The notes below the pieces were generated by a model that saw only the letters and a program-made list of their open reading frames with translations, did no database searches and was not told where the DNA came from. Shown here piece after piece: positions 1 through 44,862 of a stretch of DNA of 44,862 bases. Source of the DNA: a virus; the IMG/VR virus record IMGVR_UViG_3300043409_000654, positions 1-44,862 of that record; one strand, 5' to 3'. Each line of letters begins with the position of its first letter. The first letter of the stretch is position 1. The position numbers and the translations under genes were made by a program.

Positions 1-766
1 CTTTCATCATGACAGTAGATCGAAACTCCCCGTAGTACATGCCTGCTGCGTCGGGGCTGACGAGTTTAGCTAGACCATATGCATCGAGCGGAGACTGCGC
101 GGCTGGCGTACCCGTCATCATCCAGAGCATCGGTACGTGCTTGGTGACTTCGCGGAGTACCTTCCACCGATTGGTCTGTGGGTTCTTGTAGGCGTTAGCC
201 TCGTCCACGACGATCAAGTCGAAACCGCCGTTGATAATCTCGTCCTTGACGATAGCCAGCCCGTCGAAGTTGAGAATCACGAAGTCGGAGCCTGCCTGAA
301 TGATTTTGGCGCGCTGCTTAGCATCCCCGTGCGCCACGCTGCAGCTGCGGTGCATAGCAAACTTGAACAGGTCCTGTTGCCACGCTGACTTCATGATCGA
401 CAACGGACACAGCACGAGGACGCGCCTAATCCTGCCCAGCTTCATGAGGTAATCAACAGACCAGATAACGCTGGCGGTCTTACCCGTACCCTGCTCGTTG
501 AAGCAGAAAGCCTTGTCGCGAATAGAGAGGAACGAAGCCGTTGTTTTTTGGTGCTCAAAAGGCAAGTGCTTGCCTGTCCACTGGTAGTCGCGCAGTATTG
601 GTGACGGAACATCAGGTATACCCAACGCAATTAACGCTTTGGCCTCTGTAAGCCCCCAGTGCACAGCTACCTTGTCGTCAACAACAGCGCTCTTTTCAAT
701 TACGTCAGTAACGGCTCGGGTTTTGTCTGCGTGGAAGAGCAGCACTTTGTTGTCTATGATCTGCAC
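1..766 (-). CDS. SNF2-like DEAD/H-box helicase, partial (runs off left edge)
   Basis: Superfamily 2 ATP-dependent helicase or translocase, probably acting in phage DNA replication or recombination. Only the first 255 residues are inside the window. Visible motifs are a region near residues 68-80 (LPFEHQKTTASFL) that feeds into Walker A EQGTGKTAS (91-99), a DEAD-box variant VVDEAN (186-191) and motif III MTGTPA (217-222). The second RecA domain is missing because the gene is cut by the edge. The start is GTG at 766, preceded by AAGGAGCAAACT, the leader common to this arm. It is the last gene seen in the leftward operon and lies just after a Cas4-like nuclease, so the two may act together in DNA end processing; that is inference. 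Confidence 0.88.
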   Translation of the reverse strand, partial: MQIIDNKVLLFHADKTRAVTDVIEKSAVVDDKVAVHWGLTEAKALIALGIPDVPSPILRDYQWTGKHLPFEHQKTTASFLSIRDKAFCFNEQGTGKTASVIWSVDYLMKLGRIRRVLVLCPLSIMKSAWQQDLFKFAMHRSCSVAHGDAKQRAKIIQAGSDFVILNFDGLAIVKDEIINGGFDLIVVDEANAYKNPQTNRWKVLREVTKHVPMLWMMTGTPAAQSPLDAYGLAKLVSPDAAGMYYGEFRSTVMMK

Positions 767-785
767 AGTTTGCTCCTTGTGCGGG

Positions 786-1064
786 TTATTTTTTCTTGCG
801 TTCCCGCTTGCTGGTTTCTGAGACTAGGTTGCCTTTGCTATCCCGTTTGAACGACCGGTTCTGAGACGCGCTCTGCACAGTCACGCCCTGCTTACTGCTG
901 CCGCCCTTATCGAAAGCGACCTTGTGGGCTACGTCCTTGCCGTCGCCCTTGTGGACTTTCCCCTCGCGCATAAGCTTGCGCCGCGCTTTGTTACGAGCAA
1001 CCCGGTTAGCTATCTGCTCAGGCTGGGCCTCGTACTTGGCTTCCTTCTTGTAGTCTCTCGCCAT
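786..1064 (-). CDS. Small basic HNH-like phage protein
   Basis: A 92-residue, lysine/arginine-rich protein. Its centre has the pattern GDGKDVAHK, then KGGSS, then SQNRSF, which resembles the core of small phage HNH proteins (a D-x-x-H pair followed by an Asn). No zinc cysteines are present, so it may be a degenerate or very small HNH protein, or only nucleic-acid binding. ATG 1064 is preceded by GGAGGAACTG and overlaps the stop of the Cas4-like gene by one base (TGATG), showing translational coupling. An in-frame upstream ATG at 1094 lies inside the preceding gene and is less likely. Catalytic activity is uncertain. Confidence 0.7.
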   Translation of the reverse strand: MARDYKKEAKYEAQPEQIANRVARNKARRKLMREGKVHKGDGKDVAHKVAFDKGGSSKQGVTVQSASQNRSFKRDSKGNLVSETSKRERKKK

Positions 1065-1735
1065 CAGTTCCTCCGGGGCTTCCAGTGCTCGCACGATTTA
1101 ACTGGACACCACCCACACAGCGGGCTGGTCTTGGCGTTCCATATACCATTATCCAGCGCCGCTTCCAACTGCTCAAGCTGAGGGTCGAACACGCTGAGGT
1201 AGGCTTCTAAGTGCTCTTTGTGGTGGGTCTTCTTGGGGAACTCGTTACTGACTACGTAAGCAAGTCCAGACTTGATGGTCTCGATCTCGGGGTAATGCAC
1301 GAAGATGGCACCGGCCATCAGGTCCAGCTGCTTCATGTCGGCATACTTAGCGTTCTTGCCGGTCTTGTAGTCAACCATCCAAGCACGAGCGCCATCGATA
1401 ACCAACAAGTCCACGATACCCCGCCACCACACGTTCTTGCCGAAGAAGGTAGTAGGTTCGTAGCCAGTATCCGTCTTGCTGACACCTAGTCTAAGCTCGG
1501 TGTGCTTCGCGCCGGGGAACAACTCTAGGGCCTCGACGGTTTCCTTGACAACGCTATATTTTGGCGGAACGGGGGTGCCATCTTTGATGTAGTCCTCGGC
1601 TGCTTTGTGTACCTGCGTACCGTAAATGGCCTCAAACCCCGGAGTGTCCTGCACATCCTTGGCAACCTTCAAGTGAAAGTACTTTTTAGGGCACTGATCG
1701 AAGGTCTTGATCGAGGAGTAGGACCACGCAACCAC
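1064..1735 (-). CDS. Cas4/RecB-like PD-(D/E)XK nuclease with Fe-S cysteines
   Basis: Predicted DNA exonuclease of the RecB/Cas4 branch of the PD-(D/E)XK superfamily, 223 residues. Visible catalytic elements are GTQVHKAAE with H43, RGIVDLLV with D109, the DYKTGK motif (D122, K124) and Q136. C15 near the N terminus and C207, C210 and C215 near the C terminus match the four-cysteine Fe-S arrangement of Cas4 and AddB. No CRISPR array or other cas gene is present, so a role in phage recombination or end resection is more likely than spacer acquisition. The start is GTG 1735 after TAGGAG. It sits between the small gene at 1737-1872 and the HNH-like gene, next to the helicase. Confidence 0.87.
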   Translation of the reverse strand: MVAWSYSSIKTFDQCPKKYFHLKVAKDVQDTPGFEAIYGTQVHKAAEDYIKDGTPVPPKYSVVKETVEALELFPGAKHTELRLGVSKTDTGYEPTTFFGKNVWWRGIVDLLVIDGARAWMVDYKTGKNAKYADMKQLDLMAGAIFVHYPEIETIKSGLAYVVSNEFPKKTHHKEHLEAYLSVFDPQLEQLEAALDNGIWNAKTSPLCGWCPVKSCEHWKPRRN

Positions 1736-1736
1736 G

Positions 1737-1872
1737 TTATTCTCCTAGGGTCTCTTGGGCTTCCGCACGTACCCAGCTATCACTGGCGTATTCAGCGAAG
1801 GCGCGCAAGGTGGCTTCCAATCGGTCCCTTCAGATGCTCCCCTGCTTCGATGGCGCTAGCGATGTCGATCAT
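1737..1872 (-). pseudogene. Small early gene interrupted by a frameshift
   Basis: ATG 1872 has a good ribosome site (AGGAGCAAACAACA) and opens MIDIASAIEAGEHLKGP, then stops after 26 residues at 1792. Shifting the frame by one base near the codons for KGP restores an open frame reading LEATLRAFAEYASDSWVRAE and ending GETLGE-like at TAA 1737-1739, immediately before the Cas4-like gene. The restored product would be about 44 residues. This looks like a real small gene with an indel, either a sequencing error or a true inactivation. No slippery sequence for programmed frameshifting is visible. Alternatively only the 26-residue peptide is made. Confidence 0.5.
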
Positions 1873-1884
1873 TGTTGTTTGCTC

Positions 1885-2076
1885 CTACACAGGCATCCGC
1901 GACAGAGGTATACCCCGTCGCTTCAGCCCATACTTGCGCTGCTCCTCATCGAGTAGCGCGTTCACTCGTTCAGCACGAGCTTGTTCGGCAGCACATTTCT
2001 TCTGCTCAATCACCGCATCGTCTTTTTCACGAAGCTGCGCTTGCGCGCGTTCAATCTCGTGCTGCCTCTGGTTCAC
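1885..2076 (-). CDS. Small coiled-coil protein, unknown
   Basis: A 63-residue protein rich in Glu, Gln, Arg and Ala with a continuous predicted helix (QRQHEIERAQAQLREKDD and onward), ending in a short basic tail. The GTG start at 2076 overlaps the stop of the DUF3310 gene (GTGA), the typical coupling in this operon. An in-frame ATG at 2103 would lie deep inside the upstream gene. It holds one cysteine and no recognisable catalytic motif. Function is unknown. Confidence 0.6.
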   Translation of the reverse strand: MNQRQHEIERAQAQLREKDDAVIEQKKCAAEQARAERVNALLDEEQRKYGLKRRGIPLSRMPV

Positions 2077-2516
2077 GCTTGTGCAACCCTCTCTATATAC
2101 CACTGCGCCTTCTTCAGGTCAGTCGTAGCGTCGCCCTTCTTACCGGCGCGAGACAAGTACTTGATCGAGTTCCCCAAGCAGTAGCCACGAAACTCTTCCT
2201 CCGACAGCTTGGCTTGAATATAGTCGATGGTCTCGATCCCACCGCCCGTGTAGTGCGGGGGTGAGTTGACCGGGTCTGCTGCGGGTTCCCCGCCCGTTCC
2301 CTGCGACATCGAGTAGAAGAGGTCGTTCATGTCTGTTGCCGGTTCTTCCATATCAGCCGTCAGGGCGAAAGCATCGAGCCAATCCTTGCGGATTTTGTAC
2401 ACGTAGCTCGCAGTAGCGTTTACCTTCTTGGCAATGTCGGCAATGCTCCACGTGGGGTACTGCTCAATCAGGTTCATAATGGTCTTGGCTTTGTTGGTTT
2501 TGGTCTTCTTAGGCAT
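2073..2516 (-). CDS. DUF3310 protein with N-terminal HTH
   Basis: A 147-residue two-part protein. Residues about 12-47 look like a helix-turn-helix (WSIADIAKKVNATASYVYKI). Residues 81-144 match DUF3310: DPVNSPPHYTGGGIETIDYI, then GYCLGNSIKYLSRAGKK and DLKKAQWYIERV. DUF3310 is common in phages; T7 gp1.7, a nucleotide-kinase-related protein, belongs to this group. The role here is probably nucleotide metabolism or early host take-over, and the HTH part is inferred from pattern only. ATG 2516 is preceded by AAGGAGCAAACA. Confidence 0.85.
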   Translation of the reverse strand: MPKKTKTNKAKTIMNLIEQYPTWSIADIAKKVNATASYVYKIRKDWLDAFALTADMEEPATDMNDLFYSMSQGTGGEPAADPVNSPPHYTGGGIETIDYIQAKLSEEEFRGYCLGNSIKYLSRAGKKGDATTDLKKAQWYIERVAQA

Positions 2517-2529
2517 TGTTTGCTCCTTA

Positions 2530-2730
2530 CTAGTTATAGGCCCGCGTATCTTTATCGATACGCAAGTAGTCACCACCGCGAATGCGCCTCGACCACGACC
2601 GACGTTCGCCCGTACTCATATGAGGCCACTCTTTGGTAATATCGAAACATGAAAACACACGCTGCATTGTTGCGTACTCATGCTCAGTTACGAACATGGT
2701 ATACCCACGCTCAAACCTTTTAATCTTCAC
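2530..2730 (-). CDS. Hypothetical small protein
   Basis: A 66-residue basic and aromatic protein, unrecognised. GTG 2730 overlaps the stop of the glycosyltransferase gene by four bases (GTGA), suggesting coupled translation. A later ATG at 2697 is an alternative start but has a weaker ribosome site. The C terminus (RRIRGGDYLRIDKDTRAYN) is charged. Nothing indicates membrane or metal binding. Confidence 0.55.
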   Translation of the reverse strand: MKIKRFERGYTMFVTEHEYATMQRVFSCFDITKEWPHMSTGERRSWSRRIRGGDYLRIDKDTRAYN

Positions 2731-3497
2731 TTCAAGTTACCGCCCGATTTTAGTATGTCACCGTTGTAGACATACGTCCCAACGTGATCCAGTTTCACAA
2801 AGGGGTGGGCGTAAATCTTCCCCCCGTGCTTCCTGAATAGCTCACAGAAGTGGTAGTCCTCTGATAGCAGCGCTCCACTTTCGTCGATGCTGGTAGCGAA
2901 GAACTCGTGTGTCAAGGGCTTCTCGTATTCGCCGTCTGGCTTGATGAACGAGGATACCCGGTAGGTCGGTACGTGCGGCTCAAGGAAGTCAAATACCCCC
3001 CGCTTGATAAGCATGAAGCCCGTGCCGCCGTGGCGCACTTCGATGACGCCGCGCTCGTCCGTTTCTACGTGGGCTTCGCCAACCATGTTGAACACAAAGG
3101 CACCGCCGTAGTCGTGCAGGTCTTCCTTGCCAGCGGCTACCGCGCGTTTGATGCTGTCCCAGTTCACTTCCTTCTTGGGGTAGATACCGCACACGATGTC
3201 ATCATCTACGGCTAGCAAGTGAGCCAGAGCCTCCCCGTCGAAGCCAATATCCGCGTCGATAAACATGAGGTGGCTGCAGTCTGTTGCGAGAAAGGTGCGG
3301 GCCAACTCGTTCCGGGCGCGGGTAATCAGGCTCTCGTTGGTCATGTGCGCCCAGCGCACCTCTACCCCAAGCTCCCGCATCTTGTTCATGGTGGTGAGCA
3401 AGCCCAGCACATACATACCCGTGCACATACCGCCGTACATAGGAGTGGCGATCATGATCTTGGGTCGCTCGGTCTTAACCTTAAACTCCTCGGTCAT
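2727..3497 (-). CDS. GT-A-like glycosyltransferase family protein (early copy)
   Basis: A 256-residue protein with the layout of small phage GT-A-like glycosyltransferases. It has an N-terminal strand KIMIATPMYGGM, the SLITRARNELA helix, LMFIDADIGF with the metal-binding DAD at 81-83, SEDYHFCELFRKHGG at 212-226 and a late KLDHVGTY with H238. Such enzymes use a nucleotide sugar; the acceptor (phage DNA, host surface or a virion protein) cannot be deduced. ATG 3497 overlaps the preceding stop (ATGA). A related gene lies in the late arm at 28244-28981, sharing LMFID-D-I, the EDY-FC block and the KL-H-G block. Confidence 0.75.
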   Translation of the reverse strand: MTEEFKVKTERPKIMIATPMYGGMCTGMYVLGLLTTMNKMRELGVEVRWAHMTNESLITRARNELARTFLATDCSHLMFIDADIGFDGEALAHLLAVDDDIVCGIYPKKEVNWDSIKRAVAAGKEDLHDYGGAFVFNMVGEAHVETDERGVIEVRHGGTGFMLIKRGVFDFLEPHVPTYRVSSFIKPDGEYEKPLTHEFFATSIDESGALLSEDYHFCELFRKHGGKIYAHPFVKLDHVGTYVYNGDILKSGGNLK

Positions 3498-3682
3498 TTC
3501 GGGTAAACTCCGTGGTATGCCAGTTCGTCCATTAGTTCTTGGACCTCTTGGCATAGGGCTTCGATGCGGTCGGCGGCCTCGGTGTAGGTTGCTTCAATGG
3601 CATCCCAATCCGTCACCCAGTGCTTTTCCACTAGCTTTCCGGGCAAATCATCCCGCAACCGCTTCACAAGATCATCATCCAT
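3494..3682 (-). CDS. Hypothetical small helical protein
   Basis: A 62-residue acidic protein with a helical core (TEAADRIEALCQEVQELMDE) of a type common in phage early operons. ATG 3682 has a clear ribosome site AAGGAGTATTCGGA. Its start overlaps the upstream HTH gene by eight bases and its stop overlaps the glycosyltransferase start. No function is assigned. Confidence 0.65.
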   Translation of the reverse strand: MDDDLVKRLRDDLPGKLVEKHWVTDWDAIEATYTEAADRIEALCQEVQELMDELAYHGVYPK

Positions 3683-3842
3683 TCCGAATACTCCTTAGCT
3701 TGCGGTGCCGGGTCTCGGCAGCCGCTGTAGACACGCCGATCTCGGGGGCGATGTCCGCGAAACGCATTCCGTCTGCTCGCTTAGTCATAAGGGTTTGCTC
3801 CATCTCCGGGGTCCAATCGTATCTCGGTCTGCTTACCCTCAC
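3675..3842 (-). CDS. Small HTH/SANT-like DNA-binding protein
   Basis: A 55-residue basic protein starting VRVSRPRYDWTPEMEQTL and continuing GMRFADIAPEIGVSTAAAE, then RHRKLRSIRNG. The W-T-P-E-M opening followed by a second and a third helix looks like a compact helix-turn-helix (SANT- or sigma-region-like), typical of small phage regulators. GTG 3842 overlaps the upstream stop as GTGA, and GGAG lies upstream at a normal distance. A downstream ATG preceded by ATGGAGCAAACCCTT could give a 37-residue form, but that would remove the first helix. Confidence 0.55.
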   Translation of the reverse strand: MRVSRPRYDWTPEMEQTLMTKRADGMRFADIAPEIGVSTAAAETRHRKLRSIRNG

Positions 3843-4036
3843 AGAGCTTCTCCGCTGCTTCGCTTGACAAAGCGCCCGTGGGCATCGCGGTCAGTGAGTC
3901 TACTAAGCTCGCGGCTAAGCTGCTCGTTTTCCGCTATGAGGTCCATAATTTTCCCGGAGTTAACTACTGCCGCAACGAGAAAACCAAAGCATGAGCCGAC
4001 GAACAACCCTGCGGTTACACTTGTGATGTCAATCAT
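3839..4036 (-). CDS. Small membrane protein with cytoplasmic coiled coil
   Basis: A 65-residue protein with one hydrophobic segment at about residues 7-26 (VTAGLFVGSCFGFLVAAVV), followed by a heptad-like helix (LIAENEQLSRELSRL) and a basic tail. This suggests a single-pass inner-membrane protein with a cytoplasmic coiled coil. ATG 4036 is preceded by AGGGAGAATAGAA. Function is unknown; superinfection or membrane-anchoring roles are only possibilities. Confidence 0.65.
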   Translation of the reverse strand: MIDITSVTAGLFVGSCFGFLVAAVVNSGKIMDLIAENEQLSRELSRLTDRDAHGRFVKRSSGEAL

Positions 4037-4038
4037 TT

Positions 4039-4221
4039 CTATTCTCCCTTCTTGCGTACTACGAGTTGATACCCAACGTGGGCGATCTCTACTTCTTCGG
4101 CAAAGATGTTAACGAAAGCGTCGATAGCTATCTTTGGGCGGTGGAGGATGTCTCGCGGGCTAGGCGACCAAAGGTAATCATCAAACACCATCAGCCCCTC
4201 AGGGTTAACTTCGATCATCAT
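4039..4221 (-). CDS. Hypothetical small protein
   Basis: A 60-residue protein with no recognised family, beginning MMIEVNPEGLMVFDDYLWSP and ending in a basic VVRKKGE tail. Two adjacent ATG codons (4221 and 4218) are possible starts behind GGGAGAAGAAGT. It overlaps the stop of the next gene upstream, consistent with one transcription unit. Confidence 0.6.
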   Translation of the reverse strand: MMIEVNPEGLMVFDDYLWSPSPRDILHRPKIAIDAFVNIFAEEVEIAHVGYQLVVRKKGE

Positions 4222-4400
4222 ACTTCTTCTCCCTCTTCGTTTGCCAGCGGTGGCTCCCGCAGCAGCCGTGCGACTTCGTCCTTCACGAGACTACCGGTAT
4301 CCCATTCGCCGCTAAGGATGGCATTCTTGTGGTACACCGCAGTGTAGCGCTCAGCTACATTCCGCCGTGCTGTTTCGAGTAGCTTTGCGTTAACCGCCAT
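4218..4400 (-). CDS. Hypothetical small protein
   Basis: A 60-residue, largely helical, acidic-tailed protein (ends PPLANEEGEEV). ATG 4400 overlaps the end of the DNA polymerase gene by eleven bases and has AGGGAAGAGCT-like spacing. No domain is recognised. Position directly after the polymerase suggests co-expression, not a specific role. Confidence 0.6.
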   Translation of the reverse strand: MAVNAKLLETARRNVAERYTAVYHKNAILSGEWDTGSLVKDEVARLLREPPLANEEGEEV

Positions 4401-6213
4401 AGCTCTTCCCTACCTTGCTCTCGCAGTTCAATGGCAAACCCAGCGCCCACTTGGGGCGGACGCGCATGCACTGCTCGATGAAGGCTCGACCCTCACCGGC
4501 TTCTTCGGCCCTGACCAGCGCACCGACAGCGTCATGCACGGTCATCACAACCTTGTAGCGCCTCGCGATCATCAGCATCTGCTCGCCCATGACGATGCGG
4601 GCCAAGGCTTGGCAAATGTTCTCGACCATCTTGCCGCCGTATATCCTGTTAGGGGTAGAGGCTTTGCCTTTCCGGGTGGTGTAGACCATTTCCTCCCTGC
4701 CAGTCTTCTCATCGGTGTGCAGTCGTAGCCCCGGATACTTGATCCACAAACCATTAGGCAGCTTTACGCCGCTAGGGCTAACCGACAGGACACCCGCAAG
4801 CCCAATAGGTTTGGCCCCGCTACGGACCATCTCACTAAGTGCTGTTTGGGCCTGTGACCACAGCCTCGGGATCATAGGATAAGTCTCACGGTAAACGTAT
4901 ATGATACGTTCACACTCCTTGAGCTCCATTTCGACACCGAAGTTCTTCAGCTGCGCCTTGAACTTGGCAGCACCCATGCCATACCCTGCGCCTAGGATGG
5001 TGGTCTTACCGACAAATCGTTCTTGTTCTGTGATCTCTTCTGCTGGCTTACCGTATATAGCGGACGCCATGATCTTATAGACATCCTCGCCTCGGTCGAA
5101 TGCCCTGACGAGGTCGCGTTGCCCCGCCAGCCACGCAAGGGTGCGGGCTTCAATCTGGCTGCTATCGCAGTCGATCAGCAAGTACCCGTCTGGTGCGCGC
5201 ATTGCCTTCTTTAGGGGCGACTTGCGGGGTAGATTTTGAAGGTTGACCTTATCATCCCCACCCCACCGCCCAGTATGGGCAGCGTAGTAGCGTAGGGGCA
5301 CGGGGAGATTGCCGCGCTCGGCAATCTTTAGGAACCTTTCGGTCCTTGTCTCTTCTAGCGTAGACTTAACGCCTAAGCGGGCCGCCACAACGGCCTGAAC
5401 AGGGAAGTCCTCATGCTCTAGCAGCGCCCTGAATGCTTCGTCCGTCTTGGCGAACGCGTATGTAGTTTTACCCGTAGTAGGGCTAATCTTCGTAGGGGGT
5501 GTCACGCCTAGGTCGGTCAGGACCTGTGCCAACTGACCGTTGGACATAAGCTGGTCCTTGGAGATGAGCGCCTTACCCAGCAGGTCATTCTTCTTGCGCT
5601 GCACCTCGGAGAGGTGGTCGGTCAGAGCTTGCTTGTCGAGGGTAAGGACGGGTTCGGTAAACATCCGGATCGTCAGGTCGATGAGCCGCAACTCCAACAT
5701 GGGGAAGCCGTCGGCCAGCAACTTGAACAACTCGTAGGTAAGCTCAACATCGTTGATGCAGTACTCCCCATAGCGGGCGAGGTCCTCCGGTGAGAAATCA
5801 ATACGCCCCTTACCGAGAGCGTTCAAGACCTCAGTCCCCTTGGCACCTAGCTGGAAGTACTCCGCAAGGCTCTTGAGGCTAAGGCTAATCCCTTCGGTGC
5901 CCAGCAGCGCCCGCGCCATCGACAGAGTATCTGCAATCCGCTTGGGCTGAATATCAAAGTGCCAACTCAGGATCGCCATATCGAACATAGCATTGTGCGC
6001 GACAGCGATGGAATTATCCCAGTCAAACTGAGCAAGCCACTTCTTAGTTGCAGCCTTCGGACCACTGAACCACTGGGTCTCGCCGTCGTTAACCTTAACA
6101 GCTACGCCGATCACCTCGAACAGTTCGTGGCGAATATATTCCTCAGTAGTAACTTTGGAGAGAGAATACTGCAGGTCGTAGTAAGTCTCAAAATCAATGG
6201 TAATAATATCCAT
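4390..6213 (-). CDS. polA: Family A DNA polymerase with 3'-5' exonuclease
   Basis: Replicative phage polymerase of the Pol I family, 607 residues. The exonuclease part shows ExoI DFET (D7, E9), ExoII AHNAMFD (D78) and ExoIII YCIND (Y151, D155). The polymerase part shows motif A DSSQIEAR (D350, Q353, E355), motif B RFVGKTTILGAGYG (R399, K403, Y411) and motif C TVHDA (H560, D561). Counting from the conserved Lys, the residue equivalent to E. coli F762 is L407, the leucine form known from many environmental phages. Motif C has Ala where E. coli Pol I has Glu. There is no 5'-nuclease domain. ATG 6213 is preceded by GGGAGGCAAGTAGATC. Confidence 0.95.
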   Translation of the reverse strand: MDIITIDFETYYDLQYSLSKVTTEEYIRHELFEVIGVAVKVNDGETQWFSGPKAATKKWLAQFDWDNSIAVAHNAMFDMAILSWHFDIQPKRIADTLSMARALLGTEGISLSLKSLAEYFQLGAKGTEVLNALGKGRIDFSPEDLARYGEYCINDVELTYELFKLLADGFPMLELRLIDLTIRMFTEPVLTLDKQALTDHLSEVQRKKNDLLGKALISKDQLMSNGQLAQVLTDLGVTPPTKISPTTGKTTYAFAKTDEAFRALLEHEDFPVQAVVAARLGVKSTLEETRTERFLKIAERGNLPVPLRYYAAHTGRWGGDDKVNLQNLPRKSPLKKAMRAPDGYLLIDCDSSQIEARTLAWLAGQRDLVRAFDRGEDVYKIMASAIYGKPAEEITEQERFVGKTTILGAGYGMGAAKFKAQLKNFGVEMELKECERIIYVYRETYPMIPRLWSQAQTALSEMVRSGAKPIGLAGVLSVSPSGVKLPNGLWIKYPGLRLHTDEKTGREEMVYTTRKGKASTPNRIYGGKMVENICQALARIVMGEQMLMIARRYKVVMTVHDAVGALVRAEEAGEGRAFIEQCMRVRPKWALGLPLNCESKVGKSYGG

Positions 6214-6254
6214 GATCTACTTGCCTCCCTTAGCTATGTTTGCGCGGCTTCTAA

Positions 6255-6659
6255 CTATGGCCAGCGAGTGGCAGGTGCCCATACCCGACCAGACGCAAAT
6301 AGGTCTGAGACAGCGTTCAAACGCGAAATCTTGTCGGTAGTAGCTGCGACTCCCGGAGCAGTGCGGCGGACCGTACCAACCTTCTCTACAGGCTCCCACT
6401 CTTCCGCAGCCTCTTCCAGTAGGATGGTGCGCATAACTGAATCGGTGAACATCGGTCCTTGGAGAGACACCCACTTATCATACAGAAGCGATACCTCTTC
6501 ATCGCTGAGGAATGGCAAGTCCATACCGTTTGTGGTTTCTTTATTACCGCCTACCCGCGCCCGTACTTGGCGCATGATGTGCTCCCACCTTCCGTTTTCG
6601 TAAAACTCCTCAGGGTGGCTCTCCATCCGCTTGAGCAGCAGCTGCACACCTTCGTTCAT
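6255..6659 (-). CDS. Early hypothetical protein ending in a captured terminase fragment
   Basis: A 134-residue protein. The first part (MNEGVQLLLKRMESHPEEF onward) resembles small helical phage early proteins. Residues 109-133 are identical to residues 433-457 of the large terminase encoded at 18853-20400, and the DNA is 75/76 identical, so the tail is a captured piece of terL read in the same frame. The captured segment lies between the second and third nuclease carboxylates of the terminase and carries none of them. ATG 6659 has TAGGAGCGAACAGA upstream. The original C terminus has probably been replaced. Function is unknown. Confidence 0.7.
   Translation of the reverse strand: MNEGVQLLLKRMESHPEEFYENGRWEHIMRQVRARVGGNKETTNGMDLPFLSDEEVSLLYDKWVSLQGPMFTDSVMRTILLEEAAEEWEPVEKVGTVRRTAPGVAATTDKISRLNAVSDLFASGRVWAPATRWP
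6261..6336. repeat. 76-bp near-identical copy of part of the terL gene
   Basis: On the minus strand this segment matches 20148-20223 with a single mismatch (T for G). Homology ends abruptly on both sides: CTAC versus GCAA before it and CCATAG versus GCCGAA after it. The copy is in inverted orientation on the map and keeps the same reading frame in both genes. No flanking direct repeats are evident. Confidence 0.95.
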
Positions 6660-6670
6660 TCTGTTCGCTC

Positions 6671-7531
6671 CTACGCAGCTACAACTCTGTAATCTTTGTG
6701 TACGAACCCGTCCGTCTCGCCCTTGACCATGCACGGCTGCACCCAGTGACGCACACCATGCTTGCTCGTACGGTAATATCCACGACGCAGATGGCTGCGC
6801 GGTGACGCATGGGTGCCACCCAAGAGCTGAGACTTCCGCTTTTTCCTACCTATGGTTAGCACCTTGTAAGTGAACAGCGGAGCCTTACCTCGCGTACGGC
6901 GGAAGCGGTTCTTGGCTTTGTCAGGTTCGATGTCGTCGAAAACAACTTCATTACTGTGAAGTACGTAACAGAAGTCGATGTAAGCGTTCATTTCGTCGCG
7001 TAGATCAGCCGCAATTTGTTGCGTCAACGCTTCTGCCGTCCCTGCCCACTTCCAGCGTATCGCCTCAAAGATTTTGGGTAAGCATACGTCATATTTCACG
7101 CGCACATGTGCTAAACCGTCCTTCACATAGAAGATATTTGGGTCATTATAATTGAAAGTACCCATATAGATGTGCGGAACCCACCGGTTTTCTTTTTCAT
7201 TAAAAAGGCACGGTAGGATGTTTACGTGCGTCCCCATGTCGATGGCAATAACGATACGCTTGGGGCAAGCAGTTTGTCCTTCGGGGGTTTCTCCCGGTAC
7301 TTCTGCATACTCTAATACCACATACTTGTATGGCGGTCTTAGCGAGTCGCCGCTGAACGATTTGAGGTTCCTGTCCGTCAGAATACCACCCTCCGGCAAT
7401 ACGAACACGATACCGCTTTCGCGCACTCGTGCCGCCGTAGCTTCGGCAATCATATAGTCTGCAGGATGGATCAGTTTTTTCAGCTTTGGTAGGCTGTCCA
7501 GATATTCGGTGAAAAATTGTCCGGGCTGCAT
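6671..7531 (-). CDS. Hypothetical protein, 286 aa
   Basis: An unrecognised protein that belongs to a type seen in other phage early regions. Its conserved-looking C terminus has HLRRGYYRTSKHG, then RHWVQPCMVKG and KDYRV. The N-terminal half is mixed alpha/beta without a clear motif. It has six or more cysteines but no zinc spacing. ATG 7531 overlaps the preceding VRR-NUC stop (TGATG) and is preceded by AAAAGGAGCAACG; GTG 7534 is an alternative. The basic C terminus could bind nucleic acid, which is inference only. Confidence 0.7.
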   Translation of the reverse strand: MQPGQFFTEYLDSLPKLKKLIHPADYMIAEATAARVRESGIVFVLPEGGILTDRNLKSFSGDSLRPPYKYVVLEYAEVPGETPEGQTACPKRIVIAIDMGTHVNILPCLFNEKENRWVPHIYMGTFNYNDPNIFYVKDGLAHVRVKYDVCLPKIFEAIRWKWAGTAEALTQQIAADLRDEMNAYIDFCYVLHSNEVVFDDIEPDKAKNRFRRTRGKAPLFTYKVLTIGRKKRKSQLLGGTHASPRSHLRRGYYRTSKHGVRHWVQPCMVKGETDGFVHKDYRVVAA

Positions 7532-7839
7532 CACGTTGCTCCTTTTGATGACAGTTGTCTCACCAGCGGGCGGATCATGTCCCAGTTCTCTTCGTTAGCG
7601 ATGACGGCCACGCCCCCACAGCGGCGGATAGCTTCGAGCTCCCTTGTCTGCAGTGCGGTCGGCTTGTTCTTCCCAGCCTTGACCTCGATCCCGAGGAAGG
7701 CACCGCCTACGCAGCACACGATGTCAGGCACACCACTACGTCCGTATCCGTGCGTAGCTGGAAAGAAGTAGTATACTCCCTCCTCCTTCAGAATGCCCAC
7801 CACCTTCTGTTTTACAGCGCCTTCGGGAGTTCGCGCCAT
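7531..7839 (-). CDS. VRR-NUC domain nuclease
   Basis: A 102-residue stand-alone VRR-NUC protein, a PD-(D/E)XK nuclease family related to Holliday-junction or structure-specific endonucleases. Motifs visible are HGYGRSGVPDIV (D39), LGIEVKAGKNKPTALQ (E52, K54, Q64) and a final helix. Phage copies are about this length. Likely role: processing of branched replication or recombination intermediates. The start (ATG 7839) lies 28 bases inside the end of the HNH gene, so that gene either arrived next to it or evolved an extended 3' end. Confidence 0.88.
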   Translation of the reverse strand: MARTPEGAVKQKVVGILKEEGVYYFFPATHGYGRSGVPDIVCCVGGAFLGIEVKAGKNKPTALQTRELEAIRRCGGVAVIANEENWDMIRPLVRQLSSKGAT

Positions 7840-8288
7840 GATACGCCTTTCTCAAATGTTCCGTTGTGCTTCCAATGGTAGTGTGCAAGCTCTTTGCTCA
7901 TGCCTAAATATGTAGCGCACTCTACTAAAGTCCCCTCGAATACTCCGTTGGTGTATATCCGGGTTGCCCTCTTATTCCTTTGCTGTTGACTACGAGTAGC
8001 CCACTGGCAATTCTCAGGATCATAACCTCGATTATTATCGACGCGATCTAGGCTATGCGTATTCGAGGGGCGCGGACCCATATCCGCAAGAAAGTTTTCA
8101 TACGTCATCCACCGTTCACACACGGTGATACCTCTCCCCCCATAATAAATATAGTTTTTTTGGTTCGGGTTGTTGCAACGGGCATGCATCGTGCGCCACG
8201 TGTAATGCTCGGGCAGTTCTTTCCCGCCTACATACCCACCATGCTTATATCGTGCTGCCCACCAACGTTCATACTTTTCCTTGTCCAT
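7812..8288 (-). CDS. HNH homing-type endonuclease with C-terminal wHTH-like tail
   Basis: A 158-residue protein of the AP2/HNH free-standing homing-endonuclease type. It has a leading YTWRTMHARCNNPN segment, YYGGRGITVCERW, the HNH core SLDRVDNNRGYDPENCQWAT (D81, N93, W96) and QQQRNK. Residues about 115-158 look like a DNA-recognition element (VECATYLGMSKELAHYHW). Such enzymes cut sites in related phages and spread their own gene. It sits between the 52-aa gene and the VRR-NUC gene and overlaps the latter by 28 bases. The start region has no strong ribosome site. Confidence 0.85.
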   Translation of the reverse strand: MDKEKYERWWAARYKHGGYVGGKELPEHYTWRTMHARCNNPNQKNYIYYGGRGITVCERWMTYENFLADMGPRPSNTHSLDRVDNNRGYDPENCQWATRSQQQRNKRATRIYTNGVFEGTLVECATYLGMSKELAHYHWKHNGTFEKGVSWRELPKAL

Positions 8289-8319
8289 GTATCAGGTATA
8301 CACCTGAGCAGCGGTTAAG

Positions 8320-8478
8320 TCAACGGCCATTGCCGTCTCCGTTCTTTCTGGTCAGCAGCTGGATGATCCGGGGGTGCTTATTCCACAGCCGTTCGAGTAG
8401 GCGTCGGCTGCCCATCTTCATGTGTAGCTCGGTGTCGAGTTCGACCTTAGTCTTCTCGTGGTAGTGCGGGTTTGTCAC
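8320..8478 (-). CDS. Hypothetical small basic protein
   Basis: A 52-residue protein rich in His, Lys and Arg, beginning MTNPHYHEKTKVELDTELHM. GTG 8478 is preceded by AAAGGAGCAAACCG, one of the clearest ribosome sites in the window, and lies about 20 bases behind a predicted leftward promoter. It is therefore the first gene after the terminator/promoter break. Unrecognised. Confidence 0.6.
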   Translation of the reverse strand: MTNPHYHEKTKVELDTELHMKMGSRRLLERLWNKHPRIIQLLTRKNGDGNGR

Positions 8479-8500
8479 CGGTTTGCTCCTTTGTTCGTGG

Positions 8501-8528
8501 TTATCAATGTGCCGCTAGACAATGTCAA
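8501..8528 (-). promoter_or_regulatory. Leftward sigma70-like promoter
   Basis: On the minus strand TTGACA (8523-8528) is followed by a 16-base spacer and TGATAA (8501-8506), close to consensus. The 52-aa gene starts about 20 bases further on. It lies immediately behind a terminator hairpin, so it would restart transcription of the distal early genes. Confidence 0.6.
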
Positions 8529-8529
8529 G

Positions 8530-8566
8530 GGCAAAAAGAAATCGGGCTAGCCGGGCTAGCCCGATT
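8530..8566 (-). terminator. Rho-independent terminator, leftward
   Basis: A perfect 13-bp inverted repeat AATCGGGCTAGCC with one central base (8540-8566) is followed on the minus strand by TTTCTTTTT-like sequence (TCTTTTTG). It lies after the RHH gene and before the promoter at 8501-8528. Confidence 0.75.
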
Positions 8567-8572
8567 CCGGGA

Positions 8573-8743
8573 TCAAGCATGCTCCTTCATATACTCGCGT
8601 AGCGCTTCTCGCATGGCTACTGAGTAAGCCGAGAAGTTTTTATAGTAATCAAATATATCCGTAGGAATCCGCAGGTGGACGGACACCATCGCATCGCCCG
8701 TAGTGAGTCGCCCGCGCTTCTTGGGTTTGGTTTCATCAGTCAT
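8573..8743 (-). CDS. Ribbon-helix-helix-like small DNA-binding protein
   Basis: A 56-residue protein with a basic, flexible N terminus and a region MVSVHLRIPTDIFDYYK followed by MREALREYMKEHA. A strand followed by two helices is the ribbon-helix-helix pattern found in Arc/MetJ-type repressors and in BrnA- or HicB-like antitoxins. ATG 8743 overlaps the stop of the preceding HicA-like gene by eight bases, so the two are translated together. It is the last gene before the terminator. Role: transcriptional repressor or antitoxin, by inference. Confidence 0.6.
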   Translation of the reverse strand: MTDETKPKKRGRLTTGDAMVSVHLRIPTDIFDYYKNFSAYSVAMREALREYMKEHA

Positions 8744-8960
8744 TTTTCTTGGCTCCTAGTTCGTGCAGTAGGCGGCGCAACTGCGACACCTTATTTAACA
8801 TACCACGACGCCCTACTGGTGTGCTACTAAAAGGCAAGAAGCGCCGTTGCCCGCCGTATTCTACATACAGCCTGTCGTGCGGTCGGTTGGCTGCCACCTC
8901 ATAGGTAACTCCGGGCCATGCCCGGAGCTCCTTTTCCAATGTCGTTATCGGTCTATCCAT
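8736..8960 (-). CDS. HicA-like small protein
   Basis: A 74-residue protein with a helix, strand, strand, strand, helix order: LEKELRAWPGVTYEV, then NRPHDRLYVEY, GQRRFLPFS, and a final VSQLRRLLHELGA helix. This resembles the HicA mRNA-interferase fold, with a His at HDRL near the expected catalytic place, and similar proteins are common in phages. Whether it is an active toxin is unknown. ATG 8960 follows the stop of the 282-aa gene by four bases, with no strong ribosome site, so it is probably coupled. The RHH gene follows directly. Confidence 0.5.
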   Translation of the reverse strand: MDRPITTLEKELRAWPGVTYEVAANRPHDRLYVEYGGQRRFLPFSSTPVGRRGMLNKVSQLRRLLHELGAKKND

Positions 8961-8964
8961 CAGC

Positions 8965-9813
8965 TTAATCCATAACAAAGTAGGTGCTGTCGTTCGCCTT
9001 GATGCCGACACCCGGCACGAACTCGCCATCGTCCAGCAGCTTGAGCATGCCCAGCTTGGTTTTGACGTCGTTTGGTAGGGTGGCGCTCGTAACGATAACC
9101 GCATCGTTGTTTCCCCGCCTGAGCGCGTAGCTCGCGTCTTTAATGGTAACGATCAAACCGTCGAGACGGAACGCTTCGCTCAACTGACTAACTTCTTGGT
9201 ACGCAACATACGTTGCCTTGAAGTCGTCCACCTGAATACCACTACCAGACGCAGCAATCTTGGGCTTAAACTCCTCCCAATGGGTAGCTATGTATTGCTT
9301 GGCAAACGCCTCGATTTCACTCCAGTCTCTACTGAAGTTGCGGCGCGGTCGTTCCATCGCCGCACTCATAGCGCTGGACACTACGTTGCGGCTCTCTTCG
9401 ACAAGCTCGTGCATGGTCTTGGCACCGAAATTATCCACCACTAGGCGGACGGCCTTCTTCAGGTCCTTGGTTCGGGTCTCCCACCCCCGCTGCCGCTGGT
9501 TGGCGATGCGCTTGTTCCTAACTACGTATTGCCCGCCGTGCTTGTAGTGATGAGAGAAAGATATAGAGCCAAGGTCCTCCCCGCTCTCGTACATACGGAA
9601 TGTTTGGGGAGTTGTGGCGTTATGCTGCGAGGCATACGGCATATCCCCGACGAACTTCCAATTAGGGAACTTCTTGAGCAGCGCGTCGAGTAGCGGCTCG
9701 ATATTCTTGCTTACGCCTATCTCGCCAGTAGTTACTACCCGCCCCTTCCTTACTTCAGCCATGACATTTGGTAGGTGCATAGTTATGTAGTCGTAGTTTT
9801 TATGGTCAAACAT
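8965..9813 (-). CDS. Hypothetical protein, 282 aa
   Basis: An unrecognised soluble protein without signal peptide or membrane segment, with a mixed alpha/beta composition. A central basic stretch (NKRIANQRQRGWETRTKD) precedes helices. ATG 9813 follows AGAAGGAGCAAAGCG and overlaps the stop of the 77-aa gene. It belongs to the operon with the MoxR/VWA genes and may be part of that module, but nothing in the sequence gives a function. Confidence 0.7.
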   Translation of the reverse strand: MFDHKNYDYITMHLPNVMAEVRKGRVVTTGEIGVSKNIEPLLDALLKKFPNWKFVGDMPYASQHNATTPQTFRMYESGEDLGSISFSHHYKHGGQYVVRNKRIANQRQRGWETRTKDLKKAVRLVVDNFGAKTMHELVEESRNVVSSAMSAAMERPRRNFSRDWSEIEAFAKQYIATHWEEFKPKIAASGSGIQVDDFKATYVAYQEVSQLSEAFRLDGLIVTIKDASYALRRGNNDAVIVTSATLPNDVKTKLGMLKLLDDGEFVPGVGIKANDSTYFVMD

Positions 9814-10039
9814 CGCTTTGCTCCTTCTGGTTGCGTATAGTTTCGAACACTACTGGATGTTCTTGCCGCTCTTGCTTCATGAACTCGGCGTAGGCCCCTA
9901 GCTCGTCGGTAGCTATAACGTAACGGTAGGTAGGTACGTTGGGCCGCCACCGTGAGAATACATACTCTACTCGGTAGAACTCCTTTATGTTGCCGGGGGC
10001 TTTACCTAGCCGCTCAATATTTATCACTTCGCTCACCAT
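9806..10039 (-). CDS. Hypothetical small protein
   Basis: A 77-residue protein with aromatic strands (EFYRVEYVFSRWRPNVPTYR) and a C-terminal helix. ATG 10039 overlaps the end of the DUF3150-like gene by seven bases (ATGGTGA). Unrecognised; it is tightly packed between two larger genes of the MoxR/VWA cluster. Confidence 0.6.
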   Translation of the reverse strand: MVSEVINIERLGKAPGNIKEFYRVEYVFSRWRPNVPTYRYVIATDELGAYAEFMKQERQEHPVVFETIRNQKEQSDV

Positions 10040-10884
10040 GAGTTGGCGCTCAGGATCGCATCGAGCTTGGCCTTGACGTCCTCGCGGGTGTCGGCGTCCT
10101 GCTTGATGTTGTCCATGTCTAGACCTACGAGCGCACGTTCAAGGTCCAGCCTAGCCTGCTCCAGCTTCGCATCCTTGGTGATGTTGAGGTGTGTCAGCAT
10201 CGCGCACATGTCCTGCGCATTAGTCAGGAACGTGTCGTGCCAGCGCTTCTTCTCATCGTCATCGCTTGCCGTGAGCTTGGTAGACATAGTAGCCAGCAGC
10301 CTGTGCAGCTGCTCCCACGGGGTGCGCATCGCATCTTGGAGGCGGTCATTGAACGCATGCTCGTAGCTCCGCGCCATCTCCTCCATGTCCTGCTTGGGCA
10401 GGTCGAGACGGAAGTCACCGGACTCAGGCACCGGAGAGAACACAAGGCGGAAGCCGAACTTGCTGCGCGCCTCATCCTCGCTTGGGTAGTCAGCGGGATC
10501 AAACAACGCGCCGAGGTTCTGCCGTGCCGTCTGCACATGGCTCTGGTAGTTAGCCATGAACTTGTCCACCATGTTATCGAAATAGGCGCGACGCGAGTTA
10601 GCTTCGTCCTTGTAGGCTAGGAACAAGCTAGTTGGCAGCAGGCGCGCACCTTTGTCAGCCCACGGCAGTGTCCGGGTGTTGTGCCACAGGCGGCAGCTTG
10701 CCGCATAGTCCGCGATATCCTTTCGTGCGCCTGTGCCAGCCATGAGGTTCTTCTTGAACTGCCCAGCGTCACGCACTGCGTGGTTATCACTAGTCACCTT
10801 GTCGGTTGCGCTGCGGTCGAGCTTCTGCCCGGTCCAGACAGAGATGTTGAGCTCCGTAAGCACGGATGATGAAGTAATGGTCAT
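10033..10884 (-). CDS. DUF3150-like protein, part of MoxR/VWA cluster
   Basis: A 283-residue, mainly helical protein. Its layout fits DUF3150: an N-terminal LTELNISVWTGQKL strand/helix, a conserved TLPWADKGARLLP block, a long helical hairpin (residues about 95-125), a DYPSEDEARSKFGFRLVF block, then a PVPESGDFRLDL strand and C-terminal helices. DUF3150 genes are known to travel with MoxR ATPase and VWA genes, as here. ATG 10884 is preceded by AAGGAGCAAACCA; an in-frame ATG at 10911 is upstream of that site and less likely. Role unknown; perhaps substrate or adaptor of the MoxR machine. Confidence 0.65.
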   Translation of the reverse strand: MTITSSSVLTELNISVWTGQKLDRSATDKVTSDNHAVRDAGQFKKNLMAGTGARKDIADYAASCRLWHNTRTLPWADKGARLLPTSLFLAYKDEANSRRAYFDNMVDKFMANYQSHVQTARQNLGALFDPADYPSEDEARSKFGFRLVFSPVPESGDFRLDLPKQDMEEMARSYEHAFNDRLQDAMRTPWEQLHRLLATMSTKLTASDDDEKKRWHDTFLTNAQDMCAMLTHLNITKDAKLEQARLDLERALVGLDMDNIKQDADTREDVKAKLDAILSANSW

Positions 10885-10906
10885 TGGTTTGCTCCTTGTT
10901 GTATTT

Positions 10907-10928
10907 ATCACGCTGCTGGCAGCGTGAT
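10907..10928. promoter_or_regulatory. Intercistronic stem-loop
   Basis: A perfect 10-bp inverted repeat (ATCACGCTGC and GCAGCGTGAT) with a two-base loop lies in the leader of the DUF3150-like gene. On the minus strand it is not followed by a T tract, so it looks more like an mRNA-processing or stability element than a terminator. On the plus strand TTATTTTT follows, so it could stop rightward read-through. Confidence 0.6.
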
Positions 10929-10945
10929 TTATTTTTGTCGGTTGG

Positions 10946-11179
10946 TTAGTCTCGGTCGGGCTCGCCCGCCGCCTTACCCATGCGGTAGATAGTGTCGGGG
11001 ATGAACTCGATGGTTATGGACTGCCTGTCTCCAGCATCCCAGACGTTGAAGGTAGCGTCTTTCCCGTAGCCTTGGCGCTTGAACCTCTCGGCGTTAGCGA
11101 TAGTCTGCGCAAGCATTACAGCTACGTCCGCATCTACAACGTAGTCGTCGTAGCCTAATCTAATCACTGCTTTACTCAT
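10946..11179 (-). CDS. Hypothetical small protein
   Basis: A 77-residue protein (MSKAVIRLGYDDYVVDADVA onward) with alternating strands and one helix (VMLAQTIANAERFKRQG). ATG 11179 is preceded by AAGGAGGTGTGAG, an excellent ribosome site that partly lies in the last codons of the VWA gene; the gap between the two genes is one base. Unrecognised. Its place inside the MoxR/VWA cluster suggests a linked role. Confidence 0.7.
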   Translation of the reverse strand: MSKAVIRLGYDDYVVDADVAVMLAQTIANAERFKRQGYGKDATFNVWDAGDRQSITIEFIPDTIYRMGKAAGEPDRD

Positions 11180-11180
11180 C

Positions 11181-12407
11181 TCACACCTCCTTGACATGAA
11201 TGGTTTTGCCCACGGGGGCGGTATGTGCTTGCTTGTTGATGACCACCCAAAGAATTGGCGCAGCCCAGTCGTTACCCCAGTCATTGATCTCCCCGTCAGT
11301 TATCATGATGATGCACTGCGGCTTGATGTGGTTCTCCCGCAGGAACTTGCTCATGCAGGTTGGGTTAGTGCCGCCACCACCCGTTGGCTTGGTAGAGGTA
11401 AGCATCATATCCCGGTTACCGTCCGTGTAGACTTCGTGCCGCTTGACCTCGGTGTCCCAGTAGATGAGGTGTGTCGCCTCTGGCTTGACACTATCGAGCA
11501 AGCCTTTGACCTCGGACATGCATGCCTTGACCGCTGCCGGGGACATGTTGGATGCCGATGTGTCGTAGCCGATAGCCACGCAGCCCATACGCTCACCGAT
11601 GAGTGACGGGATGTAGATGCCCTCACCGATGAATCGCCGGTTAGCCTTGCGCCATGTGCTGGTTTCCTTGGCTACGCATGTGCTGCGCACGTATTCCGCC
11701 AGCTGCGCCCGCCAGTCTACCTTGGGCTTGAGTAGCTCAGTCAGGCTGAGCGGCAGGTTGTTGCTGCCAGTGCCCGCTTTGAGCGCACGTTCTTGGGCGA
11801 TCTTGCCTTGGGCGATTGCCCGCTCGATCTCCTGCTCAAGTTCCTGCTTCTCCGCCTGTGATAGTTGATCCCCCGCGCTCCAGTCATGCTCGTCGAAGTT
11901 GTCCCCCGGCTCGCTGCCGTTCTCCTCCTTCTGCTTACGCAGGTCGTCGAATATCTCCTTGGTCGTCCAGCCCTTATACTTAGGTTCGAGCAGCCCGATG
12001 CGGGTGCCGTCTGGTTTGCGGGGGAAGGCGATGAACTGCTCGCCGGGGTCGAGGTCTACCAGCATCTGGTTAATACGGTAGTCGCAAGCAGCGTTAGCGA
12101 GTCGCGGGTCGATCTTGAACAGCGCTTTGTAGATCGACAGGTCTTGTGCCATCTTGTGCCCACCCGCTTCGTGCAGCACCACGAACGCAACCATCTTCTC
12201 GTCGGGTAGGCTCTCGATGAAGCCCCGCCCATACTTCTCGTTACGTCCGTCGGTGCAAGCGGTAGGGCACTCGTCATCCTCCACCACCTCGCTGACACCC
12301 ACGGACAGGATGCCGGAGAAAATAGCGAACTTGTCACGCCGCCTGAGGTTGATCCTGACGCGCTCTAGCACGCGCTCGGCGCTGTTTATGTCTATTACGG
12401 TAGTCAT
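11181..12407 (-). CDS. VWA-domain protein with metallopeptidase-like N terminus
   Basis: A 408-residue protein with two domains. Residues about 60-120 match the DUF2201_N putative metallopeptidase region: VVLHEAGGHKM (H79, E80, H84) and ACDYRINQML with D109. The zinc motif carries one extra residue compared with HExxH. After a charged linker (150-215), residues 272-400 form a VWA-like domain with a complete MIDAS: DTSAS (D282, S284, S286), GGGGTNPT (T347) and ITDGE (D371). Such proteins pair with MoxR ATPases, as ViaA pairs with RavA; the MoxR gene is two genes upstream. ATG 12407 follows AGAAGGAGCATATT. Confidence 0.85.
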   Translation of the reverse strand: MTTVIDINSAERVLERVRINLRRRDKFAIFSGILSVGVSEVVEDDECPTACTDGRNEKYGRGFIESLPDEKMVAFVVLHEAGGHKMAQDLSIYKALFKIDPRLANAACDYRINQMLVDLDPGEQFIAFPRKPDGTRIGLLEPKYKGWTTKEIFDDLRKQKEENGSEPGDNFDEHDWSAGDQLSQAEKQELEQEIERAIAQGKIAQERALKAGTGSNNLPLSLTELLKPKVDWRAQLAEYVRSTCVAKETSTWRKANRRFIGEGIYIPSLIGERMGCVAIGYDTSASNMSPAAVKACMSEVKGLLDSVKPEATHLIYWDTEVKRHEVYTDGNRDMMLTSTKPTGGGGTNPTCMSKFLRENHIKPQCIIMITDGEINDWGNDWAAPILWVVINKQAHTAPVGKTIHVKEV

Positions 12408-12423
12408 AATATGCTCCTTCTGG

Positions 12424-12588
12424 TTAGTGTTTGGTATCGGGCGTGGTGTGGTTGCGGTCGAACCTAACCCCCAGCCCCTCCAGTGTGCGCATGATATGCA
12501 CGAGCAGCCCCGCGTGGGCTTCGAGCACGTGGAAGATGCCTTGCATTGCCTCGGCCAGTGACTCGACTGTTTCTTCCTCGTCGTCCAT
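12424..12588 (-). CDS. Hypothetical small protein between MoxR and VWA genes
   Basis: A 54-residue acidic protein: MDDEEETVESLAEAMQGI, then a hydrophobic helix FHVLEAHAGLLVHIMRTLEG and a polar tail. ATG 12588 shares a base with the MoxR stop (TAATG), so the frame is fixed by coupling. It probably forms an amphipathic helical hairpin. Function unknown. Confidence 0.6.
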   Translation of the reverse strand: MDDEEETVESLAEAMQGIFHVLEAHAGLLVHIMRTLEGLGVRFDRNHTTPDTKH

Positions 12589-13661
12589 TACAGCAGGTCC
12601 TCGTTAGCCAGCAGCCAGTCGCGGAACATCTGGTTGCGGAAGGCAACGCGCTGCTTTTCCTTGTTCTTGGCAATCTGCAGACAGAACACCGACTGGAACT
12701 CCACGTTGAGGCGGTTGATGTAGGTGAAGATAGAGTTGATGTTGCTCTCGTCTGCCATCGTAACCAGATTGAACACCAGCACGTAGCAAGCAGCACCGGA
12801 GTCGGGCAGCCGGGCAGTCTTGGGGTCGTCGATGATGCTGTCGCGCGAGGGAAGCTCGTCCTGATACCTGACGAATGCCTCTAGGTCGTTAGCAGTAGCC
12901 AAGCCTACGCAACCTGCGAGGTCGGCCATCGCCGCATTGTGTGTGAACAGGTGACGCCGGTCGATGATGTGGCTTGCCTGCCCAAGACTACGCGGTGAGG
13001 CGTAAGCATCCTGCACCTGTGTGGGTTGGAAGATGTAGGGGTTCTCGGCTTGGTCGGGTTCGAGGTAGCTTGCCATCACACGCGGGTTCTCGTGCACGAA
13101 GGCAATGAGGCCCCCGTTCAGGCCCTTGGGGATAGCGTAGTTCTGAATCCACTCGGAGGACGTGGACTTACGCACGTAGAGCTTGGACCTGCGGTTCTTG
13201 GTATGCCCAAGCAGGCTGTCGCCCACTCCGTCTGTCGAGCGGTTGCCAGTCATGGCGACGATGGAGTTCTTGTGCAGGGGGATGTTGTAGAAGCGCCGCT
13301 TGTGCGTCTCGATGAGCGGCTGGAGCATGTTCTGTGTGGGCTGCGGTGCCTTGGAGAACTCGTCCAGCACGATAAGCACCGGCTCACCACTGTGCAGTTC
13401 GAAACGCTCGTTAGGGTAGAAGCCCGACGTCTTGTTCTCGTGGTTGACCCACGGCAGACCGCCATCGCCAAGCTCCATGCTCGCGCAGTCGATAAGTGCA
13501 ACGCGCGAGATACCCGCAATCTCCGCTACGCGAGTAGTGGCAACGGTAGTCTTGCCGCAGCCGGGCTCGGACACCCACTCGTGCGTTACCTCTGGCAGGT
13601 GAGCGGTAAGCTGCGCTGCTTCTTCGAGGCTGACCATATAGTTCTGATTGATAACTGACAT
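12588..13661 (-). CDS. MoxR-type AAA+ ATPase
   Basis: A 357-residue AAA+ ATPase of the MoxR/CbbQ (AAA_5) type, about the usual length. Motifs: Walker A SEPGCGKTTV (31-40), Walker B VLIVLDEFSKA (95-105, D100 and E101), sensor 1 VAMTGN (135-140), arginines R157 and R158 in the finger region and a sensor-2-like SPRS with R224. MoxR ATPases form hexamers that remodel targets with VWA-domain partners; the partner is probably the protein at 11181-12407. ATG 13661 is preceded by CGAAGGAGCAAGCTA. Host or phage target unknown. Confidence 0.88.
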   Translation of the reverse strand: MSVINQNYMVSLEEAAQLTAHLPEVTHEWVSEPGCGKTTVATTRVAEIAGISRVALIDCASMELGDGGLPWVNHENKTSGFYPNERFELHSGEPVLIVLDEFSKAPQPTQNMLQPLIETHKRRFYNIPLHKNSIVAMTGNRSTDGVGDSLLGHTKNRRSKLYVRKSTSSEWIQNYAIPKGLNGGLIAFVHENPRVMASYLEPDQAENPYIFQPTQVQDAYASPRSLGQASHIIDRRHLFTHNAAMADLAGCVGLATANDLEAFVRYQDELPSRDSIIDDPKTARLPDSGAACYVLVFNLVTMADESNINSIFTYINRLNVEFQSVFCLQIAKNKEKQRVAFRNQMFRDWLLANEDLL

Positions 13662-13678
13662 TAGCTTGCTCCTTCGTG

Positions 13679-13695
13679 AGTAGGCTTTGCCTACT
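13679..13695. promoter_or_regulatory. Intercistronic stem-loop before the MoxR gene
   Basis: A perfect 7-bp inverted repeat (AGTAGGC, three-base loop, GCCTACT) lies 18 bases before the MoxR start in a 68-base gap. No T tract follows on the minus strand. It may act in mRNA stability or as a leader element. Confidence 0.45.
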
Positions 13696-13729
13696 TCTGG
13701 TTGGTTTGGTTAGTGGTTTGGTGGGGGTC

Positions 13730-13918
13730 CTAGCCGCCCTTCTCTAGCTTCAGTTCGCTACGCAGCATGTCCTTGGTGAAGCCCCACGTCCGGTTGAGCT
13801 CTCTCGTCTTACCGTAGTCGGCACAGGCGCTGTTGAGTTGGTGCTCAAGCACCATGAGTTTGATTTTCATATCGTCATACCGACGCAGCAGCGCGGCGCA
13901 GTCTTTCTTGGATGTCAT
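13730..13918 (-). CDS. Hypothetical small helical protein
   Basis: A 62-residue Lys/Leu-rich protein with helical periodicity (DDMKIKLMVLEHQLNSACAD). ATG 13918 is preceded by GAAGGAGCAAAGCTA and overlaps the stop of the upstream gene (TAATG). Probably a small coiled-coil protein; function unknown. Confidence 0.65.
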   Translation of the reverse strand: MTSKKDCAALLRRYDDMKIKLMVLEHQLNSACADYGKTRELNRTWGFTKDMLRSELKLEKGG

Positions 13919-14127
13919 TAGCTTTGCTCCTTCAGTATCTCGCGCCAGTAGGCGCAGCGCCTGTACCGACTACGGTGGGTATGGTGGCAGGTCTCCAATA
14001 TCTCCATCCGCACGCCGTCGCAGAGGAAAGCGCTTAAAGCATGGTGCGGGGTATATTGGGGGCTATCTAAAGCGTGCCACGCTACGATGTCTTTACCCGA
14101 GGTGGCGTCGGTCCACCGGCAGATCAT
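13918..14127 (-). CDS. Hypothetical small protein rich in His and Cys
   Basis: A 69-residue protein beginning MICRWTDATSGKDIVAWHAL. The C-terminal part has ETCHHTHRSRYRRCAYWRE, so Cys and His residues could bind metal, but the spacing is not a known zinc finger. ATG 14127 follows AAGGTGGGCATT. An upstream in-frame ATG at 14187 lies inside the neighbouring gene and is less likely. Confidence 0.6.
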   Translation of the reverse strand: MICRWTDATSGKDIVAWHALDSPQYTPHHALSAFLCDGVRMEILETCHHTHRSRYRRCAYWREILKEQS

Positions 14128-14137
14128 AATGCCCACC

Positions 14138-14344
14138 TTACTTCTCCTCCACCCACTTGCGATGGGTATCGTAGGTCTGCCTCGCACTGCGCACAGTCTC
14201 AGTAATGATTTCCCAGCGGTCTACATCGTCGTCGTGTTCTTGTGCCCACTCGACAAACTGCATGGCCTCGTCGGGGTCCGTGAATGCGTATAGGTAGTTA
14301 GGGTAATCCCTAACCCACCCCATAACTGTAAATACCTGCGTCAT
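14138..14344 (-). CDS. Hypothetical small protein
   Basis: A 68-residue protein (MTQVFTVMGWVRDYPNYLYA onward) with an acidic helix near FVEWAQEHDDDVDRWEI. ATG 14344 overlaps the preceding stop (TGATG) behind GGGAGAGTGG. No family is recognised. Confidence 0.6.
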   Translation of the reverse strand: MTQVFTVMGWVRDYPNYLYAFTDPDEAMQFVEWAQEHDDDVDRWEIITETVRSARQTYDTHRKWVEEK

Positions 14345-14568
14345 CACCACTCTCCCGCACTAACAGTGTGCCCCGGCCAAACGTAGCCGAAGTCCTTGAT
14401 GAGTATGTCGCGCACGTCCTCGCGGTCCATGCTGTCGCCCTCGAAGGCAGCACCCGCTGCCTCTACGTGTAGTTTAGTAGCAGCTATGATGTCGTGCACT
14501 GTTGCGCCCATAGGGTAGAGGCCGTCGCTCCCGTAGAAGCTGTGCACGTAGTGGTAGAACTTAACCAT
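14344..14568 (-). CDS. Hypothetical small protein
   Basis: A 74-residue protein with an aromatic N terminus (MVKFYHYVHSFYGSDGLYPM) and an acidic middle. ATG 14568 has a strong ribosome site GAAGGAGGACCAAGACC placed within the end of the upstream gene. Unrecognised. Confidence 0.6.
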   Translation of the reverse strand: MVKFYHYVHSFYGSDGLYPMGATVHDIIAATKLHVEAAGAAFEGDSMDREDVRDILIKDFGYVWPGHTVSAGEW

Positions 14569-14710
14569 GGTCTTGGTCCTCCTTCATGTCGGCTAATATC
14601 TTCTGTGCCAGCCAAGGCATCTGCTCGCGCATCTCCTGCTCCAGCCGGTCACGCGTCTCTTTGTAGTTGGTCATGGCGGCTATGCCCGCCAGCAATTCTT
14701 CCTCAGTCAT
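14561..14710 (-). CDS. Hypothetical very small helical protein
   Basis: A 49-residue, acidic, helical protein (MTEEELLAGIAAMTNYKETR onward). ATG 14710 follows AGGAGAAGTAAG one base after the upstream stop. A longer in-frame version from 14791 would run through the neighbouring gene and lacks a better signal. Function unknown. Confidence 0.55.
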   Translation of the reverse strand: MTEEELLAGIAAMTNYKETRDRLEQEMREQMPWLAQKILADMKEDQDHG

Positions 14711-14711
14711 C

Positions 14712-14903
14712 TTACTTCTCCTCGAACAGGGCATTGAGCATATTGCGGGCGCGGCGGGCCGAGGCGCGGTCCTCCTCGTTGACAAACTCATCGTATATGA
14801 TGCCCGCGTTGAGCAGCATCTTGTTTACCTTGACGTCTCTTTCGAGGTTATACCGCTCGTTCGGGGCGAAGCGCGCGGGCTTAGTCTTGGTTGGCTTGTT
14901 CAT
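14712..14903 (-). CDS. Hypothetical small basic protein
   Basis: A 63-residue protein with a basic N terminus (MNKPTKTKPARFAPNERYN) and a helical C terminus (SARRARNMLNALFEEK). ATG 14903 is preceded by GAGGACCTAACG. It is the second gene of the early leftward unit. No family recognised. Confidence 0.6.
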   Translation of the reverse strand: MNKPTKTKPARFAPNERYNLERDVKVNKMLLNAGIIYDEFVNEEDRASARRARNMLNALFEEK

Positions 14904-14905
14904 CG

Positions 14906-15094
14906 TTAGGTCCTCTTCGGGTTGAGTTGGGTTAGCTCTATCAGGTTAGTGATAAGCACGTAGTTGGACTTGTTCAGCGGGACGACGCAGCGCTTGATCT
15001 TACGCGCTTGCTTGTCGCCGCATGACAGGCAGGTTTGATAACCGAGGTTACAGCGCCCGCTGGATATGTCGTCCCCGCAGTTAGCGCAGAACAT
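14906..15094 (-). CDS. Zinc-ribbon small protein, first gene of leftward unit
   Basis: A 62-residue protein with two CxxC pairs, CANC (3-6) and CLSC (22-25), plus C15, giving a zinc-ribbon-like N terminus, followed by a basic strand-rich tail (KRCVVPLNKSNYVLIT). Such proteins may bind nucleic acid or RNA polymerase. It is the promoter-proximal early gene, which would suit a regulator, but this is inference. ATG 15094 follows AAAGGAGCAAACA. Confidence 0.7.
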   Translation of the reverse strand: MFCANCGDDISSGRCNLGYQTCLSCGDKQARKIKRCVVPLNKSNYVLITNLIELTQLNPKRT

Positions 15095-15128
15095 TGTTTG
15101 CTCCTTTCTGACTTCTCATTGTCCTTAT

Positions 15129-15157
15129 AACGTAGCACATTATGGTGCTTAGGTCAA
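15129..15157 (-). promoter_or_regulatory. Candidate promoter of the leftward early operon
   Basis: On the minus strand TTGACC (15152-15157) is followed by 17 bases and TACGTT (15129-15134), with TTATAA just after it. The -35 is good and the -10 weak. Its position about 35 bases before the first early gene supports it. Confidence 0.4.
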
Positions 15158-15181
15158 GCTGGGTCCGTTTGAGGTAACGGG

Positions 15182-15530
15182 GGCAATGTAAGAATGTAAG
15201 AAAAAAGGGGGGTAATGTAAGGAAATTGGCAGGGTGTTTCTTACAATAGGTTTTGGGCTGTGAGGCGCAGAAATGCGCGGGTTAGATAGATAGATATATA
15301 TAAATATAATATAATGTAAGAACGTAAGAACGTATTTTCCGAATTTGAACGATTTCCTTATTTCTGGTTATGGCGCGCTGCGCATCTGCGAGAAGACTTG
15401 CTTTTCCGCTTTTCGTCAAAAACCAATCTTACATTATTACAATAGGGTTAAGTTATTGAAATCGTTACGTAAGATGTCTTACAATACCCCCTAATTTTCT
15501 CTTACAAAGCCCTGATTTTCTTACATTGCC
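15182..15530. other. Origin-like AT-rich region with TGTAAG iterons in a 13-bp inverted repeat
   Basis: A 350-base non-coding stretch bounded by GGCAATGTAAGAA (15182-15194) and its exact inverted complement (15518-15530). Inside are TGTAAG at 15187, 15195, 15216 and 15315, CGTAAG at 15323 and 15468, and CTTACA at 15240, 15428, 15478, 15501 and 15520. An AT-only tract of repeated TAGA/TATA (about 15286-15316) could unwind easily. Clustered short motifs in both orientations plus an AT-rich block fit a replication origin or a multi-operator control region between the two arms. No gene is seen here. Confidence 0.6.
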
Positions 15531-15577
15531 GATGTTCGTTCATAAAAGGTATGCTCCATCATGAACGGCGTTGGGGC

Positions 15578-15605
15578 TTGACAAACCGGAAAAGTTGGGT
15601 AGACT
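15578..15605 (+). promoter_or_regulatory. Rightward sigma70-like promoter
   Basis: TTGACA (15578-15583), a 16-base spacer and TAGACT (15600-15605). A perfect palindrome GACTGC-AA-GCAGTC (15602-15615) overlaps the -10 and likely start point, as an operator would. No protein-coding gene follows directly; the transcript would run into the tandem repeats. Confidence 0.45.
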
Positions 15606-15696
15606 GCAAGCAGTCACGACTGCCCGAAGGGATGTCGGACTGGAGCGCCAGTCTAGTATTTCGTGGCTCACTAATCAGCGTTAGCAACTGCTCACC

Positions 15697-15840
15697 GTGC
15701 ACTCGCTCGCCGCCTCCGCCGTGCACTCGCTCGCCGCCTCCGCCGTGCACTCGCTCGCCGCCTCCGCCGTGCACTCGCTCGCCGCCTCCGCCGTGCACTC
15801 GCTCGCCGCCTCCGCCGTGCACTCGCTCGCCGCCTCCGCC
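15697..15840. repeat. Six perfect 24-bp tandem repeats
   Basis: The unit begins GTGCACTCGCTCG and is repeated six times without a mismatch over 144 bases. It is very GC-rich, each unit holds the palindrome GTGCAC, and there are no spacers, so it is not CRISPR. All frames stay open because 24 is a multiple of three, but no ribosome site supports translation. Confidence 0.97.
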
Positions 15841-15850
15841 ATGCGGCAAG

Positions 15851-15925
15851 AACTGTCATAACAACTATCATCACTAACTGTCATAACAACTATCATCACT
15901 AACTGTCACAACATCTATCACACTA
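15851..15925. repeat. Three 25-bp tandem repeats, AT-rich
   Basis: Units start AACTGTCATAACAACTATC at 15851 and 15876 (identical) and at 15901 (a diverged copy starting AACTGTCACAACATCTATC). They lie ten bases after the GC-rich 24-bp array and could be iterons or protein-binding sites. Confidence 0.95.
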
Positions 15926-15930
15926 GATGG

Positions 15931-15999
15931 ACAGCCTACGGCTGGAGTTAGTTTGATAAGAGGAACCGGCTTCGCCGGTTCGGGCGCGCTTCGCGCGCG
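15931..15999. other. Row of three short stem-loops
   Basis: CAGCC-TAC-GGCTG, then GAACCGGC-TTC-GCCGGTTC, then CGCGC-TTC-GCGCG follow each other before a terminator. Two have a TTC loop. They could be part of a structured RNA or single-strand origin; no gene is seen. Confidence 0.6.
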
Positions 16000-16005
16000 G
16001 GCGCG

Positions 16006-16037
16006 AAAAAACCCCGCCCGGCCAGAGCCGAGCGGGG
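16006..16037 (-). terminator. Strong rho-independent terminator, leftward
   Basis: On the minus strand CCCCGCTCGGC, a four-base loop and GCCGGGCGGGG (16012-16037; one G-T pair) are followed by TTTTTT. It ends the two-gene cassette of 16046-17240. Confidence 0.9.
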
Positions 16038-16045
16038 CGAGGAGA

Positions 16046-16255
16046 TCACGCGAAAGATAGAGCCGATTCTATCCAATCGACCGCAGCGCGGCGCGAAGGC
16101 AACCGCGCGACCATATCATTGAACCGATGCGACTGAACGGTAGGCTCCCAGATGCAAACCCATTCAGGCCCGGATGGGTAAAGGAAGAAATCACCCACCA
16201 CCGTTGCATACATAGACGACCCGTCAGAGCCGAGCGAACGACCAATTACTTGCAT
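16046..16255 (-). CDS. Small hypothetical protein of the leftward cassette
   Basis: A 69-residue protein (MQVIGRSLGSDGSSMYATVV onward) with strands containing FFLYPSGPEWVCIW and a final helix SRRAAVDWIESALSFA. ATG 16255 is preceded by AAGGGAAATAGCC and a stem-loop. A longer open frame upstream runs across the neighbouring gene in another frame and is rejected. Function unknown; it shares the GC-rich style of the 311-aa gene. Confidence 0.65.
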   Translation of the reverse strand: MQVIGRSLGSDGSSMYATVVGDFFLYPSGPEWVCIWEPTVQSHRFNDMVARLPSRRAAVDWIESALSFA

Positions 16256-16275
16256 GGCTATTTCCCTTGGAAAGC

Positions 16276-16297
16276 GGGACGGCCCGAAGGCCGTCCC
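16276..16297. promoter_or_regulatory. Intercistronic stem-loop
   Basis: A perfect 9-bp inverted repeat GGGACGGCC-CGAA-GGCCGTCCC lies in the 49-base gap between the two cassette genes. No T tract follows on the minus strand (AAGCGGG side reads CTTTCC), so partial termination or mRNA processing is possible. Confidence 0.6.
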
Positions 16298-16304
16298 TAG
16301 TGGA

Positions 16305-17240
16305 TCACAGATCAAGCAGCATGCGCGGGAACGCCGAGCGATAGGCAGCCCACCGTTCAGCAACCGCATCAAGCACCGTTTCAATCTCAGGCGAGAAAGT
16401 GACGCCGCTTTCATCCGAGCCCAGCACCGTATCGAGACTGGACAGGACCAGCGCCGATGCAGACTTGAGGTCATCGCCCTTGTCGACCTTGCCCTTGGTA
16501 TCCCGACTGGCGAGCGGAGGCAGAACCCCAGCAGCGCGAGCCCGAGCAACCAGCTTGTCAAGCCATTGCGCCGAGGTGAGTGCCTTGGCCCCATCGAACA
16601 AGGAAGAGGTGCGACCGTCCGCCTCGACTTGGAAGGCCAGCATGAATGCCTCGAGCTCTGCGTCATCCTTCGCATCCCGCTTGTTGTGCGCCCGGAAGAT
16701 GGCCGGGAACATACGCAGGGATTTCTTTGCCAGAGCCGTCAGCTTTTCCTCACCATCGAGCAGCGGAAACATATCAACCGCCGCAATCCCGCCGATCACC
16801 CGCTTGCTAGTCTTGGCGAGATCACCGGGAACCTTGACCATACGAACGGACAGCGAACCATCAAAATAACGCCCATAAAAATGGCGGATGGCGATGGCTT
16901 CCGGGATGAGCTTATCAATCGCCGTCCGCATACGCTGCGGGATAGCATAGCTCTCAAACCCGAACACGTTGATAAGCAGCGCCTCACGACGATGGCCCTG
17001 CACCGTTTTGCTTTCCGAACCGTCATCATTGCGGGGCTTGTTCATGACGATATCACGCACTGCAAAATCATCCCTATACTCGGTCCCGTCCCTGTCAGCA
17101 TAGGTATAGACAACAGGCGTTTCGAGATAATCAACGAGGTCTAAAGCCAGCGCCGCGCGCCCGCCTTCCGCGCCTTCCGAACCCTTAAGGAACGCTTCCA
17201 TATCGGAGCGCAGCACGGGAATGTTTGTTGCCTTTGTCAT
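16305..17240 (-). CDS. Hypothetical protein, 311 aa, in foreign-looking cassette
   Basis: Unrecognised soluble protein. The N-terminal third includes PVVYTYADRDGTEYRDDFAV and RDIVMNKPRNDDGS; the middle has IRHFYGRYFDGSLSVRMVKV and the C-terminal part is helical with alanine- and leucine-rich segments. No signal peptide, membrane segment or catalytic motif is evident. ATG 17240 has only a distant AAGG, unlike the AAGGAGCAAAC leader of neighbouring leftward genes, and codon choice leans to GCC, GGC and CGC. It is isolated from other genes and followed by its own terminator, which suggests an acquired expression unit. Confidence 0.7.
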   Translation of the reverse strand: MTKATNIPVLRSDMEAFLKGSEGAEGGRAALALDLVDYLETPVVYTYADRDGTEYRDDFAVRDIVMNKPRNDDGSESKTVQGHRREALLINVFGFESYAIPQRMRTAIDKLIPEAIAIRHFYGRYFDGSLSVRMVKVPGDLAKTSKRVIGGIAAVDMFPLLDGEEKLTALAKKSLRMFPAIFRAHNKRDAKDDAELEAFMLAFQVEADGRTSSLFDGAKALTSAQWLDKLVARARAAGVLPPLASRDTKGKVDKGDDLKSASALVLSSLDTVLGSDESGVTFSPEIETVLDAVAERWAAYRSAFPRMLLDL

Positions 17241-17817
17241 AGTAGCTTGTAACCTTACTTATCAAACACGCGGAGAGCGCCGCGCCGCAGGGGATTCCTT
17301 TCCCCATAATTCATATTAGGCGTGGCACGCTTATTCACCTAATCGGGATATCGAATTAATTCCAAGGTGAGCAGCATGGAGACGCGGCAGCTTAGGGAGC
17401 CGAAACGCGAGGCAGGCGCATAGTGGCAGGCCCCGAAAAAATCTCGCTCGCTTCGCTCGCTCTGGCGTATGGGGAGATGTAGCAAAACATGGGGGCGGGG
17501 GGTGGCGAACGATACGATTACCGATAGCTCAGCCCCACTATGGGGGCACCCCCCGAACTAGGCTGGCTAAGTTCCGCTCCGTATTACATACTAATCTGCG
17601 CATTAGATCACAAAGTTTCAAAAAGCAGACCCCCCTACCCCCTTCTAAATTCCCGTGCCACATACCGCGTGCTTCGCGCACACAGAAACACCCCCCGTCA
17701 ATGGTACCTTGCGTCCCCCAATCTACCCGGTATATAATGTATAGAACTCCCCCGGCCTCTCGATGCGAAAAGCTTGATCGACTGAGTAGTGAAGCACACT
17801 GGGGGGGTCACTTCTCT
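17241..17817. other. Non-coding control region before the late genes
   Basis: No convincing gene is seen. It contains long G or C runs, a GGGGG-CA-CCCCC hairpin near 17541-17553 and an imperfect inverted repeat ATTAGGCG/CACCTAAT near 17317-17343. The rightward promoter lies near its right end. It separates the leftward cassette from the rightward late operon. Confidence 0.6.
17709..17738 (+). promoter_or_regulatory. Candidate late promoter
   Basis: TTGCGT (17709-17714), an 18-base spacer and a perfect TATAAT (17733-17738). It lies 80 bases before the first rightward gene and is the best promoter seen for the packaging and structural genes. Confidence 0.6.
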
Positions 17818-18171
17818 ATGCCTTACAAGGACCCAGAGAGGCAGCGTATCGCTAGCCGAAAACACTACGAGAGCAATAAGGAAACAGTTAATGCCCGCTC
17901 AATGCAGCGAGCAACCATCGCACGCAAGAAGATACGGGTGTGGTTACATGAATACTTAAAGAACAACCCCTGCGTAGACTGTGGCGAAACGGACCCCGTT
18001 ATTCTGGAGTTCGACCATCAGCGGGATAAGTTGTTTACCATAAGCGATGCCCCTAAGAAAACTACATCGTTAAAAATAGTCGCCGCCGAAGTAGCCAAGT
18101 GCCAAGTCCGCTGCGCCAACTGCCACCGCAAGAAAACATATATAGAGCGTGGGCATACCCATAAAGACTAG
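17818..18171 (+). CDS. HNH endonuclease next to terminase
   Basis: A 117-residue HNH protein with a zinc knuckle. CVDC (52-55) and CANC (99-102) hold zinc; EFDHQRD (D66, H67) and NCHRKKT (N101, H103) form the beta-beta-alpha-metal core. The N terminus is basic. HNH proteins beside terminase genes can either assist packaging (as gp74 of HK97 does) or be free-standing homing enzymes; both remain open. ATG 17818 lies behind a run of seven G. It is the first gene after the late promoter. Confidence 0.85.
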   Translation: MPYKDPERQRIASRKHYESNKETVNARSMQRATIARKKIRVWLHEYLKNNPCVDCGETDPVILEFDHQRDKLFTISDAPKKTTSLKIVAAEVAKCQVRCANCHRKKTYIERGHTHKD

Positions 18172-18293
18172 GGGGGTTGTGCGGTTACACCTTCTTTGAT
18201 ATTTGGACGGTTCTGCTTCCCCCAAACCGGACGCTGCACCCCATGGCTTCTGTTAAGATTACGCCGACCAAAGACAGGAAGCGGCCATATGAC

Positions 18294-18869
18294 ATGGCCG
18301 ACGCCAAACCCACTACTTTCGTTGAGGAGCTACAGGTGGCAGCAGATACTGCTGACCTGCTTGAGGCCATGGGTGCGCCTATAGAAGTAGCCAAGGGTGA
18401 CGAGGAGCGCCAAGCAAAACTGCTGGAAGAGGCTATCAGGAACAAGAAAGCCAGCCCGCTCTCCAATCTACCCGTCGCTATTTCTGCTTCTTCCTTCTTG
18501 CGCTCCTATGGGCAGATGCTTGCCTTTGATGCGGCCCAAGCGCGCGCGGCGATAACCAATAAGCTCATGGAAATTGCCGACTGCGGCGACATTAAGTTCG
18601 AGCTTAAGGCGTTGGAGATGCTGGGTAAGCACTCAGACATCGGGCTATTCACCGAGCGTAGCGAGATTACGATCAACTACAAAGACCCAGAAGCCTTGGA
18701 GAACGCCATTAAAGAGCGGGTCAAGCGGCTGCTTAACGCAGACATTATCGACATTACGCCCCTCGGGCGCGACCTTGATGATGAGTTTGGCATAGCCAGC
18801 ATAACGGATGCTGAGTTCGACGAGGTAAGTAGCGGGGACGAAGAGGGCGAAGATGACCCTCACACATAA
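18294..18869 (+). CDS. terS: Small terminase subunit (probable)
   Basis: A 191-residue acidic protein directly before and overlapping the large terminase by 17 bases, the usual place of the DNA-recognition subunit. The central region is helical (SSFLRSYGQMLAFDAAQARA, then LMEIADCGDIKFELKALEML) and ends in a very acidic tail. ATG 18294 has AGGAAG twelve bases upstream. An in-frame ATG at 18243 would add a basic 17-residue N terminus but has no ribosome site. The identity rests mainly on position, size and helical content. Confidence 0.65.
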   Translation: MADAKPTTFVEELQVAADTADLLEAMGAPIEVAKGDEERQAKLLEEAIRNKKASPLSNLPVAISASSFLRSYGQMLAFDAAQARAAITNKLMEIADCGDIKFELKALEMLGKHSDIGLFTERSEITINYKDPEALENAIKERVKRLLNADIIDITPLGRDLDDEFGIASITDAEFDEVSSGDEEGEDDPHT

Positions 18870-20400
18870 AGCCAAGTCCTTCCTTGATGATATCAGTCTA
18901 AAGGATATACCGGCGATCTTGCCAGCCCTAAGCCTATCCGAGCAGGAACAGCTGCTGGCAGAACTGGAGAAGCTTGAAGAACTTAAAGGCAAGAAGCTTG
19001 CTGAGGAGCGGTTCCTCGCGTTCGTTAACCGTATGTGGCCTTCATTTATTAGTGGTCGTCATCATGCACGTATGGCTGAAGCGTTTGAACGAGTTGCACG
19101 AGGGGAGTGTAAGAGGCTCATTATTAACATGCCTCCTCGTCATACTAAATCTGAGTTTGCTAGTTATCTGTTTCCTGCTTGGTTCCTAGGCAAGTTCCCC
19201 CACAAGAAGGTCATCCAGTGTTCGCACACTGCTGAGTTGGCCGTAGGTTTCGGGCGTAAAGTCCGTAACCTCGTTGACACCGATACCTACCATAAGGTAT
19301 TCCCTGATCTTCACCTGCAGGCTGACTCTAAGGCGGCTGGGCGGTGGAATACATCGAAAGGGGGTGATTACTTCGCCATCGGTGTGGGAGGTGCGGTTAC
19401 CGGTAAGGGCGCTGATGTCCTTATCATTGATGACCCTCACTCCGAGCAGGAAGCGGCCCTCGCAGAAGTAAACCCCGACATCTACGACAAGACCTACGAG
19501 TGGTATACTTCAGGCCCTCGTCAGCGTCTGCAGCCCGGTGGCTCTATAGTCGTGGTTATGACGCGGTGGTCGAAGCGAGACCTCACAGCGCAAGTGCTAA
19601 AAGCTGCCGCCCAGCGCGGCGGCGACGAGTGGGAAGTCATCGAGTTTCCCGCCATTCTCCCCAGCGGTAACCCGCTGTGGCCTGAGTTCTGGCCGATGGA
19701 GGAGCTTAGCGTCCTGCGGGACGAGCTACCTAACAGTAAGTGGCAGGCACAGTACCAACAGGCCCCGACATCCGACACTGCAGCTATTGTCAAGCGGGAA
19801 TGGTGGCAAGAATGGCCGGACGATAACCCCCCAACCTGTGACTTTGTTCTTATGTCGTGGGATACGGCGTTCGAAAAGACCCAGCGTGCTGACTATTCGG
19901 CATGTACTACGTGGGGTGTATTCTATCAGCCCGACGCGTCCGGGGTAGACCAAGCTAATATTATCCTGCTAAATGCCTTCCGAGATCGTATGGAGTTCCC
20001 AGAACTTAAGAAGTGCGCCATCGAGGAGTACCGAGAGTGGGAGCCCGACAGCGTGATTATCGAGAAGAAGGCTTCGGGTGCGCCTTTGATCTACGAGATG
20101 CGTGCGATGGGTATCCCGGTACAGGAGTTTACACCTACACGGGGCAACGACAAGATTTCGCGTTTGAACGCGGTCTCAGACCTATTTGCGTCTGGTCGGG
20201 TATGGGCACCTGCCACTCGCTGGGCCGAAGAAGTGATTGAAGAAGTGGCGTCTTTTCCCGGTTCAGAGCACGACGACTACGTCGATACAGTCTCAATGGC
20301 CTTGGCGCGGTTCCGTAGGGGCGGCTATATTACGACCAACCTCGACGAACCAGACGAAATACAGTATTTCAAGCGCCGTAAGCAGCAGGGATATTATTGA
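18853..20400 (+). CDS. terL: Large terminase subunit (ATPase and nuclease)
   Basis: A 515-residue packaging motor. The ATPase domain has a deviant Walker A NMPPRHTKS (92-100) and Walker B VLIIDDPHS (189-197). The RNase-H-like nuclease has SWDTAF (D337), VIIEKK (E404) and EHDDYVD (D475/D476). It translocates DNA into the prohead and cuts concatemers. ATG 18853 follows AGAGGGCGAAG inside the end of terS. Residues 433-457 are duplicated in the early gene at 6255-6659. The stop overlaps the portal start (TGATG). Confidence 0.96.
   Translation: MTLTHKAKSFLDDISLKDIPAILPALSLSEQEQLLAELEKLEELKGKKLAEERFLAFVNRMWPSFISGRHHARMAEAFERVARGECKRLIINMPPRHTKSEFASYLFPAWFLGKFPHKKVIQCSHTAELAVGFGRKVRNLVDTDTYHKVFPDLHLQADSKAAGRWNTSKGGDYFAIGVGGAVTGKGADVLIIDDPHSEQEAALAEVNPDIYDKTYEWYTSGPRQRLQPGGSIVVVMTRWSKRDLTAQVLKAAAQRGGDEWEVIEFPAILPSGNPLWPEFWPMEELSVLRDELPNSKWQAQYQQAPTSDTAAIVKREWWQEWPDDNPPTCDFVLMSWDTAFEKTQRADYSACTTWGVFYQPDASGVDQANIILLNAFRDRMEFPELKKCAIEEYREWEPDSVIIEKKASGAPLIYEMRAMGIPVQEFTPTRGNDKISRLNAVSDLFASGRVWAPATRWAEEVIEEVASFPGSEHDDYVDTVSMALARFRRGGYITTNLDEPDEIQYFKRRKQQGYY
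20148..20223. repeat. terL segment that is duplicated at 6261-6336
   Basis: This 76-base piece of terL is the counterpart of the inverted copy in the early region, with one mismatch. It encodes the stretch between the second and third nuclease carboxylates and is in its native context here. Confidence 0.95.
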
Positions 20401-22904
20401 TGGCTATTGACAAAGCTCTTAACCAAGCTCCGCTGGGTCTTTCTATGGGCGCAATGCCTGATATGGGCGGTCCTGACCTCGAAATTGAGATTGAGGACCC
20501 CGAAGAAGTAACGCTTCGCGCGGGCGACATGGAAATCGAGATTGATCCAGATGCGGAGGAAGAAGACGACGAGTTTTCTGCAAATCTGGCCGAAGATATG
20601 GACGAAGGCGTGCTTACAGAGCTCGCTGGAGACCTACTTGGCGAGTTCGACGAGGACATTTCGGCCCGTAAGGACTGGATTCAGACTTATGTAGACGGCC
20701 TTGAGCTTCTCGGCATGAAAGTTGAGGACCGAACGGAGCCGTGGCCCGGTGCATGCGGTGTATACCACCCCCTCCTCAGCGAAGCGGTAGTAAAGTTTCA
20801 GGCTGAGACCATGATGGCGACGTTCCCTGCCGCTGGTCCGGTGCGTACAGAGATTATCGGCGCTGAAACGCCCGCGAAGAAAGAAGCTGCGACCCGCGTC
20901 GAAGCGGATATGAACTACCAGTTGACCGATGTGATGGTCGAGTACCGTCCTGAACACGAACGTATGCTGTGGGGGTTGGGCCTTGCAGGTAATGCGTTCA
21001 AGAAGGTGTACTACGATCCATCACTCGGTCGTCAGGTCTCGATGTATGTGCCTGCGGACGACGTAGTTGTCCCTTACGGTGCGTCTAACTTGGAAACTGC
21101 AGAACGTGTGACGCACGTAATGCGTAAAACCGAGAACGAGCTTGACCGCCTGCAGGCCGCAGGCTTCTACCGCGACGTTGAACTGCCAGAACCCAGCGAC
21201 ACTCTCGACGAGGTTGAGAAGGCTATTGCCGAGCGCATGGGTTTCCGCGCGTCTACCGACGACCGGTACAAAGTTCTTGAGATGCACGTCGATCTTGAGA
21301 TCGAAGACGATAAGTATGCGGACAAAGATGACGTCGCTCTTCCATATGTCATCACTATCGAGAAGCAAACGCAGACTGTTCTAGCTATTCGGCGTAATTG
21401 GAACCCCGATGACAAGCTTAAACGCAAGCGCAATCACTTCGTTCATTACTCGTATATTCCGGGTTTCGGCTTTTATGCTTTTGGACTTATCCATCTTGTT
21501 GGTGCTTTTGCTAAGTCTGGTACCAGCCTTATTCGCCAGCTTGTTGATGCTGGTACTCTATCCAATCTACCGGGTGGCTTCAAAACTAAGGGACTGAGGG
21601 TTAAGGGCGACGATACGCCGATTGCCCCCGCTGAGTGGCGAGACGTAGACGTAGCCTCGGGTACAATGCGCGACAATATCATGCCGCTCCCCTATAAGGA
21701 GCCGAGCCAAGTCCTGTATTCGCTTCTGAATACCATCGTAGAAGAAGGTAGGCGGTTTGCCTCTGCAGCGGACCTGCAGGTCAGTGATATGTCGGGACAG
21801 GCCCCGGTAGGCACTACGCTGGCTATTCTGGAGCGCACACTTAAGACTACTTCGGCCATTCAGGCCCGCATTCACTATGCCCAGAAGCAGGAGTTCAGGC
21901 TCCTCAAGGTCATTATCCGGGACTACACACCCGACACCTACTCCTACGACCCCGTAGAGGGCAGCCGCAAGGCCAAGAAAGCCGACTACGATCAGGTTGC
22001 TGTTATCCCCGTTTCGGACCCCAACGCGTCCACAATGGCCCAGAAGATCGTCCAGTATCAGGCGGTCCTCCAGCTGGCCCAGACGGCTCCGCAGATTTAT
22101 GACATGCCGTATCTGCACCGGCAGATGCTCGAAGTGCTGGGTATTAATAACGCCAACAAGCTCGTCCCGCTCAAAGACGGCGACGACATGAAACCGCGTG
22201 ACCCGGTGTCTGAGAACATGGACATCATCAACGGCAAGCCGGTCAAGGCGTTTATCGGACAAGACCACGAAGCGCATATCGCAGTGCATATGGCAGCGAT
22301 GCAAGACCCGCAGATTCAGCAGCTTATGGGCCAGAACCCGAACGCGCAGGCGATGCAGGCTGCCATGATGGCGCACCTTAACGAGCATATTGCCTTCGCT
22401 TACCGCAAGCAGATCGAAGATACCGTAGGCGTCCCGTACCCGGCCCCCGGCCAAGAGATGTCGGCTGATTTGGAGGTACAGATTTCGCGCCTCGCCGCTG
22501 CCGCAGCCCAGCAGTTGCTCCAGAAGAAGCAGGATGAGGCCCAGCAGCAGCAGAACCAGCAGATGGCTCAGGACCCCATCGTCCAGATGCAGCTGCAGGA
22601 ACTGCAGATCAAGCAGGGTGAGCTCGAAATCAAGAAGGGCGAGCTTCAGCTTAAAGAGAAGAAGCTCATGCTGGACGGCATCGTCCAAGCAGACAAGAGC
22701 GAAACCGAAGACAAGCGTATCGACAGTCAGGTCCAGATCGCGGGCATGCAGGTCGGCGCACAGATGGCGACAAGCGAAGCCAAACTCTCCGCTCAGCAAC
22801 AAGAAGCCGGGCTCAAGATGGGTATCGAGATCGCCAGAACTACTTTGGACAACACAGCCCAAAAGGATGTACCCGCTCAACAAGCGCAAACTGAGGAACA
22901 GTAA
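20400..22904 (+). CDS. Portal protein
   Basis: An 834-residue portal, forming the dodecameric ring through which DNA enters and leaves the capsid. It follows terL directly, has an acidic N terminus, a central body with WKPGA-like WPGACGVYHPL and an extended region (SVSDPNASTMAQKIVQYQ-type segment near residues 537-556), and a long Gln-rich coiled coil over about the last 130 residues (QKKQDEAQQQQNQQM and following heptads). Length and tail suggest the long portal type of P22-like and marine podovirus groups. ATG 20400 overlaps the terL stop. Confidence 0.85.
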   Translation: MAIDKALNQAPLGLSMGAMPDMGGPDLEIEIEDPEEVTLRAGDMEIEIDPDAEEEDDEFSANLAEDMDEGVLTELAGDLLGEFDEDISARKDWIQTYVDGLELLGMKVEDRTEPWPGACGVYHPLLSEAVVKFQAETMMATFPAAGPVRTEIIGAETPAKKEAATRVEADMNYQLTDVMVEYRPEHERMLWGLGLAGNAFKKVYYDPSLGRQVSMYVPADDVVVPYGASNLETAERVTHVMRKTENELDRLQAAGFYRDVELPEPSDTLDEVEKAIAERMGFRASTDDRYKVLEMHVDLEIEDDKYADKDDVALPYVITIEKQTQTVLAIRRNWNPDDKLKRKRNHFVHYSYIPGFGFYAFGLIHLVGAFAKSGTSLIRQLVDAGTLSNLPGGFKTKGLRVKGDDTPIAPAEWRDVDVASGTMRDNIMPLPYKEPSQVLYSLLNTIVEEGRRFASAADLQVSDMSGQAPVGTTLAILERTLKTTSAIQARIHYAQKQEFRLLKVIIRDYTPDTYSYDPVEGSRKAKKADYDQVAVIPVSDPNASTMAQKIVQYQAVLQLAQTAPQIYDMPYLHRQMLEVLGINNANKLVPLKDGDDMKPRDPVSENMDIINGKPVKAFIGQDHEAHIAVHMAAMQDPQIQQLMGQNPNAQAMQAAMMAHLNEHIAFAYRKQIEDTVGVPYPAPGQEMSADLEVQISRLAAAAAQQLLQKKQDEAQQQQNQQMAQDPIVQMQLQELQIKQGELEIKKGELQLKEKKLMLDGIVQADKSETEDKRIDSQVQIAGMQVGAQMATSEAKLSAQQQEAGLKMGIEIARTTLDNTAQKDVPAQQAQTEEQ

Positions 22905-23098
22905 TGAGTTCTGATCTAATCAAGTATCTTTCAAACAAGATACAAGAAGAACTTAAAGTTATCGAGAACGACACGGCCATGGGTCATGCCAAAGACTTCG
23001 GTGACTATAAGTACGCCTGCGGCATTTATCGCGGTTTGCTGGTGGCGAATAATATCCTCATGGAAACCGCGCAGCGAATGGAACAAGACGATGACTGA
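22904..23098 (+). CDS. Hypothetical small protein after portal
   Basis: A 64-residue helical protein (MSSDLIKYLSNKIQEELKVI onward) with DYKYACGIYRGLL in the middle and an acidic end. It overlaps the portal stop by one base (TAATG) and the co-chaperonin start by eight. Small proteins of this kind often sit after portal genes; function unknown. Confidence 0.7.
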   Translation: MSSDLIKYLSNKIQEELKVIENDTAMGHAKDFGDYKYACGIYRGLLVANNILMETAQRMEQDDD

Positions 23099-23534
23099 CG
23101 TAGAGGACAAAACTCTGCCCAAGACCCCAGAATTTCTTATTGCTACTGACGTAAACGACCTCGATAACGCCACGGTTCTTCCCGATACGGACGAACGTAA
23201 GGCTACGCAGCTTCCTAACCCTTCGGGTTACCGCATCCTATGCGCGATTCCTGAAGTAGACGAGAAGACTTCTGGTGGCTTGTACAAGGCCGACGAGACC
23301 AAACGCTACGAAGAGCTTACCACGCCGGTACTATTTGTACTGAAGGTCGGCCCCGATGCGTTCAAGGACCCTTCGCGCTTCCCATCCGGTGCGTGGTGCA
23401 AGGAAGGTGACTTCATCCTCACCCGCCCACACGCGGGTAGCCGAGTGAAGATTCACGGGCGTGAGTTCCGTCTTATCAATGATGATTCTGTAGAAGCAGT
23501 CATCGAAGACCCCCGTGGCGTCTCGCGCGGGTAA
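23091..23534 (+). CDS. GroES-like co-chaperonin
   Basis: A 147-residue Cpn10-type protein. Residues 46-145 show the fold: GYRILCAIP, a glycine-rich mobile loop with EKTSGGLY (58-65), a long middle with VLFVLKVGPDAF, CKEGDFILTRP and a C-terminal GREFRLINDDSVEAVIED. Phage co-chaperonins such as T4 gp31 replace host GroES to help capsid proteins fold in host GroEL. No GroEL gene is present. The start ATG 23091 overlaps the upstream gene. The N-terminal 45 residues are an extension beyond normal GroES. Confidence 0.85.
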   Translation: MTDVEDKTLPKTPEFLIATDVNDLDNATVLPDTDERKATQLPNPSGYRILCAIPEVDEKTSGGLYKADETKRYEELTTPVLFVLKVGPDAFKDPSRFPSGAWCKEGDFILTRPHAGSRVKIHGREFRLINDDSVEAVIEDPRGVSRG

Positions 23535-23563
23535 AACGGGCAACCGTACAAAGGAGAAGTAAC

Positions 23564-24508
23564 ATGGCTACTAAGCCCAACGATGATGACGACTTCCAGT
23601 GGGAAGTTGAAGATGAAACTGCGGATACTTCCGCAAAACCTGAGATTGAGATCGAGGACGATACTCCTGAGGCCGACCGAGGCCGGGAGCCAATGCCGAA
23701 GGAAATCGTTGACGAACTCGAAGCCGACGAGCTTGAAGAGTACTCTGATAAGGTCAAGACGCGCCTTAAGCAGATGAAGAAGGTCTGGCACGACGAGCGC
23801 CGCGAGAAAGAGCGGCTGCTGCGCGAGCAGAATGAGGCTGTGGCCGTTGCTCAGCGCCTCATGGAAGAGAATAAGCGCTTCCGCCAGACACTTAGTCAGG
23901 GTGAGCAGTCTCTTGTTCAGTCCTATCAGCAGTCTGCCGAATACGAGCGTATGCAGGCCCAGCGCGACTACAAGGAAGCCTACGAAGCAGGCGACTCTGA
24001 GAAGCTAGTTGTGGCCCAAGAGCAGCTGCAAGAGGCCAACTACAGGCTCTCTCAACTAAAGAACTACGTACCCACTATGCAAGCGGATACTTCTGAGGTA
24101 CAAATCTCTCAGCCGCAGTATGATGTACCGCGTCCAGACCAGAAAACCCTTGCGTGGCAAGAGCGCAATCAGTGGTGGGGGTCGGACCCGGAAATGACTG
24201 CTTCGGCTCTGGGGCTTCACCAGAAACTGGAGCGTGAACGTGGTCCGCAGTTTGTGGGCACCGACGAATACTGGGCGGTCATTGACAAAACAATGGGTCG
24301 TCGCTTCCCCGAGTATTTCGGGGAACCTGAAAGGCAGAGTCCGGAACCAACATCTCCGAGGCAAAAGTCTGCGAACGTTGTTGCCCCCGCTTCCCGCAGC
24401 ACTTCATCCAAAAAAGTCGTGCTAAAACAATCTCAATTGGCGCTTGCCAAGAAATTGGGTCTAACTCCTGAACAGTATGCTCGGGAATTTAAGAAGTTGG
24501 AAGGGTAA
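23564..24508 (+). CDS. Scaffold-like protein
   Basis: A 314-residue, very acidic N terminus (DDDDFQWEVEDETAD and more) followed by a long charged coiled coil (about residues 60-170, KVKTRLKQMKKVWHDERREK onward) and a basic C-terminal helix (KQSQLALAKKLGLTPEQYAR). This composition and the position between portal and capsid are typical of internal scaffolding proteins that guide prohead assembly. ATG 23564 follows AAAGGAGAAGTAAC, an excellent ribosome site. Confidence 0.75.
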   Translation: MATKPNDDDDFQWEVEDETADTSAKPEIEIEDDTPEADRGREPMPKEIVDELEADELEEYSDKVKTRLKQMKKVWHDERREKERLLREQNEAVAVAQRLMEENKRFRQTLSQGEQSLVQSYQQSAEYERMQAQRDYKEAYEAGDSEKLVVAQEQLQEANYRLSQLKNYVPTMQADTSEVQISQPQYDVPRPDQKTLAWQERNQWWGSDPEMTASALGLHQKLERERGPQFVGTDEYWAVIDKTMGRRFPEYFGEPERQSPEPTSPRQKSANVVAPASRSTSSKKVVLKQSQLALAKKLGLTPEQYAREFKKLEG

Positions 24509-24512
24509 GAAC

Positions 24513-24995
24513 ATGACTCAGACAGACCGCATCAGCGATATTGAAAACGAACTCAGTGTTAACCGTGCTCCTCGCAAGAGCCGTGAACAGGCAGAACGCC
24601 CGAAGGTTTGGCAGCAAGCATCAACGCTGCCGGAACCGGATAAGCAGGCAGGATATACGTACCGTTGGGTTCGTGTCTCTACGCTGGGCCAGAACGACGC
24701 TCGAAACATCTCATCGGCTTTCCGCGAAGGTTGGGAACCAGTGAGCATTAACGAGCAGCCTCAGTTCAAGTTCATGGTGGACCCGGATAGCCGCTTTAAG
24801 GACAACATCGAAGTCGCAGGACTGTTGCTATGCAAGGTTCCGGACGAGCTTATGGAACAGCGTCGAGCCCATTTCGACAGGCTTACCCAAGCTCAGACTG
24901 AATCTGTGGATAACAGCTTCATGCGAGAGAACGATGCCCGTATGCCGCTCTTCTCGGAGAAGCGTACCAAGACATCGTTTGGTTCAGGCAGATAA
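24513..24995 (+). CDS. Hypothetical head-region protein
   Basis: A 160-residue polar protein (MTQTDRISDIENELSVNRAP onward) with YTYRWVRVSTLGQNDARN and a charged C terminus. Similar proteins lie between scaffold and capsid in many environmental phages. ATG 24513 follows GGAAGGGTAAGAAC, four bases after the scaffold stop. No function can be given; an accessory scaffold or capsid-completion role is possible. Confidence 0.7.
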   Translation: MTQTDRISDIENELSVNRAPRKSREQAERPKVWQQASTLPEPDKQAGYTYRWVRVSTLGQNDARNISSAFREGWEPVSINEQPQFKFMVDPDSRFKDNIEVAGLLLCKVPDELMEQRRAHFDRLTQAQTESVDNSFMRENDARMPLFSEKRTKTSFGSGR

Positions 24996-25012
24996 GCTAG
25001 GAGCTTAGAAAC

Positions 25013-25606
25013 ATGGCATATCCTTCCGTTTCGGGGCCGTATGGCCTCATTCCGATCAATCTGATCGGCGGGCAGGTTTTTGCTAGTGCCACTCGTCAGA
25101 TTCCGATTGTTACCAACTCTTCGACGGCCATCTATTTTGGTGACGTTGTTAAGCTTGGTAACGACGGGACCATTTCGAAGGACACTGGCACGAGCTCGGC
25201 CACCCCTGTCGGCGTTTTCCTTGGTTGCTCGTACACCGATCCGACCTTTGGTAAGACGTTCCGTCAGTACTACCCCGGTACCACGAACATCACCGACGTT
25301 GTTGCCTATGTGCAGGACGACCCGGATGCGCTGTTCAAGGTCGCCGTGGTTTCGACTGGTATTAACATTAGCTACGTCACCCGTGCGAACGTCGGTGAAA
25401 ACGCTGTGCTGGTTCAGACTGCGGGTTCGACCATTACGGGTGACTCTAAGGTTGCTGTTAGCAGCACCACGGGTACTACCTCGACGTGGCCGATCCGTAT
25501 CATTGATGTCATTCCCGAAACTCAGTCGTCTGCGGGCTCCTATACGGAAGTCGTGGTCAAGTGGAATCAGGGCATGCACCAGTATCTCAACCCCACTGGC
25601 GTGTAA
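25013..25606 (+). CDS. Probable capsid decoration protein
   Basis: A 197-residue beta-rich protein (MAYPSVSGPYGLIPINLIGG onward) with GDVVKLGNDGTI and many Thr/Ser/Gly strands, located immediately before the major capsid gene. This matches head decoration or capsid-stabilising proteins in position and composition. ATG 25013 follows TAGGAGCTTAGAAAC. Assignment is inferred, not proven by a motif. Confidence 0.6.
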   Translation: MAYPSVSGPYGLIPINLIGGQVFASATRQIPIVTNSSTAIYFGDVVKLGNDGTISKDTGTSSATPVGVFLGCSYTDPTFGKTFRQYYPGTTNITDVVAYVQDDPDALFKVAVVSTGINISYVTRANVGENAVLVQTAGSTITGDSKVAVSSTTGTTSTWPIRIIDVIPETQSSAGSYTEVVVKWNQGMHQYLNPTGV

Positions 25607-25620
25607 GGAGGACTGGTTAA

Positions 25621-26532
25621 ATGGCTATTTCACGCGCACAACTTCTCAAGGAACTCCTCCCCGGCCTGAACGCTCTGTTCGGTCTGGAGTATGCTCGCTA
25701 CGGCGAAGAGCATAAGGAAATCTTTGACACCGAAACTTCCGAGCGTTCGTTCGAAGAAGAAGCCAAGCTGTCGGGCTTCTCGGCTGCTCCGGTTAAGAAC
25801 GAAGGTTCGGCCATCGCATACGACAACGGTCAGGAAGTCTTCACTGCTCGCTACACCCACGAAACGATTGCCCTCGGGTTCTCGCTGACTGAAGAAGCGA
25901 TTGAGGACAACCTGTATGACAGCCTCTCGGCTCGTTATACTAAGGCCCTTGCCCGTGCGATGTCGTACACCAAGCAGACCAAGGCTGCTGCGGTCCTGAA
26001 CAACGGCTTTAGTGCATCCTACCCCGGTGGCGATGGCGTAGCACTGTTCTCGGCTTCGCATCCTATTGTGTCTGGTGGTGTTAACTCCAACACGCCTTCT
26101 ACGCAGGTTGACCTTAACGAAACGTCGCTTGAAGCCGCAGTCATTCAGATTGCTGCTTGGACCGACGAGCGTGGTCTGCTGATCGCTGCGAAGCCACGTA
26201 AGCTGATTGTTCCGCCGAACCTGATGTTTGTTGCTACTCGCCTGCTCGAAACCGAACTCCGCGTCGGCACGGCAGATAACGATATCAACGCCATCAAGAA
26301 CAACGGTTCGATCCCGGAAGGTTACACCGTTAACCACTTCCTGACCGACACGAACGGCTGGTTCCTGACCACCGACGTGCCGAATGGTATGAAGCACTTT
26401 GTCCGTACTCCGATGAGCACCGGAATGGATGGAGACTTCGATACCGGAAACGTCCGGTACAAGGCCCGTGAGCGTTACTCGTTCGGATGGTCGGATCCGC
26501 TTGGAATGTGGGGTACTTCGGGTTCGACCTAA
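25621..26532 (+). CDS. Major capsid protein
   Basis: A 303-residue protein with the features of phage major capsid proteins of the Mu gpT/HK97-fold type: an N-terminal helix, ARYTHETIALGFSLTEEAIED, a spine-helix region ARAMSYTKQTKAAAVLNNGF, LIAAKPRKLIVPPNLMFVAT, the VNHFLTDTNGWFLTTD strand and a terminal KARERYSFGWSDPLG P-domain strand. It comes after scaffold and decoration-like genes and is followed by a strong terminator, as expected for a highly expressed gene. ATG 25621 has AAGGAGGACTGGTTAA in front. Confidence 0.9.
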   Translation: MAISRAQLLKELLPGLNALFGLEYARYGEEHKEIFDTETSERSFEEEAKLSGFSAAPVKNEGSAIAYDNGQEVFTARYTHETIALGFSLTEEAIEDNLYDSLSARYTKALARAMSYTKQTKAAAVLNNGFSASYPGGDGVALFSASHPIVSGGVNSNTPSTQVDLNETSLEAAVIQIAAWTDERGLLIAAKPRKLIVPPNLMFVATRLLETELRVGTADNDINAIKNNGSIPEGYTVNHFLTDTNGWFLTTDVPNGMKHFVRTPMSTGMDGDFDTGNVRYKARERYSFGWSDPLGMWGTSGST

Positions 26533-26561
26533 TAAACCCTTAAAAAACCTCAAGTTTTTGG

Positions 26562-26591
26562 AAACCCCCGGAGAAATCCGGGGGTTTTTTT
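26562..26591 (+). terminator. Strong rho-independent terminator after the capsid gene
   Basis: Stem AAACCCCCGGA and TCCGGGGGTTT with a GAAA tetraloop (26562-26587), followed by a T run. It would end or reduce transcription after the capsid gene. Confidence 0.93.
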
Positions 26592-26616
26592 ATCCCTTGT
26601 GTTACTAGTTTAGTTC

Positions 26617-26640
26617 GTGTACCCACAACGGGCGGTACAC
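26617..26640. promoter_or_regulatory. Stem-loop before the GIY-YIG gene
   Basis: GTGTACC (26617-26623) pairs with GGTACAC (26634-26640) around a ten-base loop in the leader of the homing endonuclease. It may regulate its expression; no clear promoter was found. Confidence 0.45.
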
Positions 26641-26672
26641 ACGTTCCCTGTAACTAAGTCTCTGAGGGTATT

Positions 26673-27386
26673 ATGGATCAAGGTATCTACAAGATCATCA
26701 ATGTGGTGAACAATAAGTTTTATATAGGTAGCGCGGTTAGTTTCCGTAAACGGAAAGCGCGTCACTTCTCTGAGTTGCGCAACGGCAAGCACAATAACCG
26801 TCACCTACAGGCGGCATGGTATAAGTATGGCGAGCAGGCTTTTGTGTTTGTGGTTGTCGAGACGGTAGAGGACCGTGCAACGCTTCTCGATGTGGAGAAC
26901 CGATGGCTAAAACATCACGTAGGTCAGGAATACTGCTACAATATTGGCAGGGATGCTACAGCACCTGCGCTCGGTATGTCGGGGGAACTGAGCCCTACGT
27001 GGGGGTATAAACATACTATAGGAGCCAAGGAGCAGATTGGAGTACATAGCCAAGGAAGGGAGCACACCCCGGAGTCTCGCGAGCGGATTAGGCAGTTCCT
27101 TATCGGCAAACCAAAATCCGCCGAAACTCGCGCTAAGATAAGCGCCACGCTATCAGGTGCGGGTAACCCCAACTATGGTAAACCCCGCTCTGATGTGTTC
27201 AAGGAGAAAGTCAGTAGGGCTGTGGAGGTTGTAAACCCCGCGGGCGCAGTTGTACTGTTCCCTAGTATTGTAGCGCTACGGGAGACGCTAAACCTTAAAC
27301 CGTCCACAGTTAACCGCGCGCTTAAGTCCGGTAAGACTCTTACCAAAGGTCCGCACAAAGGACTGGCATTCCGGTATGCGGAGTGA
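26673..27386 (+). CDS. GIY-YIG homing endonuclease with NUMOD-type repeats
   Basis: A 237-residue free-standing homing endonuclease. The catalytic GIY-YIG module spans residues 1-92: GIYKI (4-8), FYIGS (17-21), H31 and the catalytic Glu E76 in DVENRWLKHH. Residues about 105-175 carry NUMOD3-like DNA-binding repeats (SPTWGYKH, HTPESRERIR, KSAETRAKI, NPNYGK). The end (VLFPSIVALRETLNLKPSTV and on) is an IENR1/NUMOD1-like wHTH. It lies between the capsid terminator and the next structural gene, a usual insertion place. ATG 26673 follows GAGGGTATT. Confidence 0.93.
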   Translation: MDQGIYKIINVVNNKFYIGSAVSFRKRKARHFSELRNGKHNNRHLQAAWYKYGEQAFVFVVVETVEDRATLLDVENRWLKHHVGQEYCYNIGRDATAPALGMSGELSPTWGYKHTIGAKEQIGVHSQGREHTPESRERIRQFLIGKPKSAETRAKISATLSGAGNPNYGKPRSDVFKEKVSRAVEVVNPAGAVVLFPSIVALRETLNLKPSTVNRALKSGKTLTKGPHKGLAFRYAE

Positions 27387-27411
27387 TACACAGACTCCAC
27401 TAGGGTTTTTG

Positions 27412-27454
27412 CTCACACCGACTGACCTAGCAGACGTAGTAGAGACGGTGTGAG
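27412..27454. promoter_or_regulatory. Stem-loop in leader of the next structural gene
   Basis: CTCACACCG (27412-27420) pairs with CGGTGTGAG (27446-27454) around a 25-base loop. It lies just after the homing endonuclease and before the 142-aa gene, and may be a leader structure or remnant of the original junction. Confidence 0.5.
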
Positions 27455-27479
27455 TTAGTGCTACTACACGGAGATATTT

Positions 27480-27908
27480 ATGGGTACGACTACTTTTTCG
27501 GGTCCGGTTGTTTCGACGGGCGGCTTTGTCGGTTCGCTTACACTTGCTGACCCGCTTGCTACCTCTGCCATTCAGGCTGCCGACGCTTCTTCGGCCCTGA
27601 CCTTTGCCAACTCGACTGGTGTTGTCACTGTTGTGGCGGGTCTCACTTTTGCGGACGCCAAGAACATCGTGGTGAATGCCACCACGGGTACCAAGATCGG
27701 TACGGCAACCACGCAGAAGCTCGGTTTCTTCAACGCCACCCCCGTCGTGCAGCAGGCTACCACCGGTACGGTCACCGGCTTCACCGCTGGCTCGGGTACT
27801 GCGTCAAAGGACGACAGCACCTTCACGGGTAATTCTGGTACAAAGGCTTACACCGTTGGCGACATCGTGCTGGCCCTGAAGAACCTTGGTATCCTTGCCG
27901 CTTCGTAA
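27480..27908 (+). CDS. Structural-type protein, possible head fiber or decoration
   Basis: A 142-residue Thr/Ala/Gly-rich beta protein (MGTTTFSGPVVSTGGFVGSL onward) with a short C-terminal helix DIVLALKNLGIL. Similar proteins follow capsid genes in many environmental phages. ATG 27480 follows CGGAGATATTT. It has no enzymatic motif. A virion surface role is inferred from composition and place. Confidence 0.65.
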   Translation: MGTTTFSGPVVSTGGFVGSLTLADPLATSAIQAADASSALTFANSTGVVTVVAGLTFADAKNIVVNATTGTKIGTATTQKLGFFNATPVVQQATTGTVTGFTAGSGTASKDDSTFTGNSGTKAYTVGDIVLALKNLGILAAS

Positions 27909-27934
27909 TAGCCAGCAAATAGGAGGGCCTTCCT

Positions 27935-28240
27935 ATGGCTATGCAAACTGACGTTAAAGCGACGATACCTATTACCGCCACGGGTGTATTTCAGGATCAA
28001 GGCACCAATACCGTCGGGCGTACGCGCATACGTGGTGTTTATGCCGTATGCGGTGCTTCAGCCGGTTCGGTTGTAGTTGCCGATGGTAACGGCGGTAGCA
28101 CCCTGCTTACGATGAACACGCCTACGGCGGCTAACGTCGGCAGCGTCTACATGCTTCTCCCCGGAGAAGGCATCCTTGCCCAAAACGGGTTATATGGTAC
28201 GGTTACTAACACCGCCTCCATTACCATCTTCTATGGGTGA
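27935..28240 (+). CDS. Small beta-rich structural-type protein
   Basis: A 101-residue protein (MAMQTDVKATIPITATGVFQ onward) with short strands and SVVVADGNGGSTLL in the middle. ATG 27935 follows AGGAGGGCCTTCCT. It lies between other virion-type genes. No named family is recognised. Confidence 0.65.
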   Translation: MAMQTDVKATIPITATGVFQDQGTNTVGRTRIRGVYAVCGASAGSVVVADGNGGSTLLTMNTPTAANVGSVYMLLPGEGILAQNGLYGTVTNTASITIFYG

Positions 28241-28243
28241 CAT

Positions 28244-28981
28244 ATGCAGAACGAAAAGGGTTTTGATCTAGCCGGGCGCAGTCTCTTTATCGCGCTGCCC
28301 GCCTACGACTTTAAGGTTTCCTTGAAGCTGGCTATTTCGCTGGCCCAATTCGCGCAGCAGGCTCAGCAGCACGGGGTATCAATTCAGATTGGCAGTATTT
28401 GCGGCTGCTCTGTGGTATCCCGTGCTCGCAACCTGCTGGCGCAAGACATGCTTGATTCCGACTGCACGGACCTGATGTTCATTGATTCGGACATTAACTT
28501 CGAAGCAGCCGACCTTTTCCGCCTCATGGCGTGGACCTCAGACCCGAGTAAGGGGATTGTTGCCGGGGTACCGCGTACGCGCAGCACGACCAAGACTTAT
28601 ATCGGCACGCTCGATTACGACGACAACAACGAGCTTACGATGAACCGTATGGGGCTCGTCCGTGCCAAGCGGGTAGCAACTGCCTTTATGATGGTGCGCC
28701 GCGACGTCTTCGAAAAGCTGGACGCTATACACCCCGAATGGCGGTACTATGACGAGCGCTCTGGGCGCACGGTGCCTTGCATCTTCGACTTTATGCTGAC
28801 CGAAGAAGGCTACATCGGAGAGGACTACCTCTTCTGCGACCGTGCTCGCGAAGCTGGGTTTGAAGTCTGGGTCGATCCCACGATCAAGCTCGGCCACATG
28901 GGCGTGCAGGAATACGAAGGTGAGTTTGGTAGGGACGTCCTCTATCCGATGATTGTGCCCTCACAGAAGGAGGTAGCGTAA
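28244..28981 (+). CDS. GT-A-like glycosyltransferase family protein (late copy)
   Basis: A 245-residue homolog of the protein at 2727-3497. The same landmarks appear in order: LFIALPAYDFKVS, VSRARNLLAQDML, LMFIDSDINF with DSD at 81-83, GEDYLFCDRAREAG (192-205) and KLGHMGVQEY with H218. The metal-binding DSD and late His fit an active GT-A-like enzyme. As a late gene among virion genes it could modify a virion protein or the host surface, whereas the early copy may act elsewhere. Sugar and acceptor are unknown. Confidence 0.75.
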   Translation: MQNEKGFDLAGRSLFIALPAYDFKVSLKLAISLAQFAQQAQQHGVSIQIGSICGCSVVSRARNLLAQDMLDSDCTDLMFIDSDINFEAADLFRLMAWTSDPSKGIVAGVPRTRSTTKTYIGTLDYDDNNELTMNRMGLVRAKRVATAFMMVRRDVFEKLDAIHPEWRYYDERSGRTVPCIFDFMLTEEGYIGEDYLFCDRAREAGFEVWVDPTIKLGHMGVQEYEGEFGRDVLYPMIVPSQKEVA

Positions 28982-29442
28982 TGGTTAAGAAGACGAAACG
29001 GTATGACGGTGGCGGCGAGATCGTTGTCGCGGGTAACCGACCCACAGGGCCTGCTAATCTAGGTAGCCTTGGCGGTTACAGCCTTAACCCCGCTGCGCAA
29101 GCCAGCCTACGAAGGGCGGGTCCCTCCTCTACATCTGGTAGCTCGCCAGTCAGAAGCGGAAGCGCTCTTGGACAGCGTTTGACACCCCTCATCCCACCCG
29201 GAGCGATGGCCGCTATTGGTGCCCGGTTTGCTCCTGCGGTTGTTACACAGCCACAGTCGGCTTTGGGTAGTCTCGTCGGTGCGCGTACCCCAACTGGTTA
29301 TGGTGGTTCGTTCTCTACGCCTTTCAAGGAAGGCGGCAAGGTCAAGGCCAAGAAGATGGCTAAGGGCGGCTCAGTCTCCTCTGCCTCCAAGCGCGCTGAT
29401 GGCTGCGCTACCAAGGGTAAGACCAAGGGGAAGTTCGTCTGA
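28981..29442 (+). CDS. Basic protein with RADGC/GKTKGK C-terminal tag
   Basis: A 153-residue protein with a Gly/Ser/Pro-rich, low-complexity body and a lysine-rich end. The last part reads FKEGGKVKAKKMAKGG and SKRADGCATKGKTKGKFV. The RADGC and GKTKGK segments recur in neighbouring genes. ATG 28981 overlaps the glycosyltransferase stop (TAATG). Possibly a virion-internal DNA-binding or targeting protein; inference only. Confidence 0.65.
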   Translation: MVKKTKRYDGGGEIVVAGNRPTGPANLGSLGGYSLNPAAQASLRRAGPSSTSGSSPVRSGSALGQRLTPLIPPGAMAAIGARFAPAVVTQPQSALGSLVGARTPTGYGGSFSTPFKEGGKVKAKKMAKGGSVSSASKRADGCATKGKTKGKFV

Positions 29443-29696
29443 TGGCTAAGACCCCGGCTTGGACACGTAAGGAAGGCAAGAACCCCAAGGGCGGTTTGAA
29501 CGCCAAGGGGCGTGCTTCTTATAACAAGGCCAATCCGGGCAAGCCGGGGCTGAAAGCTCCGCAGCCGGAAGGCGGTTCTCGCAAGAAGTCATTCTGTGCC
29601 AGAATGTCGGGTGTGAAGAAGAAACTCACTAGCGCGAAGACGGCCAAGGACCCGAACTCGCGTATCAACAAATCATTGCGCGCGTGGGACTGCTGA
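29442..29696 (+). CDS. DUF6321 small basic protein
   Basis: An 84-residue protein strongly matching the DUF6321 pattern: TPAWTRKEGKNPKGGLNAKG, then ASYNKANPGKPGLKAP, FCARMSGVKKKLTS and NSRINKSLRAWDC. The family is frequent in environmental phages and of unknown function; it is highly basic with two conserved-looking cysteines. ATG 29442 overlaps the upstream stop (TGATG). Confidence 0.85.
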   Translation: MAKTPAWTRKEGKNPKGGLNAKGRASYNKANPGKPGLKAPQPEGGSRKKSFCARMSGVKKKLTSAKTAKDPNSRINKSLRAWDC

Positions 29697-29697
29697 C

Positions 29698-29943
29698 ATG
29701 GAAATGATGGTTTGGAACATTGTTCTCACGTCACTCGTAGCGCTGCTGGGTTTCATGATGAAGGGCAAGATGGATTCTCTTGATCGTTTGAGCGAGCTAC
29801 TTAACCGCACACGGGAAGAGATTGCGCGAGAGCATGTTACCCGCATCGAGATGACCGGTATCGTCGATAAGCTGGGCGAGCGGTTCGATAAGTCATTCGA
29901 GCGATTGGAAACCAAGCTCGACGAGATGTACAGGAAGGTTTGA
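29698..29943 (+). CDS. Membrane-anchored coiled-coil protein
   Basis: An 81-residue protein with an N-terminal hydrophobic segment at about residues 5-20 (VWNIVLTSLVALLGFMM) and a long charged helix afterwards with heptad spacing (LDRLSELLNRTREEIA and KSFERLETKLDEM). It is probably a single-pass membrane protein. ATG 29698 follows the upstream stop by one base. Function unknown. Confidence 0.65.
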   Translation: MEMMVWNIVLTSLVALLGFMMKGKMDSLDRLSELLNRTREEIAREHVTRIEMTGIVDKLGERFDKSFERLETKLDEMYRKV

Positions 29944-29945
29944 TT

Positions 29946-30119
29946 ATGCATAAGGAAGACCTCAAGCAGGACAAAGCCATGATCTCGGCGGCTGTCCACA
30001 AGCATGAAGCCAATATGCACAAGGGTAAGCCGATGACTAAGCTCAAGTCTGGCGGCTCTGTTTCTGCTCGTGCTGATGGGTGCTGCGAGCGTGGTAAGAC
30101 TAAAGGAAAGATGGTATAA
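29946..30119 (+). CDS. Very small basic protein with RADGC/GKTKGK tag
   Basis: A 57-residue protein: MHKEDLKQDKAMISAAVHKH, then a basic HKGKPMTKLKSGG and the ending SARADGCCERGKTKGKMV, nearly the same as the end of the 28981-29442 product. ATG 29946 lies three bases after the upstream stop, and the stop overlaps the next ATG (TAATG). Function unknown. Confidence 0.65.
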   Translation: MHKEDLKQDKAMISAAVHKHEANMHKGKPMTKLKSGGSVSARADGCCERGKTKGKMV

Positions 30120-30745
30120 TGCCCTCAACTAGCGCCAAGCAGTCCAAGTTCATGCGGGCAATTGCCAACAACCCCGCTTTTGCCAAGAAAGTTGGCGTTA
30201 AGCGGTCAGTAGGTAAGGATTTCGAGATGGCTGATAAGAAGGCAAAGAAGTTTGGTAGCGGCGGTACTACCGCCCCTAAGCCCAAGCCCAAGCCGCCTGA
30301 GGACGGCACGAACGGCCTGAAAATCCCTCCGGGTGGCTACAATGACCCGTACGAAAAGATGCCCCCCAAGCTGAAGCCAGAGCCGCGTAAGCCGCTTGGC
30401 CCTATGGGTAAGAAGGGATACGCTTCTGGCGGCGTTGCTAAGGTTATGCCGACGTCCGAGGAAATGGGCAGTTTGGGCCTGAAAAAGGGAGGCAAAGTTA
30501 TGAAGAAGGCAGATAAGGCGGGCCGCGCGCTCGTGAAGAAGTCGGCTGATACGATGGGCCGGGCGATGAAGTTCGCTAAGGGCGGCGGCATCGAAACCAA
30601 GGGTAAGACCAAGGGTAAGATGCTCGCAGTTGGGGGTGTGGCTGGTAAGCCGGAACAGACGGGCCTCGCTCGTGCTGCCGCTATGTCGGGTCGTACGATG
30701 CCAACGACGGGTCGTCCGGGCATGAAGCGCGGGGGTAAGTGCTAA
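30119..30745 (+). CDS. Basic low-complexity protein with internal GKTKGK tag
   Basis: A 208-residue protein. The start (TSAKQSKFMRAIANNPAFAK and KVGVKRSVGKDFEMADK) is a block often found in phage proteins. The rest is Lys/Pro/Gly-rich with KGGG, ETKGKTKGKML and a final MKRGGKC. This suggests nucleic-acid binding or a packed virion component. ATG 30119 overlaps the previous stop. Confidence 0.65.
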   Translation: MPSTSAKQSKFMRAIANNPAFAKKVGVKRSVGKDFEMADKKAKKFGSGGTTAPKPKPKPPEDGTNGLKIPPGGYNDPYEKMPPKLKPEPRKPLGPMGKKGYASGGVAKVMPTSEEMGSLGLKKGGKVMKKADKAGRALVKKSADTMGRAMKFAKGGGIETKGKTKGKMLAVGGVAGKPEQTGLARAAAMSGRTMPTTGRPGMKRGGKC

Positions 30746-30894
30746 TGCGCCCCTCGCGTGGCATGGGTGACATGAAGGCATCGAAGATGCCTAAGGGTAA
30801 GAGGGTTATCCGCACGGATAATCCCAACGATGTTACTATGTACGCTAAGGGTGGTAAGACTGGGGCCCACATGGGCAAGAAGAAGGGCAAGTAA
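30745..30894 (+). CDS. Very small basic protein
   Basis: A 49-residue protein: MRPSRGMGDMKASKMPKGKR, then an acidic-polar middle and YAKGGKTGAHMGKKKGK at the end, related in style to the tagged proteins around it. ATG 30745 overlaps the upstream stop (TAATG). Function unknown. Confidence 0.6.
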   Translation: MRPSRGMGDMKASKMPKGKRVIRTDNPNDVTMYAKGGKTGAHMGKKKGK

Positions 30895-30895
30895 G

Positions 30896-31348
30896 ATGGG
30901 CGCAGGTACCTCACAGCCGATGGGGCAGCAGGGGCAGCAGTATACCCCCGGCACTTTTGGTCCTCAGAACCCGCAGGGGGTCATGGCGCTCCAGAATGCG
31001 TATCAGCAGTTCCAGAACGGTGCTCCTCCGCAGCCAAATCCGATGTTTGGTCAGCAGCCGATGGGTAACCTTCAGGGCGCTCCGCTGGGCGGAGGTATGC
31101 CCCCTCCGCCGACGCAGTCGGGTATGCAACAGCAGTTTCAGGATTTCGCGCGCCAGCAGCAAATGGGCGAAGGTATGCCCCCGCAAGGCCCTCCCGCAAG
31201 CGTTCTTCAGGGTCTGCCCCCACAGGCCCAAGCGGCTATAGCTAATAGGGGTATGCCTATGGCCCCCGCGACCCAGCAAACCCGCCCCGAAGACCCCCGT
31301 ATGGCGGCGATGCGCTATATGCAGCAGATGAAGCTCGGTGGAAGGTGA
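30896..31348 (+). CDS. Gln/Pro/Gly-rich low-complexity protein
   Basis: A 150-residue, largely disordered protein rich in Q, P, G and M (MGAGTSQPMGQQGQQYTPGT onward), ending RMAAMRYMQQMKLGGR. ATG 30896 is preceded by GGCAAGTAAG and follows the previous stop by one base. An earlier in-frame start at 30830 would overlap the 49-aa gene. It may be a flexible virion component; no family is recognised. Confidence 0.6.
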   Translation: MGAGTSQPMGQQGQQYTPGTFGPQNPQGVMALQNAYQQFQNGAPPQPNPMFGQQPMGNLQGAPLGGGMPPPPTQSGMQQQFQDFARQQQMGEGMPPQGPPASVLQGLPPQAQAAIANRGMPMAPATQQTRPEDPRMAAMRYMQQMKLGGR

Positions 31349-31744
31349 GTGGCTCGGTCGGACGAACCCAAGTGGAAGAGCATTGTCGCTAGTGTAAAAG
31401 CTGGTGGCAAAGGCGGTAATCCGGGTCAATGGTCCGCTCGTAAAGCTCAGCTTGCCACCCAGCGGTACAAGAAGTCTGGTGGCGGATACAGCGGACCGAA
31501 GACAGAAGCGCAGAAATCCTTATCTAAGTGGGGTAAAGAAGACTGGGGCACGAAGTCTGGCAAGCCCTCTACGCAGGGAGCGAAAGCCACTGGTGAGCGC
31601 TATTTGCCAAAGAAAGCGCGGCAGGCCCTGACATCTAGCGAGTATGCTGCTACTACTAAGGCTAAGCGGGAGGGGACGAAGCAGGGCAAGCAGTTCGTTA
31701 AGCAGCCCAAAACCGTCGCCACGAAGACAGCGAGATTCAGATGA
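31349..31744 (+). CDS. DUF5872 protein
   Basis: A 131-residue basic protein matching DUF5872: SDEPKWKSIVASVKAGGKGG, NPGQWSARKAQLA, KKSGGGYSGPKTEAQKSL, WGKEDWGTKSGK and ATGERYLPKKARQALTSSEY. The family is common in phages and some eukaryotic viruses and its role is unknown; basic charge suggests DNA contact. GTG 31349 follows the upstream stop directly, and its end overlaps the next gene by four bases. Confidence 0.85.
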   Translation: MARSDEPKWKSIVASVKAGGKGGNPGQWSARKAQLATQRYKKSGGGYSGPKTEAQKSLSKWGKEDWGTKSGKPSTQGAKATGERYLPKKARQALTSSEYAATTKAKREGTKQGKQFVKQPKTVATKTARFR

Positions 31745-32457
31745 CCACAAGCGGCACCACCTCGTTCAATCTCGATCTCAATAACCTTGTAGAAGAGGCA
31801 TTTGAGCGTTGCGGGGCTGAGCTTCGTACAGGCTATGATCTCAAGACTGCACGGCGTAGCCTCAACCTACTCACCATTGAGTGGGCTAACCGGGGTATCA
31901 ATCTCTGGACTATTGAGTCTGGCTCGATCCCTATGGTGCAGGGGCAGATCACCTACGACCTGCCTGTAGATACAATTGACCTGCTCGAACACGTTATCCG
32001 TACGAACGCTGGTACAACTTCGAACCAGCTGGACATCAACATCAACCGCATCAGCGCGGATACCTACATCACGATCCCGAACAAGAACGCTCAGGGTCGG
32101 CCTATTCAGGTGTGGATCAACCGCCAATCAGGTGCGACCTATCCGGTTACTGGCGCTGCGCCTCCGCAGATTAATGTGTGGCCCGCCCCGGAACAGAGCA
32201 ACTACTATACCTTCTTCTACTACCGGCTGCGCCGTATTCAGGACGCGGGTAACGGCGTCAATACGCAGGACATCCCGTTCCGTTTTCTACCGTGCATGGT
32301 TGCTGGGCTGGCGTACTACCTGTCGCTTAAGGTCCCCGGCGCGATGGAACGCACCTCGATGCTTAAGGCTATGTACGATGAGGCTTGGCAGCAGGCTGCC
32401 GACGAAGACCGCGAGAAGGCCCCGCTGCGGATCGCCCCGCGTCAGATGTTCATCTAA
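31741..32457 (+). CDS. Probable head-tail connector or tail adaptor protein
   Basis: A 238-residue protein with an N-terminal helical pair (LNNLVEEAFERCGAELRTGY and ARRSLNLLTIEWANRGINLW), a beta domain (QGQITYDLPVDTIDLLEHVI) and a C-terminal helix ending in a basic tail. The order resembles gp4/adaptor-type proteins that join the portal to the tail in short-tailed phages. ATG 31741 overlaps the DUF5872 stop. Assignment by architecture and place. Confidence 0.65.
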   Translation: MTTSGTTSFNLDLNNLVEEAFERCGAELRTGYDLKTARRSLNLLTIEWANRGINLWTIESGSIPMVQGQITYDLPVDTIDLLEHVIRTNAGTTSNQLDININRISADTYITIPNKNAQGRPIQVWINRQSGATYPVTGAAPPQINVWPAPEQSNYYTFFYYRLRRIQDAGNGVNTQDIPFRFLPCMVAGLAYYLSLKVPGAMERTSMLKAMYDEAWQQAADEDREKAPLRIAPRQMFI

Positions 32458-32891
32458 TGCCTAACCCCTTTGCCTCTGGTAAGAAGGCTATCGCTGAGTG
32501 CGATAGGTGCGGTTTTCGCTACAAGCTGAAACAGCTTAAACGGCTTACCATCAAGACCAAGCTCACGAACATCCTCGTATGCCCGTCATGCTGGGAGAAA
32601 GACCAACCACAGCTGCAGATCGGTATGTATCCGGTCGATGATCCTCAGGCACTGCGCAACCCACGTCCCGACGTCAGTTACTGGCAAGCGGGTATGACCG
32701 GGCTCAAGGTGAAAACCCACGGCGAAGTACCCTCTATCAACTCACTAGCTTTCGGTACCCCTTCTGACGGTAGCCGTATTATTCAGTGGGGCTGGGCACC
32801 GGTCGGCCTCAATAACGCTTTGGCTTTGCCTGACCTCCCAAATACGCTATTAGGTGAGGGACAGGTCGGTACGGTAACCGTGCAAACATAG
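32457..32891 (+). CDS. Zinc-finger-like small phage protein
   Basis: A 144-residue protein with CDRC (15-18) and CPSC, two CxxC pairs of a zinc ribbon, followed by PQLQIGMYPVDDPQALRNPR, a segment familiar from environmental phages. The C-terminal half is beta-rich. ATG 32457 overlaps the preceding stop (TAATG). Function unknown; perhaps a virion or assembly protein. Confidence 0.7.
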   Translation: MPNPFASGKKAIAECDRCGFRYKLKQLKRLTIKTKLTNILVCPSCWEKDQPQLQIGMYPVDDPQALRNPRPDVSYWQAGMTGLKVKTHGEVPSINSLAFGTPSDGSRIIQWGWAPVGLNNALALPDLPNTLLGEGQVGTVTVQT

Positions 32892-32900
32892 GAGTAAGTC

Positions 32901-33029
32901 ATGGCTAAAGGTGGTAAGACTAACGAGCAGATGAAGAAGCTGGGCCGCAACCTCGCTAAGATCGCCAACCAGAAGAGTTCGGTGCGTAAGGTACCCACGA
33001 ACGAAGTGAAGGTGGTGAAGAATGGCTAA
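32901..33029 (+). CDS. Very small basic protein
   Basis: A 42-residue protein starting MAKGGKTNEQMKKLGRNLAK and ending VKVVKNG. ATG 32901 is preceded by AGGAGTAAGTC, a strong ribosome site, and it overlaps the next gene by eight bases. It resembles the basic KGGKT-containing proteins at 28981-30894. Confidence 0.65.
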   Translation: MAKGGKTNEQMKKLGRNLAKIANQKSSVRKVPTNEVKVVKNG

Positions 33030-33225
33030 GTTCAGCAAGAAGGTAATGGGCAACGAAGTTGGCTCTGCCGAAGTCTACGCCAAGCCGCACACCATGAGTG
33101 GTGGTACGGACATTAACCTCGGCAACAACGGCTACCCTAACAAGATCGCCAACACTCAGACACTGCGTACGCGCGGGACCAAGAATACCACTCGCGGGAA
33201 CAGCAGCAGCACAAAGATGGGATGA
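33022..33225 (+). CDS. Hypothetical small polar protein
   Basis: A 67-residue Asn/Thr/Gly/Lys-rich protein (MAKFSKKVMGNEVGSAEVYA onward, ending GNSSSTKMG). ATG 33022 overlaps the preceding gene. Likely disordered; function unknown. Confidence 0.6.
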   Translation: MAKFSKKVMGNEVGSAEVYAKPHTMSGGTDINLGNNGYPNKIANTQTLRTRGTKNTTRGNSSSTKMG

Positions 33226-33228
33226 TAA

Positions 33229-33888
33229 GTGAACTACACTGATCTTGTCTCTGCCATTAAGGCTTATACCGAGAACGACTTCCCGAACACGGCGGGGTCT
33301 GGCGGGCTGACGTCTACCGAACAGATCGATGTCTTCATCCAAGAAGCTGAGCAGCGCGTCTTTAACTCTATCCAAATGCTGGACCTGCGTAAGAATGTGA
33401 CGGGCACCTGCACCAGTGGTAACAAGTATCTCTCGGTGCCTACTGACTGGCTGGCTAACTTTTCTTTGGCTGTCATAGATGGTACTGGGGCTTATACATA
33501 CCTCCTCAATAAGGACGTTAACTTTATTCGTGAGTCGTTCCCATCACCCACGGACACGGGGCTTCCGCAGTACTACTCGTTCTTTGACCAGAACTCCTAC
33601 ATTCTAGGCCCCACCCCCGACGCAACCTACACTATGGAACTGCATTATTTCTATTACCCTCAATCAATCGTTACTGCGAGCACTTCTTGGCTCGGTGATA
33701 ATTTCGACTCTGTCCTACTGTATGGTTCTCTGCTAGAAGCCTATACTTTCATGAAAGGTGAGCAGGACGTTATCGCCCAGTACCAGAAGCGTTATGATGA
33801 AGCGATGGCCATGCTCAAGCAGCTTGGTGAGGGCAAGAACCGGCAGGATATGTATCGTACCCCGCAAGTGCGCTACCCAGTAAGGTGA
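33229..33888 (+). CDS. Tail adaptor protein (SU10 adaptor-like)
   Basis: A 219-residue protein of the phage adaptor type that binds below the portal in short-tailed phages. It has an N-terminal helical bundle (IDVFIQEAEQRVFNSIQMLD), a beta domain with SVPTDWLANFSLAVI and YILGPTPDATYTMELHYFYY, and a C-terminal helix with YGSLLEAYTFMKGEQDVIAQ. The start is GTG 33229, three bases after the upstream stop. Good fit to the family by order and pattern. Confidence 0.75.
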   Translation: MNYTDLVSAIKAYTENDFPNTAGSGGLTSTEQIDVFIQEAEQRVFNSIQMLDLRKNVTGTCTSGNKYLSVPTDWLANFSLAVIDGTGAYTYLLNKDVNFIRESFPSPTDTGLPQYYSFFDQNSYILGPTPDATYTMELHYFYYPQSIVTASTSWLGDNFDSVLLYGSLLEAYTFMKGEQDVIAQYQKRYDEAMAMLKQLGEGKNRQDMYRTPQVRYPVR

Positions 33889-33889
33889 T

Positions 33890-34177
33890 ATGATGTTTGC
33901 TGAACTCGAAACCGCCCTCGGCACCGTGCAGGTTATGACCACTAGTGGTCGCGGCTTCTCTGCGGAAGAGCTTGCCGAACGCGCGCTCAACCAGATCATT
34001 AACGTGGGAGATAACGCACCTCCGGTAATCGCAGATCAAGCCCACGCATTCCGCGATAACCTACGCGAGGTACTTATCTATTTCATGCGCGAAGCCATGC
34101 GCTCACGTAATGTAACCCTAGCGAGTAAGTTTACTCAAGCGGGGTTTCCTGAGCTTGTGAAACTGATTGATTCCTAA
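33890..34177 (+). CDS. Hypothetical small protein
   Basis: A 95-residue, mainly helical protein (FSAEELAERALNQIINVGDN onward, with EVLIYFMREAMRSRN). Two adjacent ATG codons (33890, 33893) follow GTAAGGTGAT. Located between adaptor and tail genes; possibly a head-completion or chaperone protein, but unproven. Confidence 0.65.
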   Translation: MMFAELETALGTVQVMTTSGRGFSAEELAERALNQIINVGDNAPPVIADQAHAFRDNLREVLIYFMREAMRSRNVTLASKFTQAGFPELVKLIDS

Positions 34178-34188
34178 GGAGAACTTTC

Positions 34189-34662
34189 GTGGCTATAACC
34201 CAAGCAATGTGCACTAGCTTCAAGGCGGAAATCCTCCTTGCTGTGCACGATTTCCGTAATACTGGTGGCGATACGTTCAAGCTGGCGATGTACACCTCGT
34301 CGGCTACTATTGACGCTAACACAACGGCGTATAGCGCTACCAACGAAGCTACCGGCACTAACTACACGGCTGGGGGCGCTGCGCTCACCAACGGCGGTGT
34401 GACGGCTACGAACACTTCGGCCTCGGCTGGTACGGGCTTTACGACCTTCAGCAACCTGACGTTTACCAACGCGACGGTAACTGCGCGCGGTGCGCTGATC
34501 TATAACACCACGCCTTCGGCTAACGGTACGGCCAATACTACGCTGACGAACGCTGCTGTGGCTGTGCTTGATTTCGGCTCGGACAAGACTTCGACGGCAG
34601 GTGACTTCACCATCATCTTCCCGACGAATAACAATACCTCGGCTATTATCAGGATTGCATAA
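34189..34662 (+). CDS. Small virion-type beta protein
   Basis: A 157-residue Thr/Ala/Asn-rich protein: FKAEILLAVHDFRNTGGDTF, KLAMYTSSATID, then repeated small strands and SDKTSTAGDFTIIFPTNNN. Proteins of this type are frequent beside tail fiber genes. GTG 34189 follows AAGGAGAACTTTC, a strong ribosome site. Probably a tail or fiber component. Confidence 0.7.
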   Translation: MAITQAMCTSFKAEILLAVHDFRNTGGDTFKLAMYTSSATIDANTTAYSATNEATGTNYTAGGAALTNGGVTATNTSASAGTGFTTFSNLTFTNATVTARGALIYNTTPSANGTANTTLTNAAVAVLDFGSDKTSTAGDFTIIFPTNNNTSAIIRIA

Positions 34663-36212
34663 TGGCGCTAGCCCTCGCTGACCGCGTACAGGAAACGACC
34701 ACCACCACTGGCACCGGCACGGTAACGCTTGCTGGGGCTGTGAGTGGCTATCAGTCGTTTGCGGTGATTGGCGACGGAAACACGACCTATTACGCGATTA
34801 CCAGCGGCACGGCGTGGGAAGTCGGGATCGGCACCTACACGGCTTCGGGCACAACGCTCTCGCGGGATACGATCCTATCGTCAAGCAACGCCAATGCGGC
34901 GATCACGCTGGCGGGCACTTCGAATGTGTTTGTCACGTTTCCCGCGTATGCGGGCGAGAAAGTGCTTTATAATTGGGTTGAAGGTGTAAACACCGCCGCA
35001 CCTAACGCGACGGTCCCGGTTACATATTTTACGCCTAGCAATGCCGCTACAAATGTTGATGCGGCGCTCACGCCCAAGGGAACGGGCGCACTGGCGGCGC
35101 AAGTCGCCGATAACACCACTACAGGCGGCGACAAGCGCGGCATATACGCGGTGGACTGGCAGCGTCAGCGTGGTTTGGCGACAGAGGTGGCAAGCGGGAT
35201 CGCATCGGTTGTCGGCGGCGGCATGGCTAACACTGCATCCGGTAATTACAGTGTCGTGGCTGGCGGCGGCGGGGATGACGGAAATCTAGTCTACGGCAAC
35301 GTAGCGTCGGGCGACTATTCATTTGTGGGCGGCGGGTATGACAACACGGCATCTAACGGTGGGGATGTTGTGTGTGGTGGGACCAACAACACCGCGTCGG
35401 GGGGCGGAAATGTTGTGTGTGGCGGGGAGAGCAACACCGCGTCAGGGGTTAATGCGTTTGTTGGCGCGGGCGCAGGCAACGCGGCCGCTGGATACCACTC
35501 TTTTATTGGTGCCGCGTTATATGGAACCGCGTCAGCAGACGGTGCGTTTGTTGGGGGCGGTTACGAAAATACTGCTTCTGGCGTCTACTCGTTTGTAGGT
35601 GGCGGTATCAACAATGCCGCGTCTGGGGAAGCTGCGGCTGTTTGCGGAGGGGACAACAACACTGCGTCGGGGGATGGGTCGTTTATTGGCGGCGGGTATA
35701 ATAATGTTGCAAGTGGGCAGGCTGCTACCATTGCCGGGGGTAACGGGGCCACAACGCGGGGACTTAGCGGGGCAGAGGCATTTGCGGCAGGTTACTTTTC
35801 TGCGGTTGGTGACGCGCAGCGGGCTTTGTATGTAGCTATTGGCGCGACCACGGACGCAACCCCGCTTATCTTGACTTTCGGCCAAGGCGCAGCAAGCACC
35901 ACGAACCAAGTCGTTCTGCCCAACGATGCCACCTACTTCTTCAAGGTTAGTGTGATTGCTCGCCGCACCGACGCGGACAACGAGAGCGCAGCCTACACAT
36001 TTGAGGGCTGCATTGACCGCAACGCTAACGCCGCCTCGACCGCACTCGTGGGAACCCCGGTTAAGACGATCCTCGCGGAAGACACCTCGGCGTGGGACGT
36101 TGCCGTCTCCGCTGACACCACTAACGGCGCACTGGCTATCACCGTCACCGGTCAGGCTGCCAAGACGATCCGCTGGGTGGCTAAAATCGAAACAGTAGAG
36201 GTTGTAGGCTAA
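34662..36212 (+). CDS. Tail fiber with YadA-head-like repeats
   Basis: A 516-residue fiber in three parts. Residues 1-105 form a module shared by many environmental phages (RVQETTTTTGTGTVTL). Residues about 180-370 contain at least ten repeats of the type GGGYDNTASG-YSFV, the signature of YadA/Hep_Hag trimeric adhesin heads, which fold as left-handed beta-rolls in trimers. Residues about 375-516 form a beta-rich C-terminal domain (LPNDATYFFKVSVIARRTDA) that may bind receptors. ATG 34662 overlaps the upstream stop (TAATG). Confidence 0.85.
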   Translation: MALALADRVQETTTTTGTGTVTLAGAVSGYQSFAVIGDGNTTYYAITSGTAWEVGIGTYTASGTTLSRDTILSSSNANAAITLAGTSNVFVTFPAYAGEKVLYNWVEGVNTAAPNATVPVTYFTPSNAATNVDAALTPKGTGALAAQVADNTTTGGDKRGIYAVDWQRQRGLATEVASGIASVVGGGMANTASGNYSVVAGGGGDDGNLVYGNVASGDYSFVGGGYDNTASNGGDVVCGGTNNTASGGGNVVCGGESNTASGVNAFVGAGAGNAAAGYHSFIGAALYGTASADGAFVGGGYENTASGVYSFVGGGINNAASGEAAAVCGGDNNTASGDGSFIGGGYNNVASGQAATIAGGNGATTRGLSGAEAFAAGYFSAVGDAQRALYVAIGATTDATPLILTFGQGAASTTNQVVLPNDATYFFKVSVIARRTDADNESAAYTFEGCIDRNANAASTALVGTPVKTILAEDTSAWDVAVSADTTNGALAITVTGQAAKTIRWVAKIETVEVVG

Positions 36213-36481
36213 TGGCTATTCAAATTGCACTGCAGAACAGCAGCATCGGCGTCCCGTTTCCGGCCGCATATGTCCGCGTTGCCCGGTTCTCTGGCGACAA
36301 GGAGCGGATGACTTACAGCGTTGACATTTACGCCTCTGCCCAAGCGCGAGCGGACAACGCGCGGCCTGTCGGGTCGGATCAGTTCCGCGCGGCGACAACG
36401 GATATTTCGGGTGACGTTCTCCCGGCGCTGTATGCCGATCTCAAGGCCCGCGCCGGATACGAAAATGCAGAGGACTGCTAA
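36212..36481 (+). CDS. Small fiber-associated protein
   Basis: An 89-residue protein (MAIQIALQNSSIGVPFPAAY onward, with VRVARFSGDKERMTYSVDIY) of strand-rich composition. ATG 36212 overlaps the fiber stop by one base, and GTG of the next fiber follows immediately. It may be a linker or chaperone of the fibers; no family is known to me. Confidence 0.65.
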   Translation: MAIQIALQNSSIGVPFPAAYVRVARFSGDKERMTYSVDIYASAQARADNARPVGSDQFRAATTDISGDVLPALYADLKARAGYENAEDC

Positions 36482-37576
36482 GTGACGATCCAGACCGACC
36501 ACCCAGCAGATACGCTGACGCCCTCGACCGGCACTCTCAAGGTGTCCGGGATTACTGAGGTCACCGGCTCGATCAAGCTGGATGGCTCGTCTTCTGGTGT
36601 TGTCACGATCCAGCCCGCTGCCGCGGCGGGCACCTACACGTTGACGCTTCCGACCACGGACGGCGCGGCGAGCGAGTTTCTTCAGACGGACGGCTCTGGA
36701 GTGCTGACTTGGGCCGCAGCCAGCGGGTCGGGCACGGTCACAAGCGTCAGCTTTACCGGAGGCATCGTTTCCGTTGCCAACCCCACGACCACCCCGGCGT
36801 TCACGGTTGCGGGAACCTCTGGCGGCATCCCGTATTTCTCGGGCGCAACCACTTGGGCAACCTCTGCGGCCCTTGCGGCTAACGCTCTGGTTGTGGGCGG
36901 CGGCGCGGGTGTGGCCCCGGCCACGGTCACTACCGGAACGGGTGTTGTTACGGCTCTGGGCGTCAATACCGGGACCGCAGGCGCGTTTGTTGTCAATGGC
37001 GGCGATCTTGGCACACCCTCGTCCGGCACCGTCACCAACCTGACCGGCACGGCATCGATCAACATCAACGGGACCGTCGGCGCAACAACGCCTGCTGCCG
37101 GGTCGTTCACCACGTTGGGTTTGACCGGCGTAAAATATAGCGCGGCGGGGTCGGCGCAGGGCGCGGCGATCACAGACTATTTCACTTCTACAATCTCGCT
37201 TGACGCAAGCAGCCTCTATGAAATTGACGCGGTTGCCTATTTCCTGAAAACCACAGCAGGCACAGTAATTTGGACGTGGGCCTTTAGCTCTGCGCCCGAC
37301 GTTATCTCCAGTTTTTATACTGGAACCCCTACCTCTGGTTTCACGACAACGACGATCACGGGCAACCAAGTGACCGCTCAAGCCCACGTGCAGACGGCGA
37401 CAACAATGGCTCACGCAGCCAGCGGTTCGCTAACCACCGCAGTTTATCATCTATTCCGGTTTAGGGTGATGGTCGAGACAAACGGCGCGACCACGATACA
37501 GCTACGCTCGACCCAGAGCGCAGGAACGCTGACGCCGCAAGCCGGGTCGTATATGCGCGCCACGAAGGTGCTATAA
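36482..37576 (+). CDS. Tail fiber protein
   Basis: A 364-residue Gly/Thr/Ala-rich protein with typical fiber strands (GTYTLTLPTTDGAASEFLQT near the N terminus) and a module LTGTASININGTVGATTP that is nearly identical to one in the fiber at 39177-40472. The C-terminal 150 residues are a distinct domain (YSAAGSAQGAAITDYFTSTI onward), probably a beta-sandwich head. GTG 36482 follows the upstream stop directly. Confidence 0.8.
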   Translation: MTIQTDHPADTLTPSTGTLKVSGITEVTGSIKLDGSSSGVVTIQPAAAAGTYTLTLPTTDGAASEFLQTDGSGVLTWAAASGSGTVTSVSFTGGIVSVANPTTTPAFTVAGTSGGIPYFSGATTWATSAALAANALVVGGGAGVAPATVTTGTGVVTALGVNTGTAGAFVVNGGDLGTPSSGTVTNLTGTASININGTVGATTPAAGSFTTLGLTGVKYSAAGSAQGAAITDYFTSTISLDASSLYEIDAVAYFLKTTAGTVIWTWAFSSAPDVISSFYTGTPTSGFTTTTITGNQVTAQAHVQTATTMAHAASGSLTTAVYHLFRFRVMVETNGATTIQLRSTQSAGTLTPQAGSYMRATKVL

Positions 37577-37578
37577 TC

Positions 37579-38046
37579 ATGCCCCACAGTATACGGCACA
37601 CACCAGTTTGGGTAAGTAATATGGCACAGCTAGGCCCAGTAAAGTTTCTCACCGTCCACTGCGCGGCAACGCCAGAGGGACGCCACGTGACGCACGAGCA
37701 AATCACGCAGTGGGACAAGGCCAAGTTCGGACAGACTAGCTACCACTGGGTTATCGAGCTTGATGGCTCCACGCACCGCACCCTTAAAGACGACCAGAAG
37801 GGCGCACATGTCGGCGGCGCTAACACGGGCAACATCGGCATCTGCTACATCGGCGGTGTCGATAAGAACATGAACCCCAAGGACACGCGCACCCACGCGC
37901 AAAAGAAGTCGCTCCTCACGCTCATTCGGACGTACAAGGAGCGCTATCCCGGCATCCTCATTCGCGGGCACCGCGATTGGCCGGGCGTTAAAAAGGCTTG
38001 TCCCAGCTTCGATGTCGATAGCTGGCTCGCTGAAACAGGAGATTGA
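37579..38046 (+). CDS. T7 lysozyme-like N-acetylmuramoyl-L-alanine amidase (endolysin)
   Basis: A 155-residue endolysin of the amidase_2 family, close to T7 lysozyme in length and layout. It cuts the amide bond between muramic acid and L-alanine. Visible are TVHCAAT (zinc ligand H27), YHWVIELDG (Y55), GNIGICYIGG, and RGHRDWPGVKKACPSFD with H131, K139 and C141; these match H17, Y46, H122, K128 and C130 of T7. ATG 37579 has AAGGTG eight bases upstream; ATG 37621 is also possible. It opens the lysis block. T7 lysozyme also inhibits its RNA polymerase, but no such polymerase is seen here. Confidence 0.93.
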   Translation: MPHSIRHTPVWVSNMAQLGPVKFLTVHCAATPEGRHVTHEQITQWDKAKFGQTSYHWVIELDGSTHRTLKDDQKGAHVGGANTGNIGICYIGGVDKNMNPKDTRTHAQKKSLLTLIRTYKERYPGILIRGHRDWPGVKKACPSFDVDSWLAETGD

Positions 38047-38048
38047 TT

Positions 38049-38216
38049 ATGTTGAACGTGATTGTAGCCCGGCTCAAGGAACCTTCGACGTATGCTGGCT
38101 TCGCTGGCATTGCGCTTGCGGTGGGCGTCTCGGCCCCACTCTTCACGGCAGTTACCACATTTGTAGCTGCCGCTGCGGGCCTCGTTGCTGTCTTTGTGGC
38201 TGAAAAGAAAGCCTGA
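38049..38216 (+). CDS. Holin-like small membrane protein
   Basis: A 55-residue protein with two probable membrane segments, at about residues 14-30 (YAGFAGIALAVGVSAPLF) and 33-50 (AVTTFVAAAAGLVAVFV), and a charged end EKKA. Position between amidase and spanin genes suits a class II holin, which would permeabilise the inner membrane and release the endolysin. ATG 38049 follows GGAGATTGATT and the stop overlaps the next ATG (TGATG). Confidence 0.65.
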   Translation: MLNVIVARLKEPSTYAGFAGIALAVGVSAPLFTAVTTFVAAAAGLVAVFVAEKKA

Positions 38217-38434
38217 TGATCCGCCTACTGGCGTCCCTGTTTGGGTTTCTGGACAAGCTGTTTGGCCTGTTTCGGGACGGTAAATTGCAAGAGCAGGGGC
38301 GTCAGCAGGCTATTAAGGAGGCGAACGATGAGATCAACCGGCAAGTGGAACTGGGCGAAGCCGCTCTTGCTGTTCCCGATCCTGTTCGTGACGAACGCCT
38401 GCGTAACCGCTTCGACCGTTCCCATAGCAAGTAG
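38216..38434 (+). CDS. Rz-like inner-membrane spanin (probable)
   Basis: A 72-residue protein with an N-terminal hydrophobic/amphipathic segment (LLASLFGFLDKLFGLF, 4-19) followed by a charged, coiled-coil-like helix (QEQGRQQAIKEANDEINRQV) that would face the periplasm. This matches a small i-spanin. The second half of the gene contains the start of the lipoprotein gene 38328-38564 in another frame, the classic nested arrangement. Short length for an Rz makes this a moderate assignment. Confidence 0.6.
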   Translation: MIRLLASLFGFLDKLFGLFRDGKLQEQGRQQAIKEANDEINRQVELGEAALAVPDPVRDERLRNRFDRSHSK

Positions 38435-38564
38435 CTATTGCCGTATCGCCAAACCAATCACCTACGATACTGTTAAAGACACTCAAGATACGGTAAAGCA
38501 GGTCGAAGAGCATAATTCTGCATGGGTGTGCATTTGCGAGAGCGACTGCCCTAAAGCTCCCTAA
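38328..38564 (+). CDS. Rz1-like outer-membrane lipoprotein spanin, nested start
   Basis: A 78-residue lipoprotein. The signal peptide KPLLLFPILFVTNAC ends at the modified cysteine (C25); the lipobox TNAC is loose. The mature part has DTVKDTQDTVKQVEEHNSAW and VCICESDC, like small o-spanins. ATG 38328 is preceded by AAGGAGGCGAACG, a perfect ribosome site, and lies inside the Rz-like gene in a different frame, sharing 107 bases. Together the two would join inner and outer membranes in the last step of Gram-negative lysis. Confidence 0.7.
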   Translation: MRSTGKWNWAKPLLLFPILFVTNACVTASTVPIASSYCRIAKPITYDTVKDTQDTVKQVEEHNSAWVCICESDCPKAP

Positions 38565-38588
38565 CACTGGAAGGAAAGGAGAGGGTAT

Positions 38589-39167
38589 ATGTTCGGTTTC
38601 TCTCCTTTTGCCGATACTCCTTTCGCCGCAATCCCTACGAGTAGTAGCGGAGCAATCAGCGTAACCCTCACGGGGGTCAGTGCCGCAGGCACCCTCGGTA
38701 CTGCTACAGTTACCGGCCTAGCACGCGTAACCCTCATCGGCGTTTCCGCCGCAGGTACTCTGGGCACCGTAACTGCAACTGTAGCAGTACCAGCCGACGT
38801 AACCCTTACCGGCGTTTCCGCCGCAGGCACCCTCGGTACTGCTACAGTTACCGGCCTAGCACGCGTAACCCTCACGGGGGTAAGCGCCTCTGGCACCCTC
38901 GGTACAGTTTCAGTTAGCTTCCCCGTTAATGTGGTTCTCACTGGGGTCAGTGCCAGCGGCACCCTTGACACCGTTACAGTTACCACAGCTGGGGTGGTAT
39001 ATCTTACTGGCGTGCAAGCGCTCGGTCTGATATCTAATGTCCTTGTTTGGGGGCAGATTAATAGCGATCAGACCCCCAACTGGCAGTCTATTGATGATTC
39101 CCAGACCGAAAACTGGGTGCAAGTTGTAGACGGCAACACAGTGACTTGGGTTCAAATCCCGACGTAA
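38589..39167 (+). CDS. Repeat-containing fiber or tail protein
   Basis: A 192-residue protein built of repeated VTLTGVSAAGTLGT-type beta units (about seven) followed by a domain WQSIDDSQTENWVQVVDGNT rich in Trp, Asn and Gln. It looks like a tail fiber or tail-tip component. A perfect 55-bp direct repeat (38682 and 38820) lies within the repeat units. ATG 38589 follows AAAGGAGAGGGTAT, a strong ribosome site. Confidence 0.75.
   Translation: MFGFSPFADTPFAAIPTSSSGAISVTLTGVSAAGTLGTATVTGLARVTLIGVSAAGTLGTVTATVAVPADVTLTGVSAAGTLGTATVTGLARVTLTGVSASGTLGTVSVSFPVNVVLTGVSASGTLDTVTVTTAGVVYLTGVQALGLISNVLVWGQINSDQTPNWQSIDDSQTENWVQVVDGNTVTWVQIPT
38682..38736. repeat. 55-bp direct repeat, first copy
   Basis: Identical to 38820-38874, 138 bases apart, in the same frame of the repeat protein. 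It encodes the AAGTLGTATVTGLARVTL portion. Recombination between the copies would change the number of units. Confidence 0.95.
38820..38874. repeat. 55-bp direct repeat, second copy
   Basis: Second copy of the 38682-38736 segment, in the same reading frame of the repeat protein. Confidence 0.95.
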
Positions 39168-39176
39168 GGAACGAAG

Positions 39177-40472
39177 ATGGCTAGTACATATAGCAACCTC
39201 AAAGTCCAGTTGATGGCAACGGGTGAGAACTCGACGACTTGGGGCAATGTTACTAACATTAACCTCGGTACTGCTATTGAGGAAGCCATCACGGGCTCGG
39301 CAGACGTTGCCTTCTCCAGCGCTAACGTGACGCTTACGCTTACGGATACCAATGCTACGCAGACTGCGCGCAACCTGCGCCTTAACCTGACGGGTACCGC
39401 CACTGCGGGTTATAACCTCGTCGTGCCAGCCATCGAAAAAGCATATATTGTCAACAACGGCACTGACGGCACGGTCACGGTAAAGAACGCCACCGGTACT
39501 GGTATTGCGGTTCCGACGGGTAAGACGATGTGGGTGTTCAATGACGGCACGAACGTCAAGGACGTCGTTACTCACCTCTCGTCTCTTTCCTTGGGGACCG
39601 CGCTCGTCGCCACTGGCGGCGGTACCGGCCAGAACGTCTATGCAGTGGGCGACATACTTTACGCTTCGACGACCACGGCGCTTAGCAAGCTGGCTGACGT
39701 AGCGACGGGTAACGCACTTATCTCTGGCGGCGTGGGTGTCGCCCCATCATACGGCAAGATTGCCCTGACCACACACGTTTCGGGTACGCTGCCGGTAGCC
39801 AATGGTGGTACCGGCGTAACGACTAGCACCGGTTCGGGCAACACAGTGCTCTCAACCAGCCCGACGCTAGTAACCCCCGTTCTTGGCACGCCATCTTCCG
39901 GCACTCTCACTAGCTGTACGGGCCTACCCCTTACTACGGGTGTTACGGGTACGCTGCCTGTTGCTAACGGCGGTACCGGCGTAACGACTAGCACGGGTTC
40001 GGGTAACGTAGTTCTCTCAACCAGTCCCACGCTCGTAACCCCCGCTCTTGGTACACCGGCCTCTGGCGTAGTGACTAACCTGACCGGCACGGCCAGCATC
40101 AATATCAACGGTACGGTCGGTGCAACCACGCCTACCACTGGCGCGTTCACGCTTCTCAAGGGCACTTCGGCTACCACGACTACGGGTACGACTATCACCC
40201 CTACGTCGGCTACGACCAACCAATACACCGTAACTGCCCTCGGTTCGGGCGCTACAATCGCGGCCCCTAGCGGATCGCCCACCGACGGGCAGAAACTAAT
40301 CATCCGCATCAAGGACAACGGCACTGCTCGCGCCCTTACGTGGAACGCCACATACACAGAGAGAGGGACCACACTGCCCGCGACTACTGTAGTTGGCGAA
40401 ACTCTGTATGTAGGGTGTATTTATAACTCTGCGGCGTCTGTATGGGATGTTGTCGCGGTTACATCAGGATAA
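39177..40472 (+). CDS. Tail fiber protein with internal repeats
   Basis: A 431-residue fiber. The N-terminal part (MASTYSNLKVQLMATGENST) is a module typical of phage fiber attachment. Residues about 200-300 hold two copies of a segment with GTLPVANGGTGVTTSTGSGN and LSTSPTLVTP, often seen in phage fibers. Next is LTGTASININGTVGATTP, shared with the fiber at 36482-37576, and then a C-terminal beta domain (GQKLIIRIKDNGTARALTWN). ATG 39177 follows AAGGAACGAAG. Confidence 0.85.
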   Translation: MASTYSNLKVQLMATGENSTTWGNVTNINLGTAIEEAITGSADVAFSSANVTLTLTDTNATQTARNLRLNLTGTATAGYNLVVPAIEKAYIVNNGTDGTVTVKNATGTGIAVPTGKTMWVFNDGTNVKDVVTHLSSLSLGTALVATGGGTGQNVYAVGDILYASTTTALSKLADVATGNALISGGVGVAPSYGKIALTTHVSGTLPVANGGTGVTTSTGSGNTVLSTSPTLVTPVLGTPSSGTLTSCTGLPLTTGVTGTLPVANGGTGVTTSTGSGNVVLSTSPTLVTPALGTPASGVVTNLTGTASININGTVGATTPTTGAFTLLKGTSATTTTGTTITPTSATTNQYTVTALGSGATIAAPSGSPTDGQKLIIRIKDNGTARALTWNATYTERGTTLPATTVVGETLYVGCIYNSAASVWDVVAVTSG

Positions 40473-40475
40473 TTT

Positions 40476-41093
40476 ATGGCACAGACTTGGGCCTTTGTCG
40501 CCGCAGGCGCAGTTCAGCAGAATGCTAGTTCCGTTGTCGTCCCCGTCCCCGTTGGGTATGCCGCTGGTAATCTTCTGGTTATCTGCGTAGCAACTAGCGC
40601 TGCGGTATCTACCCCCTCTGGCTGGACTGCGATAAGCACCAACGGTGCGTACACTTCTGCGTTCTGGAAGTTTGCCTCGGCCAGCGAATCCTCAGTCACG
40701 ATAGCAGTAACCAGCGGTGCCGCAGTCATGCTGTGCTACAGCGGGATTAACAGCGCAGATACCGCCGCTACGCGGGCCTCTGGGGCTAGCGCTCCCGCCA
40801 TAACCAACACACAGACCACGACAGCAGACTTTGACCTCGTAATCTCCATGTACGGGGGCAACATAGCTAGCGGGACCTACAGTTTCTCTACCCCAGCAAG
40901 CACAACCTCTCGTGCCAGTGCTACCCCAACTTTTACTTCAAGCGCGCTGCTCGTAGTGGACGAAGCAAAAACACCGGCAGGGGTGACTACGGCTAGATCG
41001 GCTAGCGGCGGTGTCGTGGCCGCGTGGGGCGCGCTGGCGTTCTCCTTTAAACAGGGGTCGCGGGCGTCGGGTAATATGACGATGCTGTTCTAA
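40476..41093 (+). CDS. Tail-associated beta protein, unknown
   Basis: A 205-residue Ala/Thr/Ser-rich protein (AGNLLVICVATSAAVSTPSG, then WTAISTNGAYTSAFWKFASA) with beta-sandwich character and no enzymatic motif. It lies between the fiber and the large tail protein, four bases after the fiber stop. Probably a receptor-binding or fiber accessory protein; inference only. Confidence 0.65.
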   Translation: MAQTWAFVAAGAVQQNASSVVVPVPVGYAAGNLLVICVATSAAVSTPSGWTAISTNGAYTSAFWKFASASESSVTIAVTSGAAVMLCYSGINSADTAATRASGASAPAITNTQTTTADFDLVISMYGGNIASGTYSFSTPASTTSRASATPTFTSSALLVVDEAKTPAGVTTARSASGGVVAAWGALAFSFKQGSRASGNMTMLF

Positions 41094-41103
41094 GGGCTAA
41101 CTT

Positions 41104-43272
41104 ATGCCATTTATCAAGCTTCAGTTCCGACCGGGCGTCAACCGAGACCAGACGGATTATACCGGTGAGGGCGGCTGGTATGAGTGCGATAAGATACGCT
41201 TCCGTTCGGGCTTCCCCCAAAAGATCGGCGGCTGGGTAAAGTCTACCCCCACGGCGTTTACCGGTGTGTGCCGCCAGATGTGGAGTTGGATCACTACCTT
41301 TAGCGACAACTTCTTGGCGTTGGGCACCGACCAAAAAGTATATATTGAGCAGGGTGGCTACTTTAATGATATCACCCCCCTACGCACTACTAATCCGACA
41401 TACACTGGGGCTAACACCACCAACTCTATCTATACTACCAGTGGGTCGAAGACTGTAACGGTGACGCTTGCCGTTGACCCTAGCGCAGTTGTAGGTAGAT
41501 ATGCTGATATTTCGGGCGCTGTTACCACACCGTTTACAGTAGGCTTTACTAATGGGTCTGCTAATATTACGGGCGTCGGCCTCCCAGCCGTGGGCGCTTT
41601 GGTGCAGTTTGCAACTACTGGGGCATTACCGACAAACTTTACTACTGGCGCTAATTATTATGTAGTATCCAACACATCTGGCACTACAATTACGGTTGCT
41701 GTTAGTGCTGGCGGTACTCCTATTGTGGCAGGTAGTGCAGGATCGGGCACACAGACGCTAACGGGTACTATTGGTGGCATCCCTGTGTCTGAGTTTAACA
41801 CTACGCATCTTATTACTACGGCTGGTACCCCAGCTAATTCGTTTACGTATACTACAACCACAGCAGCTACATCTACTGTATCTGCTACCGGTGGCGCAGG
41901 GATTACAGTAAGTTTTGAAATCGAACCCGGTAACGCGATTGCTGTAATAGGTTCCGGCTGGGGTATCGGCGGTTGGGGGCGTGACTCTTGGGGTCTAGGT
42001 GCATCCGGTTCTACTTACTATCTTCCGCAGCGTGATTGGTGGTTCGATAACTTCGACAACGACCTTGTGATGAACATCCGCAACGGTGCGCCCTACTACT
42101 GGGAACGGGGGGCAACAGACGACCCCACCACAGCTTTGGCTACCCACGCAATAACGCTTCAGGCGTATGCTACATCGCAGGGGTACAGCGCCAACGACGT
42201 CCCCATCCAAGTTATGCAGCTTATGGTCTCGCAGCAGGATAAGCACCTGCTGGCTTTCGGGGCCGTGCCCTTTGGTAGTGTGAGCACTGCGGATTTTGAT
42301 CCCCTGCTTATCCGCTGGGCATCTCAAGATAGCCCCGGCGAGTGGGGGCCAACAACAATTAACAGCGCTGGTTTCCTACGCGTTTCGCGGGGTTCTCGTA
42401 TCGTACGCGGCCTAGCCACTCGGCAGGAAATCTTGGTCTGGACAGACACTAACCTCTACACGTTACAGTTCCTTGGGACGACTGACGTCTTCGGGCTTCA
42501 GGAATACGCAGACAACATTTCGGTCGCCTCCCCCCGGTGCATGATTTCTGCAGCTAATGTTACCTACTGGATGGGCCAAGACAAGTTCTACGCCTACACG
42601 GGCCGGGTCGAGACGCTCCCCTGCACCTTGCGTAACCATGTGTTTATGAATATCAATTTCGACCAGTCGGATCAGATTATCTGCGGCACTAACGAGCAGT
42701 GGAACGAAGTCTGGTGGTTCTATCCCACTGCGGACTCTAACTGGAACAATGCTTACGTAGTATACAACTACCTAGATAAGGTCTGGTATTATGGGTCTAT
42801 TGAGCGCACGGCGTGGCTTGATACCCCGCTGCGCCACTGGCCTTCCGCTGCTACTAGCAATAGTACCACGTATACTGACGGTTATTTGTATAACCACGAG
42901 GATGGGGTAGACGACGACGCGGTGGCTATGGAAGCCTATATCCAGTCGAACGACTTCGACCTTGAAGACGGTGAACAGTTCATGCTCTCCCGGCGCATCA
43001 TCCCCGATATCGATTTTGATGGGTCCGACACTTCGCCAACACCGGAAGTCACCCTCGAAGTGCGGAGCCGGAACTTCCCCGGCAACGCGTTTAACACGAA
43101 CACCGACGATACTGCGCAAGTTACGCAGACCTCAGTAGGTGCCTACACCGGACAAGTCTTTATGCGTATCCGGGCCCGCCAGATGGCGCTTAAGATCAAA
43201 TCCGAGAACCTTGGTGTCCAGTGGCAGCTTGGCAGTCCGCGTATTGACGTGCGGCAGGACGGCAAGAGATAA
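41104..43272 (+). CDS. Large tail hub protein, gp10/TtpB-like
   Basis: A 722-residue tail protein. The N terminus (QFRPGVNRDQTDYTGEGGWY, then FPQKIGGW) and the body with repeated beta-propeller-like units (DVFGLQEYADNISVASPRCM, WYYGSIERTAW and others) resemble P22 gp10-type stabilisation or tube B proteins of short-tailed phages. A Thr/Gly-rich insertion (about residues 95-270) separates the N-terminal part from the rest and explains its larger size. ATG 41104 follows GGGCTAACTT. It probably forms part of the tail below the adaptor. Confidence 0.75.
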   Translation: MPFIKLQFRPGVNRDQTDYTGEGGWYECDKIRFRSGFPQKIGGWVKSTPTAFTGVCRQMWSWITTFSDNFLALGTDQKVYIEQGGYFNDITPLRTTNPTYTGANTTNSIYTTSGSKTVTVTLAVDPSAVVGRYADISGAVTTPFTVGFTNGSANITGVGLPAVGALVQFATTGALPTNFTTGANYYVVSNTSGTTITVAVSAGGTPIVAGSAGSGTQTLTGTIGGIPVSEFNTTHLITTAGTPANSFTYTTTTAATSTVSATGGAGITVSFEIEPGNAIAVIGSGWGIGGWGRDSWGLGASGSTYYLPQRDWWFDNFDNDLVMNIRNGAPYYWERGATDDPTTALATHAITLQAYATSQGYSANDVPIQVMQLMVSQQDKHLLAFGAVPFGSVSTADFDPLLIRWASQDSPGEWGPTTINSAGFLRVSRGSRIVRGLATRQEILVWTDTNLYTLQFLGTTDVFGLQEYADNISVASPRCMISAANVTYWMGQDKFYAYTGRVETLPCTLRNHVFMNINFDQSDQIICGTNEQWNEVWWFYPTADSNWNNAYVVYNYLDKVWYYGSIERTAWLDTPLRHWPSAATSNSTTYTDGYLYNHEDGVDDDAVAMEAYIQSNDFDLEDGEQFMLSRRIIPDIDFDGSDTSPTPEVTLEVRSRNFPGNAFNTNTDDTAQVTQTSVGAYTGQVFMRIRARQMALKIKSENLGVQWQLGSPRIDVRQDGKR

Positions 43273-43275
43273 CAT

Positions 43276-44223
43276 ATGGCACTCGATAAGTTCCGAGCTT
43301 CTCCGCTACCCAACCCACCAGCGCAGTGGGACCCGCAGTATGGGCGGCAACTCATCCGCGTGCTCGAAAACTACTTCTCGCAGCTAGACTCGAACGCGGC
43401 TAACCATGCGTCAAAGTACACCGCTAACGAGTTTGTGGGTGGGAGTTTTAGCGGTACTTCGATAACTGCTACTGACGTAGATACCGTTACGCTGGAAGCT
43501 CTAGCAGCTACTATAGGTTACGAGCGCGCCAGCGGCGTGTGGACCGATGCGCTAATCTCCTACGGGCACCGTAACGGACGGCAGACATCCGAAGATATCA
43601 TGGTCGGTAATCTATTTGCCACTAACCTCTATGGTGACGGTAAAAACATAAACGTGCCGTACAACCAGATTGTAAGTACAGACAATCAGACCCTGTCCGC
43701 TATCGACCTAGCTGTAGCCGTAACGTATACTAGCACTGATTTCCCCGACGGTATTAGCGTAGTTAGTAGCTCGCGCATCACGTTTGCCGCTGCCGGTATT
43801 TATTTGATTACATTTAGCTTGCAGTTCACTAGTGATAGCACGGGCACGGAAATAGTTGATGTTTGGTTCCGCAAAAACGGTACTGACGTCGCGGGTTCTA
43901 ATAGCCGATTCAGTATGCCCGCGCGCAAAAGTGCCGGTGTTAAGTCTGCACTTGTCGCTGTTACACCATATAACATCAGCCTAGCTGCTAACGACTATGT
44001 CGAGATTATGTGGGGTTCGACCGCTACTACGACGAGCCTTAGCGCCTTTAGCGCCATAAGCTATTCGGCGGGCGTCACGCCCGCTATACCATCTACTCCA
44101 TCTGCTATTGTCTCAGTCGATTTCGTCTCAGCTAAGTTCCCAGCGCCAACTTACGTTGCGCCACTTCCGGTATTTGGTTTTGGGCAAATTGGCGCTATAA
44201 GCGTTCGTACGAACAGAGGATAA
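43276..44223 (+). CDS. Tail fiber-like protein
   Basis: A 315-residue protein. The start (ASPLPNPPAQWDPQYGRQLI and RVLENYFSQLDS) is an N-terminal motif common after gp10-like genes and could attach to the tail. The second half (AAGIYLITFSLQFTSDSTGT and FRKNGTDVAGS) looks like a C1q/TNF-like jelly-roll, often a trimeric receptor-binding domain. ATG 43276 lies four bases after the upstream stop. Confidence 0.75.
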   Translation: MALDKFRASPLPNPPAQWDPQYGRQLIRVLENYFSQLDSNAANHASKYTANEFVGGSFSGTSITATDVDTVTLEALAATIGYERASGVWTDALISYGHRNGRQTSEDIMVGNLFATNLYGDGKNINVPYNQIVSTDNQTLSAIDLAVAVTYTSTDFPDGISVVSSSRITFAAAGIYLITFSLQFTSDSTGTEIVDVWFRKNGTDVAGSNSRFSMPARKSAGVKSALVAVTPYNISLAANDYVEIMWGSTATTTSLSAFSAISYSAGVTPAIPSTPSAIVSVDFVSAKFPAPTYVAPLPVFGFGQIGAISVRTNRG

Positions 44224-44227
44224 ACTG

Positions 44228-44862
44228 ATGACGCCTTATTCCCATATGGCAGAGCACGTTCGGTCCAAGGGGCGCGGTGCGGACACGATGCTGATCCACA
44301 TGACCCCTCACGAGGTCGGTGGTTTGCAGGCTCTGGCTATGGCGCATGGGGGCTCGCTTACGATTAACCCCGATACCGGGCTGCCCGAAGCTGGCTGGCT
44401 GGGTAAACTCTTGCCGACGATCCTTGGCGGACTTGGCATGGCCTTCGGTATCCCCCCGATCTGGATGGGTGCGCTCGGTGCGGTGGGTGGCACGGCTATT
44501 ACCGGCAACCTTAAAGAAGGTCTGATGGCGGGTCTCGGTGCCTATGGCGGCGCTTCGCTGGCTGGTGCTGCTGGTCTTGGGCAATCACTCGGCCACGTTG
44601 GTGCTGATATCGGTCTTGGTGGTAGTATTGCTCGCCAAGCGGCTACGACGGCTGGTACTATTGGTAAAGAAGTGGGGACGGCAGTAGCCAAGACAGCGGG
44701 AGGGCTACCGGCTATTTCAAGTGCGCCAGTAGCGCAGGGTGCGTCGTTTGCACAGGCGTTTGCGCCCGCTGGACAGCAAGTAGCCGGGACCGTGGCAAAA
44801 GAAGCGGGAACCGCTATTGCGAAGCAAGCTGCAGCCCCCGGCTTCTTCCAAGGGTTTGGTGA
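44228..44862 (+). CDS. Internal virion-type protein, partial (runs off right edge)
   Basis: ATG 44228 opens a frame that runs to the window end without a stop (211 residues). It starts MTPYSHMAEHVRSKGRGADT and continues MLIHMTPHEVGGLQALAMAH, a module common in structural genes of environmental podovirus-like phages, followed by hydrophobic Gly/Ala-rich helices (LPTILGGLGMAFGIPPIWMG). Such proteins may be ejected and form a channel through the host envelope. The rest of the gene lies outside. Confidence 0.7.
   Translation, partial: MTPYSHMAEHVRSKGRGADTMLIHMTPHEVGGLQALAMAHGGSLTINPDTGLPEAGWLGKLLPTILGGLGMAFGIPPIWMGALGAVGGTAITGNLKEGLMAGLGAYGGASLAGAAGLGQSLGHVGADIGLGGSIARQAATTAGTIGKEVGTAVAKTAGGLPAISSAPVAQGASFAQAFAPAGQQVAGTVAKEAGTAIAKQAAAPGFFQGFG

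Follow-up and report, generated by a model that had tools for sequence, protein, structure and literature searches.

A short inverted copy of terL at the 3' end of an early phage gene, probably a one-off templated insertion

Illegitimate recombination, a contributor to mosaic phage evolution, usually takes place between phages and at gene borders. The other described processes closest to the locus analyzed here involve polymerases that switch templates. Templated insertions of the MMBIR type, reported for human cells and yeast, introduce a short copy from elsewhere, often inverted, while the template is kept; the templates lay at most 100 bp away by search design, and template-switch insertions in human tumours mostly showed microhomology of 2-12 bp (PMC8421209). 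Template switching between inverted repeats in coding DNA, in which a polymerase switch rewrites coding sequence, occurs in a system that requires short imperfect inverted repeats (PMC8604942).

We analyzed a window of 44,862 nucleotides, comprising positions 1 to 44,862 of IMG/VR virus record IMGVR_UViG_3300043409_000654, in which a piece of the terminase gene had been predicted to end an early gene. Consistent with the original prediction, a BLASTN comparison within the window (E = 2.4e-32) matched a 76-bp minus-strand segment of the early gene to terL at all bases but one, and similarity dropped to background at once beyond either edge. The two copies lie 14 kb apart in opposite orientation and, in a self-comparison, constitute the sole near-identical long-distance inverted repeat in the window. 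Translation confirmed the predicted residue numbers and the kept terL frame: the copied piece reads DKISRLNAVSDLFASGRVWAPATRW, equivalent to TerL residues 433-457 and to residues 109-133 of the 134-aa early protein, where it is followed by a proline and the stop codon. The donor terL remains intact (Table 1). The kept frame by itself argues only weakly for selection, since a copy of this 76-mer would be open in four of its six frames.

Table 1. Coordinates of the features associated with the copied terL segment (window positions)
Feature	Position	Strand	Details
Copied terL segment	6261..6336	-	75/76 identical to 20148-20223 (+), terL frame
Source segment in terL	20148..20223	+	Codons 433-457, RNase H-like nuclease domain
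Intact terL, 515 aa	18853..20400	+	PHROG 38 E 1e-107; Terminase_6C at residues 335-485
80-bp insertion relative to the sister's empty site	6258..6337	-	C + 76 bp terL + CCA; placement ambiguous by one A
134-aa early protein	6255..6659	-	ATG 6659, TAG 6257-6255; residues 109-133 TerL-derived; family of uncharacterised phage proteins
Remnant of native 3' end (TAGTTAG...GGCAAGTAG), out of frame	6217..6257	-	Native stop TAG 6219-6217
DNA polymerase gene, 607 aa	4390..6213	-	Downstream of early gene; ribosome-binding region untouched

The uninterrupted target site is present in a sister phage, represented by a single record (L273+L274; IMGVR_UViG_3300032240_000618) with the gene order of the window and roughly 75-94% DNA identity gene by gene. 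Its ortholog of the early protein has 124 aa and ends in GPATIVRTSRP. At the site itself (L273/L246) the sister reads CAGCTACTA^TAGTTAG, compared to CAGCTACTA-C-(76 bp of terL)-CCA-TAGTTAG in the window, with no flanking base lost; this parse was made by eye, and automatic alignment sets the gap slightly differently. The inserted stretch is thus 80 bp (76 + 1 + 3 extra bases) rather than the 76 bp originally proposed, which stands as the length of the copied part. Joining the flanks without these 80 bp restores a single frame ending in GVAATIVRSRANIAKGGK, whose stop precedes the polymerase ATG by 3 nt. With the frame shifted by the insertion, the native end (ATIVRSRANIAKGGK) is replaced, so that the TerL piece does end the 134-residue protein, as proposed, but by displacing the native C-terminus and not merely by extending it.

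The early protein is 59% identical to that of the sister, compared to 97% for the product of the next gene upstream, suggesting that the early gene is fast evolving or mosaic in this stretch; the empty site is accordingly that of one sister, at about 59% protein identity in the early gene, within what may be a mosaic stretch. The closest terL, at 96.9% DNA identity (window 18901-20402), is found on an 8643-bp contig (L272) whose early region is diverged (about 43% protein identity) and which ends before the early gene, a pattern that points to strong mosaicism around the terminase between this contig and the window.

All 82 terL loci compared (two of them from the same record) have the segment at the same position, and none of about 75 distinct early-protein homologs contains it, which sets the direction of copying from terL to the early gene. 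Six positions vary among the early copy and the terL genes of the window, L272 and the sister; each is a synonymous third position of a terL codon. At 20160, the copy and the window terL share a G where both outgroup terL genes have a T, whereas at 20172, the single mismatch, the copy and both outgroups have a T and the window terL a G. The copying is thereby timed relative to two terL substitutions, and the simplest order suggested by these alleles would be a T to G change at 20160, then copying, then a T to G change at 20172. Of the 82 terL loci, 18 likewise have GCG at the second codon, making homoplasy or a co-existing donor strain compatible with the allele pattern.

The receiving gene sits between those for a 287-aa protein of unknown function and the phage DNA polymerase. 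Its product had no match in Pfam, PHROG or NCBIfam, and no DNA similar to window positions 6000-6800 was found among INPHARED phages. Scans nevertheless recovered numerous homologs, mostly encoded beside a DNA polymerase gene, with only two weak relatives in bacterial or archaeal genomes. The distinct homologs read share a helical core, conserved over about 87 residues (MN-GVQ-LL-RM-S-PEEF ... LPFLSDEEV ... FT..VM..LL), followed by hypervariable tails that differ in length and sequence. None carries TerL sequence at its C-terminus, and we therefore rejected an ancient shared TerL-like domain, the origin against which the prediction had asked that homologs be compared. In an AlphaFold2 model built from 36 sequences, the helical core is predicted with confidence and the tail with low confidence (pLDDT 52-60); a helix is weakly predicted for residues 111-122, which belong to the TerL piece. 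In another homolog (L213:2791-3219), part of the tail is duplicated in tandem and in frame (VELIEAKAKLAELSSLSR then VELIEAKTKLAELSSLSR), a further sign that the family tail tolerates insertions.

Taken together, these data make it highly probable that the early gene received a piece of terL through a one-off, rare and lineage-specific templated non-homologous insertion. In an ancestor phage, a DNA end would have broken or stalled at CTACTA^TAGTTAG, close to the 3' end of the early gene that precedes the polymerase gene. Its repair, through a polymerase template switch or the capture of a fragment, would have brought in about 76 bp from the terL of the same phage in inverted orientation, added 1-4 filler bases and rejoined the DNA at that position. 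The sister's empty site, the clean junctions and the intact flanks support the short non-homologous recombination envisaged at the outset. Junction microhomology is 0-1 bp at both ends, below the 2 bp or more taken to indicate a template switch; it becomes longer only if a one-base deletion is allowed in the GGG run at the 3' edge, in which case two of the filler bases also correspond to terL. Given that microhomology in PMC8421209 is mostly 2-12 bp, a terL fragment captured at a break would explain the insertion about equally well, and the junctions do not single out one repair route.

Apart from terL sequence and filler, the 80-bp insert holds no target-site duplication, element ends or endonuclease gene, on which grounds insertion of a transposon or homing element was rejected. 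In terL of several relatives, 14 bp match the beginning of the copied segment in inverted orientation; this match was also discarded as a trigger, as it is absent from the window except in the copy. The suggestion that the two inverted copies might recombine with each other found no trace in the sequence, and such an event would break terL. No other similar inverted repeat more than 500 bp apart was detected in 17 related records (about 733 kb) or in 316 retrieved loci (2.9 Mb with some redundancy, no locus exceeding about 20 kb), and direct repeats were few in the same self-comparisons; insertion events of this type are rare in these phages. The insert would have been tolerated because it hit a variable, probably flexible tail and brought along a quick stop, and it is probably near neutral, its likely effects being that the native tail and the tight stop-start spacing are lost, with no gain of TerL function.

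An artifact in which terL reads were misplaced into the early gene, the assembly chimera of the original prediction, merits consideration because the record is a virus contig assembled from a metagenome and because its junction sequences occur in the early gene of no other IMG/VR record. The 17-mer spanning the 5' junction had one IMG/VR match, in an unrelated gene, and the 14 matches of the 3' junction 15-mer were judged to be chance, similarity to the early region extending over only 15-17 bases and once over 25 bases at 92%. A chimera would, however, require two independent junctions, each with its filler (C and CCA), that rejoin exactly at the sister's uninterrupted site, and the copy carries at 20172 the outgroup allele that the window terL lacks; we consider this origin unlikely. 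A similarly low probability attaches to a nuclease cut in the early region, at or near CTACTATAGTTAG, that was mis-repaired with a terL fragment. The window encodes HNH proteins at 7812-8288 and 17701-18171, the former missing from that place in the sister, whose polymerase in turn holds an intein-like element with an HNH frame; this pattern of presence and absence indicates that homing elements move in this region, and the rebuilt target, ACTATAGT, is a short palindrome. A homing-related repair event, as raised initially, is possible to that extent, but nothing ties the site to a nuclease: the insertion is separated from the window HNH gene by about 1.5 kb and from the intein site by about 1.3 kb, the junction contains no homing element, and a short palindrome easily arises by chance.

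Other readings concern what the insertion does rather than how it arose. The native stop lay 3 nt before the polymerase ATG and the present one lies 41 nt before it, and in the sister the early-gene stop apparently overlaps the polymerase start as GTGA (the start being inferred). Such a shift might loosen translational coupling and lower or free polymerase synthesis, but a good ribosome-binding region (AAGGGAGG) still directly precedes the polymerase ATG and stop-start spacing differs among relatives; regulation of this kind is unlikely as the significance of the insertion, and a mild effect on polymerase translation through the lost spacing is possible. The insert itself presented nothing notable in terms of promoter, terminator or RNA structure. 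The kept frame and sense of terL, mildly suggestive of selection, and the helix weakly predicted in the TerL piece would suit a fusion whose TerL peptide serves the packaging motor as a decoy or adaptor. The terL frame, however, is but one of the four that are open, a 25-residue fragment from inside the nuclease domain is not, in isolation, a known interaction element, and the fusion is unique to the window phage among those examined. The peptide moreover falls in the low-confidence part of the model and the variable part of the family, leaving the proposed decoy unsupported and, in our estimation, extremely improbable. That either the TerL-derived tail or the altered stop-start spacing was selected, linking the early protein to packaging or to polymerase dosage, is very unlikely; if true, it would mean that the phage made a fusion gene out of a captured part of its own motor.

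Several further features were observed in the two genomes. The window HNH genes lie upstream of the early gene (7812-8288) and just before the gene preceding terL (17701-18171). The sister polymerase gene carries an in-frame insertion of about 948 bp (L273:6743-7690, minus strand) that is not in the window polymerase; it is intein-like, starts with CLAEGTPVLTDRGW and ends in VHN-C (PHROG 93, E 4e-25), with no Pfam or NCBIfam match. The insertion also encodes, in a second frame, an HNH endonuclease (PHROG 374, E 1.7e-30), and the intein frame is stop-free across this 262-codon HNH frame, as achieved by only 0.09% of synonymous shuffles. A literature search returned no clear precedent. The stretch of the window before the late genes harbors tandem arrays of 6.2 copies of a 24-bp unit at 99% (15695-15844) and about 3 copies of a 25-bp unit (15851-15925), and the late region (37003-40133) contains several diverged direct repeats of 50-130 bp that are 74-90% identical.

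The templated insertion of terL sequence is most likely an accidental mutation, ordinary in kind, rare and unusually well resolved, and not a designed feature. As a natural example of a phage gene whose end received a copied fragment of another, essential gene, it is cleanly resolved with respect to the donor sequence, the uninterrupted site, the filler bases and the relative order of events. Events of this type offer small phage proteins one way in which their variable tails could change, and the tail hit here seems to tolerate such damage.

With the insertions of PMC8421209, this locus shares a short, inverted copy from elsewhere and a template left in place, but the distance here is 14 kb and the host genome that of a phage. 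As in the system of PMC8604942, a polymerase switch may have rewritten coding sequence, although no inverted repeat of at least 11 bp tied the terL segment to any other place in the window before the insertion. With illegitimate recombination among phages, it has in common a joint made without homology and an odd gene fragment left in a non-essential part; unlike the usual outcome of that process, the event was intragenomic and inverted, fell inside a reading frame and retained its source.

Follow-up and report, generated by a model that had tools for sequence, protein, structure and literature searches.

C-Terminal Peptide Tags on Exchangeable Small Proteins of a Phage Lineage Related to HTVC023P-Type Pelagiphages: Candidate Docking Signals Tied to Gene Position

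Introduction

The closest described organization is the capsid targeting sequence (CTS) of phage T4. According to PMC9026906 and PMC9391042, it is a short terminal peptide common to the divergent small basic proteins IPI, IPII, IPIII and Alt. The former source describes carriers which are internal proteins with bodies poorly conserved between relatives, and a peptide serving both as targeting signal and as cleavage signal. The proteins reported here, also small, basic and for the rest divergent, likewise have a short terminal peptide in common. The T4 peptide, however, stands at the N-terminus and is removed by gp21, while the tags described below (A, A-prime, B and C) are all C-terminal. Moreover, a genome here has at least three tags, each bound to gene position, and the bodies reassort. 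The likeness drawn here is one of organization.

The analysed stretch, referred to as the window, is the complete 44,862-nucleotide IMG/VR virus record IMGVR_UViG_3300043409_000654; all features discussed lie on its plus strand. Its major capsid protein (25621–26532) was the tree marker for mapping tag types. DSL-LC04 from Dishui Lake and the HTVC023P-type pelagiphages have a gene order similar to that of the window: terminase, portal, GroES, capsid, small genes and adaptor. Homologs of the window structural genes were found in 120 of 125 tag-bearing loci, and nearly all carriers of tag A come from a single structural phage lineage, that of the relatives of HTVC023P-type pelagiphages. This is a large, mostly uncultured group of bacterial viruses.

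Unlike the window, DSL-LC04, HTVC027P and 023Pt_psg01 are without tag A, which is thus dispensable for phages of this capsid type, and HTVC023P has a single protein with a weak tag-B-like C-terminus (8.4 bits). A divergent tag A forms the end of protein UMO75986.1 of the isolated Planktothrix phage Pag-Yong1. Among named phages, a first tag consensus query gave no match and a second gave three cyanophage records of 65,014 bases. A scan of bacterial genomes returned 57 contigs, of which five (L128, L130, L134, L162 and L166) have real tags by eye, the rest being chance-like.

Tag A in the Window

The gene at 28981–29442 encodes an exchangeable-body protein of 153 residues which ends in MAKGGSVSSASKRADGCATKGKTKGKFV at the stop. 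The core of the tag, RADGCATKGKTKGKFV, immediately precedes the stop codon (29392–29439; six-frame scan and alignment of copies). The body is predicted to be disordered, and the AlphaFold model (mean pLDDT 51) was informative of nothing beyond that. Comparison of six genes in the same slot, just after a glycosyltransferase-like gene, revealed unrelated bodies with a common C-terminus. The product of 29946–30119 (alternative start 29940) combines an HKHE body module with a KSGG hinge and ends in KSGGSVSARADGCCERGKTKGKMV, the core RADGCCERGKTKGKMV again standing immediately before the stop (30069–30116). The tag A group was defined by a KGG or SGG hinge followed by RADG[IC]x-x-[KR]GKT[KR]G-x-x-x, at the stop or at most about 20 residues before it. 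The 28981 and 29946 proteins belong to it with 49.1 and 44.6 bits, respectively. The first-pass annotation had ended both products with RADGC, a single basic residue and GKTKGK. The ends were found by six-frame scan; the one-residue gap was not, as two residues stand there, the second being basic (CA-TK and CC-ER, from C).

The protein encoded by 30119–30745 ends in GGKC and has a partial tag A, KGGGIETKGKTKGKML, in its interior (30578–30625; six-frame scan and tag profile). The GKTKGK-like stretch reported earlier within this protein is thus present, but RADG is lost and the score against the group is 14.9 bits. A small basic protein with a KGG hinge follows at 30745–30894 (alternative start 30739). 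It has homologs at the matching gene position and ends in GKKKGK (AKGGKTGAHMGKKKGK), as the earlier reading of KGGKT with KKKGK had it. The same reading of 32901–33029 did not hold up, since MAKGGKT is N-terminal there and KKKGK is absent.

Abundance and Conservation of Tag A

The consensus of tag A is [KS]GG-x-SSAS-RADG[IC]A-x-[KR]GKT[KR]G[KR][MIF][VIC]-stop. In IMG/VR viral contigs, the correct-frame pattern gave at least 120 matches; shifted out of frame by one base, it gave 5. The motif lies exactly 3 residues from the stop in 140 of the 184 listed matches and 10–21 residues off in 41 others. Of the nearly invariant positions A, D, G, I/C and T, a part was forced by the search pattern; at unforced positions, 173 unique copies retain I/C in 163, A in 160 and K/R in 171. 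Among 35 downstream window proteins, the last 16 residues of any pair reached a top identity of 12/16, compared with a maximum of 8/16 in 2000 residue shuffles. Chance or lysine-rich bias as the source of tag A, one part of the refutation foreseen at the outset, was ruled out by the frame-shifted pattern and the shuffles taken together. The tag A observation is larger in extent than the first-pass annotation had it.

One to five tag A genes are present per locus (duplicate records included). Tags are more alike within a genome (0.605) than between genomes (0.413), a difference reached in none of 2000 permutations. This likeness extends in part to the codons (0.53 within against 0.42 between genomes), so some of it reflects recent copying. 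The same codon encodes the same tag residue at a frequency of only 0.43 between loci and 0.54 within loci, with many synonymous codons, and within-genome pairs with an identical peptide are identical in DNA in three of six cases. As codon choice varies, the peptide is the conserved level.

Bodies and Their Reassortment

Grouping 176 tagged proteins by their bodies gave 76 clusters, 54 of them singletons, counts which vary with the threshold. A looser clustering over all tags was set aside as KGG-rich stretches merged 187 of 314 bodies. In 86 tagged representatives, GG and the tag are alone invariant; a family scan of these assigned 14 PHROG families, the best-populated with two members, and 3 Pfam families with one member each. 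The earlier claim that the bodies are unrelated and the tag itself selected is thereby strengthened, given the retained unforced positions and the variable codons.

The same body is found with varying tags, and the junction is the KGG hinge. Counted with the duplicate records L188–L219, the HKHE body occurs with tag A in 2 cases, tag A plus a GGKC tail in 11, tag B in 5, tag C in 20 and no tag in 1, and an EF-hand/dockerin-like body occurs with tag A in 2, tag B in 7 and no tag in 5. The body of the window 29946 protein was found in relatives with tag B or C.

DUF6321, DUF5872-Like and phiKZ-Like Neighbours

The annotation had also placed DUF6321 and DUF5872 genes in this block. The former is secure: the protein of 29442–29696 matches DUF6321 (PF19846) with an E-value of 9e-20 and 71.5 bits against a cut-off of 28.5, over positions 1–72 of the 72-position profile. 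It is small, helical and basic, and is a member of the DUF6321 proteins of cyanophages and pelagiphages. DUF6321-like stretches occur in 519 phage records. In some long phage proteins, DUF6321 makes up the C-terminal domain; one of these, in phage S-SCSM1, has the annotation name Virion protein. DUF6321 is a folded domain, and tag A is a separate peptide standing behind it, at the C-terminus of the protein, in some relatives only. One fold search with the DUF6321 model gave no match and another chiefly DUF6321 relatives; a literature search on DUF6321 found no paper.

The DUF5872 assignment of 31349–31744 is sub-threshold (PF19197, E-value 0.082, 13.9 bits against a cut-off of 27.5), though phrog_14910 and phrog_17747 cover this basic protein. 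A literature search on DUF5872 found one paper. Its homologs are present in 44 of 53 loci with tag A and in none of 32 loci without it (duplicate records included). The first 45 residues of the 30119–30745 protein match phrog_22033 and phrog_25121, virion structural by annotation name, and the module of the small phiKZ protein gp165.1 (phrog_16759), the gene of which lies near internal head protein genes. This module is N-terminal, also in phrog_22033 and phrog_25121, and the matched stretch excludes the tag.

Tags B, C and A-Prime

Beyond the adaptor gene homolog (31741–32457, named after a relative's annotation), the C-termini differ. Tag B is RGTGAATKGxxARGPMA-stop (group pattern RG[TC]GAATKG-x-x-[AS]-x-GPM[AG]) and tag C is KTNxDMxxMGRNLAKxANQ (group pattern KTNxxMxxxGRxxAKxxNQ close to the C-terminus, on genes that follow the adaptor gene). 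Tag B copies repeat one another, with 28 unique 24-mers among the 120 listed matches (full length only, duplicate records included); for tag C, the duplicates were partly dropped and unique proteins counted. The 32901–33029 product belongs to the tag C group and has no body, with a MAKGG hinge, KTNEQMKKLGRNLAKIANQ and a short tail. The 33022–33225 product aligns with a tag-B-carrying gene family, but its tag is decayed (RGTKNTTRGNSSSTKMG) and gave no tag B match at 15 bits. The idea of a single tag across all the listed proteins thus fails, both of these genes lying beyond the adaptor with other tags. Tag B is often on one conserved gene family.

When the duplicate records (L188–L219, repeats of some earlier loci) are excluded, all A genes are upstream and all B genes downstream of the adaptor in 99 of 101 loci having both; exceptions by locus number 3/127 for A, 3/192 for B and 0/87 for C. 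A-prime is an alternative tag of slot 1, which replaces tag A in a sister capsid clade. None of 85 loci mixes A and A-prime (duplicates included), and the A-prime loci form one supported clade in the capsid tree. This clade also shares an N-terminal MRxYYKxGG, an element distinct from the tags.

Interpretation

That different peptides are found on proteins from different places of the structural block suggests address labels. We consider the prospects about even that the tags are C-terminal docking or virion-incorporation peptides of several kinds, which like the T4 CTS bring in exchangeable cargo; prohead or virion targeting is our best inference. The C-terminal peptides would direct small exchangeable proteins to particular sites of the assembling virion. 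Tag A, on genes between capsid/cement and adaptor, would lead to the head, either the prohead interior or the inner shell, and tags B and C, whose genes directly follow the adaptor and zinc-ribbon genes, to the neck or tail side. The bodies would be cargo or accessory domains on a flexible KGG hinge, which recombination would move from gene to gene and from tag to tag. Persistence of the tag would follow from that of its partner, one of the lineage's structural proteins. We infer that the tags may bind such a structural protein, that the carriers may reside in the virion, head and neck being served separately, and that some may be delivered to the host. A structure search with the tag returned nothing and no receptor, and searches with the capsid, adaptor and DUF6321 proteins found no match among solved structures. 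No Pfam or PHROG family covering the tags was found, and literature searches with the peptide strings gave no paper.

Basic nucleic-acid-binding tails, with small internal DNA-condensing proteins touching DNA through the tag, would account for the charge of the carriers and neighbours (net +19 for 28981, +7 for 29946, +33 for 30119, +11 for 30745 and +23 for 31349) and for the small, helical and basic DUF6321 protein next to them. Selection on charge alone, however, would not be expected to keep A, D, G, I/C and T (some of them pattern-forced) nearly invariant and at a fixed distance from the stop, to hold three tags each to a gene position, or to fill the same slot with a different sequence in the A-prime clade. 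These non-basic residues, the fixed stop distance and the tag-by-position rule are left unexplained by a plain DNA-binding tail, and we regard this explanation as unlikely.

We are equally doubtful of 3′-end anchoring without any address. Here resident 3′ ends would stay and, through recombination, capture new 5′ parts near the GG-coding hinge, the C-terminus being kept for folding, stability or coupled translation. The tags do follow gene position, stop codons in the window run into or directly precede the start of the following gene (e.g., at 29442 and 30119), bodies are exchanged at the KGG hinge and tag B favours one gene family. Nevertheless, anchoring does not explain the same tag on one to five genes per locus with differing codons, nor its presence or absence behind an otherwise conserved DUF6321. 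A tag kept on dozens of unrelated bodies would need some common partner.

A processing or quality-control signal, recognized by a prohead protease or by host Clp/Lon and then removed or degraded, appears quite improbable. It would find a precedent in the T4 CTS with its double role (PMC9026906), and the GG hinge might be a cleavage site. A Pfam and PHROG scan of the window structural proteins, which remote proteases would escape, gave no separate protease family; the capsid protein aligns with the capsid portion of two PHROGs that are capsid/protease fusions. A degron would have no need for gene-position-specific versions. Lastly, an element acting at the level of DNA or RNA (a recombination site, a terminator or a regulatory RNA) and translated by accident, as recurrence near gene ends in the small-gene block might hint, is largely refuted by the low codon identity, the many synonymous codons and the identical-peptide pairs above, and is most improbable.

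Significance

Returning to docking peptides, a bolder form, which we put forward only tentatively, is a ‘postal code’ in which each genome has several addresses (A or A-prime, B and C), each with its own structural partner, sorting fast-changing small proteins to head and neck and possibly into the host. A change of tag would give a body a new address, and an entire clade could switch address and receptor together. If true, a small genome with several coexisting addresses would offer a means of loading different proteins at different sites of a particle. Docking itself is open to bench experiments, since a divergent tag A occurs in the isolated phage Pag-Yong1. Should the tags be docking signals, every protein that ends in tag A would become a candidate for the virion of these widespread environmental phages, and the bodies, nearly all without family assignment, would supply possible accessory or injected proteins.

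The tag in the window and in other viruses

Translation of the window confirmed a shared C-terminal peptide (tag A, with the core RADG[IC]A-x-[KR]GKT[KR]G) on the products of 28981-29442 and 29946-30119, as proposed in the first-pass annotation. The best pairwise identity over the last 16 residues was 12 among 35 downstream window proteins; none of 2000 shuffles exceeded 8. The proposed extension to further genes did not hold to the same degree: the product of 30119-30745 contains the same element, only partially, the products of 30745-30894 and 32901-33029 have the KGG part alone in common, and the KKKGK read in the latter is absent from its translation. The tag itself matched no Pfam or PHROG family in family scans, and no description of it was found in the open-access literature searched.

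A DNA pattern encoding [RS]ADGxxxxGKT[KR]G gave at least 120 matches in viral contigs, while the pattern minus one base gave 5. The motif does lie at the C termini of other phage proteins: it is followed by exactly three residues in 140 of the 184 ORFs listed, 41 end 10-21 residues past it, two end further away and one runs off its contig. The pattern fixes some positions only, and conservation was judged at the unforced ones, where I/C, A and K/R occupy 163, 160 and 171 of the 173 unique copies listed, respectively. Among 86 representatives from the matches listed, a GG and residues of the tag were the only invariant columns.

Selection on the peptide

Identical residues at a given position are encoded by the same codon at a frequency of 0.43 between loci and 0.54 within them (among the matches listed). 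This low codon sharing indicates that selection acts on the peptide, in agreement with the earlier suggestion that the tag itself is selected. At seven variable positions, tags from one genome are more alike than tags from different genomes (0.605 vs 0.413; 43 pairs, 30 loci), a likeness reached in none of 2000 permutations. As codon identity is likewise slightly higher within genomes (0.53 vs 0.42), the likeness may come from common descent as well as from co-adaptation.

The lineage carrying tag A

Almost all carriers of tag A come from a single phage lineage. Homologs of the window structural genes were found at 120 of 125 tag-bearing loci among the matches listed; the remaining five comprise three of less than 1.7 kb, L155, apparently a chance match, and the MAG contig L166. 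Across twelve long records, gene order is constant wherever the genes were found: terminase, portal, GroES, three genes, capsid (window 25621-26532), small genes, DUF6321 (29442-29696), tagged genes, DUF5872-like (31349-31744), adaptor (31741-32457), a zinc-ribbon-like gene and small genes. The closest named terminases and capsids belong to DSL-LC04, HTVC023P, HTVC027P, 023Pt_psg01 and three cyanophage records. Tag A was not found in the regions fetched from DSL-LC04, HTVC027P and 023Pt. In Planktothrix phage Pag-Yong1, a gene between those for capsid and adaptor encodes a 308-residue protein whose C-terminus, YASGGMIGRDGCAKRGRTKGRFI, is a divergent tag A (15.8 bits).

The cyanophage records (OL906435, OQ594354 and PP438419) each have exactly 65,014 bases and identical matches, and name Planktothrix, Synechococcus and Planktothricoides as hosts; the host assignment may be questionable. 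The window itself carries a GIY-YIG homing endonuclease gene (26673-27386) directly 3' of the capsid gene and before the cement genes. Two opposite-strand genes of phrog_1574, a family of unknown function with weak glycosyltransferase-type matches, lie at 2727-3554 (-) and 28244-28981 (+), one of them within the structural block. A putative fibre (34662-36212) is rich in GGG-x-NTASG repeats, which we take to resemble trimeric adhesin head repeats.

Bodies and their reassortment

That the protein parts preceding the tag (bodies) are unrelated was upheld: 176 bodies from the matches listed, of at least 30 residues and low-complexity filtered, fell into 76 clusters with 54 singletons, and family libraries recognised almost none. 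In the same or a nearby place just 3' of the glycosyltransferase-like gene, six genes encode proteins with nearly identical last 31 residues and largely unrelated bodies; the capsid protein of one such locus (L042) is 89% identical to that of the window despite the differing bodies. The AlphaFold model of the 28981-29442 product is disordered (pLDDT 51). One body module, FxxAFxxARxxGxxxFxWxGKxYxT, occurs in 17 unique proteins, 16 with tag A (e.g., L010:3887-4474, L036:6846-7973 and L103:6468-7097).

Bodies and tags also reassort, with a KGG hinge as the junction. The body of window 29946-30119 (HKHE) was found in 39 unique proteins, ending in tag A alone (2), tag A with a GGKC tail (11), tag B (RGTGAATKGxxARGPMA-stop; 5), tag C (KTNxDMxxMGRNLAKxANQ; 20) or none (1). 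Another body, DLTGDGKVTQADVLKGRG, presumably EF-hand/dockerin-like, was found in 14 unique proteins (tag A 2, tag B 7, none 5). The window's own tag C gene (32901-33029) consists of hinge and tag only, and here the HKHE body precedes tag A instead.

Tag position and a tag switch

The tag B pattern KGGxVxxRGxGAAx[KR]G gave at least 120 matches; all 120 listed are at the C-terminus, 117 at a distance of 7 or 8 residues from the stop, with ARGPMA as the usual ending. Proteins encoded at the position of window 32901-33029 end in tag C. Relative to the adaptor gene, tag A proteins are upstream (208 vs 4 downstream), tag B proteins downstream (192 vs 3 upstream) and tag C proteins downstream (87, none upstream), and the A-upstream, B-downstream rule is kept at 99 of 101 loci holding both. 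These counts cover only C-terminal tags on proteins that could be placed, with each record used once; tag A copies with more than 4 residues behind them are omitted, as are tag C proteins carrying a tag-A-like motif near the N-terminus. Window 33022-33225 belongs to a family with tag B in relatives, its own C-terminus being a decayed form. In the isolated pelagiphage HTVC023P, gp32 (QGZ17661.1, L221), encoded behind the presumed portal gene, ends in IRGVGAAIRGHKFIGVK, which resembles tag B weakly (8.4 bits).

Tag A is present in 1-5 copies at 53 of the 85 loci for which the interval from capsid to adaptor is complete. Another shared C-terminus, A-prime (RG[AC]GxAxxGVR-CKM), occupies its slot at 22 of the remaining 32; ten, three of them the named relatives, have neither by regular expression, which misses at least one A-prime locus (L261, judged by eye). 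The two never occur together (0 of 85). A tree built from 53 unique capsid proteins places the A-prime loci in a single supported clade (99/92; 13 A-prime and 3 with neither) nested among the tag A loci. The presence of DUF5872 homologs goes with tag A (44 of 53 loci vs 0 of 32 others), as an association only. In the A-prime clade (L228, L241, L261, L265, L312), several consecutive genes of the capsid-adaptor interval, DUF6321 among them, have MR[TRKV]YYKxGG in common at the N-terminus, a further shared element at the opposite protein end.

Probable role of the tags

In the main alternative to tags that bind a partner, gene 3' ends may merely stay put while 5' parts get exchanged. A lineage-specific binding partner would explain the tags best, because a short peptide persists at the extreme C terminus of numerous unrelated proteins, is tied to gene position, differs as a whole set in one capsid clade and, in some genomes, stands behind the conserved DUF6321 protein.

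The first 45 residues of the 30119-30745 product match the small phiKZ protein gp165.1 (64% over 47 residues). This module, seen also at L344:5629-5805, was found in 98 phage records, mostly of jumbo phages, near internal head protein genes in phiKZ and under features named structural protein elsewhere. It also matches families of virion structural proteins (phrog_22033 and phrog_25121). In T4, according to PMC9026906, N-terminal capsid targeting sequences (CTS) are carried by variable basic internal proteins. The tags would work alike in outline, but they are C-terminal and the N-terminal position defines the T4 CTS, so they are not classed with it. From the structural-block position, the links of the 30119 module and the T4 precedent, virion incorporation is the leading putative mechanism, in which a lineage-specific partner would bind the C-terminal tag and the tagged protein would thereby be incorporated into the virion.
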